From assembly GCF_000826545.1 (NCBI RefSeq), contig NZ_CDME01000004.1, positions 110,296-174,295 on the forward strand: a stretch of DNA of 64,000 nt. Direction: 5' to 3'. The notes beneath the pieces are model-generated. The model was not told the DNA's origin and did not search any database. It was given only the letters and a program-made list of their open reading frames with translations. Made by a program: the position numbers and the translations under genes. This stretch comes from Kibdelosporangium sp. MJ126-NF4. GTDB lineage: Bacteria; Actinomycetota; Actinomycetes; Mycobacteriales; Pseudonocardiaceae. This document shows positions 1 to 64,000 of this stretch, piece by piece (position 1 is the first letter of the stretch; each line of letters begins with the position of its first letter).

Positions 1-1
1 G

Positions 2-703
2 GCATTGACCACCCGGGCGAAGTCGGATCTGGCCGACGCGGTCGCCGAGGTCGGCAAGGACCCCGAGGTCCGCGCGGTCGTGCTGACCGGAACCGGGAAG
101 GCCTTCAGCCTCGGCCAGGACCTCAAGGAGCACGCCCAGGCGTTGCGCGAGGACGCGGCCACCGCGCTCGACACTGTCAAGCAGCACTACAACCCGATCG
201 TGCTCGGCCTGACGACCATGCCCAAACCGGTCATCGCGTCCATCAACGGCCTGTGCGTCGGCGCCGGGCTCGGTTTCGCGCTCGCGTGTGACCTGCGGAT
301 CGCGTCGACCAGGGCGAAGTTCGGCACCGCGTTCACCGCGATCGGCCTGTCCACCGACTCCGGACTGTCGGTCACCCTGGCCAGGGCGGTCGGCGCCGCA
401 CGCGCCAGCGAACTGGTGCTCCGCGCCGACACGTTCTCCGCCCAGGACGCACTGACCTGGGGAATCGTCGGCCAACTCGCCGAGCCGGACGACCTTGCGG
501 ACGAGACCGCCAAGCTCGCCCAGAAGTTCGCGAGCGGCCCGACGGTCGCCTATGCCGAGGCCAAGGCGGCCATGGCCGTTTCATTGAGCCAGGCCCTGGA
601 GGTCGAGTACGCCGGTCAGGCGCGCCTCGGCGTCACGGCGGACCACCGCAACGCCGTCGACGCTTTCCTGGCGAAAGAGACTCCGAAGTTCGAAGGACGC
701 TAG
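2..703 (+). CDS. paaG: Enoyl-CoA hydratase/isomerase, PaaG-like (5' partial)
   Basis: A crotonase-fold protein that probably acts in phenylacetyl-CoA breakdown, isomerising ring-1,2-epoxyphenylacetyl-CoA or hydrating a CoA ester. The frame is open to the window edge, and the first residues (ALTTRAK) look like the interior of a longer protein, so the true start lies outside. Visible crotonase features are the [11 protein letters not shown] segment, the oxyanion-hole stretch [19 protein letters not shown] and the [10 protein letters not shown] region; a GQDL motif is typical of PaaG rather than generic EchA. It shares the area with a thiolase, a PaaI thioesterase and a PaaR-like regulator. The fatty-acid EchA alternative cannot be excluded. 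Confidence 0.72.
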
Positions 704-716
704 CCCGCCACCTGAC

Positions 717-747
717 TTGACCCTCACGTCGCGTGAGGCTCGAAGGT
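717..747 (+). promoter_or_regulatory. MerR-family promoter/operator
   Basis: A TTGACC -35 hexamer (717-722) runs into a 7+7 bp inverted repeat, CCTCACG (722-728) and CGTGAGG (732-738). About 19 bp after the -35 comes the -10 zone. The overlong spacer filled by a dyad is the hallmark of MerR-family control. The MerR/TipAS gene begins about 100 bp downstream, so autoregulation is the simplest reading. Confidence 0.72.
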
Positions 748-754
748 GGGGTTC

Positions 755-832
755 GTGAGTGACTACTACAACGCGTTTGAGATGAGCCCCGTGCCCGTTC
801 CCGGGCCGGACGCGGTGGCGCCGGAGCTGTAG
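755..832 (+). CDS. Possible 25-residue leader peptide ORF
   Basis: A GTG-initiated frame starts a few bases after the predicted -10 of the MerR-type promoter and ends 8 bp before the MerR gene. The product would be 25 residues, starting MSDYYNAFEM and rich in Pro and Val at its end. No ribosome binding site is clear, so it would be leaderless or nearly so. It may be a real leader peptide, the remnant of a longer target gene, or chance; I do not recognise it. Confidence 0.25.
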   Translation: MSDYYNAFEMSPVPVPGPDAVAPEL

Positions 833-840
833 CGGCGACA

Positions 841-1653
841 ATGAGGAGCATGCGTGATACCGCTGACGTCGATGGTCTGACCGTCGGTGAGGTCTCGACG
901 TGTCTGGGCGTGACGGTCCGCGCGTTGCACCACTGGGATGAGATCGGCCTGGCGCGGCCGTCGCTGCGCACGGCTGCCGGATACCGGCTCTACACCTCCG
1001 GTGATCTGGAACGCCTGCACCGCGTCGTCGTCTACCGCGAGATCGGTGTCGGCCTGGACAGGATCCGGGCCATCCTGGACGACTCGACCGAGGACGTGCC
1101 CGACGCGCTGCGCGCGCAGCGCACCCAGGTCGCTGAACGGATCGACCGCCTCCAGCAGCTCAGCACCGGACTGGATCGGATGATCGACGCCCACGAGCGC
1201 GGCCTGCTGCTGACCGTCGAGCAACAGGCCTCGATCTTCGGCCCCGAGTGGAACCCGGACTGGCCCGCCCAAGCCCGTCAGCGCTACGGCGACACGGCGC
1301 AGTGGTCGCAGTACGCCGAACGCTCAGCCTCTCGCGGTCCGGAGGAATGGCAGGCCATCGCCGACGCCGTCACCGACCTCGACCGCGCACTCAGCGATGC
1401 GATGGACGCCGGTGTCACGCCTGGTAGCCCGGAAGCGAATCACCTCGTCGACCAGCATCGTGAGGTGTTTTCCTCGTACTTTCCGCTCACCAGGCAGATG
1501 CAGGTCTGTCTCGGCCGCATGTTCGAGGCCGACCCGGCATACGCCGCCCACTACGACGGCATCCGCTCCGGCCTCGCCCCGTGGTTCCGGCGGATCATCG
1601 ACGCCAGCGCACGCGCCCACGGCATCGATCCCGACACCGCGACCTGGCAGTAG
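841..1653 (+). CDS. MerR-family regulator with TipAS-like domain
   Basis: An N-terminal MerR winged helix (LTVGEVSTCLGVTVRALHHW, then a GYRLY wing motif) is followed by a dimerisation coil (about residues 80-120) and a C-terminal TipAS-type drug-binding domain. The TipAS part contains QARQRYGDTAQW-like helices and ends near residue 270. In this family binding of a thiopeptide or other amphiphilic ligand makes the protein activate its own promoter. A second ATG at 850 is an alternative start. It splits the phenylacetate-type genes and is probably functionally separate from them. The dyad promoter at 717-747 is the likely target. Confidence 0.85.
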   Translation: MRSMRDTADVDGLTVGEVSTCLGVTVRALHHWDEIGLARPSLRTAAGYRLYTSGDLERLHRVVVYREIGVGLDRIRAILDDSTEDVPDALRAQRTQVAERIDRLQQLSTGLDRMIDAHERGLLLTVEQQASIFGPEWNPDWPAQARQRYGDTAQWSQYAERSASRGPEEWQAIADAVTDLDRALSDAMDAGVTPGSPEANHLVDQHREVFSSYFPLTRQMQVCLGRMFEADPAYAAHYDGIRSGLAPWFRRIIDASARAHGIDPDTATWQ

Positions 1654-1658
1654 CCGGC

Positions 1659-1982
1659 CTAGGGACGGCGGAAGGTGTGCGTTCGGGCGTCGATCCAGTG
1701 CCCGCCCTGCTTCGGGTCGACCATCGGGTCGGCCCAGTAGACGCGGACACTGTCCGGCCGAACCTCCTGCAGCCACACATCGCGCCACTGGCCGTCGTAG
1801 TCGACCTGCCAGCGGCCCATGAGCGACGACAGCCCGATGTTCCGGACTGTCCGCTCGGCCTCATCGAAGGTCGTCGGATCGCCCAGCGCGGCGTTGAAGA
1901 TGGTGATGGGCTGCCAGTGGTCGCCCACAGGCGCCACATAGCCCATGAGCTCGTTGTCCTCGTCGCGCCGGATGGTGTGCAC
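1659..1982 (-). CDS. Conserved hypothetical protein, about 107 aa
   Basis: A small soluble protein beginning HTIRRDEDNELMGYV and ending in THTFRRP. It is rich in Trp and Asp, with no signal peptide, membrane segment or recognisable catalytic motif. I chose the GTG at 1982 because an AAAGGA element lies just upstream; the spacing is short (3 nt), and a start at the ATG at 1946 is possible. It lies 40 bp after the thiolase stop on the same strand and could be co-transcribed. Similar small proteins are common in actinomycetes, but I know no function. Confidence 0.55.
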   Translation of the reverse strand: MHTIRRDEDNELMGYVAPVGDHWQPITIFNAALGDPTTFDEAERTVRNIGLSSLMGRWQVDYDGQWRDVWLQEVRPDSVRVYWADPMVDPKQGGHWIDARTHTFRRP

Positions 1983-2022
1983 GAGTCCTTTGTATCCGGC
2001 GCGACTGTGAAGCGCTTCTGAA

Positions 2023-3216
2023 TTACGGCCGCTCGAACGCGACCGTGACGCCCTGGCCGACGCCGACACACAACGTGGCGATGCCGCGGGCGCTGTTCTC
2101 GCGTTCCATCCGGCCCAGCAGAGTGACCACCAGGCGGGCGCCGGAACAGCCGAGGGGGTGGCCCAGTGCGATGGCCCCACCGTCCGCGTTGACGCGCTCC
2201 TCGTCCAGCTTGAGCCGACGGATCACCGCCAGGCTCTGCGCGGCGAACGCCTCGTTCAACTCGACGGTCAGGTCGTCACGCTGCCAGCCCGTTCGCGTGA
2301 GCACCGTCTCCGTCGCGGGTACCGGGCCCAGGCCCATGATGTGTGGCTCGACACCCGCGCTCGCACTGGCGACAACCCGCGCGCGGGGGTTGAGCCCGAG
2401 GCGCTCGACAGCGGCCTCGCTCGCGAGTACCAGCGCTGCGGCGCCGTCGGACAGCGGAGACGACGATCCGGCCGTCACGATGCCGTCCTTGCGGAAGATG
2501 GTCTTGAGCTGGCCGAGCTTCTCGATCGTGGTGCTGCGGCGCGGCCCCTCATCGACGGTCACGGTGCCGTCTTCTTTTTTGGTCACATCTTTCACCGGCA
2601 CCGGAACGATCTCGGGCTCGAACCGGCCCGCGTCGATGGCGGCAATGGCACGCGTGTGGCTGCGCAACGCGAACGCGTCGGAGTCCGCGCGGGTGATGCC
2701 GTCCAGAGTGGCCACTTCCTCGGCCGTCTCGCCCATGGACAGCGTGGTCTTGCCCTCGAACCTCGGGTTGGTGAACCGCCAGCCCAACGACGTGTCGACG
2801 ACCTCGCCGGGCTTGGCCCACGGTGTACCGGGCTTGGCCATCACCCACGGCGCGCGCGTCATCGACTCGACACCGCCTGCCACAACGATGTCCGCGTCGC
2901 CGGACCTGATCGCCTGCGCGGCGGCCGCGACGGCCGTCAAACCGCTGGCGCACAAGCGGTTCACGGTATATCCCGGGACCGCGTGAGGCAGGCCACCCAA
3001 CAGCACCGCCATCCTGGCGACGTTGCGGTTGTCCTCGCCGGACTGGTTGGCCGCGCCGAGGATCACCTCGTCGATCTGGTCGGCCGCCACCCCCGCCCGG
3101 CGCACGGCTTCGGCCACCACGAGGGCGGCGAGATCATCCGGCCGCACCCCGGCGAGCACGCCGCCGTACCGGCCCTGCGCTGTTCGGACACCGTCAACAA
3201 CGAACGCCTCAGCCAT
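2023..3216 (-). CDS. Acetyl-CoA acetyltransferase / 3-oxoadipyl-CoA thiolase
   Basis: Thiolase of 397 residues that would cleave 3-ketoacyl-CoA with CoA. The nucleophile Cys sits at about residue 89 (NRLCASGLTA). The C-terminal motifs NEAFAAQSL, GGAIALGHPLGCSG and the final catalytic Cys (LCVGVGQGV) are all present. The start is the ATG of MAEAFVVDG; an upstream in-frame TTG (3231) would overlap the operator. It is transcribed divergently from the PaaI-PaaR pair across one operator-like dyad, which favours a PaaJ-type role in phenylacetate degradation. A general fatty-acid thiolase is the alternative. Confidence 0.88.
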   Translation of the reverse strand: MAEAFVVDGVRTAQGRYGGVLAGVRPDDLAALVVAEAVRRAGVAADQIDEVILGAANQSGEDNRNVARMAVLLGGLPHAVPGYTVNRLCASGLTAVAAAAQAIRSGDADIVVAGGVESMTRAPWVMAKPGTPWAKPGEVVDTSLGWRFTNPRFEGKTTLSMGETAEEVATLDGITRADSDAFALRSHTRAIAAIDAGRFEPEIVPVPVKDVTKKEDGTVTVDEGPRRSTTIEKLGQLKTIFRKDGIVTAGSSSPLSDGAAALVLASEAAVERLGLNPRARVVASASAGVEPHIMGLGPVPATETVLTRTGWQRDDLTVELNEAFAAQSLAVIRRLKLDEERVNADGGAIALGHPLGCSGARLVVTLLGRMERENSARGIATLCVGVGQGVTVAFERP

Positions 3217-3230
3217 ACCGGCTATTATCA

Positions 3231-3244
3231 ACCGTCCATTCGGT
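3231..3244. promoter_or_regulatory. TetR (PaaR)-type operator
   Basis: The 52-bp gap between the divergent thiolase and thioesterase genes contains ACCGTCCATTCGGT, an inverted ACCG-N6-CGGT arrangement close to operators described for actinobacterial PaaR/TetR regulators of phenylacetate genes. It overlaps the region where both promoters must lie, so one regulator could silence both directions. Confidence 0.5.
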
Positions 3245-3268
3245 CAGTTGGCAAGGGTGGTGAATCCG

Positions 3269-3661
3269 GTGTCACAGAATGCGGCGCACGACATGTTCGA
3301 GGCCGACACGGCGTCGAAGGCACTGGGCATCGAGCTGATCGAAGCAGCGGACGGCCGCGCTGTCACCAGGATGCGGGTCACAGAGCAGATGGTGAACGGC
3401 CATGACATCGCCCACGGCGGCTACGTTTTCCTGCTCGCCGACACGACTTTCGCCCTCGCGTGCAACAGCCGCGGACCGGTCACCGTGGCCGCGGGCGCCG
3501 ATATCACGTTCGTCACGTCGGCGCGGGCGGGCGATGTTCTCATAGCGCACGCCGAGGAAAGGACGCGCTACGGCCGCAGCGGGATTTACGACGTGACGGT
3601 CAAGCGCGTCGGCGAAGTGGTCGCCGAGTTCCGCGGCCGCAGCCGGGTGATCACCCGATGA
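3269..3661 (+). CDS. paaI: PaaI-family hydroxyphenylacetyl-CoA thioesterase
   Basis: Hot-dog fold thioesterase of about 130 residues that rescues CoA from dead-end phenylacetate intermediates. The family motif NGHDIAHGGYVFLLADTTFA and the later ITFVTSARAGDVLIA and RYGRSGIYDVTV stretches are intact. I placed the start at the GTG giving MSQNAAHDMF, about 8 nt after GGTGG; the GTGs at 3257 and 3260 are alternatives. Its stop overlaps the ATG of the TetR gene (ATGA), so the two are translationally coupled. Confidence 0.85.
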   Translation: MSQNAAHDMFEADTASKALGIELIEAADGRAVTRMRVTEQMVNGHDIAHGGYVFLLADTTFALACNSRGPVTVAAGADITFVTSARAGDVLIAHAEERTRYGRSGIYDVTVKRVGEVVAEFRGRSRVITR

Positions 3662-4242
3662 CCCGGCGAGGGCGTCCCGGATATGACCTCGAATCGTTGC
3701 TCGCGGTCGCGGCCAAACTGTTCAACGAACGCGGGTACGAGGCCACCAGCATGGAGGAGCTGTCCCGCAAACTGGGAATCACCAAATCCGCGATCTACTA
3801 CCACGTCGCCAGCAAGGACGAACTACTCCGACTGGCCGTGGGCCGGGCGCTCGACGGCTTGTTCGCCGTGGCCGAGGAGGCCGGGAAACTCGACGGTCCC
3901 GCCATCGACCGGCTGGAATTCCTGGTCCGGGGCAGTATCAAGGTGCTCATCGACCGATTGCCGTTCGTCACGCTGCTGCTGCGCGTGCGGGGGAACACCA
4001 AGGTGGAACGCGCCGCGCTGACCCGCAGGCGCGAATTCGACCATCTGGTGACCGAACTGGTGAAACAGGCCGAGGCCGAAGGCGACGTGCGACCGGACAT
4101 CGACCCGTCGGTGACGGCCCGGCTGCTGTTCGGAACCGTCAACTCACTGATCGAGTGGTACCGCCCACGGGGTGGGCTCGGCGACGGGGAGCTGGCCGAC
4201 GCGGTCTGCGCGATCACCTTCGACGGCCTACGGACCCGCTAG
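3658..4242 (+). CDS. paaR: TetR-family regulator, PaaR-like
   Basis: TetR repressor of 194 residues with an N-terminal helix-turn-helix (ATSMEELSRKLGITKSAIYYH, about residues 30-50) and an all-helical ligand-binding half. It is coupled to paaI by an ATGA overlap and lies next to the dyad at 3231-3244, which is the expected operator. The natural inducer of this family in phenylacetate clusters is phenylacetyl-CoA; that assignment here is inferred from neighbours. Confidence 0.82.
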   Translation: MTRRGRPGYDLESLLAVAAKLFNERGYEATSMEELSRKLGITKSAIYYHVASKDELLRLAVGRALDGLFAVAEEAGKLDGPAIDRLEFLVRGSIKVLIDRLPFVTLLLRVRGNTKVERAALTRRREFDHLVTELVKQAEAEGDVRPDIDPSVTARLLFGTVNSLIEWYRPRGGLGDGELADAVCAITFDGLRTR

Positions 4243-4315
4243 CGGAAACCGGGCCGGAATGCCCTCGCGGCAGGCCTGGAAGTGGCTCTCCCCATGGCCA
4301 CTTCCAGTGCATGCG

Positions 4316-4702
4316 TCACGACGAGAATGCCGGCTCAGCCTTCTTCTTGCCCTTGCCGGTGTGTGCGGCTTCGAAAGCCTCGATGACGTTGGCCGGAATG
4401 CGACCGCGGTCGGACAGCTCGAAGCCGTTCTGCCGAGCCCAGTCCCTGATGGCCTTGGTCTGTTCCCGACTCGCGGGCGAACCGGCGCGCTTGACCGGCG
4501 CGGAGCCGCGCTTGACGCGACCACCGGTGCGACGGGCGGAGTTCACGAACTCCTCGAGACCGGAACGCAGCTTCTCCGCGTTGGCCTCAGTGAGGTCGAT
4601 CTCGTAGCTCACGCCATCGAGTGCGAAGCTCACGGTGCTGATGTCGTCGGCGGCGGTGCCGTCGAGGTCATCAACCAACTGGACGGTGACCCTCTGAGCC
4701 AT
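4316..4702 (-). CDS. lsr2: Lsr2 nucleoid-associated xenogeneic silencer
   Basis: A 128-residue protein with the complete Lsr2 architecture: an N-terminal beta-rich oligomerisation domain starting [15 protein letters not shown], a basic linker (about residues 60-78), and a C-terminal DNA-binding domain ending in the AT-hook-like RGR within [15 protein letters not shown]. It bridges AT-rich DNA and silences acquired genes. The Lys-rich tail (KGKKK) is usual. The 5' leader holds a hairpin at 4740-4778. Confidence 0.97.
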
Positions 4703-4739
4703 TAAAGGTTACCTCGATTTGCGACAGTGGTGACAATGG

Positions 4740-4778
4740 GTAACTCCCGCCGAGCGGAATCTACCCGCGGGGAGTTAC
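4740..4778 (-). promoter_or_regulatory. Inverted repeat in the lsr2 leader
   Basis: GTAACTCCC (4740-4748) pairs with GGGAGTTAC (4770-4778), a perfect 9-bp stem with a 21-nt loop, between lsr2 and a TATAGT hexamer on the lsr2 strand at about 4785-4790. It could be an operator or a structured 5' leader affecting Lsr2 synthesis. Confidence 0.4.
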
Positions 4779-4839
4779 GAGAGACTATAGTTTGTCAGTA
4801 CCCACACTTCGCAACTACCGGTGTTCCGGGCGTGGCGCA

Positions 4840-6231
4840 TCACACCGACATAGGTTTTCCGTTGACCGTCACGTTAGTGAACTTGCGGCCGTCGACGTTC
4901 TTGAGGATGTTGCTCACGTCCGACACGCCGACGAACTTACAGTCGGCGGCGGCGAGCCCCTTGACATGAGCGTTCGGCAGACCGCTGACGTCGAACACGC
5001 GGGCCGCCTTCGAGCAGGACGAGTTGGTGATGGTAAACGGCCCGAACGCGGGCGGGAAGTCGCCCGTCTGGTTGTTGTAGGTCGACGTGAGGAACATGAA
5101 GGAACGCTGGAAGGTCCCCGAGACGCGGTCGAGGTTGATGTTCTGGGAGAAACCGCCGCGTTTGGTGTTGGACTTGACGTACAGGGCGTACTTCGTCGCG
5201 CCAATGACATTCAACTTGTGGGCGTAGACGTTCCGGATACCACCGGTCTGCTCGCTGCCGCAGGTGATGGCGCCCCAGTTGCCGTTCATGGTGCAGTTGA
5301 CCACGACGATGTTCTGACAAGGCACGTTGACCCGGCGGCCGTCGGCGTCCCGGCCCGACTTGATGGCGATGTTGTCGTCGTGCGCGCCGAGCGTGCAGTT
5401 GGCGATGACCACGTGGTCGCAGGACTCGGGATCCACCCCGTCGGTGTTGCTCGCCGCCGTGCTCGGGTCGGTGGTGACCCCGTCGACGGTCACGTTCTTG
5501 CACAGTGTTGGGTGAATTTGCCAGAACTTGGGATTTTTCAGGGTGACGCCCTGGATAAGGACCGTGTCGCACTTGTAGGGCTCGACGAAGGTGGACCGGG
5601 CGGTGTGGCCCGATCCGGGAAACACCCGCTTGGCCGGATCGGTCACCCCGTCGGCGATCAGGGATTCCAGCCAGGCGCGGTCGGAACCCTTGTTCCACGA
5701 CGAAGTGGCGTCCGCGTCCAGGATGCCACTTCCGGTCAGCGCGATGTTCGTCTGGCCGTGCGCATAGACCATCGGCGAGCGGTTCATGCACTCGATGCCC
5801 TCATACCGGGTGAGCACCGTGGGAAATGTGGCGGCGTCCGAGCTGAACTTGAGCACGCTCCCGGATTCCAGGTGGAAGTCGACGTTGCTCTTGAGATGAA
5901 TCGCCCCGGTGACATAGTTGCCCCTCGGCACGATCACGTGGCCGCCACCGGCGGCCGACGCGGCGTCGATGACCTTCCGGAACGCCTCGGTGTTGTCGGT
6001 CGAGTTGTCCCCTTTCGCCCCGTACAGCGGGTCGGTGGCGAGAAAATTCGCACTCGGGAAATTCGGCAGCCTGGTCGACGCGACGATGTCGTTCGCCTCC
6101 TGCCACGGCAACGCGGGTATCGGGGCGGTCAATCCGGCCTGTTCGGCGTAGGCCATTCGGAGCAATATGGGCGATATGGCGGTCGCGGTGGCGACAACGG
6201 CACTTGCCCGGAACAACTGACGGCGATCCAT
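4840..6231 (-). CDS. Secreted GH28 polygalacturonase-type glycosidase
   Basis: A right-handed beta-helix pectin-degrading enzyme, 463 residues. It starts with a Tat-like or Sec signal (MDRRQLFRASAVVATATAIS, cleavage near the AYA-E). GH28 catalytic motifs are present: NTDGVDPESC, then HDDNIAIKSG supplying the Asp pair, then CGSEQTGG and a YVKSN basic motif. The GSE form rather than GHG resembles the exo-acting or bacterial subgroup. A GGAGG sits 5 nt before the ATG. No other pectin gene is nearby. Confidence 0.9.
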   Translation of the reverse strand: MDRRQLFRASAVVATATAISPILLRMAYAEQAGLTAPIPALPWQEANDIVASTRLPNFPSANFLATDPLYGAKGDNSTDNTEAFRKVIDAASAAGGGHVIVPRGNYVTGAIHLKSNVDFHLESGSVLKFSSDAATFPTVLTRYEGIECMNRSPMVYAHGQTNIALTGSGILDADATSSWNKGSDRAWLESLIADGVTDPAKRVFPGSGHTARSTFVEPYKCDTVLIQGVTLKNPKFWQIHPTLCKNVTVDGVTTDPSTAASNTDGVDPESCDHVVIANCTLGAHDDNIAIKSGRDADGRRVNVPCQNIVVVNCTMNGNWGAITCGSEQTGGIRNVYAHKLNVIGATKYALYVKSNTKRGGFSQNINLDRVSGTFQRSFMFLTSTYNNQTGDFPPAFGPFTITNSSCSKAARVFDVSGLPNAHVKGLAAADCKFVGVSDVSNILKNVDGRKFTNVTVNGKPMSV

Positions 6232-6349
6232 CCCTACCTCCAGGTCGTCGAACGATCCCCAGCGGCGGATGGGCTGGCCCGACTGTAAAGGTTTTCTGCA
6301 CTGGCCGTCCAGGCCGGTGCGCTATCGGCGACGAACCACCGGCACGACC

Positions 6350-6394
6350 TTGTCACCAGCCTGTTGCCAGCCTGTCGCCACAGCCTGGTGACAA
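6350..6394 (+). promoter_or_regulatory. Inverted repeat with internal direct repeats upstream of cbiM
   Basis: TTGTCACCAG (6350-6359) and CTGGTGACAA (6385-6394) form a perfect 10-bp inverted repeat. Between them CCAGCCTGT occurs twice with a third degenerate copy. This lies 50-95 bp upstream of the metal transporter operon and is a good candidate for its metal-responsive operator. I could not match it to a Nur, NikR or B12-box consensus. Confidence 0.45.
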
Positions 6395-6442
6395 CATGCA
6401 TCTGGCGATTAGGGTGAGTCGACGCGTGGTTAGGAGGCCAAC

Positions 6443-7138
6443 TTGTCCACCTCCGTGGCGATGCACATGAGCGACGGCCTGCTCAATGCCCCAACGTCCA
6501 TCCTGTTCGGCGCGGTCGCGGTGGGCGGCCTCGTGGTCGCGACCATCGGCGCGAGACGGGACCTCGACGACCGCACCGCGCCGATGGCGGGCCTGGTGGC
6601 GGCGTTCATCTTCGCCGTGCAGATGCTGAACTTCCCGGTACTGCCCGGCGTGAGCGGCCACCTGCTCGGCGGCGCGCTCGCCGCGATCCTCGTCGGGCCG
6701 TTCGCCGGAGCGCTGTGCGTGACGATTGTCCTTGTCCTGCAAGCGTTGCTGTTCGCCGACGGCGGTCTGACCGCTTTGGGGGCGAACATCACGAACATGG
6801 CGTTGATCGGCACCGTTGCCGGTTACCTCGTCGCGGTGGCGTTGCGCAAACTGGCCACCCGCAGCAAGTTCGGCCTCACCGCGGTGGCGTTCGTCGCCGC
6901 GTTCTGCAACACCGTGATCGCGTCGCTAGGTTTCGTGCTCGAGTTCGCGGTCGGCGGCGATCCGGCGTTCGCGCTCGGTGGCGTGGCCGCGACCGTGATC
7001 GGCGTGCACTGTCTCATCGGGATCGGCGAGGGCGTCATCACGGCGTTGACGGTGGGCGCGGTCGCCGCGGTGCGGCCCGACCTGGTGCATCTGCTGCGCG
7101 GAACCGCGCGCCCGCTCGTGATCAAGGAGACGTCGTGA
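6443..7138 (+). CDS. cbiM: CbiM-type ECF transporter substrate-capture membrane protein
   Basis: Membrane component (about 7 TM segments) that binds Co2+ or Ni2+ for an energy-coupling-factor transporter. The metal-binding N terminus MHMSDGLLNAP is clear. AGGAGG (6432-6437) is ideally placed (5 nt) for a TTG start at 6443, which would put six residues (MSTSVA) before MHMSDG. The family normally begins at that Met-His, i.e. ATG 6461. The gene overlaps cbiN by 4 nt. Cobalt versus nickel cannot be told from sequence alone. Confidence 0.9.
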   Translation: MSTSVAMHMSDGLLNAPTSILFGAVAVGGLVVATIGARRDLDDRTAPMAGLVAAFIFAVQMLNFPVLPGVSGHLLGGALAAILVGPFAGALCVTIVLVLQALLFADGGLTALGANITNMALIGTVAGYLVAVALRKLATRSKFGLTAVAFVAAFCNTVIASLGFVLEFAVGGDPAFALGGVAATVIGVHCLIGIGEGVITALTVGAVAAVRPDLVHLLRGTARPLVIKETS

Positions 7139-7470
7139 GCCGTCGTCGCGGTATGTTTTTCGTCGGATTCGCCCTGGTCGCCCTGATCCTCGCGGGCGGC
7201 GTGTCCTACTTCGCCGACTCCGACCCGGACGGCCTGGACCACACGACGCAGAAAGGCTGCACCGTCGGAGAGAACGAGCAACTCTCGGGCAACTGCATCG
7301 CGCAGAACGCCAAGGAACACACGCTCAAGGACAGCCCGCTCGCGGACTACTCGGTCGGAGGTGACGACGCGCTCACGGGTGTCGCGGGCGTGATCGGTGT
7401 GATCGCGACCCTGGTGGTGGCGGGCGGGTTCTTCTGGCTGCTGCGCAAGCGTTCGTCCAAGGACACCTGA
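7135..7470 (+). CDS. cbiN: CbiN-like accessory subunit
   Basis: A 111-residue protein with two TM helices (about residues 8-25 and 83-103) and the family signature SDPDGLD just after the first helix. It helps CbiM load metal. The extracytoplasmic loop is longer than in enteric CbiN and contains two cysteines (KGCTVGE, GNCIAQN). Its GTG start overlaps the cbiM stop (GTGA), so translation is coupled. Confidence 0.85.
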   Translation: MSRRRGMFFVGFALVALILAGGVSYFADSDPDGLDHTTQKGCTVGENEQLSGNCIAQNAKEHTLKDSPLADYSVGGDDALTGVAGVIGVIATLVVAGGFFWLLRKRSSKDT

Positions 7471-8232
7471 GTGGGCGCCGGGCACAGCCACCTGTTGTAC
7501 CGAGCGGGTGACTCACCGGTGCACCGGATCGCACCCCAGGTGAAGATCGTCTCGGCGCTGGCGATGGTGCTGTGTGTCGTGGCGACGCCCCGAACGCAGT
7601 ACTGGGCGTTCGCCGGGTATCTCGCCGTACTGCTGGTGGTCTGGGCCGTCGCCCGGGTGCCTGTGCGCTGGTTCGCCGCGCGGGCCGTGATCGAGGTCCC
7701 GTTCGTGCTGCTGGCCGTGCTGTTGCCGTTCGTCGGCGGCGGACAGCGCACGGAGTTCCTCGGGTTGTCCGTGTCGGTGGAAGGGTCACTGGCGGGATGG
7801 AACATCCTGGTCAAGGGCACGCTGGGGGTGCTGGTGTCGTTGACCATGGCCGCGACGACGAGCCACCGCGACCTGATCGCCGGTCTGCAGCGGCTGCGTG
7901 TCCCCAGCCTGTTCATCACGATCGCGACGCTGATGACGCGGTACGTGGAGGTCATCGTCGAGGAGGCCCGCCGCATGCGCGTCGCACGGATCAGCCGTGG
8001 TCACGATCCTCGATTCCTGTGGCAACTCGGCGCGACCGCCCGGGGAATCGGCACGCTGTTCATCCGCTCCTACGAGCGTGGCGAGCGCGTACACATCGCC
8101 ATGGTGTCCCGGGGCTGGTCGGGCGTGCTGCCCGACTCAGGACCCGCGCGCCCAGCGGTCCGCGTGTGGGCGGCGGGGCTGGTTCCCGCAGCCATCTTCG
8201 CGACGACCCTTACGGTGTCGTTGTGGACATGA
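7471..8232 (+). CDS. cbiQ: ECF transporter T component CbiQ
   Basis: A 253-residue integral membrane protein coupling the ATPase to CbiM. It has several TM helices in the N-terminal two thirds and the cytoplasmic coupling motif of the family (VEEARRMRVARISRG, then FIRSYERGERVHIAMVSRGW) containing the conserved Ala-Arg-Gly type helices. It starts with GTG immediately after the cbiN stop, and its stop overlaps the cbiO ATG. Confidence 0.9.
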   Translation: MGAGHSHLLYRAGDSPVHRIAPQVKIVSALAMVLCVVATPRTQYWAFAGYLAVLLVVWAVARVPVRWFAARAVIEVPFVLLAVLLPFVGGGQRTEFLGLSVSVEGSLAGWNILVKGTLGVLVSLTMAATTSHRDLIAGLQRLRVPSLFITIATLMTRYVEVIVEEARRMRVARISRGHDPRFLWQLGATARGIGTLFIRSYERGERVHIAMVSRGWSGVLPDSGPARPAVRVWAAGLVPAAIFATTLTVSLWT

Positions 8233-8966
8233 CCCCGGCGCTCCTGGTCGAAGGCCTCGCGTACGCGTATCCGGACGGGACGCAGGCGTTGTTCGGCGTG
8301 GACCTGCGGATCGAACCGGGCGAGCGCGTCGCGGTTCTCGGGCCGAACGGCGCGGGGAAAACGACGATGGTCATGCACCTCAACGGGGTGCTGCAGGCGG
8401 GCGCCGGGCGGATCTCGGTGGCCGGGCTGGCGGTGGCGAAGGCGAACCTCAAGGAGATCCGGCGGCGGGTGGGCGTGGTCTTCCAGGACCCGGACGACCA
8501 GTTGTTCATGCCGACCGTCGGCGAGGACGTCGCCTTCGGCCCGGCGAACTTCGGCGTGGCCGGACCGGCACTGGCGACGGCGGTCAGCGCGGCCCTGGAC
8601 GCCGTCGGCATGGCGCACCTGCGTGACAAGTCGCCCCTGCACCTGTCGTTCGGCCAACGGCGAAGGGTCGCGGTGGCGACCGTGTTGGCCTGCTCCCCGG
8701 AGATCCTGGTGCTGGACGAACCGTCGGCCAACCTCGAACCGATCGCCCGGCGCGAACTGGCAGAGGTCCTGCTTTCTTTGAACCGCACCATGTTGATGGT
8801 CACGCACGACCTGCCGTACGCGCTGCAGCTGTGTCCACGCAGCATCCTGATCGACGGCGGCGTGATCGTGGCGGACGGCCCGACGGAGAAAATCCTGGCC
8901 GACACGGACCTGTTGGCCCAGCACAGGCTTGAGCTGCCGTACGGATTCCGTATTCCGCTAGCATGA
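8229..8966 (+). CDS. cbiO: ECF transporter ATPase CbiO
   Basis: ABC ATPase of 245 residues. Walker A GPNGAGKT is at 38-45, the Q-loop in VFQDPDDQLF near 86, the ABC signature LSFGQ at 139-143, Walker B ILVLDE at 159-164, and the switch His in VTHDL at 193. The QDPDDQLF motif is typical for ECF ATPases. A single ATPase is encoded, so it should act as a homodimer. The start overlaps cbiQ by 4 nt. Confidence 0.95.
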   Translation: MTPALLVEGLAYAYPDGTQALFGVDLRIEPGERVAVLGPNGAGKTTMVMHLNGVLQAGAGRISVAGLAVAKANLKEIRRRVGVVFQDPDDQLFMPTVGEDVAFGPANFGVAGPALATAVSAALDAVGMAHLRDKSPLHLSFGQRRRVAVATVLACSPEILVLDEPSANLEPIARRELAEVLLSLNRTMLMVTHDLPYALQLCPRSILIDGGVIVADGPTEKILADTDLLAQHRLELPYGFRIPLA

Positions 8967-9634
8967 CTGGCATGGCAGCGACCGTCTGGCTGGTCCGGCA
9001 CGGGGAAAGCCGGGCGAACGCGGGCAGTCACACCACCGGGTCTGCCACCAACCCGCTGACGCCACTCGGCGAGCAACAGGCGGTCATTGTCGCCGAGAAC
9101 TTCTCCGAGGCACCGGATCTGGTGGTCCACTCGCCGTTCCTGCGCGCCCGGCAGACAGCCCAGCCGACCATCGACCGGTTCCCCGCCACACCGGTCGCGC
9201 AGTGGCCCATCGAGGAGTTCAGCTACCTCGGCCGGTTCCACGGCTCACCGACAACAACGAAACACCGCGCACCGGCGGTACGGGATTACTGGCAGACAGC
9301 GGATCCCCACTACCGCGACGACGACAACTCCGAGTCCTTTGTGGATGTTTATGCCCGGGCTCGCGGATTCCTCCGCTGCCTCGCCGAAGCGGACTGCGAC
9401 CGGGTGGCCGCCTTCACCCACGGCATGTTCATGCGCGTCGTCCTGTGGGTGCTGCTCACCGGCGAGGAAGTCCCCGACAGCGAGAGCATGCGCCGGTTCC
9501 ACACCTTCCGCCAGGCAAGCCTCATCCCCAACGGCTCCATCCTGCCACTGCACGCCCACGGCGAGCACGGCTACCAGTTCCTGAGTACGACAACCGCCCA
9601 CCTTCCGCCGGAACTGCGCAGCGGCGGAATCTGA
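8963..9634 (+). CDS. Histidine phosphatase family protein
   Basis: Phosphoglycerate-mutase-like phosphatase of 223 residues with the phospho-acceptor motif LVRHGES near the N terminus, a DLVVHSPFLRARQTAQPT segment supplying the second Arg, and the C-terminal His in AAFTHGMFMRV. The first ATG overlaps the cbiO stop; ATG at 8972 is an alternative. It is attached to the transport operon by overlap, but its substrate is unknown. A cobamide phosphatase (CobC-like) role is possible given the neighbours but not shown. Confidence 0.82.
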   Translation: MTGMAATVWLVRHGESRANAGSHTTGSATNPLTPLGEQQAVIVAENFSEAPDLVVHSPFLRARQTAQPTIDRFPATPVAQWPIEEFSYLGRFHGSPTTTKHRAPAVRDYWQTADPHYRDDDNSESFVDVYARARGFLRCLAEADCDRVAAFTHGMFMRVVLWVLLTGEEVPDSESMRRFHTFRQASLIPNGSILPLHAHGEHGYQFLSTTTAHLPPELRSGGI

Positions 9635-9655
9635 TCATTGCGGCAGGATGGTCGG

Positions 9656-10105
9656 ATGGAGATCAGCTCTTTCACAGAATCCGACCGCGCCGACTGGGAA
9701 GTGCTGGCCCGCAGCCACCACACCCACTTCGAGACCGACGTCGGTGCCGAAGGCTACGAACGAACCTGGCGGCGGCTGCTCGACGGTGACCAGATCCGCG
9801 GGATCGCCGCGCGGCTGGACGGCAGGATGGTCGGCATCGCGCACTACCTGTTCCACAGCGGCGTCTGGTCAGCGGGGCGATGCTATCTGGCGGACCTGTT
9901 CGTGGACCCGGAAGTCCGGCGGCGGGGTGTCGCGACGGCGATGATCGAGTGGGTGGCGCGGGACGCCGAGGAGCACGGCGCCCCAAGCCTGTACTGGAAC
10001 ACGTTGGACAACGCTCCCGCTCGCGCGCTGTACGACAAACTGGCCATCTTCCGGGGCCACATCCTCTACACCTACCGGCGCGACACGACCCCTGTCAGAG
10101 CATGA
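9656..10105 (+). CDS. GNAT-family N-acetyltransferase
   Basis: A 149-residue acetyl-CoA-dependent acetyltransferase. The acetyl-CoA binding signature is in DLFVDPEVRRRGVATAMIEW (motif A, R-R-G-V-A), followed by WNTLDNAPARALYDKL, the typical C-terminal half. The start is the ATG giving MEISSFTESD, after a GGCAGGA-like element. It lies 21 bp after the phosphatase gene. The acceptor is unknown. Confidence 0.85.
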   Translation: MEISSFTESDRADWEVLARSHHTHFETDVGAEGYERTWRRLLDGDQIRGIAARLDGRMVGIAHYLFHSGVWSAGRCYLADLFVDPEVRRRGVATAMIEWVARDAEEHGAPSLYWNTLDNAPARALYDKLAIFRGHILYTYRRDTTPVRA

Positions 10106-10189
10106 ATCCTGTGCCGCAACGGCAAGAGTCGAAGGAGGACGCGGGACGACGAACACGGCGCCTTGCCTCGCACCCCAGGGCATGCCGCA

Positions 10190-10219
10190 CCCAACCCGGG
10201 CAGGTCCCGTCAAAGCCGG
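10190..10219 (+). repeat. IS-end-like sequence with CCCAACCCGGG flank (outer left)
   Basis: CCCAACCCGGG (10190-10200) is followed by CAGGTCCCGTCAAAGCCGG, a slightly degenerate copy of the intact left IS end at 10690-10709, which has the same 11-mer before it. The gap from 10106 to the transposase holds no gene that I can support, only this repeat system. Confidence 0.7.
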
Positions 10220-10342
10220 GAAGTTGGTCGTGTGTTGTGGATGGTATGCGGGTTTCGGCTGGAGGACGGCCGCCGCGCGTAAGAGCGCAGGGGTGCGTGG
10301 CGTGCGCGCGCGAACGCTCAGGGGTGTGGTTCGTGGGGTGTC

Positions 10343-10605
10343 CCTCCCGTATGGCCTGGGCGAAGCCATACCACGACGTGTCGGGAGGTCGGCCTACGAA
10401 ACTGGCGTGCCCGGCGCGAGGCGGTACCGATCTCCCGGCACGTCGTGGTTTCCTTTGGCAGGTCATACGGGAGGGGCGCCCCGCGCCCCCCACTCGACCC
10501 AGGAAGCCACGTGGGTTAAGCGAACCGGCTGGGCGAACAGAGTTTGTGTGTGTCCCTCTTGGCGGCCTGCCCGCCGGCGAGGCATCTCTTTTTCTTCCCC
10601 CGCTG
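10343..10605. repeat. Left arm of large inverted repeat, with 132-bp palindromic element
   Basis: Positions 10343-10474 form an imperfect palindrome bounded by CCTCCCGTATG and CATACGGGAGG, with a second internal pair around CACGACGTG(T/C)CGGGAG. The whole unit and about 130 bp after it (to about 10605) recur in opposite orientation at 12150-12427, on the other side of the insertion sequence, at roughly 75-80% identity by eye. It is MITE-like or REP-like, non-coding. Confidence 0.75.
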
Positions 10606-10689
10606 ACACGCGACCGACTGGCCGACTGGCCGACTGTGACCGAAACCTTGGTTCCACGCCCCATAAGACAGTCCCCCGCCCAACCCGGG

Positions 10690-12002
10690 CAGGGCTCCGT
10701 CAAAGTCGGTGACCCGTATGAGTGCGGGCACGGCCTCTAGTTGATCATGAGAGTGTCTACGTCACACGATCATGTGAGAGAGCCGTGCCTGCCGCGTTAT
10801 CTTCGCCGATCACCGCTGTGCTGGATCAACTGGGCCCGGTGACCGTGGACCATGCCGCTGACCTGCGGGAGTTGCTGGCCCGGATCGAGGATCCGCGGGA
10901 CGCTCGGGGTGTTCGGCATTCGCTGGCGGCGGTGCTGACCTTGGCGGCGGTCGCGGTCGCCGCCGGTGCCCGGTCGATCGCGGCGATCTGGGAATGGGCG
11001 GCTGACCTGCCGCAGTGGGCGTTACGAGAGGCTGGCGCGCGATGGGATCCGCGACGCGCCGTGTTTGTCGTGCCGAGTGAGCCCACTCTGCGCCGGGCGT
11101 TGTCCGGGCTGGACGGTGACGCGCTCGACATCGTGGTCCATGCCTGGATCGCCAGCCGGCACCAGCCTGGCCAGGGCCCGCGGGAGGGTGAAGTGGCCGC
11201 GATCGCGATCGATGGCAAGGCCCTGCGAGGGACCTTCGCGCGGACCGGGGGTGGCGGGGTGCATCTGCTGGCCGGGATCAGCCACACCGTCGGCATCGTG
11301 ACCGGCTGTCAGCAGTTGGTACCGGTCGGGACCAGCGAGGTCGCCTGGGTGGAATCCCTGTTCCAGGGTATCGACATCACCGATGTCGTGATCACCGCCG
11401 ACAGTCTGCACACCACCCGCGCCGCCGCCCGCCATCTGACCGGCCGTGGCGGGCACTACGTGTTCGTCGTGAAAAAACAGTCCCGGCGCCTGCATGACCT
11501 GGTGCACGCACTGCCCTGGGCCCGTGCTGAGCAGCACATCACGCTGGAGAAAGCGCATGGCCGGATCGAACACCGCGCCCTGCGACTCCTCCCCGCCCCG
11601 GACAGCATGGTTTCCCTGGCACCGCACAGGTTTTCCGGATCACCCGCGACCGCACCGACCGCGCCACCGGCACACACGAAAGCCACACCTGGGTCGGTGT
11701 CACCAGCCTCCCCGCCCACCTGGCCGACCCGGCCCGGATCGCGGCCCTGCTGCGCGGGCACTGGCAGATCGAAAACAGACTGCACTGGGTCCGCGACACC
11801 GCCTACCGCGAAGACGCGTCCCGGGTCCGCACCGGCACCGCACCCCGCGCCATGGCCACCCTGCGCAACCTCGCCATCAGCGCCCTACGCCTCACCGGCG
11901 CCACCAACATCGCCCAAGCACTACGCGCCATGAGCCGAGACATCACCCGACCCCTCACACTCCTCGGAATCCCCACCACCAACCGACTTTGACGGAGCCC
12001 TG
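10690..12002 (+). mobile_element. ISAs1-like insertion sequence with 20-bp perfect inverted ends
   Basis: The left end CAGGGCTCCGTCAAAGTCGG (10690-10709) is the exact reverse complement of 11983-12002. The element is 1.31 kb and carries one ISAs1-type transposase, matching the family's size and its CAGGG termini. It is flanked by the 11-mer CCCAACCCGGG at 10679-10689 and 12004-12014, which could be a target-site duplication with one extra A at 12003. The transposase is frameshifted, so the copy is probably immobile by itself. Confidence 0.85.
10785..11992 (+). pseudogene. ISAs1-family transposase, frameshifted
   Basis: DDE transposase of about 402 residues if repaired. The first frame reads from the GTG at 10785 through DPRDARGVRHSL, the first catalytic Asp in IAIDGKALRG, ITADSLHTT, VVKKQSRRLHDLVHALPW and HGRIEHR. 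Around 11610-11612 the frame breaks: with one added T the text would read through [17 protein letters not shown] into the family C terminus [20 protein letters not shown] and [12 protein letters not shown], ending at 11992. A single-base loss in a T run is the simplest cause. A TTA codon (10797-10799) lies near the start. Confidence 0.85.
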
Positions 12003-12003
12003 A

Positions 12004-12031
12004 CCCAACCCGGGGGGCGTCCCTGCTCCAG
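12004..12031 (+). repeat. 28-bp direct repeat, copy 1 (inner right flank)
   Basis: The 28 bp starting CCCAACCCGGGGGGCG are identical to 12513-12540. Each copy follows an IS right end, perfect at 11983-12002 and degenerate at 12493-12512. The stretch 11993-12682 holds only repeats and no gene I can support. Confidence 0.7.
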
Positions 12032-12149
12032 CCTACAGGCAATAACGCCTGGTCAACGGGTTACTGGCGGGTTGTGGACAACGAGATTCGCCGATGATCC
12101 CTTCGCCTCAGGGACGAGACTGTGATGCCCGCCGTGTCGGGCCTTGTTC

Positions 12150-12427
12150 CCGACACTCGAGTTCACTGGTGGCACAAAGAGAATGTCCTCGCCGGACGGC
12201 AGGCCACCAAGAGGGAAACCAACACATGGTCTGCCCACCCGGTTGGCTCAGCCCACGTGACTTCCCGGGTCCAGTGGTAGAGAGGCGTGGTCGGTCCCCT
12301 CCCGTATGACCTGCCAGAGGAAACCACGACGTGCCGGGAGATCGGTACCGCCTGCGCTGTGGGTCGGTTTGCGTAGGCCGACCTCCCGACACGCCATGGT
12401 ATGGCTACGCCCAGGCCATACGGGAGG
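12150..12427. repeat. Right arm of large inverted repeat, with 130-bp palindromic element
   Basis: Positions 12298-12427 form the second palindromic unit, bounded by CCTCCCGTATG and CATACGGGAGG, and it is nearly the reverse complement of 10343-10474. The adjoining bases back to about 12150 match the reverse complement of 10475-10605, including the shared CACGTGGG and CCTCTTGG(C/T)GGCCTGC segments. Together the arms bracket the insertion sequence symmetrically. Confidence 0.75.
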
Positions 12428-12492
12428 AAACCAACCACGAAGCACCCGCTTGCGCTATGCGCGCAAGACTTGCGCTTGTTTTGCGCGCAACC

Positions 12493-12540
12493 CCGACTTT
12501 GATGGAACGCTGCCCAACCCGGGGGGCGTCCCTGCTCCAG
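12493..12540 (+). repeat. Degenerate IS right end plus 28-bp flank (outer right)
   Basis: CCGACTTTGATGGAACGCTG (12493-12512) matches the intact right IS end at 17 of 20 positions and is followed directly by the same 28-bp sequence as at 12004. With 10201-10219 it makes an outer pair of inverted IS ends 2.3 kb apart, both flanked outside by CCCAACCCGGG. Confidence 0.7.
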
Positions 12541-12682
12541 TCCTCCGGCGGAGCAAGATCGACAGTGGTTAGGTCGTGCACGCTGTGGACAATCCGATGA
12601 CTGTGGACAACTGGGCAGGATGATCTTCGGCGGCCGCTGCACCGCCGAAGGTCGCGTTAGGCTGACCGTGTGCGAACTCCTG

Positions 12683-13684
12683 TCAGAGCGTGAATCCCGT
12701 GGGGAACGGATCGGCGGGGTCCAGCAGGTACTGTGCCATCCCTGTGATCCACGCGCGGCCGGTCACGGTGGGCACGACGGCTGTCATTGCGCCGACCGTG
12801 GTCTCCTCGGTGAGCCGCCCGGTGAAGGTGGTGCCGAGCAGGGACTCGTTCACGAAGTCCTGCCCCACACCTAGTTCACCGCGTGCGTGCAGTTGTGCCA
12901 TCCGCGCGGAAGTTCCTGTGCCGCAGGGGGATCGGTCGAACCAGCCGGGGTGGATGACCATGGCGTTGCGTGCGTCGCTCGTGGCTGTCGCGGGTGCCAC
13001 CAGTTGGACGTGTTTGCATCCTCCGATCAGGGGGTCGGTGGGGTGGATCGGGCGGCGGTCGGCGTTGATCGCGTCCATGATCCGCAGTCCCGCCGTCAGC
13101 ATTCTGTCCTTTTCGGACTTGTCGAACGGGATTCCGAGGTCCTTGATCGGCAGGATGGCGTAGAAGTTCCCGCCGTAGGCCATGTCGTAGCGGACCTCGC
13201 CGATCCCCGGCACGGTCACGGACGCGTCGAGCTCCAGCGCGAACGAGGGCACGTTCTCGATGGTGACCGACTCGGCACGGCCGTCACGGACACGCACCTC
13301 GGCGACGACGATGCCCGCAGGTGTGTCCAGCCGAACGGTGGTCACGGGTTCGACGACGTCGACCATGCCGGTCTCCACGAGCACGGTCGCCACGCCGATG
13401 GTTCCGTGGCCGCACATCGGCAGGCAGCCGGAGACCTCGATGTAGATCACGCCGGTGTCGGCGTCCGGCCTGGTCGGTGGCTGCAGGATCGCGCCGCTCA
13501 TGGCCGCGTGCCCGCGGGGTTCGTTGACCAGGAACTGGCGGATGTGATCCAGGTTCGCCATGAAGTACGCGCGTTTCTCGGCCATCGTGTCGCCGGGGAC
13601 CACGCCGACGCCGCCGGTGATCACACGGGTCGGCATGCCCTCGGTGTGCGAGTCGACCGCGGTGAAGTAGCGAGCCGCGCGCAT
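12683..13684 (-). CDS. 4-hydroxyproline 2-epimerase (proline racemase family)
   Basis: A 333-residue cofactor-independent epimerase converting trans-4-hydroxy-L-proline to cis-4-hydroxy-D-proline. Both catalytic cysteines are present: C91 in MCGHGTIG and C254 in RSPCGTGTSA. This distinguishes it from the Thr-containing trans-3-hydroxyproline dehydratases. The DSHTEGMPTRVI start is characteristic. It is the last gene of a five-gene operon, 1 bp after the dihydrodipicolinate-synthase-family gene, and the genes upstream in the operon oxidise its product. Confidence 0.92.
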   Translation of the reverse strand: MRAARYFTAVDSHTEGMPTRVITGGVGVVPGDTMAEKRAYFMANLDHIRQFLVNEPRGHAAMSGAILQPPTRPDADTGVIYIEVSGCLPMCGHGTIGVATVLVETGMVDVVEPVTTVRLDTPAGIVVAEVRVRDGRAESVTIENVPSFALELDASVTVPGIGEVRYDMAYGGNFYAILPIKDLGIPFDKSEKDRMLTAGLRIMDAINADRRPIHPTDPLIGGCKHVQLVAPATATSDARNAMVIHPGWFDRSPCGTGTSARMAQLHARGELGVGQDFVNESLLGTTFTGRLTEETTVGAMTAVVPTVTGRAWITGMAQYLLDPADPFPTGFTL

Positions 13685-13685
13685 G

Positions 13686-14585
13686 TCAGGCTCCCACCGC
13701 GCGCCGCATGTCGGCCTTCAGTGCCGTGAGTTGCTCAGCGGACAACGGTCCACGGGGTGGCCTGCACGGTCCGCCATAGCGGCCGACGTAGTCCATGCCG
13801 TACTTGATCGCCTGGACGAACTCGGTCCGGGAGTCCCAGCGGAACGCCCCGATCATGGATTCGTACAGCGCGCGGGCGTCGGCCAGTTTTCCGTCCATGG
13901 CGAGGGAGAACAGTCGCGCGGACTCGGCGGGGAAGACGTTCGGGAACCCGGCGAACCAGCCCGTCGCCCCCATCAACACCGACTCGACCAGCACGTCGTC
14001 GGCTCCGGCGACCACGGTCAGGCTCGGCGCGACATCGCGGATCTCGGTCACGCGACGCACATCGCCGGAGAACTCCTTGACCGCGACCACGTTGTCGATC
14101 TGGGCGATCTCCGCGAGCACGGCCGGGGTCAGGTCGACCTTGGTGTCGAACGGGTTGTTGTAGACCATCACCGGCAGGCCCACCGACGCGACCTGCTCGA
14201 AGTGCTTGATCACTTCGGACGGGTTGGCCCGGTACAGCGTGGGTGGCAGGCAGAGCACGCCGTCCGCGCCGTCCTGCGCCGCCACCTCGGCCCAGTGCCG
14301 TGCCTGGTGCGAGCCGACGCCGTGCACGCCGACCACGACGATTCCCTTGTCGCCGACGGCGTCGATCGCGGTCCGCGCCACCGCCCTGCGCTCGTCGTCG
14401 GTCAGTGAGGAGTACTCGCCGAGCGACCCGTTCGGGCCGACGCCCCGGCATCCGTTCTCGATCAGCCAGCGGCAGTGGTCTGCGTAGCGGTCCAGGTCGA
14501 CGCGGAGTCCGGCCGGTGCGTCCGGGTCCTCGGCGTAGGGCAACGCGGTCGCGACGATGACGCCGCCGAGCTTTTCCTCGGTCAT
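13686..14585 (-). CDS. Dihydrodipicolinate synthase family; likely pyrroline-hydroxycarboxylate deaminase
   Basis: Class I aldolase-fold enzyme, 299 residues, with the Schiff-base Lys170 in VVAVKEFSGD and Tyr142 in MVYNNPF. In hydroxyproline operons the family member deaminates 1-pyrroline-4-hydroxy-2-carboxylate to 2-oxoglutarate semialdehyde, and that is inferred here. The binding motif is NGSLGEY in place of the DapA-type GTTGE, so lysine biosynthesis is unlikely. GAGGAGG lies 5 nt before the ATG, which overlaps the previous stop (ATGA). Confidence 0.88.
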   Translation of the reverse strand: MTEEKLGGVIVATALPYAEDPDAPAGLRVDLDRYADHCRWLIENGCRGVGPNGSLGEYSSLTDDERRAVARTAIDAVGDKGIVVVGVHGVGSHQARHWAEVAAQDGADGVLCLPPTLYRANPSEVIKHFEQVASVGLPVMVYNNPFDTKVDLTPAVLAEIAQIDNVVAVKEFSGDVRRVTEIRDVAPSLTVVAGADDVLVESVLMGATGWFAGFPNVFPAESARLFSLAMDGKLADARALYESMIGAFRWDSRTEFVQAIKYGMDYVGRYGGPCRPPRGPLSAEQLTALKADMRRAVGA

Positions 14586-15838
14586 GTTTCCTCCTCGGCT
14601 GCGAGTTCGCCCAGGCGCAGCGGTGCCGCTATCGGGCGTCGTTCGGGGAATGCCACTCCGGTCAGGTCTGCGGCGTTGCGCAGGCAGGTCCGGCCTTGGC
14701 AGCGGCCAAGGCCCACTCGGCTGACCAGCTTCACGGTCCGTGCGCCGGTGGCGGCTCGGGTGCTGACGGCATCGCACAGCGCGCCGTACGTGACTCGCTC
14801 GCAGCGGCAGACGACGGTGTCGGTGGCCAGCCAGTCGCGCCACCCCGGTCCGATCGGGTACGCCTGGGCCAAGGCGGCCGCGAACCTGCGGCCTTGTCGT
14901 ACTTTCCGCAGTGCGTCGTGGGGCACCCGGCCGCCGACTGCGGCGATCCCGGCGACGGTTCCCTCGGCGGCGGCGAGGTCCGCGCCGCCGATCCCGGTGA
15001 TCTCCCCGGCCGCGAACACGCCGGGGACTGACGTCGCCTGTGTGAAGCTGACCTTCACAAACCCGTCGGCCAGGTCACAGCCCGCCGCGACCGCGAGTTC
15101 GAGTTGCGGGGTGAAGCCGTGGGCGACGCACACCGCGTCGGCCTCGACCTGCTCGGTGCTCAGGATGTTCCAGTTCTCGTCGAGCCGGGCGACGGTCGCG
15201 GCCTGGACGTGGCCGTCTCCGTGGACCGCCACGACCGCTGTTCGCGGGCGGTACGGGATGCGGTGGCGCGCCAGGTGAGCCAGGTACCGCGTGGCCTCGC
15301 CGAGCTTGTGTCTCCCTGCGAACGGGGCGCGCAGCCAGCGCGCCGGGGAGTTGGCCTCTAGGACGGCGATCACGTCGGCGCCGACGTCGGTCAACGACTT
15401 CGTGACGGCCAGCAGGAACGGCCCGGTCCCGGCGACGAGTACGCGGCGGCCGATCGGGAGGCGCTGTTCCTTGGCCAGGATCTGGGCAGCTCCGGCGGTG
15501 TACACACCGCGCATGTCCCAGCCCGGGAACGGCACGACGCGGTCATGGGCGCCGGTCGCGAGCACAAGCGCGTCGGCGTCGACCACCCTGGCTTTTCTAT
15601 CCGGCCCGTCGGCTGGACCGGACAGCAGGTGCACGCGGCGGCCTTCGATCGCCCAGACCACGGTGCTCGGCAGGTGTTCGACGCCGGGAAGCGTGCGTGG
15701 ACGGTCGTAGGGCTGGCGGAAGAACTGGCCGCCCACGGACGGCCCGGAATCGACGAGGACCACGTGCGCACCGCGCGTGGACGCTGCCCGTGCGGCGCTG
15801 ATTCCGGCGGGTCCGGCGCCGATGACGACCACCTTCAT
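14582..15838 (-). CDS. FAD-dependent D-hydroxyproline dehydrogenase subunit, HcnB/SoxA-like
   Basis: A pyridine-nucleotide-disulphide-oxidoreductase-like flavoprotein of 418 residues: FAD site VVVIGAGPAGISAARAA at the N terminus, second nucleotide site RRVLVAGTGPFLLAV, and GVFAAGEITGIGGADLA. The C terminus has a BFD-like [2Fe-2S] module with cysteines in VVCRCERV and GRCQGRTCLRNA. Together with the small ferredoxin-like protein and the DadA-type protein it makes the heteromeric dehydrogenase known from hydroxyproline clusters. The start ATG (MKVVVIGAG) overlaps the ferredoxin-like gene's stop. Confidence 0.88.
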   Translation of the reverse strand: MKVVVIGAGPAGISAARAASTRGAHVVLVDSGPSVGGQFFRQPYDRPRTLPGVEHLPSTVVWAIEGRRVHLLSGPADGPDRKARVVDADALVLATGAHDRVVPFPGWDMRGVYTAGAAQILAKEQRLPIGRRVLVAGTGPFLLAVTKSLTDVGADVIAVLEANSPARWLRAPFAGRHKLGEATRYLAHLARHRIPYRPRTAVVAVHGDGHVQAATVARLDENWNILSTEQVEADAVCVAHGFTPQLELAVAAGCDLADGFVKVSFTQATSVPGVFAAGEITGIGGADLAAAEGTVAGIAAVGGRVPHDALRKVRQGRRFAAALAQAYPIGPGWRDWLATDTVVCRCERVTYGALCDAVSTRAATGARTVKLVSRVGLGRCQGRTCLRNAADLTGVAFPERRPIAAPLRLGELAAEEET

Positions 15839-16038
15839 GACGAGGTCCGAACAGTGTCGCCATCCGCCACTGTCCGCTGGCACGCGCGGACGTCCGGCAC
15901 ATCGTTCAGCGTGACTACACAGTCGAAGCAGACACCGATCCCGCAGAAGATCCGGCCGCTTCCCCTGCTGTGAAGTACCGCTGCAATGGTCTGGCCGGGC
16001 TGGACGGCCACGGTCTGGCCGTCGACAGTCACGCGCAT
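15835..16038 (-). CDS. Small [2Fe-2S] ferredoxin-like subunit, HcnA-type
   Basis: A 67-residue protein carrying a plant-type [2Fe-2S] site: cysteines in IFCGIGVCFDC and, 13 residues later, in RACQRTV. It would pass electrons within the D-hydroxyproline dehydrogenase. It overlaps the DadA-type gene by 10 bp and the FAD gene by 4 bp, so the three are tightly coupled, consistent with a stoichiometric complex. Confidence 0.88.
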   Translation of the reverse strand: MRVTVDGQTVAVQPGQTIAAVLHSRGSGRIFCGIGVCFDCVVTLNDVPDVRACQRTVADGDTVRTSS

Positions 16039-17177
16039 GTCATCACCGCCGGACGGTCTACTCGGAAGGGGACGGGGTCGACCTCGGGTTCTCGTCCGAG
16101 GAACAGGTCAGCCAGCAGGTGGCCCGTCGCGGCGGCCAGTCCGATTCCTGCGCCTTCGTGGCCGGTGGCGTGCCAGAGTCCGGGTACTCGCGGGTCCGGG
16201 CCGATCACGGGCAGGTGGTCGGGCGCGTATGGCCGGAATCCACCGTACGCGCGCATGATCGGGATGGTGGCCAGGCTGGGAAAGAGCCGGACCGCCTTGC
16301 GGGCCAGTTCGCGCAGCACGGCCACCCGGATGGTCTCGTCGAAGCCGACGCGTTCCCGGCTCGACCCGATCAGGATCGTGCCCGCGCGCGTGGATTCGAC
16401 CACCGTGGACGTTTGCAGGTCAGCGGCCCCGCTCTCCACCGCGCCCACGTAGTCCGCGTCGTACACCTTGTGCCGCACGGTGTACGAGGTATGGCTCGTC
16501 ACGAGGACCACTCCCCTGCGCGGCTGGATGTCGATCGGCGCGCCCGCTTCCCGGCTGAACCGACCGGCCCACGGGCCGCAGGCGTTGACCACCGCGCCGC
16601 AGTGAAGGAAACCTTCAGAGGTCCGCAGCCCGCCTGGTCGCAGCCCCAGCGCGGTGACGCCACCGCGGACCTGACCGCCGCGCCGTCGCACCGCGGCCAG
16701 CAAGGTCGTCGCCGCCAGAACGGGCTGGAGTTGTGCGTCGTCGGGGTAGTGCACGGCGGCGAGCACGTCCCGGTTCAGGTTCGGTTCGAGCGCCACCGCG
16801 TCGGCCGCTGTGATCTCCTCCGCGCGGACACCGGCGCGGCGTTGGTTCTCGGCGAACTCGGCCAGCGCGTCGGCGTTCTCCAGCGCGACCACCAGGCCGC
16901 CTTTCGCGTCCCATTCCACCTCGGCCTGCCCGGGTCCCAGCAGGTCAGCGAGGGTGGCCAGTAATTTCGGCCACCGGGCGACCGAGGCCTGGGCCAGCGC
17001 GAGCTCGGGGCCGGGCGACTTGTCGGACAGCAGGACATTGCCCTCGCCCGCCGCGGTCGTGCCGCCCGCTGGCGCGCCCTGGTCGATGACGGTGACCCGG
17101 ACTCCGGCCGCGCTGAGCGCCTCGGCGCACGCCGCGCCGATGATGCCCGCTCCGACGACCACGACGTCCGGCTGCAT
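16029..17177 (-). CDS. DadA/glycine-oxidase-type FAD oxidoreductase (D-hydroxyproline dehydrogenase catalytic subunit)
   Basis: D-amino-acid-oxidase family flavoprotein, 382 residues. It starts MQPDVVVVGAGIIGAACAEA (Rossmann FAD motif), with GGTTAAGEGNVLLSDK, a VVNACGPWAG segment, and the C-terminal GFRPYAPDHLPVIGPDP and GHEGAGIGLAAATG motifs. It should oxidise cis-4-hydroxy-D-proline and hand electrons to the partner FAD/[2Fe-2S] proteins. It is the first structural gene of the operon, downstream of the XRE-cupin gene on the same strand. Confidence 0.88.
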   Translation of the reverse strand: MQPDVVVVGAGIIGAACAEALSAAGVRVTVIDQGAPAGGTTAAGEGNVLLSDKSPGPELALAQASVARWPKLLATLADLLGPGQAEVEWDAKGGLVVALENADALAEFAENQRRAGVRAEEITAADAVALEPNLNRDVLAAVHYPDDAQLQPVLAATTLLAAVRRRGGQVRGGVTALGLRPGGLRTSEGFLHCGAVVNACGPWAGRFSREAGAPIDIQPRRGVVLVTSHTSYTVRHKVYDADYVGAVESGAADLQTSTVVESTRAGTILIGSSRERVGFDETIRVAVLRELARKAVRLFPSLATIPIMRAYGGFRPYAPDHLPVIGPDPRVPGLWHATGHEGAGIGLAAATGHLLADLFLGREPEVDPVPFRVDRPAVMTCA

Positions 17178-17187
17178 GACCACCACC

Positions 17188-17203
17188 GTTCATTAAAGTG
17201 AAC
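17188..17203. promoter_or_regulatory. Palindrome upstream of the hydroxyproline operon
   Basis: GTTCATTAAAGTGAAC is an inverted repeat (GTTCA...TGAAC) lying 11 bp before the start of the first catabolic gene. It is AT-rich compared with its surroundings and is the likely binding site of the adjacent XRE-cupin regulator. Confidence 0.5.
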
Positions 17204-17297
17204 GACAGCAGGGTAACTCCGATCTGCGGCGAGTCCAATGGGCCGTTCGGAGTGCGCTGGGCTGATGGGAGTGGGCTGATGGGAGTGGGCTGGGCAG

Positions 17298-17876
17298 TCA
17301 GGAGTGCACTGGCGAGGCCACCGCGCCTGCCGGGTACTGCAGGAGCAGGACCGACATCACCGGACCGTCGACGGCCTCGTAGATGTGCGGGCGGTGCGCC
17401 GGGAAGCAGATGTAGTCGCCGGGGTCGAGGACGTAGGGCTCGTCCGGCGGGCCGAACCGCAGCCGACCAGCCGTGACCGTGACGTGCTCCAGGCCCGGAT
17501 GCCCGTCGGAATGCTGGATCGCGCCTGGTCGGACGCGCTGGTCGTAGATTTCGACCACCGTGTCGGTCAGGTCCATCCGGCGCAGCAACCGCAGATCGAC
17601 CGCGTTGCTGCTGAGCACGTCCAGGCTCGGCGAACGCACCAGGACCACGCCGGGATCGGTCTGCTCGGTCAGCAGGCTGGACACCGGGACGTTGAAAGCG
17701 TTCGACAAACTGAACACGGTCTCGATCGTCGGGTTGCCGGTCCCCGACTCCAGCTGCGAGAGGGTGCCCTTGGCGATGCCGGAGCGCCTGGCCAGTTCCG
17801 ACAGCGACAGACCGGCCTGCCCGCGCAGCGCCCTGAGGTTCACGGCCAGCACCTGACCAGCTTGTTCCCTGACCAC
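17298..17876 (-). CDS. XRE-family regulator with C-terminal cupin
   Basis: A 192-residue regulator. The N-terminal helix-turn-helix is LSLSELARRSGIAKGTLSQLESG (about residues 23-45), and the C-terminal double-stranded beta-helix (about 105-185) has PGAIQHSDGHPGLEHVTVTAG and CFPAHRPHIYEA with cupin-type histidines. This fusion typically senses a small amino-acid-related metabolite. It lies directly upstream of the hydroxyproline genes in the same orientation; the palindrome at 17188-17203 sits between them. Confidence 0.87.
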   Translation of the reverse strand: MVREQAGQVLAVNLRALRGQAGLSLSELARRSGIAKGTLSQLESGTGNPTIETVFSLSNAFNVPVSSLLTEQTDPGVVLVRSPSLDVLSSNAVDLRLLRRMDLTDTVVEIYDQRVRPGAIQHSDGHPGLEHVTVTAGRLRFGPPDEPYVLDPGDYICFPAHRPHIYEAVDGPVMSVLLLQYPAGAVASPVHS

Positions 17877-17964
17877 ACCGGCCTCCTCGCGCTCGCCCGG
17901 CGAAGGCTACCCAACCACTGGTGGATAAGCTTTGGTATCCGGCATTCAAGAGGTTAGGAAGATC

Positions 17965-19518
17965 ATGGCCGAGGCCGCTTTCATCTCGACGACCATCCCG
18001 TACGTGAACGCACAGCCGCACCTGGGCCACGCGTTCGAGTACAGCCAGGCCGACGCGTACGCGCGGCACATGGCAAGCCGGGGTATGGACGTCTACTTCC
18101 TGAGCGGCTCGGACGAGAACAGCCTCAAGAACGTGCTGGCCGCGGAGAAGGAAGGGATCACCGCGCGCGAGCTGGTCGACCGCAACGTCGTCTTCTTCGA
18201 GCAGATGGCCACCGACCTGCAGACCAAGCTGTCCCGGTTCATCCGCACCAGCGTCGACCAGGACCACATCGACGGCGCGGTCGAGATCTGGCGCCGGATG
18301 GAGGCCCGCGGCGACATCTACGCCAAGGACTACGAGGGCCTGTACTGCGTGGGCTGCGAGCAGTTCTACAGCCCCGCCGAGCTGGTCGACGGCAAGTGCC
18401 CCGAGCACTTCACCGTGCCCGACCTGGTCAGCGAGCGGAACTACTTCTTCCGACTGTCGAACTATCAAGAAAAACTGTTGAGCGCGCTCGAGTCCGGTGA
18501 GCTGAAGGTGGTCCCGGAGTCGCGCCTCAACGAGGTCGCCAGCTTCGTCCGGTCCGGCCTCGAGGACATCTCGATCTCCCGGTCGACCGGTCGCGCCCGT
18601 GGCTGGGGCATCCCGGTCCCCGGTGACGAGAAGCAGGTCATGTACGTCTGGATCGACGCGCTGACCAACTACACCAACGCGCTGGGCTGGACCCGCGACG
18701 GCGACGAATACCAGAAGTACTGGGTGGACGCGGCCAAGCGTGTGCACGTGGTCGGCAAGGGCGTCACCCGGTTCCACGCGGTGTACTGGCCCGCGATGCT
18801 GATGTCGGCCGGTCTGCCGATGCCGACCGAGGTGGTCGTGCACGGCTACATCACCGCGTCCGGCCAGAAGCTGAGCAAGACCACCGGCAACGTCGTCGAC
18901 CCGGCCGATCTGGTCGAGCGGTTCGGCCCGCACGCCGTGCGCTACTTCCTGCTCGCCGAGTTCTCGCCGTTCATCGACGGTGACTTCAGCGAGGAAAAGC
19001 TGATCGCGCGCTACAACGCCGATCTGGCCAACGGCCTGGGCAACCTGCTGTCGCGGGCGACGAGCATGACCGTGCGCTACCGCGATGGCGTCATTCCCGA
19101 GCCGGTCGAGATCGGGGACCCGGAGCGCTCGCTGGCCGAGCAGTTGGCCACGAGCGAACAGGCGTCCGTGACGGCGATGGCCGGGTACGACCACCGTGAG
19201 GCCCTTGCCCGGATCTGGGACCTGGTCCGCCGCACCAACGCGTACGTCGACGAGCGCGCCCCGTGGCACCTGGCGAAGGACCCGGCGCAGGCCGCGGCGC
19301 TGGACACCACGCTGCACTACCTGGCCGGCGCGGTGCGCCAGCTCGGCCGGTTGCTGCTGCCGTTCCTGCCCGTGGCCGGTGAGACGATCGTGCGCACGCT
19401 GGGCTCCGAGCCGGACAAGGTCCCCGGCGCGCAGAACTGGCTCGACGGGCTGGCCGGTGTGCAGGTGACCAAGTCCGCAGCGCTGTTCCCCCGGATCGAG
19501 GCACCGGCCGCCGAGTGA
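17965..19518 (+). CDS. metG: Methionyl-tRNA synthetase paralogue with variant signature motifs
   Basis: Class I aminoacyl-tRNA synthetase, 517 residues. HIGH is HLGH (19-22), and KMSKS is KLSKT (302-306), followed by TGNVVDP. A single zinc knuckle is present (C128, C131, C145, H148). The region usually reading GTDEH is GSDEN (48-52). The anticodon-binding helical domain (about 360-500) is present and there is no C-terminal EMAP-type domain. AGGAAG precedes the ATG. These variants suggest a second, perhaps drug-tolerant MetRS rather than the housekeeping copy, which I infer lies elsewhere. Confidence 0.85.
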   Translation: MAEAAFISTTIPYVNAQPHLGHAFEYSQADAYARHMASRGMDVYFLSGSDENSLKNVLAAEKEGITARELVDRNVVFFEQMATDLQTKLSRFIRTSVDQDHIDGAVEIWRRMEARGDIYAKDYEGLYCVGCEQFYSPAELVDGKCPEHFTVPDLVSERNYFFRLSNYQEKLLSALESGELKVVPESRLNEVASFVRSGLEDISISRSTGRARGWGIPVPGDEKQVMYVWIDALTNYTNALGWTRDGDEYQKYWVDAAKRVHVVGKGVTRFHAVYWPAMLMSAGLPMPTEVVVHGYITASGQKLSKTTGNVVDPADLVERFGPHAVRYFLLAEFSPFIDGDFSEEKLIARYNADLANGLGNLLSRATSMTVRYRDGVIPEPVEIGDPERSLAEQLATSEQASVTAMAGYDHREALARIWDLVRRTNAYVDERAPWHLAKDPAQAAALDTTLHYLAGAVRQLGRLLLPFLPVAGETIVRTLGSEPDKVPGAQNWLDGLAGVQVTKSAALFPRIEAPAAE

Positions 19519-19583
19519 GGTACGGGGCCGAGTGTGAGGTCGGGGGAAAAACCCTGAATCCGGCGTATCGGGAGAACTGACAA

Positions 19584-19602
19584 GCACAACCGTACGTTGT
19601 GC
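19584..19602. promoter_or_regulatory. Palindrome just before a P-loop gene
   Basis: GCACAAC and GTTGTGC flank a 5-bp centre, ending 4 bp before the next ATG. A CTGACA hexamer lies just upstream. It is positioned to block a short or absent leader, so it is a candidate operator. Confidence 0.4.
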
Positions 19603-19606
19603 GGAT

Positions 19607-20146
19607 ATGGACATTACGGTCGAAAGCCGGGCGCTGGTCGTCGTGGCGGGCTTGCCCGGGTCGGGCAAGAGCACGCTGCTGCGACGAACCCAGGCCAACG
19701 CGCCTATTCGCGTGCTCGACACCGACCACATGCGGTCCTTGCTGGCGGACATGCTGCCTCGCACGGTCCCGTACGGCTGGTACCGACCGCTGGTGCACGT
19801 GCTGCATGCCGCGCGTGTGCTGGCGGTCGTGCTGTTCTCTCGGCACCCGGTGCTGGTGCACGACCCGGCCACTGGTGCGGGGTCGCGGACGGTGTTCGCG
19901 GTGATCGGTTTCCTGTCGGGGCGGGAACGGCATTTCATCTGGATCGACTGCACGCCCGACGAGGCGCTCGCCGGTCAGGTGGCGCGTGGGCGTGTGCTGT
20001 TGAAATGGTCGTTCGCCAGGCATATGCGCCGGTCTCCCCTGGTCCGTTCGCGACTGCTTGCCGGGCGACGGCCGCCGGGCTGGAGCAGCGCGCAAATGGT
20101 TGACCGGGATGTCGCGAGTTCCGGCCTGTATCTCAAGGTCGCCTGA
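19607..20146 (+). CDS. P-loop NTPase, small-molecule kinase-like
   Basis: A 179-residue protein with Walker A GLPGSGKS (15-22) and a short AAA_33/zeta-like kinase fold: RVLDTDHMRS after strand 2, an IDCTPDEAL segment, and a basic lid region (ARHMRRSPLVRSRLL). Such proteins phosphorylate small substrates or are uncharacterised; I cannot assign the acceptor. It follows metG by 88 bp with its own palindrome, so separate expression is likely. Confidence 0.75.
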   Translation: MDITVESRALVVVAGLPGSGKSTLLRRTQANAPIRVLDTDHMRSLLADMLPRTVPYGWYRPLVHVLHAARVLAVVLFSRHPVLVHDPATGAGSRTVFAVIGFLSGRERHFIWIDCTPDEALAGQVARGRVLLKWSFARHMRRSPLVRSRLLAGRRPPGWSSAQMVDRDVASSGLYLKVA

Positions 20147-20157
20147 CGCCCCAACCG

Positions 20158-20317
20158 CCGTGTCCACCTTTCCGGCACGCCGTGTCCACCATTCCGGCAC
20201 CATGAAATTCCCTGAGAAGGGCCTGTGACAGGGCGAGATCACGCATTTCATGGTGCCGGAAAGTGCATTTCGTGGTGCTGGAAAGGTGGACACGATGTGC
20301 TGGAAAGGTGGACACGG
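20158..20317. repeat. Cluster of inverted GTGTCCACC repeats between convergent genes
   Basis: The unit GTGTCCACC(T/A)TTCCGGCAC occurs at 20160-20178 and 20182-20200, and inverted as GTGC(T/C)GGAAAGGTGGACAC at 20275-20293 and 20297-20315. CATGAAAT/ATTTCATGG extends the pairing in the middle. The whole can fold into a long hairpin and should terminate both convergent transcripts. Confidence 0.65.
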
Positions 20318-20331
20318 TGGGGCGGGGGGTG

Positions 20332-22668
20332 TCAGCTGCGTAGGTGGAGGATTTTTAGTGCGGGTGATGTCAGGATCTCGTGCTCACAGAATCGGCCGCG
20401 CACCCATTTGCCCTCGGAGAACAGTTTCGTCTGGTCGGCGTGGTATGGCGAGGTTGGGTCGGTCGACTGCGAGTAGGTGAGCAGTGTCCGCACGTCCGGG
20501 CAGTGGCCGCCGTCGAACGCCACCGCTTGGATGTAGCTGGATCCGTGTACCAGTTCGGTGTTTCCCTTCGCCGGGTCCCAGGCGGGGATCTGCATGTTGA
20601 GCACGCCGAGGCTGTTGGGCCCGCCGTGCACCGGGATCCGTTCGCCGTTGCGGACGACGTACTGGTATTCGCCGAGTGGCGCGTCCATCGGGATCTTCGC
20701 CGCGCGCATCTCGGCGACGGCGTCGGTGAAGGCTTTGCGGATCGCCGGGCTGTCGGTGTTGAGGGTGTTGGGGGTGTGGATCGGGTCGGCCGCGTCGAAC
20801 GGCACCTTCCACGGGTCCTCGGGGATGTCCGGCATCTTCGCCCAGAACCGCTCGAACAGCAGCGCGCCTCTACTCCCTGTGGAGTACGTCTTGTCCCAAT
20901 GTCTAACGGCCGCGCAGGCGTCCGCGACGTTCGGCAGCGTGTCGCACATTTTTGCCGTGTCGTCCGCAGCGACCTGGCCGATCAGGCTGCGGTCGGTGAA
21001 CAGCGTGTCCTGGATGGCCTGCCGGGAGAACCGCTTGCCGTTCAGCTCGGTGATGGCCATCCGGGTGCGTGGGCCGCGCTCGGTGGCCACGTCGCCGATG
21101 ATCCGCGGGTAGTTCGTGATCGGCGCGGCCGGGTTGGTCAGCCAGGCGCTGTCGTTGGAGTTGGCCACGTAGTCGGCCCTGGTCAGCACTGGCTGCTTGG
21201 CTGGGCCAAGCAGTCCGGGCGCGACCGCGTCGCGGTCGTTGCCCCAGGCACAGCTGGTCTTCGCGCCGTCGAGCACGGCGACGCCGGTCGACGGGAACAC
21301 CGCCGCGCCCAGTGGCGTGTTGCACTGCCGGGCCAGGTCGTCGGTGATGTGCGGGACCACCTGGATGTCGGCGTAGGTCGCGTTGCCCGACCTGTCCGTG
21401 GCGATCGTGTTGACCCACGGCGAGCCCTGGGTGTCCGACAGCGCCTTGACGATGCCGCGCGTGTCGCGGGCCTGCGCGATCTCGAACCAGGTGTTGACCG
21501 AGCGGATGTTGCCCCAGTTGGCGTCGCGGAGGACGTAGGCCGTGCTGCTCGTCCAGCCCAACGGCAGGTCGAACGCTTCACCGATGACCGGCCCGTACCG
21601 GGTGGACCACAGCGTTCGCTCGACCTGGCCCAGGCTGCCGTCGGCGTTGCGGCTGCGCACGGTGACCTTGCGGCTGGTCATCTGCTCGGGTTTGCCGTCG
21701 ACCAGGTATGTCGTCGGTGAGCCGGGGACCAGTTGCAGTTGGTAGAAGCCGAATGTTCGCGGGGTGGCCACCGTGTGCGTCCACGCGATGTCCTTGGTGT
21801 AGCCGATCTGCACAAAGGGCAGGCCGAGCAGGCTCGCTCCGGAAACGTCCAGCTTGCCGGGGATGGTCAGCTGGGACTGCCAGAACCGGCGGCCGCCGTG
21901 CCAGGGGAAGTGCGGGTTGCCCAGGAGCAGGCTCTTGGCGCCCGCCGTGGCGTCACGGCCGAAGGCGAAGCCGTTGCTGCCCATGTCCTTGGTGACTTCG
22001 AGCGCGTCGGCGCGCTTGCGGGCGGCGTCCGGCGGGACCGCGGCGGCCTGTGCCTGGCCCGCCGGTGGCTGGGCGGTGGCGATCTGGTCGGCCAGCAGCG
22101 CCTGGCCGCTCATCGTGGACAGGGCATGCAGGTGCCGGTAGACGTCGATCTCCGAGATCGGCCGGACCCATGCGGCGCCTCGGCAGGCCGGATCGGTGAT
22201 CCGGCGCTCGGCGACGAACCGGTTGTAGCCCGCCACGTAGCCGCCGATGGTCTCCCGTGCCTCCTGGCGCGGACCGAGTGGGGGGCGCTGCCTGAGCACC
22301 TGCTCCACCACACGCGAGTCGTTGACCTGCTGGAAGTACAGGTCGCTCGCCAAGCTCGTCGACGCGCTGCCGAGCGCGGAATTGGCGGGTTTGTCCGGGC
22401 CGAAATACTCCGAACGCTGGGCGTTCAGCGTGACGTACAGGTCGGCGATCTGGCAGATGTTGTCCTTGGCCGCGGCATAGCCGTAGCCGTACCCCAGACC
22501 GGCGAAGTCATTCGCCTTGATGTGCGGGACGCCGTTCTCGGTGTAGCGCACGAGCGCGGACAGGCCTCGGTGGTCCGCCGACGCCGCTGACGCCGCCGTC
22601 GCGGTCGTCAGCGGGACGGCCACCGCGGCGGCAGCGGCGAGCGCGAACACTCTTCTCAATAGGGACAC
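20332..22668 (-). CDS. Secreted Ntn-type acylase (penicillin/aculeacin/AHL acylase family)
   Basis: A 778-residue proenzyme with a Sec signal (residues 1-30, ending ASAASA), alpha chain, spacer, and beta chain that would begin at Ser231 in DMGSNGFAFGRDA. The nucleophile Ser after Gly and the following Asn/Phe context fit autocatalytic cleavage. Substrate classes include beta-lactams, echinocandin-type lipopeptides and acyl-homoserine lactones; the sequence does not decide between them. It is preceded by a GTG start with AAAGAGG close by. The upstream region has the palindrome at 22733-22746. Confidence 0.88.
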   Translation of the reverse strand: MSLLRRVFALAAAAAVAVPLTTATAASAASADHRGLSALVRYTENGVPHIKANDFAGLGYGYGYAAAKDNICQIADLYVTLNAQRSEYFGPDKPANSALGSASTSLASDLYFQQVNDSRVVEQVLRQRPPLGPRQEARETIGGYVAGYNRFVAERRITDPACRGAAWVRPISEIDVYRHLHALSTMSGQALLADQIATAQPPAGQAQAAAVPPDAARKRADALEVTKDMGSNGFAFGRDATAGAKSLLLGNPHFPWHGGRRFWQSQLTIPGKLDVSGASLLGLPFVQIGYTKDIAWTHTVATPRTFGFYQLQLVPGSPTTYLVDGKPEQMTSRKVTVRSRNADGSLGQVERTLWSTRYGPVIGEAFDLPLGWTSSTAYVLRDANWGNIRSVNTWFEIAQARDTRGIVKALSDTQGSPWVNTIATDRSGNATYADIQVVPHITDDLARQCNTPLGAAVFPSTGVAVLDGAKTSCAWGNDRDAVAPGLLGPAKQPVLTRADYVANSNDSAWLTNPAAPITNYPRIIGDVATERGPRTRMAITELNGKRFSRQAIQDTLFTDRSLIGQVAADDTAKMCDTLPNVADACAAVRHWDKTYSTGSRGALLFERFWAKMPDIPEDPWKVPFDAADPIHTPNTLNTDSPAIRKAFTDAVAEMRAAKIPMDAPLGEYQYVVRNGERIPVHGGPNSLGVLNMQIPAWDPAKGNTELVHGSSYIQAVAFDGGHCPDVRTLLTYSQSTDPTSPYHADQTKLFSEGKWVRGRFCEHEILTSPALKILHLRS

Positions 22669-22732
22669 GGCCTCTTTCTACGTGACCGTTTCCCCTGGGG
22701 CATCCGGGAGTTCCCCGAGGTCGGCAGGGATT

Positions 22733-22746
22733 CGCCACCGGTGGCG
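22733..22746. promoter_or_regulatory. 14-bp perfect palindrome upstream of the acylase
   Basis: CGCCACCGGTGGCG is self-complementary, and a second palindrome, GGTGGCCACC, follows within 20 bp. They lie between the dienelactone hydrolase stop and the acylase start, both on the minus strand, and could be operators or a terminator. Confidence 0.35.
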
Positions 22747-22775
22747 CATCAGGGTGGCCACCGGTCGCGACCTGC

Positions 22776-23477
22776 TCAGCCGCGCAGGTGCCGTTCGAGG
22801 AACCGCACCGCGAGCGCCCATGCCCGTTCGGCCGGTTCGGGTTGGTAGAACCGGGGCGCCACCCGGTTGTGGAAGGCGTGCCCGCCGTCCGGCTGGATGT
22901 GCAGTTCGACGTTCGGGCGGCCTTCGACGGCCGCGGCCACGTCGGCGACTTTCTCGGCGGGGATGTACGGGTCCTGTCCGCCGAAGTGCAGTTGCAGCGG
23001 CGCCGTGATCCTGTCGAGCAGGTCCAGTTGGGCGGGGACGCCGGAGCCGTAGAACGACAGCACGGCCGCGGGCGTGATCTCGGCGGCGGACGCGAACGCC
23101 ACTGTGCCGCCGAAGCAGAAGCCCAGTACCGCGACGCCGCCGGTGACCTCCGGCAGTCGCGACAGGTGGTCGAACGCGGCGGCCACGTCGGTGATGCCGG
23201 TGGCCGGGTCGTATCGGCCCGCCAGGTCCATCGACTCGGCCAGGCCCTCGTCGTCGTGTCCGGCCCGCCAGCCTGGCCGCAACCGCCAGAACATGTCCGG
23301 CGCCGCGGCCACGTAGCCGAGCCCGACCAGGTCGGCGGCGACCGCTTCGATGTAGTCGCCGACGCCGAAGATTTCCTGGATCACCAGGACGGCGGGACCG
23401 CCACCGGCCGGCGACCAGATCTTCAGGTCGAATTCACCATCCTGGGTTCGCACAGATTCAGTACGCTGCACAGTCAC
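22776..23477 (-). CDS. Dienelactone hydrolase family protein
   Basis: An alpha/beta-hydrolase of 233 residues. The cysteine triad typical of the family is visible: C121 in LGFCFGG, D169 in GGQDPYIPA, H200 in GGHAFHN, with the activating E35 in IQEIFG. It is a cytoplasmic hydrolase of lactones or esters. The GTG start gives VTVQRTESVRT; an AAAGGG lies about 14 nt upstream. No chlorocatechol genes are nearby, so its physiological substrate is open. Confidence 0.9.
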   Translation of the reverse strand: MTVQRTESVRTQDGEFDLKIWSPAGGGPAVLVIQEIFGVGDYIEAVAADLVGLGYVAAAPDMFWRLRPGWRAGHDDEGLAESMDLAGRYDPATGITDVAAAFDHLSRLPEVTGGVAVLGFCFGGTVAFASAAEITPAAVLSFYGSGVPAQLDLLDRITAPLQLHFGGQDPYIPAEKVADVAAAVEGRPNVELHIQPDGGHAFHNRVAPRFYQPEPAERAWALAVRFLERHLRG

Positions 23478-23515
23478 ACAACCGAATCTACCCTTTCTGT
23501 CGGCAGGGAGGCTGA

Positions 23516-24550
23516 ATGGTCGAGTTATTATCCAACCACCGACGCAGACTGAGATCGGTTCTCTCCATCGTGGCCGTGAGCACCACTCTCCTCGCGTGTA
23601 AAACAACTGCGGCTCCACCACCTGCGACAACAGCACCGGCCGAATGGTCTTCCGAAACCGGCCGTCCCGCACCGGCACCGAGCGCCGCGCAATCCACCAC
23701 GACCGCGCCGACCAGCGGCGAAACGCCGAAACAAACCACTCCCCCGGCACAACAGCCCGCGCAGCCGAAGGTCAACTGCGTCGCCGCGCTACGGGCGTGC
23801 GGTTTTCCTGATGCCAGCAATACCGGGTGGCAGCCAACTGGCGTCAAACTGACCGCAGCCGGAGTGACGCTCACCGCCGACGCCGAGTTCCAGATCACCG
23901 AGCGTGGCGCGGTGATCGACGGCAAGGACATCCGCGGCTGCGTCAGCATCAAAGCCGACAATGTGACGATCAAACGCAGCAGGGTCCGCTGCGAAAGCTA
24001 CTTCCCGATCCGGATCTACGAGGGTTTCCGCAACGCCGTCATCGAGGACACCGAGATCGACGGGCTGAATTCCGGAACGACGAACGCGGCCGTCGGATTC
24101 GAGTACTACACACTCCGCCGGGTGAACATCCACAGCCTCGGCGAAGGCCCGCACATGGGCGCCGACGTGCTGATCGAGAACTCATACGTACACGATCTCG
24201 CCAGTTGCGACATCTGTCACAACGATGCCATCCAGTCGTCCGGCGCGCGGAATGTCGTGCTCCGCCACAACACGTTCATCAACGACGCCATGGGTAAGAA
24301 CGCGGTGGTCAGGATCGCCACCGAACAAGGCGACTCGCACAATTTCCTGATCGAGGACAACCTGCTGGCCGGTGGCAACTACGCGGTGCAGGTCCGCAGC
24401 CAGGGCAACGGTTTCCCGGTCGGTGTGCGTGTGCTCAACAACCGGATCGTGCCGACGTGGCGGTTCGGGCCGTTCGACGTGACCGACGGGCGGATCGAGG
24501 CGTCCGGCAACTTCCGGGACGACACGCTGGCGCCCTTGACAGCGGAATAG
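23516..24550 (+). CDS. Lipoprotein with right-handed parallel beta-helix
   Basis: A 344-residue exported protein. After a basic start comes a lipobox ending in LLAC (about residue 27), then a Pro/Thr/Ala-rich spacer (about 30-82), then a beta-helix with repeated ADNVTIKRSRV, FRNAVIEDTEIDG, GADVLIENSYVHD and RNVVLRHNTF coils. It resembles pectate-lyase-fold or carbohydrate-binding surface proteins, but I see no catalytic signature. Codons 4 and 5 are both TTA (23525-23530), unusual in such GC-rich DNA. GGGAGG precedes the ATG. Confidence 0.75.
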   Translation: MVELLSNHRRRLRSVLSIVAVSTTLLACKTTAAPPPATTAPAEWSSETGRPAPAPSAAQSTTTAPTSGETPKQTTPPAQQPAQPKVNCVAALRACGFPDASNTGWQPTGVKLTAAGVTLTADAEFQITERGAVIDGKDIRGCVSIKADNVTIKRSRVRCESYFPIRIYEGFRNAVIEDTEIDGLNSGTTNAAVGFEYYTLRRVNIHSLGEGPHMGADVLIENSYVHDLASCDICHNDAIQSSGARNVVLRHNTFINDAMGKNAVVRIATEQGDSHNFLIEDNLLAGGNYAVQVRSQGNGFPVGVRVLNNRIVPTWRFGPFDVTDGRIEASGNFRDDTLAPLTAE

Positions 24551-24686
24551 CCAGCCGAATAGCCGCCGGATACGTCGTCGATAGGCCCGGTACACATACT
24601 TCCACTGGACGGAAGCCGGGGCTGTGATCAGGGACACCGCCGCTTAGTGTCTCGCGGCAACTCGACGACGCGACGGAGCGACAAAC

Positions 24687-25946
24687 ATGGCGCAGCCCAC
24701 TGACCACCGCCGATGGGCGGTCTCCCTGGCCTGGAGCGCGGTCCTGCTCGACGGCTTCGACCTGGTCGTGCTCGGCACGGTCCTGCCGGTCCTGTTGCAG
24801 GACAAGGTGTGGGGACTGACCGCGGCCAGTGGGGCGACCGTGTCCACGTTCGGTCTGGTCGGCATGATGATCGGCGCGCTGACGATCGGCGCGTTGACCG
24901 ACACGCTCGGCAGACGCAAAGCGATGGTGCTGGCGGTGGCCAGTTTCTCGTTCTTCACGCTGCTGTGCGCGTTCGCTCCGTCGATTTTCGTGTTCGGTCT
25001 GCTGCGTTTCCTCGCCGGGATCGGCCTCGGCGGCTGCCTGCCCACCGCGATCGCGATCGTCAACGAACACGCGGCCCGTGGCAGGGCCGGGAGCGCGACG
25101 ACCACCGTGATGACCGGCTATCACGTCGGTGCTGTGCTGACCGCGCTGCTCGGCATCCTGGTGATCCCGGACCTGGGCTGGCGGGCGATGTTCGTCATCG
25201 GGGCCGCGCCCGCACTCGTGCTCGTCCCGCTGATGGTCAAGTACCTGCCCGAGTCGGCTTCGTTCGATCGTCGGCGGACCGCGCTCGGCGCGTTCGGCTC
25301 GCTGTTCCAGGCCAGGTATCTGCGCTCGACGCTGGCGTTCTGCGTGACGTCGTTCATGGGTTTGTTGCTGGTGTACGGGCTGAACACGTGGCTCCCGCAG
25401 ATCATGCGGGCCGCCGGGTACGAGCTCGGTGCGGCCTTGGCGCTGCTGTTGACGCTCAACGTCGGTGCCGTGGTGGGTCTGCTGGTCGCGGGCGCGGTGG
25501 CCGACCGGGCGGGCATCCGGCGCCCCACGGTCCTGTGGTTCGGCATGGCCGCGGTGTTCCTCGCGCTGCTGAGCGTGAAGATGCCGCAGGTCGGCGCGTA
25601 TGCCGCGGTGTTCGTGACGGGCTGTTTCGTGTTCAGCGCCCAGGTGTTGGTGTACGCCTACATCGGACGGACCTATGTGGACGGCAACAGGGCCACGGCG
25701 CTGGGGATGGCCGCGGGTGTCGGCAGGCTCGGCGCGATCAGCGGACCCATTGTCGGCGGGGCGCTGCTGAACGCGGGCGTCGCGTACCCCTGGGGCTTCT
25801 ACGTCTTCGCGCTGGTCGGCGCGTTCGCCGCGGTCGCGGTCACGCTGGCGAAGTCACCGCCGACGGAACTCGCGAGCGAGCAGCCAGGCCAGGTACACGC
25901 CGCCGATGGTGGCGGTGGCGATGCCGACCGGCAGCTGCGACTGTGA
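24687..25946 (+). CDS. MFS transporter, aromatic acid:H+ symporter (AAHS) type
   Basis: A 419-residue protein with 12 predicted TM helices. The N-terminal DGFDLVVLGTVLPVLL is the AAHS signature in helix 1, and the loop 2-3 motif is GALTDTLGRRKAM. Loop 8-9 shows AGAVADRAGIRR. Likely substrates are benzoate- or hydroxybenzoate-like acids. Its last 31 codons overlap the 3' end of the convergent permease gene by 93 bp; the tail (from about residue 390) is hydrophilic and low in similarity to carriers, as expected if it was extended into the neighbour. Confidence 0.87.
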   Translation: MAQPTDHRRWAVSLAWSAVLLDGFDLVVLGTVLPVLLQDKVWGLTAASGATVSTFGLVGMMIGALTIGALTDTLGRRKAMVLAVASFSFFTLLCAFAPSIFVFGLLRFLAGIGLGGCLPTAIAIVNEHAARGRAGSATTTVMTGYHVGAVLTALLGILVIPDLGWRAMFVIGAAPALVLVPLMVKYLPESASFDRRRTALGAFGSLFQARYLRSTLAFCVTSFMGLLLVYGLNTWLPQIMRAAGYELGAALALLLTLNVGAVVGLLVAGAVADRAGIRRPTVLWFGMAAVFLALLSVKMPQVGAYAAVFVTGCFVFSAQVLVYAYIGRTYVDGNRATALGMAAGVGRLGAISGPIVGGALLNAGVAYPWGFYVFALVGAFAAVAVTLAKSPPTELASEQPGQVHAADGGGGDADRQLRL

Positions 25947-26897
25947 GAACAGCCTCTGCACGGCGAAGTCGCTGACCAGCAGCAGCAAGGCACCCATCAG
26001 GCCCGCCGCGACAGGCCCGGCGACAGGCGCACCTGTCAGTCGCCGGGCGATCTGCGGTGACGCCAGCGCGACGAACACGATCGGCCCGGCGGCGGCCGTG
26101 CCGACCGCGGAGAGCACGACGCTCACCGCGATGAGCACCAGCCTGGTGCTTTCGACGCGCACGCCGAGCGCCTTGGCCGCGTCGTCGCCCATCTGCAGGA
26201 TCGACAGCCGGTGGCTGAAGAACACCGCGAACGGCAGCAGCACGAGCATCGACCACGCGACGGGTTCGACGTGTTCCCATCCGCGGCCGTTGAGGCCGCC
26301 GACCTGCCACGCGGTCGCGGCGAGGGCGTCCTGCAGGGACGCATGCGTGATGAGGTAGTCGTTGGCCGCGATCAGCATCGCGCTGACGCCGATGCCGATC
26401 AGCACCAGCCGGAAGCCCTGTACGCCGCCCTTGAACGCGAGCAGATAGATCAGGAACGCCGTGCTGACGCCGCCGACGAGCGCGCCGCCCGCGGTGGCCA
26501 TCATCCCGCCGTCGGTCAGCACGATCACCGTCAGCGCACCGGTCGCCGAGCCCTGGGTGAAGCCGATGATGTCGGGGCTGCCGAGCGGGTTGTCGGTCAG
26601 CCGCTGCATGAGCGCGCCGCTGATCCCGAACGCGCCGCCGACGAGCAGCGCGGTGAGCAGCCGGGGCAGGCGCAGTTCGAGCACGATGAACTCGGCACCG
26701 GGCGGGCCCGCGCCGAGCACGGTGTCCACCACCTCGCCCACCGACAGCGGGTAGTCGCCGGTGGTCATGGTCAGGAACACGAACACAACAATGAGCGCGA
26801 GCATCACCAGGCAGGTCACGGTGGCGCGGATGTCCAGCCGCAGTGACAGCCGTGCGATGCGGATCGGGCGGCCGCGCACCGCCGCGCCGACGCTCAC
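25854..26897 (-). CDS. FecCD-family siderophore permease (second subunit)
   Basis: A 347-residue membrane protein of the iron-siderophore ABC importer, with about 9-10 TM helices. Family landmarks are LRLPRLLTALLVGGAFGISGALMQ, NPLGSPDIIGFTQG, and the C-terminal AAGPIVFVALASPQIARRLTG coupling loop. The GTG start overlaps the first permease gene's stop (GTGA). Its 3' end overlaps the convergent MFS gene. No ATPase gene is present here, so the transporter must use one encoded elsewhere. Confidence 0.92.
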   Translation of the reverse strand: MSVGAAVRGRPIRIARLSLRLDIRATVTCLVMLALIVVFVFLTMTTGDYPLSVGEVVDTVLGAGPPGAEFIVLELRLPRLLTALLVGGAFGISGALMQRLTDNPLGSPDIIGFTQGSATGALTVIVLTDGGMMATAGGALVGGVSTAFLIYLLAFKGGVQGFRLVLIGIGVSAMLIAANDYLITHASLQDALAATAWQVGGLNGRGWEHVEPVAWSMLVLLPFAVFFSHRLSILQMGDDAAKALGVRVESTRLVLIAVSVVLSAVGTAAAGPIVFVALASPQIARRLTGAPVAGPVAAGLMGALLLLVSDFAVQRLFSQSQLPVGIATATIGGVYLAWLLAREFRRR

Positions 26898-27943
26898 AGC
26901 TTGATCACCTTGCGGCGGCGGCACAGCCAGATGAACACCGGTGCGCCGAGGAACGCGGTCACGATGCCCACCTGCAGCTCCGAGGGTTGGTTGATCACGC
27001 GGCCGACCACGTCCGACCCGACGAGCAGGATCGGCGCGACCACCACCGAGTACGGCATGACCCAGCGTTGGTCCGGACCGGTGATCAGGCGGACGACGTA
27101 CGGCACGGCCAGCCCGACGAACACGATCGGCCCGACGGCCGCTGTCGCCGCGCCACACAGCAGCGTCACGGCGATCATGCCGAGCACCCGCGTCCGTCCG
27201 ATATGGGCGCCCAGGGCCCTGGCTGTCTGTTCGCCGAGCGCCATGGCGTTCAGTGACCGGCTCAGCGCGAGCGCGAGGGCGATACCGATCGCGAAGAACG
27301 GCAACAGTTGCAGCACGGTGTCCATGTTGCGACCACTGAGCGATCCGACGTTCCAGAAGCGGAACTCGTTGAACACCAACGGCTTCAGCAACAGGACGGC
27401 GTGGATCAACCCGTACAGCACGGTGCTGATGGCCGCACCGGCGAGCACCAGCCGGTCGGGCGTCGGCCCGCTGCGGCCGGTGGAGCCGAGCATGTAGACC
27501 ATGACTGTCGCAGCACCCGCACCGAAGAACGCGAACCACACGTAGCCGGACACGCTGGTCACACCGAAGAAGCCGATGCCGAGCACCACAGCGGCCGAGG
27601 CGCCCGCGTTCACGCCGAGCAGGCCGGGTTCGGCGAGCGGGTTGCGGGACAGCGCCTGCATCAGCGCTCCCGCCAGTCCCAGCGCCGCGCCGACCAGCAG
27701 GCCGAGGATGGTGCGCGGGATCCGGACCGAGTGGATGATCACCGCGTCGCGGGACCCGTCGTTGTGCCACAGCACGTTCCAGGTCGACGCGAACGGGATG
27801 TCCTTCGACCCGAACCAGACGCTCAGCAGGCAGACCACGACGAGCGCGGCGAGGGCGACGATCAGCCCGACTACCCGAGTCGTCCGCAACGCCGTTTTCT
27901 TCCGGACAGGCTCCGCGTGGCCCGTAACGCTCACCACACGCAC
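26894..27943 (-). CDS. FecCD-family siderophore permease (first subunit)
   Basis: A 349-residue permease partner with VRIPRTILGLLVGAALGLAGALMQ, NPLAEPGLLGVNAG and the C-terminal VGPIVFVGLAVPYVVRLITG loop. It forms a heterodimer with the following gene and is divergent from the siderophore-binding lipoprotein across an iron box at 27969-27987. This makes an iron-repressed uptake module. Confidence 0.92.
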   Translation of the reverse strand: MRVVSVTGHAEPVRKKTALRTTRVVGLIVALAALVVVCLLSVWFGSKDIPFASTWNVLWHNDGSRDAVIIHSVRIPRTILGLLVGAALGLAGALMQALSRNPLAEPGLLGVNAGASAAVVLGIGFFGVTSVSGYVWFAFFGAGAATVMVYMLGSTGRSGPTPDRLVLAGAAISTVLYGLIHAVLLLKPLVFNEFRFWNVGSLSGRNMDTVLQLLPFFAIGIALALALSRSLNAMALGEQTARALGAHIGRTRVLGMIAVTLLCGAATAAVGPIVFVGLAVPYVVRLITGPDQRWVMPYSVVVAPILLVGSDVVGRVINQPSELQVGIVTAFLGAPVFIWLCRRRKVIKL

Positions 27944-27968
27944 CCACCAGGTCCAAGATTCCGATAAT

Positions 27969-27987
27969 TGAGGCTAGGCTAACCGAA
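27969..27987. promoter_or_regulatory. Iron box (IdeR/DmdR-type)
   Basis: TGAGGCTAGGCTAACCGAA matches the actinobacterial iron-box consensus (TTAGGTTAGSCTAACCTAA) in the core GGnTAGGCTAACC, with changes mainly at the edges. It lies midway between the divergent permease and binding-protein genes, so iron-loaded IdeR/DmdR should repress both. Confidence 0.8.
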
Positions 27988-28066
27988 GTCATCGAGCAGG
28001 GAAACACCGGTGCTCGGGGATCTGCGCGCCGCCTGGCCGGGCAGTCGATGGAGGGTAGTTCAGAAG

Positions 28067-29059
28067 ATGATTCGTTACTTGCTGGCCGCGTGCCTGCTGG
28101 TGCTGACCGCGTGCGGCTCCGGCTCGACCACCACGCCATCGGCGCCCCAGTCCGGGTCCGGCGCGGCCGAGTCGGGCGCGTTTCCCGTCTCGATCGAGCA
28201 CAAGTACGGCAGTACCACGTTCAAGGCCGAGCCGAAGCGGATCGTCCTCGTCGGCCTGATGGAGCAGGACGCGCTGCTGGCGCTGGGCGTCGTGCCGGTG
28301 GCGACCACCGAATGGCTGCGCAAGCACGAAGGGGCCATCGCGCCGTGGGCGGCGGCGAAGCTCGGCAACGCGCCGAAGCCGACCGTGCTGCCCAACGAGG
28401 GCAGCGGCCCGGAGTTCGAGAAGATCGCCGCGCTGCGCCCTGACGCGATCATCGGCCTGTACTCGGGGCTGACCCAGGAGCAGTACGACAAGCTCACCAA
28501 GATCGCCCCGACCGTGGCACAGCCCAAGGAGTACCCGGACTACGGCATCGGCTGGCAGGAGATGACCAGGAAGGTCGGCAAGGTCGTCGGCAAGTCCGCG
28601 CAGGCGGACAAGCTCGTCGCCGACTCCGAGGCGCTGATCGCCAAGGCGCGCAAGGACAACCCGAAGTTCGAGCAGTCGACGGCCGTGATCGCCACCACCT
28701 GGGAGGGCTACTTCGTCTACGGCTCGCAGGACCCGCGCACGCGTTTGCTGCAGTCGCTCGGCTTCAAGTCGCCCGAGCAGCTGGACAAGGTGATCGGCGA
28801 CAAGTTCGGCCTCTCGATCAGCAAGGAGCAGACCGAGATGCTCGACCAGAGCGTCGTGATCTGGCTGGCGGGCCCGCAGACCAAGGAGGCACTGGAGAAG
28901 GACCCGGTGTACAGCAGCCTCAAGGTGGCCAGGGAGAAGCGCGACATCCTGATCGACGAGGCCAGCGACTACGGCAGCGCCGTGTCGTTCATCTCCGTGC
29001 TCAGCCTGCCGTTCCTGCTCGAGAAGTACGTCCCGCAGCTGGCGGCGGCTGTTAAATGA
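28067..29059 (+). CDS. Ferric-siderophore-binding lipoprotein (FhuD/FepB type)
   Basis: A 330-residue solute-binding protein with the signal MIRYLLAACLLVLTAC, the lipobox LTAC placing the lipidated Cys near residue 16, then a Ser/Thr/Pro linker and two lobes typical of class III binding proteins: KRIVLVGLMEQDALLALGV, then KIAALRPDAIIG. It is the extracellular receptor for the permeases transcribed divergently. The ATG at 28067 follows GGAGGG at a rather long distance. Confidence 0.9.
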   Translation: MIRYLLAACLLVLTACGSGSTTTPSAPQSGSGAAESGAFPVSIEHKYGSTTFKAEPKRIVLVGLMEQDALLALGVVPVATTEWLRKHEGAIAPWAAAKLGNAPKPTVLPNEGSGPEFEKIAALRPDAIIGLYSGLTQEQYDKLTKIAPTVAQPKEYPDYGIGWQEMTRKVGKVVGKSAQADKLVADSEALIAKARKDNPKFEQSTAVIATTWEGYFVYGSQDPRTRLLQSLGFKSPEQLDKVIGDKFGLSISKEQTEMLDQSVVIWLAGPQTKEALEKDPVYSSLKVAREKRDILIDEASDYGSAVSFISVLSLPFLLEKYVPQLAAAVK

Positions 29060-29063
29060 GGGT

Positions 29064-29795
29064 ATGGCACGTGTCGCGCTGATCACGGGTAGTTCCAGGG
29101 GCTTGGGCAGCGTGATCGCCCGGCGGCTCGCGCACGACGGCTTCGAGGTCGCCGTGAACGGGCTGCCGGGCGACGACGATGTGCACGCCGTGACCGCGTC
29201 GATCCGTGAACACGGGCACGCGGCGACGGCGTTCCCCGCCGACGTCACCGATCCGGCGCAGGTCACCGCGTTGGCCGAACGGATCGGCCCGGTGGATGTG
29301 CTGGTGTTCAACGCGACCGGCCCGCAGCCGGAGGCCAAGATCATGGACGTCGGCTGGCAGGAGCACCTCGACCAGCTCGACTTCTTCGTGCGCAGCCCGG
29401 TCCTGCTCGGCCGCGCGCTCGTGCCGGGGATGGTGGAACGCGGTTACGGCCGCGTCATCCACGTCGACTCCGAGGTGGCGCACAACCCGCCACCCGGCCG
29501 GTCGGCCTACGTGACCGCGAAATCAGCCCAGGTGGGACTCACGTTGAGCTGGGCGCGGGAACTCGCTCCGCACGGGATCACGGTCAACACCGTGGCGCCC
29601 GGGTTCGTGCCGGTCGAGCGGCACGTCGAGGTGCCGCCGGAGGTCGTCAGCCGGTATCTCGCGACGGTTCCGGCGGGCCGGATGGGCACGCCGGACGACA
29701 TCGCGCACGCCGTGAGCTTCCTGGCCGACGAACGAACCGGGTTCGTCACCGGCCAGCGGCTCGTGGTCGACGGCGGCCGCGCCCTCGGCCACTAG
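29064..29795 (+). CDS. Short-chain dehydrogenase/reductase
   Basis: A 243-residue classical SDR. The cofactor motif is TGSSRGLG (8-15), and the catalytic residues are S136, Y149 and K153 (AYVTAK). The usual NNAG appears as NATG. VDGGRAL near the C terminus is typical of FabG-like members. It starts 4 bp after the binding protein stop and is likely co-transcribed, but its substrate is unknown; a role in siderophore handling is only suggested by position. Confidence 0.87.
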   Translation: MARVALITGSSRGLGSVIARRLAHDGFEVAVNGLPGDDDVHAVTASIREHGHAATAFPADVTDPAQVTALAERIGPVDVLVFNATGPQPEAKIMDVGWQEHLDQLDFFVRSPVLLGRALVPGMVERGYGRVIHVDSEVAHNPPPGRSAYVTAKSAQVGLTLSWARELAPHGITVNTVAPGFVPVERHVEVPPEVVSRYLATVPAGRMGTPDDIAHAVSFLADERTGFVTGQRLVVDGGRALGH

Positions 29796-29809
29796 CGCGG
29801 CGCTGGGGC

Positions 29810-29862
29810 GCAACGAAGGCCGCCTTGGGTGCAGCCAGCGCAACGAAGGCCACATTGGTTGC
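29810..29862. repeat. Two 23-bp palindromic repeats, 30-bp period
   Basis: Copies at 29810-29832 and 29840-29862 start GCAACGAAGGCC and end in TTGG(G/T)TGC, each an imperfect palindrome. The same family, in the opposite orientation and with the same 30-bp spacing, occurs at 53068-53120. They lie in the gap between convergent genes and may serve as terminator-like structures. Confidence 0.7.
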
Positions 29863-29880
29863 GTGTGTCAGCGCGCGCGG

Positions 29881-30159
29881 CTACAACCAACTCACCAGCC
29901 CGCGCAGGATGACCGCGGCGGCGAACACCAGCGTGAACGCCAGGTCGAACGACACCGCTCCCATCCGGATGGGCCGGACCACGCGCCGAACCGGCCTGAT
30001 CACCGGCTCGGTCACCGCGTACACCACACCGCGTGCCCGTGCCGCCGCTCCTCCGCCACCACCGGCGAGGACACCCGTCCAGTCCAGGACGGCGCGGATC
30101 ACCAGCACGATGATGAACAGCGTCAGCACCAGGCTGAGCAAGGTTCCTACTGCGCTCAT
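29881..30159 (-). CDS. YggT-family membrane protein
   Basis: A 92-residue protein with two TM helices and the conserved motif RPVRRVVRPIRMGAVSFDLA between them, ending VILRGLVSWL. Family members usually sit in the division or cell-wall region, and a role in membrane or division processes is suggested. I set the start at the ATG with GAGGAG 6 nt upstream, not the preceding TTG. Confidence 0.88.
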   Translation of the reverse strand: MSAVGTLLSLVLTLFIIVLVIRAVLDWTGVLAGGGGGAAARARGVVYAVTEPVIRPVRRVVRPIRMGAVSFDLAFTLVFAAAVILRGLVSWL

Positions 30160-30222
30160 GGCCAACTCCTCTCACCATCCAGCGTGCCCGCCGATGGTGA
30201 GAGGAGTCTGAGAATTTGCTGT

Positions 30223-30426
30223 CTACATGGCTTGGATGAGCGAATTGGGACGCATGTCCGTCCAGTTCGCCTCGACGTAGTCCAGGCACGCCTGGCGGGC
30301 GTCCGGACCGTGCGCGACCGTCCAGCCCGCTGGCACCTCGGCGAACTCCGGCCACAGACTGTGCTGTCCCTCGTCGTTGACGAGGACCTTGAACGTGCCG
30401 TCCGGGTCGTCGAACGGGTTGGTCAT
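30223..30426 (-). CDS. mbtH: MbtH-like NRPS chaperone
   Basis: A 67-residue MbtH protein that activates adenylation domains of non-ribosomal peptide synthetases. Family features are NPFDD, the three conserved Trp (SLWPEF, GWTV, NWTDMRP) and [15 protein letters not shown] lies 6 nt before the ATG. It is downstream of the binding protein and ornithine hydroxylase, so it belongs to a siderophore operon. No NRPS is in the window, so it must act with one encoded elsewhere. Confidence 0.95.
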
Positions 30427-30471
30427 CACGAACTCCTTTATGGACAGTGCGGGTCCGGCGGTTTCTCGGTG

Positions 30472-31506
30472 TCAGAGCTTCTTCGCCGCCGTCGACAGCT
30501 GCGGCACCACTTCGTCGATCATGTAGGGGATGCTGAGCACGGTCGCGAACGACAGCGCCGCTCCGGTCGGCTTGATGGAGTACGGCAGGTAGACCACCCG
30601 GTCCGCCTTGGTGACGGCGAGGTTCGCGTACACCGCGTTCTCCTTGATCCGGCTGACGTCCTCCGGCTTCTCCGGCAGCATCACCAGGATGTCGGTGTCG
30701 AGCAGGTCAAGCCCCTCGTCGCCGAACTGGATCGGGGTGCCGTCCTTGGTCTTGCCGTCGAGCTTCGGGTCCACCTGGAAGCCCAGTTCGGCGAGCAACG
30801 TGTCCCGCGGGTCCTTGGCGGAGAACGCGGCCCACTTGCCCGGTGTCGAGCCGTCCCCGACGATGAGTTTCTTCCCCGCGAACTCCGGGTGCTCCTTGCG
30901 GATCTGGGAGAACTTGGCCTCGATGTCGGCGACCATCTTCTGCGCCTCGGCGGGCTTGCCAAGCGCCTTGCCGATCGTGAGGGTCGTCTCACGCCATGGC
31001 GCGGAGTAGTCCTCGAACTTGCCGTTCTGCGCGACTGTCGGCGCGATCTTGCTGAGCTTCTCGTACTGTTCCTTGTTCAGCCCCGCGTACTGGCCGATGA
31101 TCAGATCGGGCCGCAGCGACGCGATCTTCTCGAGGTTCACCTCGGAACCGTTGCTGATCACCTCGGGGCGCGCGTCGCCCCACTTGGCGTCGATCCACGG
31201 CCAGTTGGCGAACGGCCGCTCACCGAACCAGTCGGTCCCGCCGACCGGCTTGACGCCCAACGCGACCAACACGTCGTGGTCGGTCATACCGACCGACACC
31301 ACCCGTTTCGGCTCGGCCTTGAGCATGGTGCTGCCGAACTTGTGCTCTATGGTGACCGGGAAGGCCGCGCCGGACGGCGCCTGTGCCTCTCCCGAGGCTT
31401 GCGCCGGGGCCGCGGTGGTCCTGCTGCCGCACGCGGCAAGCGAGACAGCCAGGCCCGCGGCGAGCACCGCAGCGGCAAGCCGCCGCCCGTGGGTCTGGAA
31501 CACCAT
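30472..31506 (-). CDS. Second ferric-siderophore-binding lipoprotein
   Basis: A 344-residue class III solute-binding protein. The signal contains LAAAVLAAGLAVSLAAC with the lipobox LAAC near residue 26. Lobe motifs are KRVVSVGMTDHDVLVALGV and KIASLRPDLIIGQYAG. It lies between the hydroxylase and mbtH, and GAAGGA is 6 nt before the ATG. It is clearly related to the binding protein at 28067, so the two may bind different siderophores, one of them the compound made with these tailoring enzymes. Confidence 0.9.
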   Translation of the reverse strand: MVFQTHGRRLAAAVLAAGLAVSLAACGSRTTAAPAQASGEAQAPSGAAFPVTIEHKFGSTMLKAEPKRVVSVGMTDHDVLVALGVKPVGGTDWFGERPFANWPWIDAKWGDARPEVISNGSEVNLEKIASLRPDLIIGQYAGLNKEQYEKLSKIAPTVAQNGKFEDYSAPWRETTLTIGKALGKPAEAQKMVADIEAKFSQIRKEHPEFAGKKLIVGDGSTPGKWAAFSAKDPRDTLLAELGFQVDPKLDGKTKDGTPIQFGDEGLDLLDTDILVMLPEKPEDVSRIKENAVYANLAVTKADRVVYLPYSIKPTGAALSFATVLSIPYMIDEVVPQLSTAAKKL

Positions 31507-31519
31507 CACTGATCCTTCG

Positions 31520-32839
31520 TCACTTCGACCGTACTCCACTCACTACGAATTCCGGACTCACCATGAGTTCCGGCTGGCTGGCTGGTTCGTTCGCCCGGCG
31601 GGCGACGATGGCGTCGAGGATCTCACCGACCCGGACGGCTGTGTTGGAAAGCAACGAAGATGTGATGCCGTGCGTGTGCTCCGTCCCGCCCTGCAGGTAT
31701 ATCCCGCACCGCAGATCGGGATCTGTCCACACGCGATAGTCACGGTCCACCCGCAGGCGCCCCTGGTCGTCACGCACGCAGTACTTCGCGACATCGCCGA
31801 GCTGCCCCACCGGGTCGGCGGGCAGGTAGCCGGTGGCGAAGACGGCGACGTCCGCGTCCAGCACGGTCCGTTCGCCTGTGGTGAGCGTCTCGACTGTGAC
31901 CCGCACCCCGTAGTCCGTGCGCAGCACCTGGGCCGGACGGGCCACGTTGAACAGCCGCAGCCGCCGCACACCCCGCACCTTCTCCTGGTACTGGCGGCGG
32001 TACAGCTCGTTGATCAGGTCGATGTCGACGACCGAGTAGTTGGTGTTCGCGTGGTAGCCCATCAGCCGCTGCTTGACGTGTTCCGGCGCGGCGTAGAACT
32101 CGTCGACCGCCTCCGGGTCGAAGATCCGGTTGGCGAAGGCACTGTCGTCCGACGGGCTGTAGCCGTAGCGGGAGAAGACACCGCACACCTCGGCCTGCGG
32201 GAAACGCTCGTGCAGGTACGCGGTGACCTCGGCGCCACTCTGTCCCGCGCCGACCACGACCAGTCGCTGGGGATCGGTGACGCCGTCGATCCGGTTGAGC
32301 AGTTCGCTGTTGTGCCAGATGTGCTCGTCGACGTCGACGCCCGCGGGCATGGACGGACGCAGTCCGGTGCCCAGCACGATGTTGCGGGCCCGAAACACCT
32401 CGCCGGACGCGTCCCGCACGTCGAAGAACTCACCGCCGGGCACCGGCGTGACGGAGACGACATCGCGGCCGTACGCCACCAGATCGTCCACCTTGGCCGC
32501 TGCCCATTCGAGGTACTGGTGGAACTCGATCCGCAGCGGGAAAAGGTTCTTGTGGTTGATGAAGTCGACGAGACGGCCGTTTTCCTTCAGGTGGCAGAGA
32601 AAGCTGAACCGGCTCGTCGGGTCGCGCATGGTGACCAGATCCTTGAGGAACGACACCTGCATGGTGGCGTCCTCGATCAACATGCCCCGGTGCCAGCCGA
32701 AGCGCGGCTGCCGCTCGAGGAACTGCGCGGTGACGGGCTCGTCCGCGTTCTCGTTGTACTCGGTCAGCGCTATGGCGAGTGCCAGGTTCGACGGCCCGAA
32801 GCCGACACCGACGATGTCATAGATCGCTGGCTCTGACAT
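31520..32839 (-). CDS. L-ornithine (lysine) N-monooxygenase
   Basis: A 439-residue flavin-dependent N-hydroxylase that makes the hydroxamate precursor N5-hydroxyornithine. The FAD site is GVGFGPSNLALAIAL near the N terminus, the NADPH site is VVGAGQSGAEV, the segment SFLKDLVTMRDPTSRFSFL is typical of the SidA/PvdA group, and ATGY lies before the C terminus. It is the first gene of a minus-strand operon with a binding protein and mbtH, behind an iron box. Ornithine is favoured over lysine because the divergent gene is a formyltransferase. Confidence 0.92.
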   Translation of the reverse strand: MSEPAIYDIVGVGFGPSNLALAIALTEYNENADEPVTAQFLERQPRFGWHRGMLIEDATMQVSFLKDLVTMRDPTSRFSFLCHLKENGRLVDFINHKNLFPLRIEFHQYLEWAAAKVDDLVAYGRDVVSVTPVPGGEFFDVRDASGEVFRARNIVLGTGLRPSMPAGVDVDEHIWHNSELLNRIDGVTDPQRLVVVGAGQSGAEVTAYLHERFPQAEVCGVFSRYGYSPSDDSAFANRIFDPEAVDEFYAAPEHVKQRLMGYHANTNYSVVDIDLINELYRRQYQEKVRGVRRLRLFNVARPAQVLRTDYGVRVTVETLTTGERTVLDADVAVFATGYLPADPVGQLGDVAKYCVRDDQGRLRVDRDYRVWTDPDLRCGIYLQGGTEHTHGITSSLLSNTAVRVGEILDAIVARRANEPASQPELMVSPEFVVSGVRSK

Positions 32840-32866
32840 GCCCGTCCCATCGTTGCCCGACAGATG

Positions 32867-32885
32867 CAAGGCCACCCTAACCTAA
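32867..32885 (-). promoter_or_regulatory. Iron box for the hydroxylase operon
   Basis: On the minus strand the sequence reads TTAGGTTAGGGTGGCCTTG, identical to the iron-box consensus in its first ten bases and matching about 14 of 19 positions overall. It lies 28 bp upstream of the hydroxylase start. Confidence 0.75.
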
Positions 32886-32886
32886 C

Positions 32887-32905
32887 TAAGGTGAGCCTCT
32901 ACTAC
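32887..32905 (+). promoter_or_regulatory. Second iron box, for the formyltransferase
   Basis: TAAGGTGAGCCTCTACTAC matches the TTAGGTGAGCCTAACCTAA form of the iron box at about 14 of 19 positions, best in its left half. It abuts the first box with a 1-bp gap, giving one box for each divergent promoter. Confidence 0.65.
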
Positions 32906-32960
32906 TACATTCGAGGGTGACGCTCGTCGCTCGGTGGCCGTGAGGCGGAGGAGGAGACCC

Positions 32961-33905
32961 ATGCGGGTCGCGATGTTCGGGTACCAGACGTGGGGGCACC
33001 GCACACTGCAGGCGTTGCTGGCGTCCGAGCACGACGTCGTGCTCGTGGTGACGCATCCCCGGAGTGAGCACGCCTACGAGAAGATCTGGTCCGATTCGGT
33101 CGCCGACCTCGCCGGGGAAAACGGCGTTCCGGTCCTGTTGCGCAACCGGCCGGACGACGAGGAGTTGCTGAGCGGGCTCAAGGACGCCGACCTCGACATC
33201 ATCGTCGCCAACAACTGGCGTACCTGGCTGCCGCCGGAGATCTTCACCCTGCCCCGGCACGGCACGCTGAACGTGCACGACTCGCTGCTGCCCGCCTACG
33301 CGGGGTTCTCCCCGCTGATCTGGGCGCTGATCAACGGCGAGCCGGAGGTCGGCGTGACCGCGCACATGATGGATGAGGAGCTCGACGCGGGCGACATCGT
33401 GCTCCAGCGCTCCGTCGCCGTCGGGCCCGCCGACACGACAACGGATCTGTTCCACAAGACGGTCGACCTGATCGGTCCCATCACCGTCGACGCGCTCGCG
33501 CTGATCGCGTCCGGCGAGGCGAAGCTGACCAAACAGGACCGCACGAAGGCCAGCTTCTTCCACAAGCGGTCCATTGAGGACAGCAAGATCGACTGGACGT
33601 GGCCCGCCGAGGCGATCGAGCGCTTGGTCAGGGCGCAGTCGGACCCGTACCCGAACGCCTTCACCTTCCACAAGGGCGAGCGGATCCGCGTGGTCAAGGC
33701 ATCCGTGTCACAAGCGTGCTACGGCGGCACACCCGGCCGGATCTTCATCAAGGAAGGCGACGGCATCGTGATCGTGGCCGGTGCCGACGCGCGCACCGGC
33801 CGCAACCGGGGCCTGGTCGTCGAACGGGTGCGTACCGAGGACGGAACCGAGTACGCGGCAACGGATTACTTCAAGACCATGGGCGGCTACCTGAAGTCTT
33901 CCTGA
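32961..33905 (+). CDS. N5-hydroxyornithine formyltransferase (CchA-like)
   Basis: A 314-residue 10-formyltetrahydrofolate-dependent transferase related to methionyl-tRNA formyltransferase. The catalytic region is TLNVHDSLLPAYAGFSP with the Asn-His pair, and MDEELDAGDIVLQ supplies the Asp. It formylates N5-hydroxyornithine to the hydroxamate used in coelichelin-like siderophores. GGAGGAGGAG precedes the ATG. It is divergent from the hydroxylase across two iron boxes. Confidence 0.85.
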   Translation: MRVAMFGYQTWGHRTLQALLASEHDVVLVVTHPRSEHAYEKIWSDSVADLAGENGVPVLLRNRPDDEELLSGLKDADLDIIVANNWRTWLPPEIFTLPRHGTLNVHDSLLPAYAGFSPLIWALINGEPEVGVTAHMMDEELDAGDIVLQRSVAVGPADTTTDLFHKTVDLIGPITVDALALIASGEAKLTKQDRTKASFFHKRSIEDSKIDWTWPAEAIERLVRAQSDPYPNAFTFHKGERIRVVKASVSQACYGGTPGRIFIKEGDGIVIVAGADARTGRNRGLVVERVRTEDGTEYAATDYFKTMGGYLKSS

Positions 33906-33913
33906 GGTTTTTG

Positions 33914-33943
33914 GATGGTGTCTCGGGAAGCCGAGACACCATC
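33914..33943. terminator. Bidirectional terminator hairpin
   Basis: GATGGTGTCTCGG (33914-33926) pairs perfectly with CCGAGACACCATC (33931-33943) around a 4-nt loop. A T-run precedes it on one side and A-rich sequence follows it. It sits between the convergent formyltransferase and GGDEF genes and touches the stop codon of the latter. Confidence 0.85.
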
Positions 33944-36036
33944 TAAGAAAACAGGGCCCCCTGGGCGAAGTCGGCTCCGGCGTTGCGCCACCACTGCGCG
34001 CGTTCCTCGGAGTACACGCCGTCGACGATGACCTGCGCACCGGACAGGTGCACGAGGCTGGCCATGTCCAGCAGCGAGTGCGTCACCGGCGAGCCGGAAA
34101 CCGGTTCGCGGGCGGTCAGCCACGGCGCCACCCTGACCGCACGCAACGGCAGGTCCTCGACGCACACCATGTCGCCGGACGTTCCGCCGAAGTCCACCGC
34201 GACGGTCTGCACACCGTTGTCCGCCAACAGCTTCATGTTGTCCATGGCTTCGCCCTTGTCGGCGAGCAGCGCCTGCACCGGCATGCCGATCCACAGCCGC
34301 TCCGGCGGCATCCCCGTCTCCCGCAGCACCCTGGCGACCTCGCCGACCAGGTCACCGTCCGACGACTGCTGCGCGGTGAGGTTCACGCTGAGCGGGATCG
34401 CGCGGTCCCACCGCACCTGCTCGCACGCGGTGCGCAGCAGCCACGGGCCCAGCGCGAGGATCAGGCCGGACTCCTCGGCCAGCTCCAGGCAGCGGTTGTC
34501 GTAGACCAGGCCGTACTCGGGGTGGTCCCAGCGCAGCACCGCCTCGGTGCCGACGACTTCCTTGTCCGTCAGGCGGACGATCGGCCGGTAGTCGACCGAC
34601 AGCTCGCCGTTCTCCCACGCGCCCGGCATCGCCGCCGCCAGGCGGAACGTCCGGCGGTCGCGCTCGTGCTGCTCCGGGTGGAACAGCTCCCACTGCCTGC
34701 GGCCGTTGCTCTTGGCGCGCCGCAACGTCATGTCCGACGCACGCAGCAGCTCGGTGGGGTCCATGGTGCGCGGCGGGCGGTCCACCACGCCGATGCTCGC
34801 CGTCGCCGCGACGCCGTAGTCCTCTATGTACACCGGCTCGGACAGTTCGTCGTTGATCGACGCGATCATGCTCAGCACGTCCGGTGTGGACGGTGAGTTC
34901 TCCACGACGATCGCGAACTCGTCGCCGTCGAACCTCGCGACCATCGCCTTTTCGCCCGCCAGCACGGCTTTCAGCCGCTCGGCCACGGCAATCAGCAGCA
35001 GATCGCCGGTCCTGCGGCCGAGTCCGCCGGTGATCAGCGAGAACGCGTCGAGATCCAGGTGGTACAAGGTCACGCCGAGCGCGGGATCGGCCCGGCGCAG
35101 CATGCTTTCCAGGTGGGTGGTGAAGAACTGCCGGTTCGGCAGTCCGGTCAGCACGTCGTGCAAGGCCTGGCGGCTCAGTTCGTTCTGCAGCAGCTTCAGC
35201 TCGGTGCCGTCCTCGACGACAGTCACGAAATGGCGCGGCTGGTTGTCGCCGTCACGCAGCACGGTCGCGGTCAGCGAAACCCGCGCCAACTCGCCGTCCT
35301 GGCGGACCAGGCGCTGGCCGTGCCGGAAACGTTCGTGCTCGCCCGCCAACACGGCCTGGTAGGCCTCGCGCAAGTACGACGCCTCGTCCGGGTGCACGAG
35401 ATCGAACAGTGAAAGGTTGGCCAACTCGGCTGTCGTGTAGTCGACAATTTGCCCGAAGGAATGGTTCGCGCGGATGAACCGGCCGGTCAGGTCGGTGATC
35501 ACAATGCCGCTCGACGAACACGTCGCGACCTCGTCGAACCGGGCCTCGCTGGCTTTCAGGTTCCACCGCGCGTCCCGCACGGCCATCACCAGCGCCTCTT
35601 CGACCTCTTCCTGTTGGGTGAACACGGATTTGCGGATGGACTCGGCGAAACTGGCCGCTATCGCGCCGATCACCGCGATGACCTTCTCGGCGAGCCGGGC
35701 GACGTCCCGCAGTTGCCTGGACTGCAGCAGGCCGCGGCCGAGCACGTCGACCGTGCAGCGCAGGCACACGCTGTCCGCGCAGTTCATCGCGACCAGCCGC
35801 TCGGTGAGCCGCTCGGCGAGGCCGGTGTCGGCAGGCTCCGCGCGCACGGCAACGACGAGCTGGGCGACCATGTCGCGCAGCTGATCCTCCAGCTCCTGCT
35901 GGGACAGTGGGATGTACGTGTTGTGGCACATCAGGTATGCCCATTTCCGGGCGAGCTTGTCCCGCTCACGAATGGTGTCGCCTGCGGCGGCATTCCAGTC
36001 ATCCGGGAGCGGCGAGATCGACTCGCGCTGAGGCAC
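33943..36036 (-). CDS. PAS-GGDEF-EAL cyclic-di-GMP signalling protein
   Basis: A 697-residue soluble protein: an actinomycete-type N-terminal helical region (DKLARKWAYLMCHNTYIPLS), PAS at about 165-275, GGDEF at about 285-450 and EAL at about 455-695. The cyclase signature reads FDGDEF, with Asp in the first Gly position. The EAL half is degenerate: TEAVLRW instead of EALLR, NLTAQQ for NLSARQ, and a DFGGTSGD stretch lacking the Asp pair. So cyclase activity is plausible but phosphodiesterase activity is unlikely, and the EAL may only bind c-di-GMP. Confidence 0.88.
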   Translation of the reverse strand: MPQRESISPLPDDWNAAAGDTIRERDKLARKWAYLMCHNTYIPLSQQELEDQLRDMVAQLVVAVRAEPADTGLAERLTERLVAMNCADSVCLRCTVDVLGRGLLQSRQLRDVARLAEKVIAVIGAIAASFAESIRKSVFTQQEEVEEALVMAVRDARWNLKASEARFDEVATCSSSGIVITDLTGRFIRANHSFGQIVDYTTAELANLSLFDLVHPDEASYLREAYQAVLAGEHERFRHGQRLVRQDGELARVSLTATVLRDGDNQPRHFVTVVEDGTELKLLQNELSRQALHDVLTGLPNRQFFTTHLESMLRRADPALGVTLYHLDLDAFSLITGGLGRRTGDLLLIAVAERLKAVLAGEKAMVARFDGDEFAIVVENSPSTPDVLSMIASINDELSEPVYIEDYGVAATASIGVVDRPPRTMDPTELLRASDMTLRRAKSNGRRQWELFHPEQHERDRRTFRLAAAMPGAWENGELSVDYRPIVRLTDKEVVGTEAVLRWDHPEYGLVYDNRCLELAEESGLILALGPWLLRTACEQVRWDRAIPLSVNLTAQQSSDGDLVGEVARVLRETGMPPERLWIGMPVQALLADKGEAMDNMKLLADNGVQTVAVDFGGTSGDMVCVEDLPLRAVRVAPWLTAREPVSGSPVTHSLLDMASLVHLSGAQVIVDGVYSEERAQWWRNAGADFAQGALFS

Positions 36037-36164
36037 CGAAAAAGCCTACCGAGGGTCGCGCACGACTGGCCACAGATTGGTTCAGCGTTCAATCGAATGG
36101 GCCAATCGGGGGACGTGATGGCTACGGGACGCAACCGAACGCTGCTGGACGGTGAACAGTTCCC

Positions 36165-36330
36165 GCTCCTCGTGAGTGGTTCGTCCCTCCCGGGCTCCTC
36201 GTGAGTGGTTTGTCCCCCCCAGGCGAACAAACCGCTCACGACAACTCGACCAGCCGCGCTGGGACACACTTCGTGAGCGGTTTGTTCGGTGATTTCCCCT
36301 AGGAAAGCGCGGGACAAACCACTCACGAGA
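36165..36330. repeat. Five copies of a GTGAGTGGTTTGTCC repeat in both orientations
   Basis: Forward copies of CTCGTGAG(T/C)GGTT(T/C)GT(C/T)C are at about 36165-36190, 36194-36219 and 36271-36287; inverted copies are at 36226-36241 and 36311-36329. Neighbours can pair as hairpins. The interval 36037-36458 contains no gene that I can support. Confidence 0.7.
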
Positions 36331-36458
36331 ACACCGGTGACGCCTGACATCCAGTCATCACATGACAGCACGACCGCTCCCGCACGACGCTTCCGCCGAC
36401 GACGTCACGGACAGTGCGGCCATCCCGGCCAGAACGTCCACTTAGGTCAAAAATGAGT

Positions 36459-36905
36459 CTACAAAGGAGCCTGAACGGGTCGGTGGCCGTTCCTGGCCGC
36501 CGTGGCGAACGTGCCGCCTGCCGCGAAGACCTCGTCGAGGACCTCGCGGTGCGTGCTGACCGCCTCGGCATGCAACGCTTTGCCCGCCTCGGTGGGGGTG
36601 ACGAAGATGTTGCGCCTGTCGTCCGGGCACATCCCCCTGGTCACCAGGCCGTCCCGCTCCAGCCGGGCGATCAGCCGGGACAGCGCGCTCTGGCTCAGAT
36701 GGATACCGGCCGACAGCTCCTGCACCCGGCAGTCCGGCTTGTCGGTCTCGATCAGCCGGTCGAGGACCTCGAACTCACTCGCCCCGAGGCCGTGCCGCTC
36801 GTTGAGCTCACGCTCCAGAGCGCACCACGTACGGGCATGCAAGGACAACATATCCCGCCACTCGCAGACGAGCGGCCGGTCAGCGTCGGCGGCCATGTGA
36901 CGCAC
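36459..36905 (-). CDS. MarR-family regulator
   Basis: A 148-residue winged-helix regulator with the recognition region HLSQSALSRLIARLERDGLV and the wing MCPDDRRNIFVTPTEAG. It begins at a GTG (36905) or the ATG at 36896. It is divergent from an MFS drug-type exporter, and the shared 70-bp gap is packed with TGCAT/ATGCA repeats, which should be its operators. This is the common MarR-efflux arrangement induced by a toxic ligand. Confidence 0.88.
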   Translation of the reverse strand: MRHMAADADRPLVCEWRDMLSLHARTWCALERELNERHGLGASEFEVLDRLIETDKPDCRVQELSAGIHLSQSALSRLIARLERDGLVTRGMCPDDRRNIFVTPTEAGKALHAEAVSTHREVLDEVFAAGGTFATAARNGHRPVQAPL

Positions 36906-36928
36906 TGTACCACTGCAGACGCATCTAA

Positions 36929-36969
36929 TGCATGTTCATTAAATGCACTTGCATCGTATGCGCGTGCAT
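36929..36969. promoter_or_regulatory. TGCAT/ATGCA operator array
   Basis: TGCAT occurs at 36929-36933, 36950-36954 and 36965-36969, and its complement ATGCA at 36943-36947. TGCATGTTCATTAAATGCA (36929-36947) is the best palindrome. The local AT content is far above the surroundings. It lies between the divergent MarR and MFS genes. Confidence 0.6.
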
Positions 36970-36975
36970 GCAATA

Positions 36976-38457
36976 GTGACGTCCGTGATCGAGTCAACGA
37001 CTACTTCCACCTCGGATGTGCGCTGGGGACCGCGCTTGTGGGGCACGCTCGTGGTGCTGTGTGGCGTCATCTTCCTTGACGCTCTCGACGTTTCCATGGT
37101 CGGCGTGGCTCTTCCGGCCATCCGCGAGGACCTGCACATGTCCACCGCCGCGCTGCAGTGGGTGGTCAGCGGCTACATCCTGGGGTACGGCGGCCTGCTG
37201 CTGCTCGGCGGCCGAGCGGCGGACCTGCTCGGCAGGCGCCGTGTTCTGCTTGTCGCGCTTGCTGTCTTCTCCGTCGGCTCACTGGCCGCCGGTCTGGTCA
37301 ACACCCCGGAGCTGCTGATCGCGGCCCGGTTCATCAAGGGCGTCGCCGCCGCGTTCACCGCTCCGGCAGCCCTGTCCATCATCACCACCACGTTCCACGA
37401 AGGCCCGGCCCGCAACAAGGCGCTGAGCATCTTCGCGGTCTGCGCCGCGAGTGGCTTCTCCCTCGGCCTGGTGGCCTCCGGGCTGCTGACCGAGATCGGC
37501 TGGCGCTGGCCGCTGCTGCTGCCCGGCCCGATCGGTCTGGCGATCCTGATCGCCGCATTGCGGTTCGTGCCCAACGACGGCCGCCCGGAACGCAACGGCC
37601 AGGGCTACGACGTCGGCGGCGCCGTCACGTCGACCGCCGCCATGCTGCTGCTGGTGTTCGCGATCGTCCAGGCGCCGGAGATCGGCTGGCTCAACCCCGT
37701 CACCATCATCTCCTTCGCCCTCGTCGTGGTGCTGCTCACCGCGTTCGTCCTGATCGAGCGGCGCAGCAGCCACCCGTTGGTGCGACTGGGCATCCTGCGC
37801 TCCGGCTCGCTCGTGCGGGCCAACCTCGGCGCGATGGTCTTCTTCGGGTCGTACGTCGGCTTCCAGTTCATCGTCATGCAGTACATGCAGCGCCTGCTGC
37901 ACTGGACGGCGATCGAGACAGCGCTGGCGTTCCTGCCCGCCGCCGTCATCGTCGCCGCCAGCTCGACCAAGATGGACAAGATCGTCGAGCGGTTCGGCAC
38001 GCCACGGCTGCTGACGCTCGGCATCGTCGCCCTCGTCGGCAGCTACGCGTTCATGCTCGGCATGGACGTCTCGGCCAACGTGATCGGCGTCGTGCTGCCG
38101 AGCATGCTGCTGCTCGGTGTCGCCTGCGCGCTGTCCATCACCTCGCTCAACATCCAGGCCACGGCCGGGGTCAAGGACGAGGAGCAGGGCCTGGCGTCCG
38201 GTCTGCTCAACACGTCGCTGCAGATCGGCGGCGCGGTCGGACTGGCCATCGTGACCGCGGTGATCTCGGCCAACGAGGCGCACTCCGCGCAGGTCACCCC
38301 GGACGAGCTGCTCGCCAGCTACTTCCCCGGCCTCGCCGTGGTCGCGGGAATCGCGGTGCTCGGTGTGCTGGTCGCGTTCACCGGAATCGTCGCCCACCGC
38401 AAGGAGAAGAAGGCCCAGGCGGTCGCCGCCGCGGAGCTGGAACTGGCCAACGCCTAG
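36976..38457 (+). CDS. MFS drug exporter, DHA2 (EmrB/QacA) type
   Basis: A 14-TM antiporter of about 493 residues. Family motifs are FLDALDVSMVGVALPAI in helix 1 (DxxxVNVALP-like), WVVSGYILGYGGLLLLGGRAADLLGRRR in loop 2-3, and the motif-C region GFSLGLVASG in helix 5. The N-terminal start is uncertain: GTG 36976 or 36985 avoid the operator, and no clear Shine-Dalgarno is visible. The neighbouring MarR protein is the expected repressor. Confidence 0.87.
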   Translation: MTSVIESTTTSTSDVRWGPRLWGTLVVLCGVIFLDALDVSMVGVALPAIREDLHMSTAALQWVVSGYILGYGGLLLLGGRAADLLGRRRVLLVALAVFSVGSLAAGLVNTPELLIAARFIKGVAAAFTAPAALSIITTTFHEGPARNKALSIFAVCAASGFSLGLVASGLLTEIGWRWPLLLPGPIGLAILIAALRFVPNDGRPERNGQGYDVGGAVTSTAAMLLLVFAIVQAPEIGWLNPVTIISFALVVVLLTAFVLIERRSSHPLVRLGILRSGSLVRANLGAMVFFGSYVGFQFIVMQYMQRLLHWTAIETALAFLPAAVIVAASSTKMDKIVERFGTPRLLTLGIVALVGSYAFMLGMDVSANVIGVVLPSMLLLGVACALSITSLNIQATAGVKDEEQGLASGLLNTSLQIGGAVGLAIVTAVISANEAHSAQVTPDELLASYFPGLAVVAGIAVLGVLVAFTGIVAHRKEKKAQAVAAAELELANA

Positions 38458-38478
38458 ATGTAGGCCCGATTGGGGGTA

Positions 38479-38506
38479 GGTCCCTCGTGCTCACGCACGA
38501 GGGACC
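38479..38506. terminator. Perfect 12-bp hairpin shared by convergent genes
   Basis: GGTCCCTCGTGC (38479-38490) pairs with GCACGAGGGACC (38495-38506) around a TCAC loop. The loop contains the TGA stop of the minus-strand GDSL gene (38491-38493). It should terminate both this gene and the MFS transcript. Confidence 0.8.
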
Positions 38507-39264
38507 TCTCGCACACGCACGAGGTCTGGGCGTTTCGGCTTGATCTGGTCGCCGGACGACTCGCCACGCAGCCTGCGGCGCACCCATGGCCACGCGTGCT
38601 CCCTGCTCCACTGCAGGTTCTGCGCTCGGCGTTCGCGCACGCTCAGCGTCTCGCGGGGCCCGAGGTCGGCACTGGCCAGCTTGTGGCCGACGCCGAGGAC
38701 GTCCAGTACCGCGATGGCCACCTCGGTGTGCCCGAGTGCGTTGAGGTGCAGCCGGTCCGGGGCCCACATCCTGCGGTCACGCAGCTGGCGCATCGCCCAC
38801 ATGTCCACCACCAGCGCACCGCGTCGTGCCGCGATCACCCTGGTGTGCTCGTTGTAGATGGCTGCGCGGCCGCGCATCTTTCGGAACAGCGCGTCCGCGA
38901 CACCGTCCACCCCGGTGAACACGACCACGGTCGCGCCGGACTCGACCAGCCTGCCGATCGCCTTGTCGTAGTCGTCCATCAGTGCGTCGATGTCCACCGA
39001 CGGCCGCATCAGGTCGTTGCCACCGGCGTACAGGGTGACCAGGTCCGGCCGCATGGCCAGTGCCGGTTCCAGCTGCTCGGCCAGCACCTGGCCCATCAGC
39101 CTGCCCCGGACGGCGAGGTTCGCGTACTGCAGGTCCGGCTCGTGCGCGGCCAGCTGCTCGGCCACCCGGTCGGCCCAGCCTCGGACTCCGTTGGGGTACC
39201 CGGGGTCGTCGTCACCCACTCCCTCGGTGAAGGAGTCGCCCAATGCGACTAAGCGCTTGCTCAT
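38491..39264 (-). CDS. SGNH/GDSL-family hydrolase
   Basis: A 257-residue esterase/lipase-like enzyme with the block I motif ALGDSFTEGVGD, a Gly block (LAVRGRL), YAGGNDLMRP (block III Asn) and DRLHLNALGH with the catalytic Asp-His pair. There is no signal peptide, so it is cytoplasmic. It is divergent from an FAD monooxygenase with only 34 bp between the starts. Similar proteins deacylate small esters. Confidence 0.9.
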   Translation of the reverse strand: MSKRLVALGDSFTEGVGDDDPGYPNGVRGWADRVAEQLAAHEPDLQYANLAVRGRLMGQVLAEQLEPALAMRPDLVTLYAGGNDLMRPSVDIDALMDDYDKAIGRLVESGATVVVFTGVDGVADALFRKMRGRAAIYNEHTRVIAARRGALVVDMWAMRQLRDRRMWAPDRLHLNALGHTEVAIAVLDVLGVGHKLASADLGPRETLSVRERRAQNLQWSREHAWPWVRRRLRGESSGDQIKPKRPDLVRVREVPRA

Positions 39265-39298
39265 GCCAGTGAGGCTAGTACGACGCTAGGTTGGGCGT

Positions 39299-40396
39299 AT
39301 GACCACGGCACTGATCATGGGGGGCGGGATCGCGGGTGCGGTGACCGCGATGGCCTTGCAGCGCGCGGGGATGACCCCCGTCATCCACGAGGCGTATGCC
39401 ACCGGAGCCGACGACATCGGGGCATTCCTGACCATCATGCGCAATGGGATGAACGCCCTCGAAGCGGTCGGCGCGCACCAGCCCGTCATCGATGCCGGGT
39501 TCCCCGCTACCAATGTCGAGTACCTGGACGGGTCGGGCACCAGGATCCACCTCAACCCGATGCGCAGCGGTGCACGGACGCTCAGGCGGTCGGTGTTGTA
39601 CCGCGTGTTGCACGACGAGGCGACCCGACGCGGGATCACCCTGCACCACGGCAAGCGGCTGGTCTCGGCGTCGACTGTGGACGGTCAGGTGCGCGCGGAG
39701 TTCGACGACGGCACGAGCGCCGTCGGCGACCTGCTGGTCGGCGCGGACGGCATCCACTCGGCCACCCGCGCGATCATCGACCCGGCCGCGCCCGAGCCCC
39801 GGTTCACCGGGCTGACCATCGCGTACGGCTACACCAGGGCGACATCGTTTCCCCGGTCGGCGGAGGCGTACCGGATGATCTCGGGCGGCCGGGCGTTCTT
39901 CGGCTACACCACCGCGCCGGACGGCGAGACCTGGTGGTTCTCCCGTGCGCCCGAACTGGACCTGCGCACGGCCAACCGGCAGAACTTCGTCGACCTGCTC
40001 GCCGACGACCAGACCCCGGCCGCCGAGATCGTCCGGTCCACCGACGACCTGTTCATCACCAACGCCTACGACGTGCCCGAGACCCCTCGGTGGCACAACG
40101 ACTCCATGGTCCTCGTCGGCGACGCCGCGCACGCCGCGTCGCCCGCCGCCGGTCAGGGAGCGTCGATGGCGTTGGAGGACAGCGTGATCCTCGCGAAGTG
40201 CCTGCGGGACATCACCCCGGCGCGGGCGGCGTTCGAGCGGTACACCGAGATCCGCCGGTCCCGGGTCGAACGGCTGGTCGCGGAGAGCGCCGCGCTCGGG
40301 TCCAAGTCGGACCGCCGGGCCACGCCACCGCCGAGCGTGGAGGAGCGGCACTGGCTCTACGACCACGAAATCGACTGGTCAGCACCGGTCGGGTAG
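39299..40396 (+). CDS. FAD-dependent monooxygenase (PheA/TetX/UbiH group)
   Basis: A 365-residue class A flavoprotein hydroxylase. The N-terminal FAD site MGGGIAGAVTAMALQRAG, the DG motif LLVGADGIHSATR and the second FAD motif VLVGDAAHAASPAAGQGASMALED are intact. Members hydroxylate aromatic or polyketide substrates or inactivate drugs. It precedes, with a 213-bp gap, the rifampin-phosphotransferase-like gene; a rifamycin monooxygenase role is a tempting but unproven idea. Confidence 0.88.
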   Translation: MTTALIMGGGIAGAVTAMALQRAGMTPVIHEAYATGADDIGAFLTIMRNGMNALEAVGAHQPVIDAGFPATNVEYLDGSGTRIHLNPMRSGARTLRRSVLYRVLHDEATRRGITLHHGKRLVSASTVDGQVRAEFDDGTSAVGDLLVGADGIHSATRAIIDPAAPEPRFTGLTIAYGYTRATSFPRSAEAYRMISGGRAFFGYTTAPDGETWWFSRAPELDLRTANRQNFVDLLADDQTPAAEIVRSTDDLFITNAYDVPETPRWHNDSMVLVGDAAHAASPAAGQGASMALEDSVILAKCLRDITPARAAFERYTEIRRSRVERLVAESAALGSKSDRRATPPPSVEERHWLYDHEIDWSAPVG

Positions 40397-40558
40397 TGCG
40401 GTGTCCACGAGCGTTCACCGGGCCATCGACGGCCCAGCTTCCCGCTGGCCGCACGGTCGAAAGGCCCAAGTACACCCGGTACGAGGACCTTCCGCCCGCG
40501 CGCCCAGCGGAAACCTGGATCCGCCGATGACTCCGGCAACGCCCGTGGACACCGCACT
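40395..40558. repeat. 164-bp element with perfect 15-bp inverted ends
   Basis: AGTGCGGTGTCCACG (40395-40409, overlapping the stop of the monooxygenase gene) is the exact reverse complement of 40544-40558. Inner segments also pair weakly (GCGTT near each end; CCAGC and GCTGG inside). It resembles a MITE or a terminator-like palindrome. No coding sequence is present. Confidence 0.55.
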
Positions 40559-40586
40559 CCCAGTCACAGTTATTTCATCAAGCGTT

Positions 40587-40603
40587 GAGATTGTGTTAAT
40601 CTC
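40587..40603. promoter_or_regulatory. Small inverted repeat before the RPH-like gene
   Basis: GAGATT and AATCTC flank a 5-bp centre and end 6 bp before the ATG. The block is AT-rich and includes TTAATC, usable as a -10, so it is a candidate operator. No rifamycin-associated element was recognised. Confidence 0.35.
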
Positions 40604-40609
40604 GGCGCC

Positions 40610-43189
40610 ATGACGACGTGGCTGCGGGACTTCGATGACATCGCCGCCGGAATGCTGGACACCGTCGGCGGCAAGGCGGCGAACCTCGGTGAGCTGACCA
40701 GGGCCGGACTGCCTGTCCCGCCTGGTTTCTGCGTCACCACCGAGGCCTACCGCGAAGTGGCCGCGCTGGCGGGTGCCGACGGCAGCCACGACGCGGCCAC
40801 GGCACGCGACCTGCTTCTGGGCACAGCGATTCCCGAAGCGATCGGCGAGGCGATCGTGCGCGCCTACGAGGCGCTCGGCGAGGACGTCCCGGTCGCGGTG
40901 CGCTCGTCGGCCACCGCCGAGGATCTGCCGTTCGCCAGTTTCGCCGGACAGCAGGACACGTACCTCAACATCGTCGGCAGTGCCAACGTGCTCGACGCGG
41001 TGCGCCGGTGCTGGGCATCACTGTGGACGGACAGGGCCTTCGCCTACCGTGCCACGAACGAGATCGACAACCGCACTGTCCGGCTGGCCGTGGTGGTTCA
41101 GCGGATGGTCCAGTCCGAAGTGGCCGGTGTGATGTTCACGGCCAACCCGGTGACCGGTCGGCGGCACGAGTACGTGCTCGACGCCAGTCCCGGCCTCGGT
41201 GAGGCGGTGGTGTCCGGCGCGGTCAACCCGGACCACTTCGTCGTACACGACGGCCGGATCACCGACCGCAGGCTCGGTGACAAGCGACTGCTGATCCGTT
41301 CACTTCCCGGCGGCGGCACGGAACACGTCGAACGCGACTCCGCGGCGGACGACCCGTGCGTCACCGACGGGCAGGTGATCGCACTCGCCGAACTCGGCGC
41401 ACGGGTGGAGCAGCACTACGGTTCCCCACAGGACACCGAGTGGGCGATCGACGCGGACGGCGCGCTCTGGCTGACCCAGTCGCGGCCGATCACCACGCTG
41501 TACCCGCTGCCAACGAGATCCGAAAAGGACACTCGGGCGTACTTCTCCTTCACAGTGGCACAAGGGCTGTACCGGCCGATCACCCCGAGCGGGCTCGCGG
41601 CGTTCCGCGTGCTCGCCGCCAGCATCTCGCGGGAGACCCTCGGCATGCCCGTCGCGGACCACCTCGCCGGTCCCCGTGCGTTCGTCGAGATCGGCGGGCG
41701 CGGCTACATCGACACCACTGCGGCGATCCGCAGCGAGGTCGGCCGCGTGATCATCCCGAAGGCGCTCGGCGTGATGGAAGCACGGTCGGGCAAGGCGTTG
41801 AGCGCTCTGTTCGACGATCCGCGCTTCACCCTGAAACGGGGATCGCGTCGCCGGGCCGTGCTGCGGGTGCTGCGACTGGCGATCCGGTTCCGGATCCCGT
41901 TCCACGTGCTGCAGGCCGTGATCAGCCCTGCCGCCGCGCACCGGTCCGTGGCCTCGATCGGCGACGACGTGCGCCGCCGGATCGCGCTGGCCCCGTCGGC
42001 GACACCGGCGCAACGGCTCGACCACGTCGAGCAAGTGCTGCTGCGGCACGTATTCCCGGTCGTCCCGCGTGCGCTTCCCAGTGCCGCCGCCGGTTTCCTG
42101 ATGCTCGGCCTCGCGGCCAGGATCGTCGGCCGACCCGGTGAGGTGCAGGCGGTCCTGCGGGGCGTGCCGCACAACATCACCACCGAGATGGACATGGAAC
42201 TGTGGCACCTGGCCACGCGGATCCGCGAGCACAAGGACGCCGCCGCGCTGTTTCGCAACGAGTCACCCGACCAGTTGGCAAAGCGTTACCGGGAAGGCAC
42301 ACTGCCGGACGTCGGTCTTGCCGAGTTCCTCACGGCGTGGGGCGACCGCGCGGTCGCGGAGATCGACATCGGCATGCCCCGCTGGTCCGATGATCCGACG
42401 CACATCCTTGGTGTGCTGGCGAACTACCTTCGACTGGAGGATCCCGCCGCGGCGCCGGACGCGGTGTTCGCGCGTGGCGCGCGGGAGGCAGAGGCCGCGA
42501 TCGACCGGCTCGTGGCGCTCGCGCCGAGGCGCAAGCGGGTGCTGCGGTTCGCCCTCAACCGGGCCCGCGAGCTGGCCGGGATCAGGGAGATGCCCAAGTA
42601 CTACATGGTGATCGCGCTGGGCGCGGTCCGCGGGCACCTCGCGGCGATCGGCGCCGAACTGGCGGAGGCGGGGCGGATCGCACGGCCGGACGACGTGTTC
42701 TTCCTTGACTTCAAGCAGATCAGGTCCGCGCTGGACGGGACGGACCAGCACGACACGGTGGCTGGCAACCGCGAGGCGTACGAGCAGGAACTGAGGCGCC
42801 GCAGGATTCCCCGGGTGATGCTCTCCGACGGCACCGACGTCGAGTCCATCTCGCAGGCCGCGGCGAGCGCGGACGGCTCGCTGCCCGGGACCCCTGCTTC
42901 CGCGGGCAGCGTCACCGGCACCGCGCGGGTCGTGCTCGACCCGGTTGGCGCCCACCTGGAGCCAGGCGAGATCCTGGTCGCTCCCTCGACCGATCCCGGC
43001 TGGACCCCGTTGTTCCTCACCGCGGGCGGGCTGGTGATGGAGATGGGCGGCGCGAACTCGCACGGCGCCGTTGTGGCAAGGGAATACGGGATTCCCGCCG
43101 TCGTCGGCGTCGCCGACGCCACCCATCGGATCACCACCGGTCAGACCATCACCGTCGACGGCGCGACCGGCATCGTGACACCCGCCTAA
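40610..43189 (+). CDS. rph: PEP-synthase-like enzyme, probably rifampin phosphotransferase
   Basis: An 859-residue protein with three parts: an ATP-grasp half (about 1-315; VGGKAANLGELTRAGLPVPPGF, AVRSSATAEDLPFASFAGQQDTYL, QDTEWAID), a middle helical domain (about 325-750), and a C-terminal swivelling His domain with GGANSHGAVVAREYGIPAVVGV carrying the phospho-His. No PEP-binding TIM barrel follows, which separates it from PpsA and fits the RPH size and order. It would transfer the beta-phosphate of ATP to rifamycin-type ansamycins. A different phosphoryl acceptor is possible. Confidence 0.7.
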   Translation: MTTWLRDFDDIAAGMLDTVGGKAANLGELTRAGLPVPPGFCVTTEAYREVAALAGADGSHDAATARDLLLGTAIPEAIGEAIVRAYEALGEDVPVAVRSSATAEDLPFASFAGQQDTYLNIVGSANVLDAVRRCWASLWTDRAFAYRATNEIDNRTVRLAVVVQRMVQSEVAGVMFTANPVTGRRHEYVLDASPGLGEAVVSGAVNPDHFVVHDGRITDRRLGDKRLLIRSLPGGGTEHVERDSAADDPCVTDGQVIALAELGARVEQHYGSPQDTEWAIDADGALWLTQSRPITTLYPLPTRSEKDTRAYFSFTVAQGLYRPITPSGLAAFRVLAASISRETLGMPVADHLAGPRAFVEIGGRGYIDTTAAIRSEVGRVIIPKALGVMEARSGKALSALFDDPRFTLKRGSRRRAVLRVLRLAIRFRIPFHVLQAVISPAAAHRSVASIGDDVRRRIALAPSATPAQRLDHVEQVLLRHVFPVVPRALPSAAAGFLMLGLAARIVGRPGEVQAVLRGVPHNITTEMDMELWHLATRIREHKDAAALFRNESPDQLAKRYREGTLPDVGLAEFLTAWGDRAVAEIDIGMPRWSDDPTHILGVLANYLRLEDPAAAPDAVFARGAREAEAAIDRLVALAPRRKRVLRFALNRARELAGIREMPKYYMVIALGAVRGHLAAIGAELAEAGRIARPDDVFFLDFKQIRSALDGTDQHDTVAGNREAYEQELRRRRIPRVMLSDGTDVESISQAAASADGSLPGTPASAGSVTGTARVVLDPVGAHLEPGEILVAPSTDPGWTPLFLTAGGLVMEMGGANSHGAVVAREYGIPAVVGVADATHRITTGQTITVDGATGIVTPA

Positions 43190-44112
43190 AGCAGCCCCAT
43201 CTGCATCGCGCGGACGCCCGCCTGGAACCTGCTGCGGGCGTCCAACTCCACCATGGCCGATGCGACATCGCCGCGTACCGTGCGCACACTCACCCCCAGC
43301 CGGCGAGCGATCGCGTCATCGGTCAGCCCCTGGGCGAGCATCCGCAGGACGAGCTCGTGCCGCGACCGTGTCGGCCGCCCTTTCGGCACCTGGCTCACCT
43401 CGACACTCTGCGCCCACAGACTGTCCGAAAGGGCAGCGAGCGAGCGCAGTTCGGACTCCGTCCTGATCACCCTGCCCGCACCGGTCTCGTTGAGCACCAC
43501 GCCGACCAGGCCGTCCACCATCACGGCCCGGACCGGGACACTCTGCGCCGCCCTCGGCGTGTGGCCCCGTTTGCCCAGCCAGACGGCGTAGTCCACGGCC
43601 GAGATGTCGGCACGCCACACCACCCTGAGCCCCGCGCCGCGGCGGAGCACCCCCTCGGCGATGTGCTCGGCGAACTCGTACGATCGCGGATCGTAGACCG
43701 GCGCCAAGATCACAACCTCGTTACGGACCCGCGCCGCCAGCCGTTCGACGACCGCGAGTACCTCGTCCATATCGGACAACGGCGCCGCGTCGTCGAGCCT
43801 GCCGGTGGTCTGTTCGTGCAATGACACAAAAGTCTCGACCGCCGCCGCACTGGGCATCGGCCCACCTGACAGTCGCCGTGCGGCCAAGGCCGGCAGCGCG
43901 AGGCAGGGCTGGATCGCCCGCACCGCACCGGCTTCGACCGCGGAGTTCATCATCAACCCTTCGCTGCGCAACTCCGCGAGCACGGTCGCGCCCTGGTCGG
44001 CGGACCATGCCAACGCGTGCTCGAGGCGTTCCGGCTGCCATCGTGACCGGGTCAACAGCGCCCGGTAGCCGATCTCAGCCTGGCCGCCCACGCCAAGCCT
44101 GTGGCTCTTCAT
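43186..44112 (-). CDS. LuxR-type HTH regulator with TrmB-like middle domain
   Basis: A 308-residue regulator. The C-terminal helix-turn-helix is VLRMLAQGLTDDAIARRLGVSVRTVRGDVASAM. The middle part resembles the phosphatidylserine-synthase-like/TrmB ligand domain (VVILAPVYDPRSYEFAEHI, LRVVWRADIS, RAVMVDGLVGVV). Its N terminus (MKSHRLGV...) has a partial winged-helix pattern. GAGGG precedes the ATG. It is convergent with the rph-like gene, overlapping by 4 bp, and may control a locus not shown. Confidence 0.82.
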   Translation of the reverse strand: MKSHRLGVGGQAEIGYRALLTRSRWQPERLEHALAWSADQGATVLAELRSEGLMMNSAVEAGAVRAIQPCLALPALAARRLSGGPMPSAAAVETFVSLHEQTTGRLDDAAPLSDMDEVLAVVERLAARVRNEVVILAPVYDPRSYEFAEHIAEGVLRRGAGLRVVWRADISAVDYAVWLGKRGHTPRAAQSVPVRAVMVDGLVGVVLNETGAGRVIRTESELRSLAALSDSLWAQSVEVSQVPKGRPTRSRHELVLRMLAQGLTDDAIARRLGVSVRTVRGDVASAMVELDARSRFQAGVRAMQMGLL

Positions 44113-45065
44113 GCTCGCCCTCACCCTCATTCGGCCCGACGGACATCGGGCCGAGTTCCCTTCCCCCTCATCGTGCGCCGAGAAAGATCAACGCATCCGT
44201 GGTCTCCCGTTCCACAAGAGCACGGCAGCCGCGGTGAAATACCGCCTGCGCGGTGTGGTGTTCCTCGCCGTGGAGATTCGAGGATGAACCGCGCGGGCGT
44301 CGTGAACAAGCGCGGCGCTGAGAATGCGCCCGGATGCCACGCCTGTTCACCGCCGTGTGCCCCCGCAAGGCCGGTCAGCACGACCCGGCCCCTCCCTTTC
44401 GGCGACACAACGGCGAAAACGTGCGAACCTCGGCAGTTCGCGGACCGCACGAGCCCACGTGGAAAAACCGGCAGTGTACCGGCCGCCGGAACCTTCCCGG
44501 CCGCAAACGTTGCCAGCAGCCCGGACCAGTCGTCCATAATGGACACTACGGCGCTCGTCACTGGTGTAACGCCCTCCCACGTGAAGTCCGGAGTCCTGTG
44601 CACTCAAGGCGGACCACCCTAGTGGTCACGACCTGGTGAATCTTGGCTGACCCGACCGGGAGATGGGGCGAAATCCACGCCGCGAGACGACTTGTCCCCC
44701 GACTGGCCTATCGCCGCGGCCGATCAGTGCGATGTGGAACCACTCTGAGCAGTAGTCCCATCAACTTTGAACACTGACACAGCGCTCACAACCCGTCGCT
44801 GTTCGCGATTCCCGGTGCCATTGACGTCCACAGTGGAAGGCGCGGACAGCGACCGGGTGAACACGCCGCGCGACGAACCGGTGATATGAGTACACAGTGG
44901 ATGGTACGGCCGGATCGACCATGGCACCCCTCGAAATCGATTTCCCCAGTTTTCGGATGCCTGTCGAGAGTAAACCAGCGTTACGACTGCGTCAACGCAG
45001 GCTTGCGATGTACCATTTGCCAAGCAACTGATGTTTACGACGCAGCGGGGAGGGGCGAGGGTCAG
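44113..45065. other. Gene-poor interval before the XRE cassette
   Basis: Nearly 1 kb without a gene I can support; open frames here lack family features and consistent codon use. It holds GTCCATAATGGAC (44532-44544) and CTGCGTCAACGCAG (44987-45000), two clean palindromes. The last 200 bp are relatively AT-rich, consistent with promoter DNA for the XRE gene. Confidence 0.6.
44987..45000. promoter_or_regulatory. Palindrome upstream of the EspR-like gene
   Basis: CTGCGTCAACGCAG is a perfect 6+6 palindrome with a 2-bp centre, 65 bp before the XRE gene start. It is a plausible autoregulatory operator. Confidence 0.45.
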
Positions 45066-45485
45066 GTGAACGCGCCGTTCTCTATCGCCGAGAAGCTGGA
45101 CCGGTTGTTCCAGCGCGTCCGCCCGGCAGGGCAGGGCGAGTACAGCCACACCGCTGTCGCCGAGGCGATCAGAGAGCAGCAGGGCATCTCCATCTCGCAC
45201 ACGTACATCTGGCAGCTGCGCACCGGCCGCAGGGACAACCCGACGATCCAGCACCTGACCGCGCTGGCCACGTTCTTCGGGGTCCCGGTCGCCTACTTCC
45301 TCGACGACGAGGAGACCAAGCAGATCGACAGCGAGCTGGAACTGTTGGCGGCGCTGCGTGACACGGGCGTCACCGAGATCGCGCTGCGCGCGGCCGACCT
45401 GTCGCCGAGCAGCCGCGAGACGATCAGCAACATGATCCTCAAAGTGTGGGAGCTGGAGAACGAGAAGAAGAGGAAACCGGAGTAG
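45066..45485 (+). CDS. EspR-like XRE-family regulator
   Basis: A 139-residue DNA-binding protein. The N-terminal domain (FSIAEKLDRLFQRVRP, then HTAVAEAIREQQGISISHTYIWQLRTGRRDNPTIQHL) and the following YFLDDEETKQIDSELELLAALRD segment match the layout of mycobacterial EspR, including the C-terminal dimerisation helices. It is a nucleoid-associated-like or dedicated regulator. It is convergent to, and overlaps by 47 bp, the membrane protein gene, which is followed by an ImmA-like protein gene. These three recur together in actinomycetes to my knowledge. Confidence 0.85.
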   Translation: MNAPFSIAEKLDRLFQRVRPAGQGEYSHTAVAEAIREQQGISISHTYIWQLRTGRRDNPTIQHLTALATFFGVPVAYFLDDEETKQIDSELELLAALRDTGVTEIALRAADLSPSSRETISNMILKVWELENEKKRKPE

Positions 45486-46608
45486 CACGGTCGAACCGGC
45501 GTGGGTACGGCGACAGGTGGTGTGCCGTGCTGACCTCGGCCAGCCACGTGGTTTCCTCGTGTTCGTCGGCGCCACCGGGCATCGACGGCCACGCGCCGTA
45601 ACACGGCTCCATACCGGCGTTCTTGCGGCGTAGCGCGACCTCGATCCAGCACGCCTCCGCGAGCACAGCCGCCTGACGGCCGTGGATGCCCTGCGCGGCC
45701 AGGTAGTCCAGTGCCACACCGGTGATGCCGGGTGACACGTACTGCCGCAGTTCGAGCATCCCGTCACGGATCTCGATCAGCCGCCGGTACAGCCGCAGCC
45801 GAGCCGTGGCCAGCACACCATCCGCGCTGGGCAGCCGTTCAGAGACGTACAGGATCACCTGCGGGCACGTTGTGCGCATGGTGTGCCACAGCGGCGCGAG
45901 CGCCCGCATCGACCGGTGTACGCCGATCAGCTCACGCACGACCGTCCACGTGGGCAACAGAACACCGCTGACGATGAGCAGCCCGGAGGTCGGCAACATG
46001 GCGTCGGACACCGCCGCGACGGCGGCCGTCGGCATCCGCACACCCGCCGCGTTGGCCAGGATGTAGCCGGACTTGTACACGGCGAACAGCGCGTTGATCG
46101 CGGCTCCCGCGCACATCAGCCACAGTCCGACGCGCAGCAGGTTCGTCGGGGACGCCCGGCTCACCCGCCAGATGAGCAGCCCGCCTGTGCACAGCACGGT
46201 CCCGAGATAGGCCTCCAGCAGCATCCAGTAGGCGATGGCGGCCGGGCTGGTCTCCCGTTCGGCGAGCAGGTGCTCGGCGGAGCCGTGGATGCCGTGGCTT
46301 GCCAGTGCGAACAGGGTGATCAGCGTCAACGCGACACCGAGGCCCAGCAGCAGTTGGTATGTGCGCGGCTGTCGGCCGGTGATGTAGGCGACGAAGCACA
46401 ACAGGTTGACCCCGGCCACGATCGCCAGCAGGTGCTGGAGCAACGTGTCGGCGTTGGCGCCGAACGCGCCATGGACCGCGGCGGCCACCGGCGGCAGCGA
46501 GACGGTCTTGATGACCGCGAAGGACAGGAAGATCCGCCAGACCGCGCGTTGTTTGGGGCCGCGCCGAGTCGCGGGCAGCCACCCGGCCACCAGTCCCCAG
46601 AGCAGCAC
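45439..46608 (-). CDS. MAB_1171c-family multi-pass membrane protein
   Basis: About 389 residues: roughly seven TM helices in the N-terminal 220 residues, then a soluble helical domain (RLYRRLIEIRDGMLELRQYV, LDYLAAQGIHG, EACWIEVALRRKNAG) typical of the family's C-terminal domain (DUF6545-type). The first usual start is the GTG at 46608, but AGGAGG (46635-46640) stands 8 nt before a CTG at 46626 in the same frame, which would add LNALLL. Its function is not established; it is often labelled a putative transporter. It follows the ImmA-like gene in an operon. Confidence 0.8.
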   Translation of the reverse strand: MLLWGLVAGWLPATRRGPKQRAVWRIFLSFAVIKTVSLPPVAAAVHGAFGANADTLLQHLLAIVAGVNLLCFVAYITGRQPRTYQLLLGLGVALTLITLFALASHGIHGSAEHLLAERETSPAAIAYWMLLEAYLGTVLCTGGLLIWRVSRASPTNLLRVGLWLMCAGAAINALFAVYKSGYILANAAGVRMPTAAVAAVSDAMLPTSGLLIVSGVLLPTWTVVRELIGVHRSMRALAPLWHTMRTTCPQVILYVSERLPSADGVLATARLRLYRRLIEIRDGMLELRQYVSPGITGVALDYLAAQGIHGRQAAVLAEACWIEVALRRKNAGMEPCYGAWPSMPGGADEHEETTWLAEVSTAHHLSPYPRRFDRATPVSSSSRSPAPTL

Positions 46609-46662
46609 GAGAAGTAACGCGTTCAGTGGCGGAGCCTCCTTGCGGACGCGGTCTCAGCGGTC

Positions 46663-47139
46663 TCAGAAGTGGGGGCGCAGTACCTCGGTCATCCGCGCGA
46701 GCGCGTCCCTCGGCCGGGCCCGGCCGCTGCCGCGGATCATCGAGGCGAGCATCTCGGCCTCCTGCTCCTGTTCGGTCGCGTAGTTCACGCGGCCGAGCAC
46801 CCGCCGGACGACGTCGATGCTGATGGTGGGAAAAAGCCTGCGCAGTACGGAAACGTCGATACCGAGCCGGTGATCACACAGCATGTGCGCGATCTCGTGC
46901 AGCACTATGTGCTCGGAGTGCAGCTTCGACGTGGTCGGTTCGTAGAGGATGTAGTCGACTTCGGCCAGCGACAACCACATTCCGCACGGCGCCGCAGCCG
47001 ACAGCCCCGGCATGGGTTTGAGTTCAAGGCGGCGGCCGCGCTTGTCGGCCACGTCGGCACAGAAGGTCGGAAGATCGAACGGCTGCGGGACGGCGAAAGC
47101 GCGCAGGCGTTGCTCACAGCGCCGACGAAGCTGCCTCAT
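46663..47139 (-). CDS. ImmA/IrrE-like metallopeptidase-domain protein (ParH-like)
   Basis: A 158-residue protein with a zinc-protease HExxH motif in VLHEIAHMLCDHRLG (H-E-I-A-H) and a following helical region RRVLGRVNYATEQEQEAEMLA giving a third ligand candidate Glu. In the ImmA/IrrE group such domains cleave a partner XRE repressor or serve as toxin-linked sensors. AAGGAGG is 8 nt before the ATG. It is the first gene of the pair with the MAB_1171c-type protein, and an EspR-like XRE gene faces them. Confidence 0.85.
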   Translation of the reverse strand: MRQLRRRCEQRLRAFAVPQPFDLPTFCADVADKRGRRLELKPMPGLSAAAPCGMWLSLAEVDYILYEPTTSKLHSEHIVLHEIAHMLCDHRLGIDVSVLRRLFPTISIDVVRRVLGRVNYATEQEQEAEMLASMIRGSGRARPRDALARMTEVLRPHF

Positions 47140-47190
47140 ACCCGTCGCCTCCTTGGCTTGGAGACTACCGGGCACGGTCAAGAGAGACGG

Positions 47191-48090
47191 ATGATGGGAG
47201 GCATGAAGGTCCGCATCGGGGTAGGTCTCGGCCCGCACGAGGATTTCATCGAGGCAATCGATCACGCTGAAGCACTGGGCATCGACTCACTGTGGTTCTC
47301 CGAGGTCGTTTTCGAACAACACATCGACCCGTTCGTCGCAATGGCGTATGCCTTGGCACGGACAAGCAAACTCAAAGTGGGTACCGGAGTGGCGGTGCTG
47401 CCGGGACGCAGTCCGGTCCTTGTCGCCAAACAACTGGCATCGCTGGCGGCGCTAGCCCCCAAACGGGTACTCCCAGTCTTTGGACTGCAACCGGCGCGCA
47501 GACCGGAACGGCAGGTGTTCCCGGCACCACGGGGACAGCGCGGCGCACTCTTCGACGAGACAATGCAGGTGGTGCGCCGACTGCTGACCGAGGACAGTGT
47601 GACCTTCACCGGGAAGTTCCACACACTGGACAACGCCACCATCCGCCCGCGCCCCAAGCGGATGGACATCTGGCTCGGCGGCTCGGCCCAGGCTGGGCTC
47701 GAGCGCACCGGGCGGTTGGCGGACGGGTGGCTGGGCAGTTTCCTGACGCCGGGCCAGACCCGTCTCGCCCGCCGGGCGATCGAAACGGCGGCACAGCAGG
47801 CCGGGCGCGAGATCGAGGCGGACCACTACGGGATCAGCATCGCGCTGGCGACCGACGGGATCCCGCCGAGACTGCTGGAGGCCGCGCGGGCGAGGCAGCC
47901 GCACATCGACCCGGCGGAGGTGATCCCGGACAGCTGGGAGGCCGCGCAGGAGCTGATCGAACGCTACATCGACGCGGGGTTGACGAAGTTCGTGATCCGC
48001 CCGGCGCACGACGTCACGACGATCCGTCCCTTCCTCGACGACCTCGTCGCGAAGCTGAAGCCATTGGAGCGTGATCTCGCCGTGTCCTGA
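47191..48090 (+). CDS. LLM-class F420-dependent oxidoreductase
   Basis: A luciferase-like TIM-barrel oxidoreductase of about 299 residues using F420 or FMN. The family pattern is visible: RIGVGLGPHEDFIEAIDHAEALGIDSLWFSEV, LKVGTGVAVLPGRSPVLVAKQLASL, and the later IWLGGSAQAGLERTGRLADGW. The start may be ATG 47191 or the later ATG 47203 (MKVRIGVGL). It stands alone between divergent and downstream genes; the substrate is unknown. Confidence 0.87.
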   Translation: MMGGMKVRIGVGLGPHEDFIEAIDHAEALGIDSLWFSEVVFEQHIDPFVAMAYALARTSKLKVGTGVAVLPGRSPVLVAKQLASLAALAPKRVLPVFGLQPARRPERQVFPAPRGQRGALFDETMQVVRRLLTEDSVTFTGKFHTLDNATIRPRPKRMDIWLGGSAQAGLERTGRLADGWLGSFLTPGQTRLARRAIETAAQQAGREIEADHYGISIALATDGIPPRLLEAARARQPHIDPAEVIPDSWEAAQELIERYIDAGLTKFVIRPAHDVTTIRPFLDDLVAKLKPLERDLAVS

Positions 48091-48110
48091 TCCGACGACG
48101 AGCGCGGCAA

Positions 48111-48143
48111 CGGCCCAGGGCGGAACACACTCCACCTGGGCCG
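48111..48143. terminator. Hairpin after the LLM gene
   Basis: CGGCCCAGG (48111-48119) pairs with CCTGGGCCG (48135-48143) around a 15-nt loop, about 20 bp after the stop codon. No T-run follows, so termination is only likely. Confidence 0.4.
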
Positions 48144-48253
48144 CGGTGATGGCGTTTCGTAGTGCGGAAAATACATAACGTCATCTTCTGTCTTGCGAAA
48201 ACAATCCAACCTCCCTTAGGTGAGTGACACCAACCAACAGGGCGGGAGGGTGG

Positions 48254-49870
48254 ATGTTCACACAACAGACAGCACCACTGGCCGGGTCGCTCGCCCTCTC
48301 CGCGTTGATGGCGGCGCTCCCGCTGCTCACGGTCTTCGTTCTGCTCGGCGTCGTCCGCACCAAGGCGTACATCGCGGCGCTCACCGGTCTCCTGGTCGCG
48401 CTGCTGGTCGCCACCACGGTGTTCGGCATGCCCGTCGGCCAGGCACTGTCCGGCGCGGCCCAGGGCGCCGTGTTCGGGCTTTTCCCGATCCTGTGGATCG
48501 TGGTGAACGCACTGTGGATCTACCGGATGACCGTCCGCACCCGGCATTTCGACGTGCTGCGCCGCTCGTTCGGCGGGGTGTCCGACGATCCGCGCATCCA
48601 GGTGCTGCTGGTCGCGTTCTGCTTCGGTGGCCTGATGGAGGCGCTCGCGGGCTTCGGCGCGCCGGTGGCCATCTGCGCGGTCATGCTTGTGGCACTGGGG
48701 TTTTCGCCAGTACGCGCGGCGGTGGTCGCGTTGGTCGCGAACACGGCGCCGGTGGCGTTCGGCGCGATGGGCACACCGGTGATCACGCTGGCCCAGGTCA
48801 CCGGGCTGCCCCTGGATGTGGTGTCCAGTGTGGTCGGTCGACAGACACCGGTGCTGGCCCTGTTCGTCCCGCTGCTGCTGGTGATGATCATCGACGGGCG
48901 CAGGGGACTGCGGGAGACGTGGGTTCCCGCGCTGGTCTGCGGTGTGGCGTTCGCGGTGGGACAGTTCGTGTTCTCCAACTTCGTCGCGGCCGAACTCGCC
49001 GACATCGGCGCCGCGCTGCTGGGTGTGGCCGCGCTCGTGCTGACTCCCGGCGCGCGCCGGGGCGCGCGGCAGGAGGTCCGTGACGAGGTCCTCACCGGCA
49101 CGAGGACGGCGACGCAGGTGCAGGTGGACGCCAGGAAGGACGTCGTACTGGCTTACCTGCCGTACCTGGTCATCATCGTCATCTTCGCGATCGGCCAGAT
49201 CCCCGCTGTCAAGGCGCTGCTGGCGAAGGCGACGCAGGTGTTCCACTGGCCCGGACTGCGCGTGGCCGACTCGTCCGGGAAGCTCCTGTCCGGCAACAAC
49301 TTCTCGCTTCCCCTGCTGAACACGGGCGGAACACTGGTGCTCGTGGCCGGTGTGGTCACGGCGATCGCGCTCCGCGTCAGCGCGCGTGACGCGATCGCCG
49401 AGTGGGGCAGGACGGTGCATGAGCTCCGGTTCGCGATCCTGACCGTGACCGGTGTCCTCGCGCTGGCGTACGTGATGAACCTGTCGGGGCAGACGACAAC
49501 CATCGGCTACCTCGTCGCCGGGGCCGGAGCCGCGTTGGCGTTCTTCTCCCCCGTCCTCGGCTGGTTCGGGGTCGCGGTGTCCGGTTCGGACACGTCGGCG
49601 AACGCGTTGTTCGGGGCGCTGCAGGTCACGGCGGCACAGCGGACCGGGCTTTCCCCGGAACTGCTCGCCGCGGCCAACAGTTCCGGTGGCGTGCTCGGCA
49701 AGATGATCTCACCGCAGAACCTCGCGATCGCGTGCGTCGCCGCCCAGTTGCCCGGTGAGGAAGGCAAACTGCTGCGCAAGGTGCTGCCGTGGAGCGTCGG
49801 CCTCCTGCTCGTCATGTGTGTGCTCGTGGTGCTGCAGAGCACAGCGGTACTCGGTTGGATGCTGCCCTAG
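48254..49870 (+). CDS. lctP: L-lactate permease (LctP/LldP family)
   Basis: A 538-residue secondary carrier with about 12-14 TM helices. Family landmarks are GLMEALAGFGAPVAICAVML, NTAPVAFGAMGTPV and the C-terminal GWFGVAVSGSDTSANALFG and SSGGVLGKMISPQN. It imports L-lactate or glycolate with protons. GGGAGGG lies just upstream of the ATG. Its stop overlaps the convergent dehydrogenase's stop by 4 bp. No lactate dehydrogenase gene adjoins it. Confidence 0.9.
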   Translation: MFTQQTAPLAGSLALSALMAALPLLTVFVLLGVVRTKAYIAALTGLLVALLVATTVFGMPVGQALSGAAQGAVFGLFPILWIVVNALWIYRMTVRTRHFDVLRRSFGGVSDDPRIQVLLVAFCFGGLMEALAGFGAPVAICAVMLVALGFSPVRAAVVALVANTAPVAFGAMGTPVITLAQVTGLPLDVVSSVVGRQTPVLALFVPLLLVMIIDGRRGLRETWVPALVCGVAFAVGQFVFSNFVAAELADIGAALLGVAALVLTPGARRGARQEVRDEVLTGTRTATQVQVDARKDVVLAYLPYLVIIVIFAIGQIPAVKALLAKATQVFHWPGLRVADSSGKLLSGNNFSLPLLNTGGTLVLVAGVVTAIALRVSARDAIAEWGRTVHELRFAILTVTGVLALAYVMNLSGQTTTIGYLVAGAGAALAFFSPVLGWFGVAVSGSDTSANALFGALQVTAAQRTGLSPELLAAANSSGGVLGKMISPQNLAIACVAAQLPGEEGKLLRKVLPWSVGLLLVMCVLVVLQSTAVLGWMLP

Positions 49871-52158
49871 GAGGAGGAGAGCGCGTACTGGCTCATGATC
49901 TCCCACGGTTCCAGCGCGCGGTCGAGGAACATCAGGTTGTCGAACCGGCAGTTGCAGGGGTTACCCTCCCTGGTGTTCTGCGGGAAACTGCCGCCGATCT
50001 TGATTCCGCGCGGATCGGTCGGCGAGGTGACATACGGCCCCTGCCCGGTTCCGATGCCCCACGGGTCGCCGCTGACCACAGAGGACCCGGGCAGCGGCTG
50101 GCCGTTCTTGTACAGCGCCATCCGGCCGGTGTTGAAGTCGAACGTCGCCGCGAGGAAGACCCACTGCCCCTGCGGCAGGATCGTTCGCCAGTCCTCGGTG
50201 GCCGCGAAGGTCTGCGAGGCGCCGCTGTCGATTCTCCTGCCCAGCGCCACGACCTTCAGCACACCGTCCACCTGGATCAGTTCCAGCAGCGCGCGCACCG
50301 CGTGGCCGTCGGAGTTGCCCGTCAGCACACCGGCGATGCCGATGGCGCCGTAGAAGTCGTCCGGGTTGGCAGAGTTGGAGTTCGGGCTCGGGTTCTGCCC
50401 GGTCATCTTGACCCAGCCCATCACCGTCGTCTGCTGCACGCCGTTGAACGCCCGCAGCGACGGGACACCAGTGGCCGAGTACGTTCCGGCTTTCCAGTCG
50501 TCGTTGCCGGACACGAGCGGGTTGATCTGCCTGGTCTGCAACGAGTACCGGCTGCCACGGTAGGCGCCGTCCGCCACCCGGGCCTGCGCGCCGCCGTTGA
50601 CCAGGTCGATGGGCGTGCCCGAGCGGCCGCTGTCGGCTTCCTTCGCCGGGTCTCCGGTGGCCGGGTGCTCGAAGTCGTAGCGCGCCACCAGATTCCCCGC
50701 CAGTGACGGGTAGACGTCCGGCAACGGCCTGGTTCCGGTGACCTTCCAGATCTTCCCGTTGGCCTTGGCCAGGACGAACAGGTCCCCGGCCGCGTTCGTG
50801 CCGAACCGGATGTCGGTCCTGCGGTCACCGGCGAAGTCCCGCATCGTCATCGGGCGGCCCGAACTGTCCGTCACGGACAGCTGGTACAGCGGGGCGAGTT
50901 TCCCGCCGCGCCGCATCTCGTGCGTGTTGGTGTAGAAGAGCTTGCCGTCGACCAGGTCACCGAAGACGTACTTGCCCCGGAGTTGCGGGATCTGCGAGCC
51001 GCGGTAGACGAAGCCGCCGACGATCGCGTGGCCGCTGTCCGCGGTGCACGGGAACCCTGGTGGCGGGTCGTGGTCGTAGGCGGCGACCGGGTAGACGTAG
51101 CCGAACTGAGCGTCGTTCTCCGGCAACGGATAGAGGTTGCACCGGTCGGAGCGCTTGTAGACGAACGGCCCTTCGCGGTTGCTCCAGCCGAAGTTGTCGC
51201 CCGCGCGGACCTCGTAGACGGCCTCGATCTCGTGCTCACCGATGCTGCCGAGGTACATCCTGCGGGTCAGGGTGTCCCAGCTGAAGCGGTGCGGATCGCG
51301 GAAACCGTACGCGTAGACCTCGCCGATCGCGCCGGGCCTGCCGACGAACGGGTTGCGGACCGGGATGCCGTACTTGCCGTTGCGGCTGTCACGGCCGTCC
51401 GGGTCGATCCGGATCAGTTTGCCGTGTGGGAGAGCCAGGTTCTGTGGGTCGTCGCTGACGGCGCCCCGGCCGCCGTCGCCGACCGCGATGTACAGCTTGC
51501 CGTAGTCCTCCTGGTGGCGCAGCGCGGTCGGGTCGAAGTCGACCTGCTGGATCGCGTGGGTGAACCCGATGAACCCGATTCGCAGCATCTCCCTGCGGGT
51601 TCCGCTGAACGTGGCGGCCTTCGGGTCGTCGGCCGTCCACTCGGTCACCACGCTCTGGATCACGATCGTGCCCGGCTGGTTGTAGTCGGCGGGTTTCGTG
51701 GTCAGCGCGTCGCGTGCTTCGGTGTGTGTCGTGTAGAACCGGCCGTTGCGCGCGAAGTCCGGGTGGAACGCCACGAACCCGAAGCCGCTGCCCATCCCCT
51801 TGTTGTTGAAGAAGTCCGGCCCGACGGTGGCGCCGACGTCCAGGTATTCGGCCGACCGGCCGTCCTTGACGAGGTGGAGCTTGCCGTTGAGGTCGGGCAC
51901 GGCCATCCGGCCGGAGGAGTCCGGCAGTTCGGCGAGGTGGTTGATCCGGGCATGCCTGCGCAGGCGCGCGTCGGTCACCGGCGGCGTCGGCTCGGAACGC
52001 GGCATGGTGATCACCTCGTCGAGGGTGAGCGCGATGCCCGATGTAATCGGTTTCTCCGGAATGGGATCGATCACCGGCAGCTCGTCCGCGAGCGCGGGCA
52101 GCGCCAGAACAGTACATAACACCAACGGAACTGTCGCAATCAGACACCTGAGACGCAT
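49867..52158 (-). CDS. Secreted PQQ-type sugar (glucose/sorbosone) dehydrogenase with LamG tail
   Basis: A 763-residue exported protein. A Sec signal (MRLRCLIATVPLVLCTVLALPALA) leads into a six-bladed propeller (about 60-475) with GKLYIAVGDGGRG, GEVYAYGFRDPHRFSWD, NFGWSNREGPF and GGFVYRGSQIPQLRGKYVFGDLVDG, typical for soluble aldose/sorbosone dehydrogenases. From about residue 480 a LamG/concanavalin-like domain follows (LVARYDFEHP, WVFLAATFDFNTGRMALYKNG). It would oxidise sugars outside the cell. Two LacI-type operators stand upstream. Confidence 0.85.
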   Translation of the reverse strand: MRLRCLIATVPLVLCTVLALPALADELPVIDPIPEKPITSGIALTLDEVITMPRSEPTPPVTDARLRRHARINHLAELPDSSGRMAVPDLNGKLHLVKDGRSAEYLDVGATVGPDFFNNKGMGSGFGFVAFHPDFARNGRFYTTHTEARDALTTKPADYNQPGTIVIQSVVTEWTADDPKAATFSGTRREMLRIGFIGFTHAIQQVDFDPTALRHQEDYGKLYIAVGDGGRGAVSDDPQNLALPHGKLIRIDPDGRDSRNGKYGIPVRNPFVGRPGAIGEVYAYGFRDPHRFSWDTLTRRMYLGSIGEHEIEAVYEVRAGDNFGWSNREGPFVYKRSDRCNLYPLPENDAQFGYVYPVAAYDHDPPPGFPCTADSGHAIVGGFVYRGSQIPQLRGKYVFGDLVDGKLFYTNTHEMRRGGKLAPLYQLSVTDSSGRPMTMRDFAGDRRTDIRFGTNAAGDLFVLAKANGKIWKVTGTRPLPDVYPSLAGNLVARYDFEHPATGDPAKEADSGRSGTPIDLVNGGAQARVADGAYRGSRYSLQTRQINPLVSGNDDWKAGTYSATGVPSLRAFNGVQQTTVMGWVKMTGQNPSPNSNSANPDDFYGAIGIAGVLTGNSDGHAVRALLELIQVDGVLKVVALGRRIDSGASQTFAATEDWRTILPQGQWVFLAATFDFNTGRMALYKNGQPLPGSSVVSGDPWGIGTGQGPYVTSPTDPRGIKIGGSFPQNTREGNPCNCRFDNLMFLDRALEPWEIMSQYALSSS

Positions 52159-52186
52159 GACAACTCCACCACTGCCTCGTCGCATG

Positions 52187-52213
52187 GTAAGCGCTTACTA
52201 TGTAAACGCTTAC
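52187..52213 (-). promoter_or_regulatory. Tandem LacI-type operators
   Basis: GTAAGCGCTTAC (52187-52198) is a perfect 12-bp palindrome of LacI/GalR type, and GTAAACGCTTAC (52202-52213) follows after 3 bp with one arm change. They lie 29-55 bp upstream of the sugar dehydrogenase and should give sugar-responsive repression. The LacI-family regulator itself is not in the window. Confidence 0.75.
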
Positions 52214-52292
52214 ACGAAAGTACATACCAAGTGCGGCGCAAGCAAGCCCCTGTCGCTTCGGCCCCGACCCGGGACAGGCAGGGCGTGCCAGG

Positions 52293-53030
52293 ATGGATCG
52301 CATGCCTGCCATGCCGACGAGTTCCGCCGACGAGGCCACAGCCAACGACTACGACAGCTTCGGTGAGGCGTATGCGGCCGAAACCGAGACCAGCCTGATC
52401 AACGCCTACTACACGCGACCCGCGATCCTGGACCTGGCCGGGGACGTGACAGGCAGGCAGATCCTCGACGCGGGCTGCGGCTCCGGTCCCCTGTTCGCGG
52501 CGTTGCGCGACCGGGGCGCCGTCGTGACCGGCTTCGACTCCAGCACCACGATGGTGCACCTGGCCCGGCAGCGGCTCGGCGCCGACGCCGCGCTGCAGGT
52601 CGCCGACCTGACCGATCCGCTGCCGTATCCCAACGGCGCGTTCGACGATGTGATCGTGTCACTGGTGCTGCACTACCTGGAGGACTGGGCCGCGCCGCTG
52701 GCCGAACTGCGGCGCGTACTGCGGCCCGGCGGCCGACTGATCACGGCCGTCAACCACCCGATCATCTACAAGATGGCCGATCCCGGAGCCGACTACTTCG
52801 CGACCGTCAAATGGTCCGAGGAGTACACCTTCAGCGGGCAGAAGGCCACGCTCACGTACTGGCACCGGCCGCTGCACGCGATGACCGACGCCTTCACCGC
52901 AGCGGGCTTCCGCACAGCCGTGATCAGCGAACCGCGTCCGGCACCGGGCGCCCGCGAGCGGTTCCCCGACGAACTCGCGGACAGGCAGGCCTTCCTGTGC
53001 TTCCTGTTCTTCGTGCTTGAGGCTGTCTAG
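52293..53030 (+). CDS. Class I SAM-dependent methyltransferase
   Basis: A 245-residue methyltransferase with motif I ILDAGCGSGPL, motif II VTGFDSS, and the post-I region LTDPLPYPNGAFDDVIVSLVLHYLED (UbiE/type 11 like). The acceptor is unknown. The first ATG is 52293; a second at 52308 is equally possible. It is divergent from the dehydrogenase gene. Confidence 0.85.
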   Translation: MDRMPAMPTSSADEATANDYDSFGEAYAAETETSLINAYYTRPAILDLAGDVTGRQILDAGCGSGPLFAALRDRGAVVTGFDSSTTMVHLARQRLGADAALQVADLTDPLPYPNGAFDDVIVSLVLHYLEDWAAPLAELRRVLRPGGRLITAVNHPIIYKMADPGADYFATVKWSEEYTFSGQKATLTYWHRPLHAMTDAFTAAGFRTAVISEPRPAPGARERFPDELADRQAFLCFLFFVLEAV

Positions 53031-53067
53031 TGCTGTGAGCGGAACGGTTTGCCGGGGTCCCGCTCGC

Positions 53068-53120
53068 GCAACCAATGTGGCCTTCGGTGCACTGGCCGCA
53101 ACCAAGGCGGCCTTCGGTGC
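53068..53120. repeat. Two 23-bp palindromic repeats, 30-bp period (second locus)
   Basis: Units at 53068-53090 and 53098-53120 begin GCAACCAA and end GGCCTTCGGTGC. They are reverse-complement relatives of the pair at 29810-29862, with identical 30-bp spacing. They lie after the methyltransferase gene, before the glycosyltransferase. Confidence 0.7.
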
Positions 53121-53158
53121 AGCCCATCCACAGCACTAACGCGACATAGGCTGGGGAA

Positions 53159-54265
53159 ATGCGTATCTTGTCGAGTTTTGTCGGTGGGCGAGGTCATTGG
53201 GGGCCGATGGAACCGATCGTCCGTGCCGCGCGGGCGGCCGGGCACACCGTGGGGGTGACCTGCCAGCAGAGCATGGTCGAGCCGGTCAGGGCCGCCGGGT
53301 TCGACGCGTGGCAGTCCGGCCCCGACTTCGACGGCGGCGGCGCCCGGCGGCCGTTGATCGAGCCGAACCAGGACACCGAGGACGACGGCCTGCGCGACGG
53401 CTTCGCCGACCGGGCGGCCCGGTTGCGGACCGCCGACCTGCTCGCGATGGACTGGCGGCCGGACCTGATCCTGTGCGACGAGGTCGACTTCGGCGGGATG
53501 ATCGCCGCCGAGGTGCTCGGCATCCCGCACGTGACCGTGCTGAGCAACGCCTCGGGCTCGTTCGTGCGCGTCGCGGTCGTGCAGGACACCCTGAACGAGG
53601 TACGCGCGGAACACGGCCTGCCGCCGGACGAGAACCTGGGCATGCTCGGCCGTCACCTGGTGCTCTCGCCGTTCCCGCCGAGCCTGCGGCACCCGGACTT
53701 CCCGCTGCCCGTGACCGGGCACAGCATCCGGCTGCAGGACGTGGCCGAGGCCAAGCCGGAGGAGCCGACGGTCTACTTCACCCTCGGCACGATCTTCAAC
53801 ACCGAGTCGGGCGACCTGTTCACGCGTGTCCTCGCCGGACTGCGTGAGCTGCCTGGGCGGCTGATCGTGACGGTCGGTCCGTACATCGACCCGGCCGAGT
53901 TCGGCCCGCAGCCCTCGCACGTGCGGATCGAGCGGTTCATCCCGCAGAACGAGGTGCTGCCCGGCTGCAGCCTGGTGGTGTCGCACGGCGGTTCGGGCAG
54001 CATGACCGGCACCATCGCGCACGGCCTGCCGACGGTGTTGATTCCGCTCGGCGCCGACCAGATCGTGAACGCCGACCGCTGCACCGACCTGGGCTTCGGC
54101 CGGACACTGGACGCGTACACGGTCACTCCCGACGACGTGCGGGACACCGTGACCGAAGTGCTCGACGACCCGTCCTACCGGCAGGCAGCGACCCGTCTTA
54201 GGGACGAGATGGCCACGTTGCCGGACGTGCCTTATGCGCTGCGTCTCATCGAGGCGCTCGTCTGA
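53159..54265 (+). CDS. GT1-family glycosyltransferase (macrolide/UGT type)
   Basis: A 368-residue GT-B fold transferase with the N-terminal acceptor domain (GGRGHWGPMEPIVRAARAAGH) and the C-terminal donor signature VSHGGSGSMTGTIAHGLPTV followed by PLGADQIVNADR. Such enzymes glycosylate natural products or inactivate drugs, using UDP- or TDP-sugars. No other biosynthetic gene adjoins it, so the acceptor is unknown and detoxification is as likely as biosynthesis. Confidence 0.87.
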   Translation: MRILSSFVGGRGHWGPMEPIVRAARAAGHTVGVTCQQSMVEPVRAAGFDAWQSGPDFDGGGARRPLIEPNQDTEDDGLRDGFADRAARLRTADLLAMDWRPDLILCDEVDFGGMIAAEVLGIPHVTVLSNASGSFVRVAVVQDTLNEVRAEHGLPPDENLGMLGRHLVLSPFPPSLRHPDFPLPVTGHSIRLQDVAEAKPEEPTVYFTLGTIFNTESGDLFTRVLAGLRELPGRLIVTVGPYIDPAEFGPQPSHVRIERFIPQNEVLPGCSLVVSHGGSGSMTGTIAHGLPTVLIPLGADQIVNADRCTDLGFGRTLDAYTVTPDDVRDTVTEVLDDPSYRQAATRLRDEMATLPDVPYALRLIEALV

Positions 54266-54316
54266 CACTCAGTTGCCCAATGCGCCACGGGGGTGCTTAG
54301 CAAGATCCTGATAGTC

Positions 54317-54505
54317 ATGTGGGGATTGGCTGAGACTCAGTTCAGGAACACCGCCGACGAGATGACACGCGCCCAGACCGCCGCCAGCAACGAACGGGCC
54401 GCGCGGGAAGCAGTGCGGGACAAACACGCGTCGCAGCCCGGGCAGCGCGCACCGGACCGGGACCTGGCGGGCCGCGCCGCCCGGCGGGCCCTGGCGCCCC
54501 GGTGA
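54317..54505 (+). CDS. Possible small hypothetical protein, 62 aa
   Basis: An open frame from an ATG (MWGLAETQFRN) with a charged Ala/Arg-rich helical composition, ending in RRALAPR, and with a high-GC third position. No ribosome binding site is convincing and I recognise no family. The 380-bp gap from 54266 to 54644 holds nothing else. Confidence 0.3.
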   Translation: MWGLAETQFRNTADEMTRAQTAASNERAAREAVRDKHASQPGQRAPDRDLAGRAARRALAPR

Positions 54506-54644
54506 CCCACACCGGCAATGCCCACCATCGGGGGAACCCCTAATTCTCATTCAACACCAGGGGTCTGACAGTTTGGCGAGTTGTCGATCATGCCTGCCGG
54601 GGTGCCGGTCGGCGTGAAAACCGGGGAGAGGTGGGACGCGAACT

Positions 54645-57578
54645 GTGCCACCATGCGTTGTGCCTCGTATCGGGTCTGGGATCGCGCTGGTCGGCCGCGA
54701 GGATGAGCTGACAGGACTGCGGGCAGCACTGGCCACGGCCGTCGACGGCCGGGCAGGGGCGGTGCTCGTGGCGGGGGACGCGGGGGTTGGGAAAACGCGA
54801 CTGCTCAGCGAGCTTGTCGCGGCCGCACGATCTGGCGGTACCACCGTGTTCACAGGCCGGTGCCTCGACGTGGACAAAGCAGGTCTGCCTTACCTGCCCT
54901 TCGTCGAGGCACTCGGCCAGCTCACCGTGCCCCAGCGGGCGCTCGCCGCGCGCCGGTCGGTGCTGCACAGGCTGATGCCGGGCGTCGCGGCTGACGAGGA
55001 GTCCAGCGACCCGGCCATGGAGCAGTTGCGGCTGTTCGACGCGGTGCACGGCCTGTTCACCGACCTGGCCGAGCAGGCGCCGGTGCTGCTGGCGATCGAG
55101 GACCTGCACTGGGCCGACGCCTCCACCCGCGACCTGATCCTGTTCCTCGTGTCCCGACTGGACACACAGCGGATCCTGATCGTCGGCACGTACCGGGTGG
55201 ACGACCTGCACCGCAGGCACCCGTTGCGGCCACTGCTCGTCGAGCTGTCCCGACTGTCCGCTGTGGAGCACCTCGAGCTTGGGCCGTTCGACTACGCGGA
55301 CGCGGTGTGCATGGTGGACGCGCTCGCCGACGGCGCGCTGCCGCCCGCGACGGTCCACGAGATCGCCGAACGCTCCGAGGGCAATGCCTTCTTCTGCGAG
55401 GAACTCACCGCGGCGTACGGCGACGGCGCCGGGATCCCCGCCGGGCTCGCCGATCTGCTGCTGGCCAGGGTCGAGCGGCTGAGCGGGAACGCGCGCAGAG
55501 TCGTCCGCGCCGCCGCGGTCGCCAACAGGACGGTGACGCACGCCAGTCTCGCCGCCGTCTCCGAACTCCCCGACGACGTGCTCGAGGAAGCGTTGCGGGA
55601 ATCGGTACAGCACAACGTGCTCGTCACACCGGACGGCGGATACAACTTCCGGCACGCCCTGTTGTGTGAAGCGGTGTACGACGACCTGCTGCCGGGCGAA
55701 CGAGTCCGGCTGCACGCGGGGTACGCGCGTGTCGTCACCACACACGCGATGCGCGCGCACCACAGTTTCTGCAGTCACGACCTGCCTGGCGCCCTGGTCG
55801 CGTCGGTGCGCGCGGCTGAGGAAGCGGGCAAGATGGGTGCGCTCGGTGAGAAGCTGCGACACGTCGAACAGGCACTCGAACTGTGGAGCGTTGTCCCCGA
55901 CCCCGAGCAGAGCGGGACCACCGAGCTGACCTTGCTGTGCTGGGCGGCGCGGGCGGCGATGGCGTCCGGTGAGCTCGAACGAGCGGAGGAGTACGCCAAG
56001 GCAGCTGTGGCCGAGGCCGACAAGCTGGACGACCCGGAGAAGCAGGCCGAGACCCGGTATCTGATGGCGCTCGCGTCGATCGGCCTCGAGGACCGCGGGC
56101 CGGAGATCCAGGTCCTGGTCGAAGAGGCGTGGGCGCTGCTGCGCGACCGGCCGGTCAGCGTGATCAAGGCCAAGGTGCAGGCGCTCGCGGCCCGATCGTG
56201 GGTGTGGTCGGCGGACGACGACCTCGACCACATGAGGACGTGGGCCGAGCGGGCGGTCCGCGACGCCAAGGCGGTCGGGGCGGCGGCCGTCGAAGTCGAC
56301 GCGCTGGTCACGCTGGCCGTGTTCGCCGAATGGAGTGGCAACGTCGAGGAGGCCATCCGGATGGGCTGGGCAGCGGCCGACCGGGCAGCGTCGATCGGCG
56401 CGTTCGACGTGGAGATCCGTGCCCGCAAGAACGCCGCGGTCACGCTGTGGATCCACGGCCGCAAACCGGAAGGCATGCACGCCATGGACGACGTGGCCAG
56501 GCGCTCGGCCGAGGTGGGTCTGGAGTGGAGCCTCGCCGGTATCGACGCCAGGTGCGAGCGGGTCTCCATGCGCTACCACCTCGGTGACTGGGCGGGGGCG
56601 TTGGAGGCGGGCAGGGACTTCCACGGCGCGCCGACCGTGGCCAGGACACGTGTCACCGCGACGACACTGTGGGTGCTGGCCGGGCAAGGCGACTTCGCCG
56701 CCCTCGACCAGACAGCCGAGGATCTGGCGGCCCAGACCGAGGACGCGCTGGCCCACGAGGTCGCCAACCTGGGTATGGCGGAAGCCGCGCTGTGGCGGGG
56801 AAGGCCACGGGACGCTGTCGGCCACATCGAAGTCGTGGTCGGCCACATGGAGTCTTTGGTCAGGGCTTCCATTACCGACGCGGTGCTGTCCGCGTGCTTC
56901 GGCCTGTGGGCGTTGTGCGACATCGCCGAGCAGGCCCGCCGCCGTGGCGACCAGGCCGAAACGGACGCGGCCGTTGCCGAGGGTGAGAACCTGGTGCGAC
57001 GGATCGACGCCCTGATGCCGAAGCAGAACAACGGCAGACGCGCTGTCAAGGAGGCACACCCCGAGGTTCTCGTGTTCCAGGCACGGTTGGACGCCGAGCA
57101 GAGCCGGTTGCGCGGCGAGCACGACCGCAGCTTGTGGGAAGAGGCCGTCGGACCGTCGGTGCAGATCGAGTACCACCGGGCCGTCGCTCGCTGGCGGTGG
57201 GCGACGCTCCTGCTGACTGACGGCGACCGGGACTCCGCGACCGAGCAGCTCAGCCTGGCGTACGAGGTCGCGGACAGGCTGGGCGCGCGGCCACTGCGCG
57301 AGGCCGTGGTCGAGCTGGCCCGGCGCAGCCGGATCTCGCTGCCCGGTCTGCTGCCGATCGCGGAACCGAGCAGCGACCTGACTCCGCGCGAACTCGCCGT
57401 CCTGCAGCTCGTCGCCTCAGGGATGACCAACCGGCAGGTCGGCGAGCAGCTCTACATCAGCCAGAAAACCGCCAGCGTGCACCTGTCACGCGCGATGGCC
57501 AAGCTCGGCGCGGGCAACCGCACCGAGGTCGTCTCCATCGCGCACGACCGCGGCCTCATCGGTGAGCACCAGCGGTAA
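54645..57578 (+). CDS. LAL-family giant LuxR regulator (AAA + LuxR HTH)
   Basis: A 977-residue regulator of the MalT/LAL type: an N-terminal ATPase with Walker A GDAGVGKT (about 44-51) and Walker B LLAIEDLHWAD (about 148-158), a long TPR-like helical middle, and a C-terminal LuxR helix-turn-helix LTPRELAVLQLVASGMTNRQV (about 905-960). Such proteins activate antibiotic or catabolic operons when ligand- and ATP-bound. GTG 54645 is taken as start; GTG 54660 is an alternative. Its last 93 bp overlap the convergent sigma-factor gene. Confidence 0.88.
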   Translation: MPPCVVPRIGSGIALVGREDELTGLRAALATAVDGRAGAVLVAGDAGVGKTRLLSELVAAARSGGTTVFTGRCLDVDKAGLPYLPFVEALGQLTVPQRALAARRSVLHRLMPGVAADEESSDPAMEQLRLFDAVHGLFTDLAEQAPVLLAIEDLHWADASTRDLILFLVSRLDTQRILIVGTYRVDDLHRRHPLRPLLVELSRLSAVEHLELGPFDYADAVCMVDALADGALPPATVHEIAERSEGNAFFCEELTAAYGDGAGIPAGLADLLLARVERLSGNARRVVRAAAVANRTVTHASLAAVSELPDDVLEEALRESVQHNVLVTPDGGYNFRHALLCEAVYDDLLPGERVRLHAGYARVVTTHAMRAHHSFCSHDLPGALVASVRAAEEAGKMGALGEKLRHVEQALELWSVVPDPEQSGTTELTLLCWAARAAMASGELERAEEYAKAAVAEADKLDDPEKQAETRYLMALASIGLEDRGPEIQVLVEEAWALLRDRPVSVIKAKVQALAARSWVWSADDDLDHMRTWAERAVRDAKAVGAAAVEVDALVTLAVFAEWSGNVEEAIRMGWAAADRAASIGAFDVEIRARKNAAVTLWIHGRKPEGMHAMDDVARRSAEVGLEWSLAGIDARCERVSMRYHLGDWAGALEAGRDFHGAPTVARTRVTATTLWVLAGQGDFAALDQTAEDLAAQTEDALAHEVANLGMAEAALWRGRPRDAVGHIEVVVGHMESLVRASITDAVLSACFGLWALCDIAEQARRRGDQAETDAAVAEGENLVRRIDALMPKQNNGRRAVKEAHPEVLVFQARLDAEQSRLRGEHDRSLWEEAVGPSVQIEYHRAVARWRWATLLLTDGDRDSATEQLSLAYEVADRLGARPLREAVVELARRSRISLPGLLPIAEPSSDLTPRELAVLQLVASGMTNRQVGEQLYISQKTASVHLSRAMAKLGAGNRTEVVSIAHDRGLIGEHQR

Positions 57579-58511
57579 CCCGAACTTCTCGAACAGGCTG
57601 GTGTCGAAGAACGATGTCGAGTGCGAGATGCCGTCGTCGGTCAGCGTCAGCACCACCAGGTTGAACGGCGTGTGCACGCCGTCGCGCAGCCAGTAGGTGC
57701 CGAACGCGGGCTGGCCGTTGGCGGACACTGGGACCAGGCGCATCTCCCCCGGGCCAACCGGGCACACCTCAGCAAGGTGGCGGCCGATGTTCTCCCGGCC
57801 TCGGTACCAGACGGCGTACGGCGGCATGTCGAACACGGCGTCCCGGGTGAACAGGGCGACGATCTCCGGCACGTTCTTCGCCTCGAACGCGGCCACATAC
57901 TTCGCCAGCAGCTCGCGCTGCGCGGCCTCGGTCGGCTCGACCACCCCGTCCTCGCTCGGCGCGACCTGGTCGAGCTGAGCACGAGCACGTTGCAGCACGC
58001 TGTTGACCGCCGCTGTCGAGGTGTCCAGCGCGTCGGCGACCTCGGCGGCACGCCATTTCAGCACGTCACGCAGGATCAGCACGGCCCGCTGCCGGGGCGG
58101 CAGGTGCTGCAGCGCGGCGATCAGTGCCAGCCGGATGCTCTCCTTCGACGCCACGATCGACGCCGGGTCGTCGCTGTCCGGGAACGGCTCGAGCCACGGC
58201 ACCTCGTTCTGCTCGTTCAGCGGATCCGACGGGTCGCTGTCCGGATTGCCCAGCCCGGCGGGCAACGGCCGCCGCTCGCGGCCGTCCAACGCGGTCAGGC
58301 ACACGTTGGTGGCGATCCGGTAGAGCCAGGTCCGCAGCGAGGACCGGTTCTCGAACTTGTCGTAGGACTTCCACGCCCTGAGGTACGTCTCCTGTACGAG
58401 GTCCTCGGCGTCGTGTACCGAACCAAGCATCCGGTAGCAGTGCGCGAGCAGCTCCCGCCGGTACGGATCAGCCTGCTGCAGGAAGTCGACAGACTCTGTT
58501 CCGACTGTCAT
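57486..58511 (-). CDS. ECF sigma factor with SnoaL-like C-terminal domain (SigG-type)
   Basis: A 341-residue RNA polymerase sigma factor. Region 2 (LLAHCYRMLGSVHDAEDLVQETYLRAW) and region 4 (HLPPRQRAVLILRDVLKWRAAEVADAL) are intact. From about residue 200 a SnoaL/NTF2-like domain (ALFTRDAVFDMPPYAVWYRGRENI) follows, as in the SigG/SigX5 group, where it probably replaces an anti-sigma factor. No anti-sigma gene is nearby, which agrees. It converges on, and overlaps, the LAL gene. Confidence 0.88.
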   Translation of the reverse strand: MTVGTESVDFLQQADPYRRELLAHCYRMLGSVHDAEDLVQETYLRAWKSYDKFENRSSLRTWLYRIATNVCLTALDGRERRPLPAGLGNPDSDPSDPLNEQNEVPWLEPFPDSDDPASIVASKESIRLALIAALQHLPPRQRAVLILRDVLKWRAAEVADALDTSTAAVNSVLQRARAQLDQVAPSEDGVVEPTEAAQRELLAKYVAAFEAKNVPEIVALFTRDAVFDMPPYAVWYRGRENIGRHLAEVCPVGPGEMRLVPVSANGQPAFGTYWLRDGVHTPFNLVVLTLTDDGISHSTSFFDTSLFEKFGLPLVLTDEAAVVRDGDDLGAVARAELGHRA

Positions 58512-58585
58512 CCCACATGTCTCCTTCCCCAGTCGGCGCCAACAACACTAACCCGCGCAGTAAAGACCAGAGGTCCGACACAAAG

Positions 58586-59623
58586 TCATTGGCTGAGACG
58601 GGTCAGCCAGGTCGCGACCTCGACAGACGGCAGAATCCGGTCCAGTTGGACCGTAGGGCGCATCCGGTCGAACAGCCGCCCCGGACTCCACGAACGCGGG
58701 TACGGCAACGGCTCCAGCAACACCACCCGGTGGCCGTCGAGCAGCGGGATGTCGGCGGGCCGTCCCTCGCCCCAGATCCACGACCCGGCGTGGTCGACCA
58801 GGTTGAACTGGCCGCTGACGCCACCCTGCGGTGACGGGTCGCCGTCGGTGGCCGCCGCGACCCACACCGGGTCCGGTGGCGTGCCGGGGATCAGGCCGTC
58901 GCGTTCCGCACCGACCAGGGTCGCGGCCAGCAAGGTCTGGAGCTGGAAGTTGCCGCTCACGCCCGAGACCGTCAGTTCATAGCCCTGACCAGACGCGCGA
59001 TGCAGGACTATGAACGGTTCGTTGTCGAGCACCTCGAGCAGTTCGACGAGGAAGCCGAGGTCCTCCCGCAACGGACCGATCCCGCCGACCAGTTCGGTCA
59101 GCACGTCCCGGTTGGGCAGTGCCACGCGGACGTCGGCGTTCTGCAGCACCGCGATCGCGGGCGCGCTCCACGCGCCGAGCGCGTACCACGCGAAAGCGAT
59201 GGCGTGCGCGTCCTGCTCGGAGTGCACGCCCGCGAGCACGCGCACGGTCTCGTCATAGGCGGAGCCGTCGAAGTCCGGGCGCTCCTGGCTCTGTGGCCAC
59301 GTCTCGATCAAGGTTCCGGCCCGGCGCAATGTGTCGACCAGGCCCGCGACGATCATCGGGACCAGCGGCCCCGGCGCCCCGCCGAGTTCGACCAGCGCAC
59401 CGCCCAGGACGGGCAACCGACCGGCCGCGTCGACCGGCAGGTCACCGAGCAGGGCCGCTATCCGGGACAGCGCGTCGTCCAGTTCACCGTGGGTGGAGCG
59501 CTGCGCCGCGTCCCACACTGCCGCGATGGCATTGTTATAAACGCTGTCGTACGCGCTGTCGTATGCACTGTCGTCCTGGTGCCGCACCGAACGTTCGAGA
59601 TCGTTCAGGGCCTGATCAAGCAT
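58586..59623 (-). CDS. Conserved hypothetical protein, 345 aa
   Basis: A soluble, acidic protein without signal or membrane segments. Near its N terminus SAYDSAYDSVY is encoded by repeated 12-bp DNA units (about 59541-59575), a likely slippage product. It has alternating helix-rich blocks (LDDALSRIAALLGDLPV, LVELGGAPGPLVPMIVAGLVDTL) and a Trp/Gly-rich end. I do not recognise a catalytic motif. The gene follows the methyltransferase gene by 9 bp, so the two are probably an operon. Confidence 0.6.
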   Translation of the reverse strand: MLDQALNDLERSVRHQDDSAYDSAYDSVYNNAIAAVWDAAQRSTHGELDDALSRIAALLGDLPVDAAGRLPVLGGALVELGGAPGPLVPMIVAGLVDTLRRAGTLIETWPQSQERPDFDGSAYDETVRVLAGVHSEQDAHAIAFAWYALGAWSAPAIAVLQNADVRVALPNRDVLTELVGGIGPLREDLGFLVELLEVLDNEPFIVLHRASGQGYELTVSGVSGNFQLQTLLAATLVGAERDGLIPGTPPDPVWVAAATDGDPSPQGGVSGQFNLVDHAGSWIWGEGRPADIPLLDGHRVVLLEPLPYPRSWSPGRLFDRMRPTVQLDRILPSVEVATWLTRLSQ

Positions 59624-59632
59624 GCGGGGAGC

Positions 59633-60418
59633 TTACGGCGTGCGCGCCGCGTGCAGCGTGGCACGGAAGTCCAACGAGATCCCGCCGTTCGCCCGCATGT
59701 GTTCCGCTCCGGCGAGGAAGCGGGCGTGGAACTGTTCGGCGCGGTCGGCTGGCAGCCTGTGCACCGCGTCGGTGAGGCCACGTGGCGTCAGCCAGTCCCA
59801 CAGCGCCGCCGCATCGGCCATCGGGACCGGCATCTCCACGGAGTCCGTCACCAGGTCGGTGAACCCGGCGGCCTTGACCAGGGCGTTGAGCTGCTTGCCG
59901 GTCATCGCGCCCGACTCCTCCTCGTCGTCGCTGGGCACGGGCGCGCCGAAGAACTCCGCCGCCAGTTCGAACAGCCACCGCAGCCGCCCGACGGTCTGCT
60001 TCTCCAGTGACAGCGCGAGCGTCCCGCCGGGCGCGAGCACCCGCCGGAACTCGGCGAGCGCGACATCCGGATCCGGCAGGACCTGCACCACGAACCCGGC
60101 CGTGACCAGGTCGAACGAGCCGTCGGGGAAGTCGAGGCGGCCCGCGTCCATCTGGCGTGCGTCGATGGCGGGGTAGTCCCGGGCCAGGCGTTCGACCATG
60201 CCCGCGGAGGCGTCGACGGCGGTCACCCGGCACCCGATGGCCAGGGCGGCCCTGGCGACTGCGCCACGGCCCGCGCCCACGTCCAGCACCCGCGCCCCGG
60301 CGGCCGGGCGGGCGTAGTCGACGAGCAGCTGGCCCACGTCCGCGACGTACGGGAAGATCTCCTCGTACTTGTCGGCGAGTTCGTCGTACTTGCGTCGGCC
60401 GTGTTCGGTGCTGGTCAC
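59633..60418 (-). CDS. Class I SAM-dependent methyltransferase
   Basis: A 261-residue methyltransferase (UbiE/type 11 group). Motif I is VLDVGAGRGAVARAA, motif II VTAVDASAGMVERLA, and the post-I region LDFPDGSFDLVTAGFVVQVLPDPD. The GTG start gives VTSTEHGRRKYDELADKYEE, an organism-typical opening for small-molecule methyltransferases. The target is unknown; it is in the same operon as the following hypothetical gene. Confidence 0.85.
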   Translation of the reverse strand: MTSTEHGRRKYDELADKYEEIFPYVADVGQLLVDYARPAAGARVLDVGAGRGAVARAALAIGCRVTAVDASAGMVERLARDYPAIDARQMDAGRLDFPDGSFDLVTAGFVVQVLPDPDVALAEFRRVLAPGGTLALSLEKQTVGRLRWLFELAAEFFGAPVPSDDEEESGAMTGKQLNALVKAAGFTDLVTDSVEMPVPMADAAALWDWLTPRGLTDAVHRLPADRAEQFHARFLAGAEHMRANGGISLDFRATLHAARTP

Positions 60419-60571
60419 GCGCGGGAGCGTAGGCAGGGCGGCGGAGACGGGGATACCGCCGTTCGCGTCGCGGGAAACTCGCCGAAACTTTTCCGCGCTC
60501 GTGTCGATCCGGCTGTCGGCCGCTCGACGCTCAGGTGTCAGGCAAGCAAGGACACCCGAGAGGACAGTGCG

Positions 60572-61027
60572 ATGACCACCCAGAGCCTCCCCCGCCAGAC
60601 CACCACCACCGCCGCTGCTGCCGCGAAGCAGGACAAGCTGACCGGTGTCACGATCTCCGCGTTCCGCGTCGTCGTCGCCTTCCTGTTCCTGTGCCACGGC
60701 CTGCAGGGCTTCGGTGCCTTCGGCGGCATCGACGGCGCGGGCACGGGCGTCGAGTTCGGTTCGTGGCCGGGGTTCTACGCCTCGCTGATCGAGACCGTCA
60801 CCGCGGTCCTCGTCGGCGCCGGAGTCTTCACACGGACCGCCGCGCTGCTGGCGTCCGGCACGATGGCGTACGCCTACTTCGTGATGCACCAGGAGATCGC
60901 GCTGCTGCCGTTGCAGAACATGGGCGAGCCCGCCGCGCTGTACAGCTGGGTGTTCCTGTTGATCGCCGTGATCGGCCCCGGTTCGCTGACCGTGTCGGCG
61001 CTGCGCCGGTTTCGCCGGAGGATTTGA
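60572..61027 (+). CDS. DoxX-family membrane protein
   Basis: A 151-residue protein with four TM helices and the family patterns FRVVVAFLFLCHGLQGFGAF and SWPGFYASLIETVTAVLVGAG. Related proteins (DoxX/MhqP) help handle thiol or quinone stress. It is the only gene in its short transcript before the response regulator, which begins 62 bp further on. Confidence 0.85.
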   Translation: MTTQSLPRQTTTTAAAAAKQDKLTGVTISAFRVVVAFLFLCHGLQGFGAFGGIDGAGTGVEFGSWPGFYASLIETVTAVLVGAGVFTRTAALLASGTMAYAYFVMHQEIALLPLQNMGEPAALYSWVFLLIAVIGPGSLTVSALRRFRRRI

Positions 61028-61088
61028 ACAAACTCTGAACTCGATCCGCCAGAGTGTCACCAGTAAAACTGCTGGGGGTGGTGTCCTC

Positions 61089-61766
61089 GTGTTGACGCTG
61101 GTGCTGGCCGACCGCGCACCCGTGGTCAGGGACGGGCTTCGTGCCCTGCTGGCGTCACACGGCGACATCCACATCGTCGCGGAAGCCGCGACGAGCCGCG
61201 ACACACTGTTCGAAACACTCAAATGGCAGCCGGACGTGGTGCTGCTCGACTTCGACCGGCACGAGCTGGTCACCACGTGCCGGGAGATCCAGCGATGCGC
61301 GCCGGACACCGCGGTCCTGGTGTTCACCGACTCCGACGAGGACACGGCCGTGATGGCCGCGATCCGGGCGGGCGTGCTGGGCTACCTGCCCAAGACCGCC
61401 GCCGAGGCCGACCTCGTCCGCGCGATCCACAACGTCGCCGCAGGTCAGGCCGTATTCGGCAGGCACGTCGCCGGGATGGTCACCGGGCTGCTGTACAACG
61501 AGCCGCCCGCGGTGTTCCCCGACCTGACCAGGCGGGAACGGCAGATCCTCGAACTGCTGGTGGGCGGCATGCCGGTGCCCGCGATCGCGAAACGGCTGAC
61601 GCTCGCGGCCAAGACCATCCGCAACCACACGTCAGGGATCTTCCACAAACTCGGCGTCGCCACCCGCGACGAGGCCGTCGACATGGCGCGGCGCGCGGGC
61701 GTCGACCGGCTCGGCCCCAGCCGCGCCAGCACCAGCCCCGGCCGCACGAGCTTGGCGCGCCAGTAG
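61089..61766 (+). CDS. NarL/FixJ-type response regulator
   Basis: A 225-residue protein: receiver domain (about 1-120) with phospho-acceptor D54 in VVLLDFD and Lys102 in YLPKTA, then a LuxR helix-turn-helix (LTRRERQILELLVGGMPVPAIAKRLTLAAKTIRNH). The first acidic pair of the phospho-site is reduced (LAD), so Mg2+ binding may be weak. The start is a GTG. No sensor kinase gene adjoins it. The 3' end overlaps the convergent broken AfsR-type gene by 135 bp. Confidence 0.82.
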   Translation: MLTLVLADRAPVVRDGLRALLASHGDIHIVAEAATSRDTLFETLKWQPDVVLLDFDRHELVTTCREIQRCAPDTAVLVFTDSDEDTAVMAAIRAGVLGYLPKTAAEADLVRAIHNVAAGQAVFGRHVAGMVTGLLYNEPPAVFPDLTRRERQILELLVGGMPVPAIAKRLTLAAKTIRNHTSGIFHKLGVATRDEAVDMARRAGVDRLGPSRASTSPGRTSLARQ

Positions 61767-63780
61767 CCGGTAGCCGACCCGGTCCGCGACGGCCAGCGCG
61801 GTGTCGGCCAGCTGCGGGTCACGCCGGATCAGCGCCAGGCAGATGAGCGCCTCGCACTCCTCGTAACGGGCCCCGATCGCCCGTGCGACGGCCAGCGACC
61901 GCTCGTACTCCGCCGCCGCCTCGGCCTCGTCACCCAGCGCGAGACGGATCGCGGCCAACGCGCCACGGGCCCAGGTCTCGGTACGGCGCTCGCCCGTCTC
62001 CTGTGCCAGGACCAACGCCTCCTGTGCGTTCGCCATGGCCTCGTCGCACCGGCCCGCCGCGCGGTGGACGTTCGCCAGGTGGGTGCGTGCCCTGGCCTGG
62101 TCGTTGCGGCCACCGAGTGACAGGTAGATCCGCAGCGCCTCGGAGTCGTGGTCGAACGCGGAGTCCAGTTCGCCACGCAGGTACTCGACGCCGCCGAGGA
62201 AGTGCAACGCGTTGGCCTCGGCGTGCTGCTCCCCCAGCTCGCGGCTCAACTCCAGCGCCTGCTGGTAGTAGGCCCGCGCCTCGACCAGACTGCCCCGGCA
62301 CTGCAGGTTGTTGCCCACCCTGATCAGCGCCGGTCCTTCCAGCTGCTGTTGCTGCCCGGTCTCGCGCAGGAACGCCAGCAACGCGACGAACTTGGCGTTC
62401 GCGCCGTCCAGGTCACCCTGCTGCTCCAGGATCGCGCCGAGGTTGTTGAGCATCGCGGCCTCGCCCGTCGCCCAGCCGACCGCACGGCTGAGCTCCAGCG
62501 CCTCGGTGTAGTGCCGGATCGCGTCCGGGTACTGGTTCTGGCTGTAGTAGGCCGTGGCGAGGCTGATCAGCGCGGCCGCCCTGGCTTTCGGTTCGTCGGC
62601 GGTGACGGCCACCGCGTGCCGGGACACGCCGAACAGGTCGACGATGTGGCCGCGCATGTACAGGTAGCTGCGGACCGTGGCGGCCAGCAGCCAGCTGCGC
62701 CTGCCTTCGGCCCGGCGCACCGCGGCCACCAGGTTGGCCCGTTCCAGATCCAGCCACGCCAGCGCCTGGCTGTGTTGCCCGAACGTCCTGGACGTGCTTC
62801 CTTCGAGGCGGATCATGTACGGGTACAACAGTTCCACCGCCGCGCGCGTGGTGGTCTCGTAGTACTCGTAGAGCCGGTCGAGCGCGGCTTCCCGCTCGGC
62901 CGTGCTGTCCTGCTCGATGGCTCGTTCCCACGCGTACTGGCGCAGCAGGTCGTGGAACGTGTACCGGCCGGACGTGTGCTCCTCGATCAGGTGCGCCGCC
63001 GCCAGCCGGTCCAGCAGCAGCCCGACGTCCGCCGAACCGATGTCGTCCCCGGCGAGCGCCACCGCGGCATCGACCGACGCGTCCGGTCCCGGAACCATTC
63101 CCAGCAAACGGAACAGCCGTTGCGCGTCCGGTTTCAGCGCGGTGTACGACAGGTCGAACCCCGCGGTCACCGCCGCCTGCCGGTCGCCGTCGATCCGCAG
63201 GGCCGCGAGCGGGTCGCCCGCTCGCAGCGCGCCGACGTGCTCGGCGATGGACCGGCTGGGCCGGACCGCGAGGTGCGCGGCGGCGATCCGCAACGCCAGC
63301 GGCAGGAACGCGCACGTCGCGGCCAGTGCGGCGGCCGCAGCGGGTTCCTGGTCCACGCGGTCGCCGAGCATCTGGCGCAGCAACGCGACCGCGTCCCGTT
63401 CGGACAGCACGTCGAGCACCACGCGTTTGGCGCCGTCCATCGCGATCAGCCCGTCCAGCCGGTCGCGGCTGGTGATCACCACGACGCTGCCGGGGCTGAC
63501 CGGCACCAACGGCCGGACCTGGTCCGCGCTCACCGCGTTGTCCAGCACCACGAGCATTCGCTTGCCCGACAACAACGTCCGGTACATCGCGACGCTCTCG
63601 TCCACACCGGTCGGCAGGTCGTCCTTGGCCACGCCGACCGCGCGCAGGAACTGGCTGAGCACCTGCGCGGGCTGCAGCGGCGGGCCCAGGTCGTAGCCGC
63701 GGAGGTTCACGTGCAGCTGCCCGTCGGGGAACCGGTCACGGACGCGGTGCGCCCAGTGCACGGCCAGCGCGGTCTTACCG
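61632..63780 (-). pseudogene. AfsR/NB-ARC-TPR regulator cut at its P-loop
   Basis: The NB-ARC/TPR half of a SARP-AfsR-like regulator: GKTALAVHWAHRVRD, MLVVLDNA (Walker B), SRDRLDGLIAMDGA, PLALRIAAAHLA, then a helical region and a series of TPRs (AMLNNLGAILEQQGD, EARAYYQQALELS). The family motif before the P-loop should read AGVGKTAL; here the text preceding GKT is foreign, so the N-terminal part (DNA-binding and start) is missing. The break sits next to the serine recombinase gene, so insertion is the likely cause. The tail after about residue 700 overlaps the response regulator. Confidence 0.82.
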
Positions 63781-63819
63781 GTGACGGTAATATGACACAT
63801 ATACGGGGAGGATCGGATC
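63770..63819. other. Probable attachment-site junction
   Basis: Host-like coding sequence ends at or near GGTAAGACC, and within 40 bp the serine recombinase gene starts. In between is ATATGACACATAT, a short palindrome. Serine integrases lie beside their attP and often use conserved protein-coding targets, so this is a likely attL or attR. The exact crossover cannot be set without the other end. Confidence 0.6.
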
Positions 63820-64000
63820 ATGAGCACAACTACAGCCGTCCGCGCCATCATCTACCTGCGGTTATCGGACCTCAAGGCGGACGATCTGAACGAGGACGGG
63901 CACGGCAAGACGTTCGCAGACCGGGAAAAGACGCTCCGCGCGTTGGCTAAGCGTCTGGGTTGGACAGTGGTCAAGGTGCTGATTGAGAACGATGTCAGCA
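63820..64000 (+). CDS. Large serine recombinase/integrase (3' partial)
   Basis: The visible 60 residues have the catalytic motif YLRLS with Tyr12, Arg14 and the nucleophile Ser16, followed by FADREKTLRALAKRLGWTVVKV, the usual serine-recombinase helix and strand. GGGGAGG lies 8 nt before the ATG. Leu15, next to the nucleophile, is encoded by TTA (63862-63864). The window ends inside the catalytic domain, so large-integrase status is inferred from the start and the insertion site. Confidence 0.85.
   Translation, partial: MSTTTAVRAIIYLRLSDLKADDLNEDGHGKTFADREKTLRALAKRLGWTVVKVLIENDVS

Follow-up and report, generated by a model that had tools for sequence, protein, structure and literature searches.

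A serine integrase at the P-loop codons of an AfsR-type regulator, with relatives that cut ATPase genes at the same lysine codon

Large serine integrases of actinophages (the phiC31, R4, phiBT1 and Bxb1 class) contain Resolvase and Recombinase domains, are encoded beside attP, recombine at a 2-bp core and place the prophage in a host coding sequence. The integrases examined here are like them in these respects. The published host sites compared here are single genes, e.g. a radical SAM gene in the case of Samy (PMC12924846). Among multi-targeting large serine recombinases (LSRs), a TT core has been reported for one integrase (PMC10083194), and according to a published rule the central dinucleotide sets the orientation (PMC3783163). 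In the elements described here, the P-loop, which ranks among the most conserved short motifs of proteins, appears to be used as a landing site, given that an integrase in the window (the whole 64,000-nucleotide stretch of DNA that was analyzed) and its relatives cut ATPase genes at the same lysine codon. We consider it highly probable that the attL of an integrated element lies at the end of the window and that the close family of its integrase recognizes P-loop-coding DNA as such, not one gene.

The minus-strand open reading frame at 61632-63851 encodes MMARTAVVVLMIRSSPYMCHITVT, then GKTALAVHWAH, then the remaining NB-ARC/TPR protein. The 24 residues ahead of GKTALAVHWAH match nothing in the orthologues, and the Pfam search returned TPRs together with NB-ARC, the latter matched only from position 66 of the 248-position profile onward. 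A search of genome contigs with the C-terminal half yielded five loci. Four of these (labeled Actinosynnema sp. ALI-1.44, Kibdelosporangium aridum, K. philippinense and Rhodococcus rhodnii NRRL B-16535) matched over all 715 residues at 77-81% identity; the fifth was a weak, unrelated TPR match (31%). A convergent LuxR-type gene adjoins the orthologue in all four loci (65-78% identity), and they were therefore taken as positional orthologues. Their frames (L002-L005) are open through GTAGVGKT or GSAGVGKT, and none starts at VTGKTAL. The first-pass annotation had held that the gene keeps GKTALAVHWAH and loses its upstream part, exactly where AGVGKT would be expected, and the alignment with these uninterrupted genes bears out both statements. 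The half missing from the window gene carries Trans_reg_C and BTAD domains in L002 (Pfam); the intact gene is thus an AfsR-type large SARP, with a wHTH and BTAD (L002 N-terminal half), NB-ARC, and TPRs (window C-terminal half). The break falls at the P-loop GKT codons, where the AAG of the lysine appears as CTT on the plus strand. Separately, the locus labeled Rhodococcus rhodnii (L004) is Kibdelosporangium-like and lies in a 12.4-Mb genome; its label may be wrong.

The integrase reading frame starts 44 bp past the break and is visible for 60 codons, in keeping with the earlier description of a recombinase gene starting about 40 bp away at the very edge. These 60 residues had no match in Pfam, in phage or plasmid records, in the protein database or in the four orthologue genomes, and one locus matched in viral contigs (35% identity). 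When they were compared with 390 genomes of one family, 19 genomes matched at E <= 0.001, including eight full-length integrases at 57-71% identity. The crossover register is the same as in 14 relatives (13 with AA or TT, one with TG) and in four more. In the window, 16 nt separate the TT core from TGACACA, a register identical to that of the close relatives. The extent of the inferred attL in Table 1, a total of about 48 bp, was borrowed from the attP symmetry of relatives. An assembly chimera, or a decayed gene that ends at GKT by coincidence, might be entertained for a junction at most 225 bp from the window edge; it is hardly credible for one that lies in the family register to the base, with a family integrase alongside.

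Table 1. Features of the window (positions) and elements of relatives for which both ends were recovered (lengths).
Feature	Position or length	Strand	Basis
Response regulator with GerE/LuxR domain, convergent, syntenic marker	61089..61766	+	Pfam; adjoins orthologues
Interrupted AfsR-type regulator, C-terminal half (NB-ARC from GKT on, then TPR)	61632..63776	-	Orthologues 77-81% identical
Inferred attL: host half 63752-63774, core, element half 63777-63799	63752..63799	.	Register of relatives
Inferred crossover dinucleotide TT (AA of lysine codon, gene strand)	63775..63776	.	Register of relatives
TGACACA motif of element half-site	63793..63799	+	As in close relatives
First 60 codons of a large serine integrase, truncated at the window edge	63820..64000	+	57-71% identity to relatives
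G159 element	59,846 bp		
G167 element	62,735 bp		
G075 element	18,360 bp		
G147 element	62,185 bp		
G092 element	58,980 bp		
G712 element	19,368 bp		
G688 element	19,010 bp		
G566 element	9,046 bp		
G074 element	16,864 bp		
G061 element	19,833 bp		

The arrangement would be explained if a large serine integrase had recombined its attP with a host site made of P-loop codons in the gene for an AfsR-type STAND regulator. The cut would fall at the central AA/TT, i.e. at the AA with which the invariant lysine codon of the P-loop begins. After such a cut, the C-terminal NB-ARC/TPR half would adjoin the integrase, and the N-terminal half would be found across the element, at its other end. The window shows the 60 integrase codons and one junction; the body of the putative element and the N-terminal half fall outside it.

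The close family was defined as nine full-length integrases from the 390 genomes. Their aligned sequences are 48-76% identical to the first sequence of the alignment, and the close relatives measure 503-572 aa. A profile of the nine matched 75 of the 390 genomes at E <= 1e-40, and the family is sharply bounded: its nine members scored at E <= 2.2e-232, the next match at 1.1e-94. Across a class-wide sample of 394 genomes, 45 gave matches, the best besides G159 at 4.9e-134, 1.3e-133 and 5.8e-108. Resolvase and Recombinase (PF07508) domains were found in all three full-length members run through Pfam, and DUF4368 was absent from the same three (E <= 0.001). The relatives thus show the Resolvase domain, Recombinase domain and long C-terminal part of a large serine integrase, and the catalytic-type motif YLRLSDL is invariant in all nine aligned members. 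Among solved structures, sequence matches were limited to the phage recombinase YokA, in two sequence variants. The matches among isolated phages are remote (287 records; Kumao was best at 30.5% identity, and R4 stood at 28.0%), and the 17 plasmid records that matched were all below 60% identity. As a separate observation, one contig (G198:C58) has integrase matches with identical scores at 13637-14866 (+) and 18835-20064 (-), inverted and 4 kb apart.

Seven of the nine close integrases adjoin a broken P-loop (six NB-ARC genes and one ABC-F gene), and all seven share the base register of the window. In five loci (L007, L008, L009, L014 and L019), an NB-ARC C-terminal half starting at GKT lies beside the integrase; in L012 it is an N-terminal half ending in GTAGVGK, assigned to NB-ARC by a 52-residue match (54.5%, E 5e-8). 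In L010, the ENGVGK of an ABC-F gene is kept, and the other half, GVGKSTLLRLLAG, lies 59 kb away and contains two ABC_tran stretches and ABC_tran_Xtn (Pfam). The eighth integrase, L011 (in G147), sits in a membrane-protein gene and not in a P-loop. This gene, of which a 113-residue piece had no Pfam match, is presumably CopD-like. For L013 (in G227), no broken target was found in the scan for NB-ARC halves. The far target half was not recovered in G140, G242 and G139; the latter two run off their contigs, and G140 was read to the contig end.

The NB-ARC targets are different paralogues: the C-terminal halves of the window, G159, G167, G140, G075 and G242 share 35-52% identity, in contrast to the 84% between the window and its orthologue L002. 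The GKT-side pattern of the NB-ARC site was found in 8, 9, 15, 11, 19, 10, 19 and 13 copies in eight genomes, and the reversed pattern used as a control gave no matches in the same genomes; in G159 and G167, one of the matches is the site already occupied. Candidate sites for an integrase are therefore numerous in each genome, and the earlier suggestion that any of many paralogues can be hit is supported by these counts and by the divergence of the paralogues hit. With several NB-ARC paralogues and an ABC-F gene among the targets, the DNA of the P-loop itself would be what is recognized. A possible though less probable reading is that each integrase is specific for one gene and that the P-loop, as the best-conserved stretch, gives the shared position through DNA conservation, with no motif recognized across families. 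Published LSR clusters are indeed mostly described as targeting 1-3 gene clusters (82.8-88.3%; PMC10083194), and the integrases of our sample that target Type II/IV secretion ATPase (T2SSE) genes all hit the same gene family. Against gene specificity, integrases 73-76% identical to that of L009 sit in the divergent NB-ARC paralogues, one of 58% identity to L009 sits in the ABC-F gene at the same codon, and the mapped dinucleotide is identical across three ATPase families (NB-ARC, ABC-F and T2SSE).

The mapping of that dinucleotide used ten elements of 9.0-62.7 kb with both ends recovered (Table 1), nine of them in P-loops and the tenth that of G147. In all ten, attL and attR match over only a few bases around the core. 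In G092, 3 bp are identical before AA and 0 after; in G566 and G061, 0 bp are identical before AA and 3 after. All nine P-loop elements have just one stretch in common, the AA (TT) at the start of the lysine codon. A GC or CC core (from the reverse complements CTTGCC/GGCAAG) was rejected on the same three elements, as the shared identity ends at AA in G092 and begins only there in G566 and G061. In the rebuilt attP sites, the inferred dinucleotide was the top-ranked center of the inverted repeat in nine of ten elements and ranked second in G075. The attB sites were less symmetric, and the inferred dinucleotide ranked first in five of ten. Two viral contigs carry an uncut attP beside the integrase, centered on TT (L129) and AA (L143); 17 of 22 arm positions match, and there is no equally good center in 230 bp. 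A 2-bp crossover with inverted-repeat arms was seen in ten relatives and two uncut attP sites. In these two IMG/VR contigs, the inverted repeats beside the family integrases are near perfect and surround GGTCTTGCCC or GGGCAAGCCG. In 16 of the 18 viral contigs inspected, out of 22, no recognizable attP was found beside the integrase.

AA or TT, 16 nt and a TGACA-like motif follow one another in the P-loop cases compared and also in L026 and L061; in L060, L080 and L102, the dinucleotide at the lysine codon is kept, with other bases in place of TGACA. Where attP has TT, the C-terminal half lies beside the integrase, and where it has AA, the N-terminal half does, which fits the rule that the central dinucleotide sets orientation (PMC3783163). 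In L011, TG occupies the core of both attL and attR, and its attP hence differs at the core; TG in both junctions together with a site outside a P-loop is as expected if the core must match. This locus may represent a natural core change that moved the target. The first-pass reading, a serine recombinase inserted in the P-loop of an AfsR-type gene, is sustained by the uninterrupted orthologues and by relatives with both target halves. The present analysis goes beyond it in that the crossover maps to the lysine codon and that relatives hit other families of P-loop ATPases.

More distant integrases were surveyed by scanning 70 integrase loci with both halves of NB-ARC and secretion-ATPase genes. 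Of these loci, 61 lie outside the close family, three of which repeat the same place. Nine of the 61 (L026, L058, L059, L060, L061, L080, L102, L107 and L111) split a gene exactly at GKT, and no split at GKT was found with these halves in the other 52. The halves in L058 and L060 are T2SSE (Type II/IV secretion) by Pfam, a target for which TadA/CpaF would be the narrower label. L066 was rejected as a T2SSE split; it is T2SSE-like up to GKT, but the frame runs on. L062 and L064 sit in other genes; that of L062, which we take to be a ComM-type gene, is broken near its N-terminus, away from the P-loop. In a tree of 65 integrases, the nine T2SSE-splitting ones occupy three places: three stand beside the close family (joint fork 100/100), five fall in another, weakly supported group, and L080 stands apart. 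An initial placement of them on one side of one branch had ignored 47 unlabeled rows and was dropped in favor of the full tree. Besides these, the integrases of L064, L138, L139, L142 and L144 are preceded by similar GGCATCGGAGATCCGACATGTAG-type sequence, which in L064 and L138 lies at the end of a helix-hairpin-helix gene, another shared target that we presume to be ComEA-like.

It could also be proposed that the P-loop sites are chance products of a low-specificity integrase needing just GC-rich DNA around AA/TT. The L011 insertion in a non-P-loop gene is in line with this, as are published LSRs that hit multiple targets and combine a TT core with relaxed flanks (PMC10083194). Such an origin is very improbable: seven of nine close and nine of 61 other integrases at one codon are far from random, and L011 has TG in attL and attR and hence an attP different at the core.

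Phage genes were typed in two of the ten elements. That of G075 has matches to terminase, portal, head protease, major head protein and tape measure; that of G159 has a tape-measure protein together with GTP cyclohydrolase and QueE-like genes. With these relatives as a guide, the window element is most likely a prophage. The presence of GTP cyclohydrolase and QueE-like genes in the 60-kb G159 prophage (L036) is a point of its own and suggests 7-deazaguanine DNA modification.

In the regulator, the SARP domain precedes the cut. The stranded N-terminal half has BTAD and Trans_reg_C domains in G159, G167 and G075 (Pfam; start codons chosen by hand) and gains a tail of 12, 57 and 4 residues, respectively, after the motif. 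In S. coelicolor AfsR, residues 1-270 make up the SARP, and T337 is the last residue of the Walker A motif; in vitro, the isolated SARP activates transcription more than full-length or TPR-less AfsR (PMC10936776). On that basis, insertion should free the SARP activator domain, and a lysogen could make a free, uninhibited SARP activator. Alternatively, the N-terminal fragment could be unstable, or the outcome could be plain loss of function. For the stranded C-terminal half and for the T2SSE and ABC-F targets, the outcome must be plain loss of function. We offer only as a rather doubtful conjecture that a temperate-phage lineage evolved toward Walker A lysine codons as a generic site available in many ATPase genes, with lysogeny freeing a small-SARP-like activator and excision restoring the switch. 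If true, it would amount to a phage-controlled change in secondary-metabolism regulation, the DNA-binding activator being split from the inhibitory NOD-TPR part.

A crossover on the catalytic lysine codon would provide a site that is hard for the host to mutate away and that exists in many copies, at the price of one killed ATPase; it would also explain why relatives of one integrase are found in unrelated genes. In practical terms, serine integrases with a short, defined, reusable GC-rich attB are offered, and the idea that antibiotic clusters under SARP control are rewired by prophages in actinomycetes becomes open to test. No report of integrases using P-loop codons was found in the literature searched, which was mainly open-access; single cases may sit in the supplements of PMC10083194. 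The multi-targeting LSRs of Durrant et al. 2022 (PMC10083194) are similar in that close relatives hit more than one target gene. That clade is described as often having DUF4368 and AT-rich or relaxed motifs, whereas the sites here are GC-rich P-loop-coding DNA and three members of the close family have only Resolvase and Recombinase domains by Pfam; the two sets may nevertheless overlap. LSRs that target magnesium chelatase/ATP-dependent protease and other competence genes (PMC10083194) are diverse and likewise insert in a conserved ATPase gene; unlike the P-loop insertions, the break in L062 is near the N-terminus. Relative to the actinophage integrases, all 287 matched phage records are below 60% identity to the family, and the host site of the family is a P-loop lysine codon present in many paralogues.
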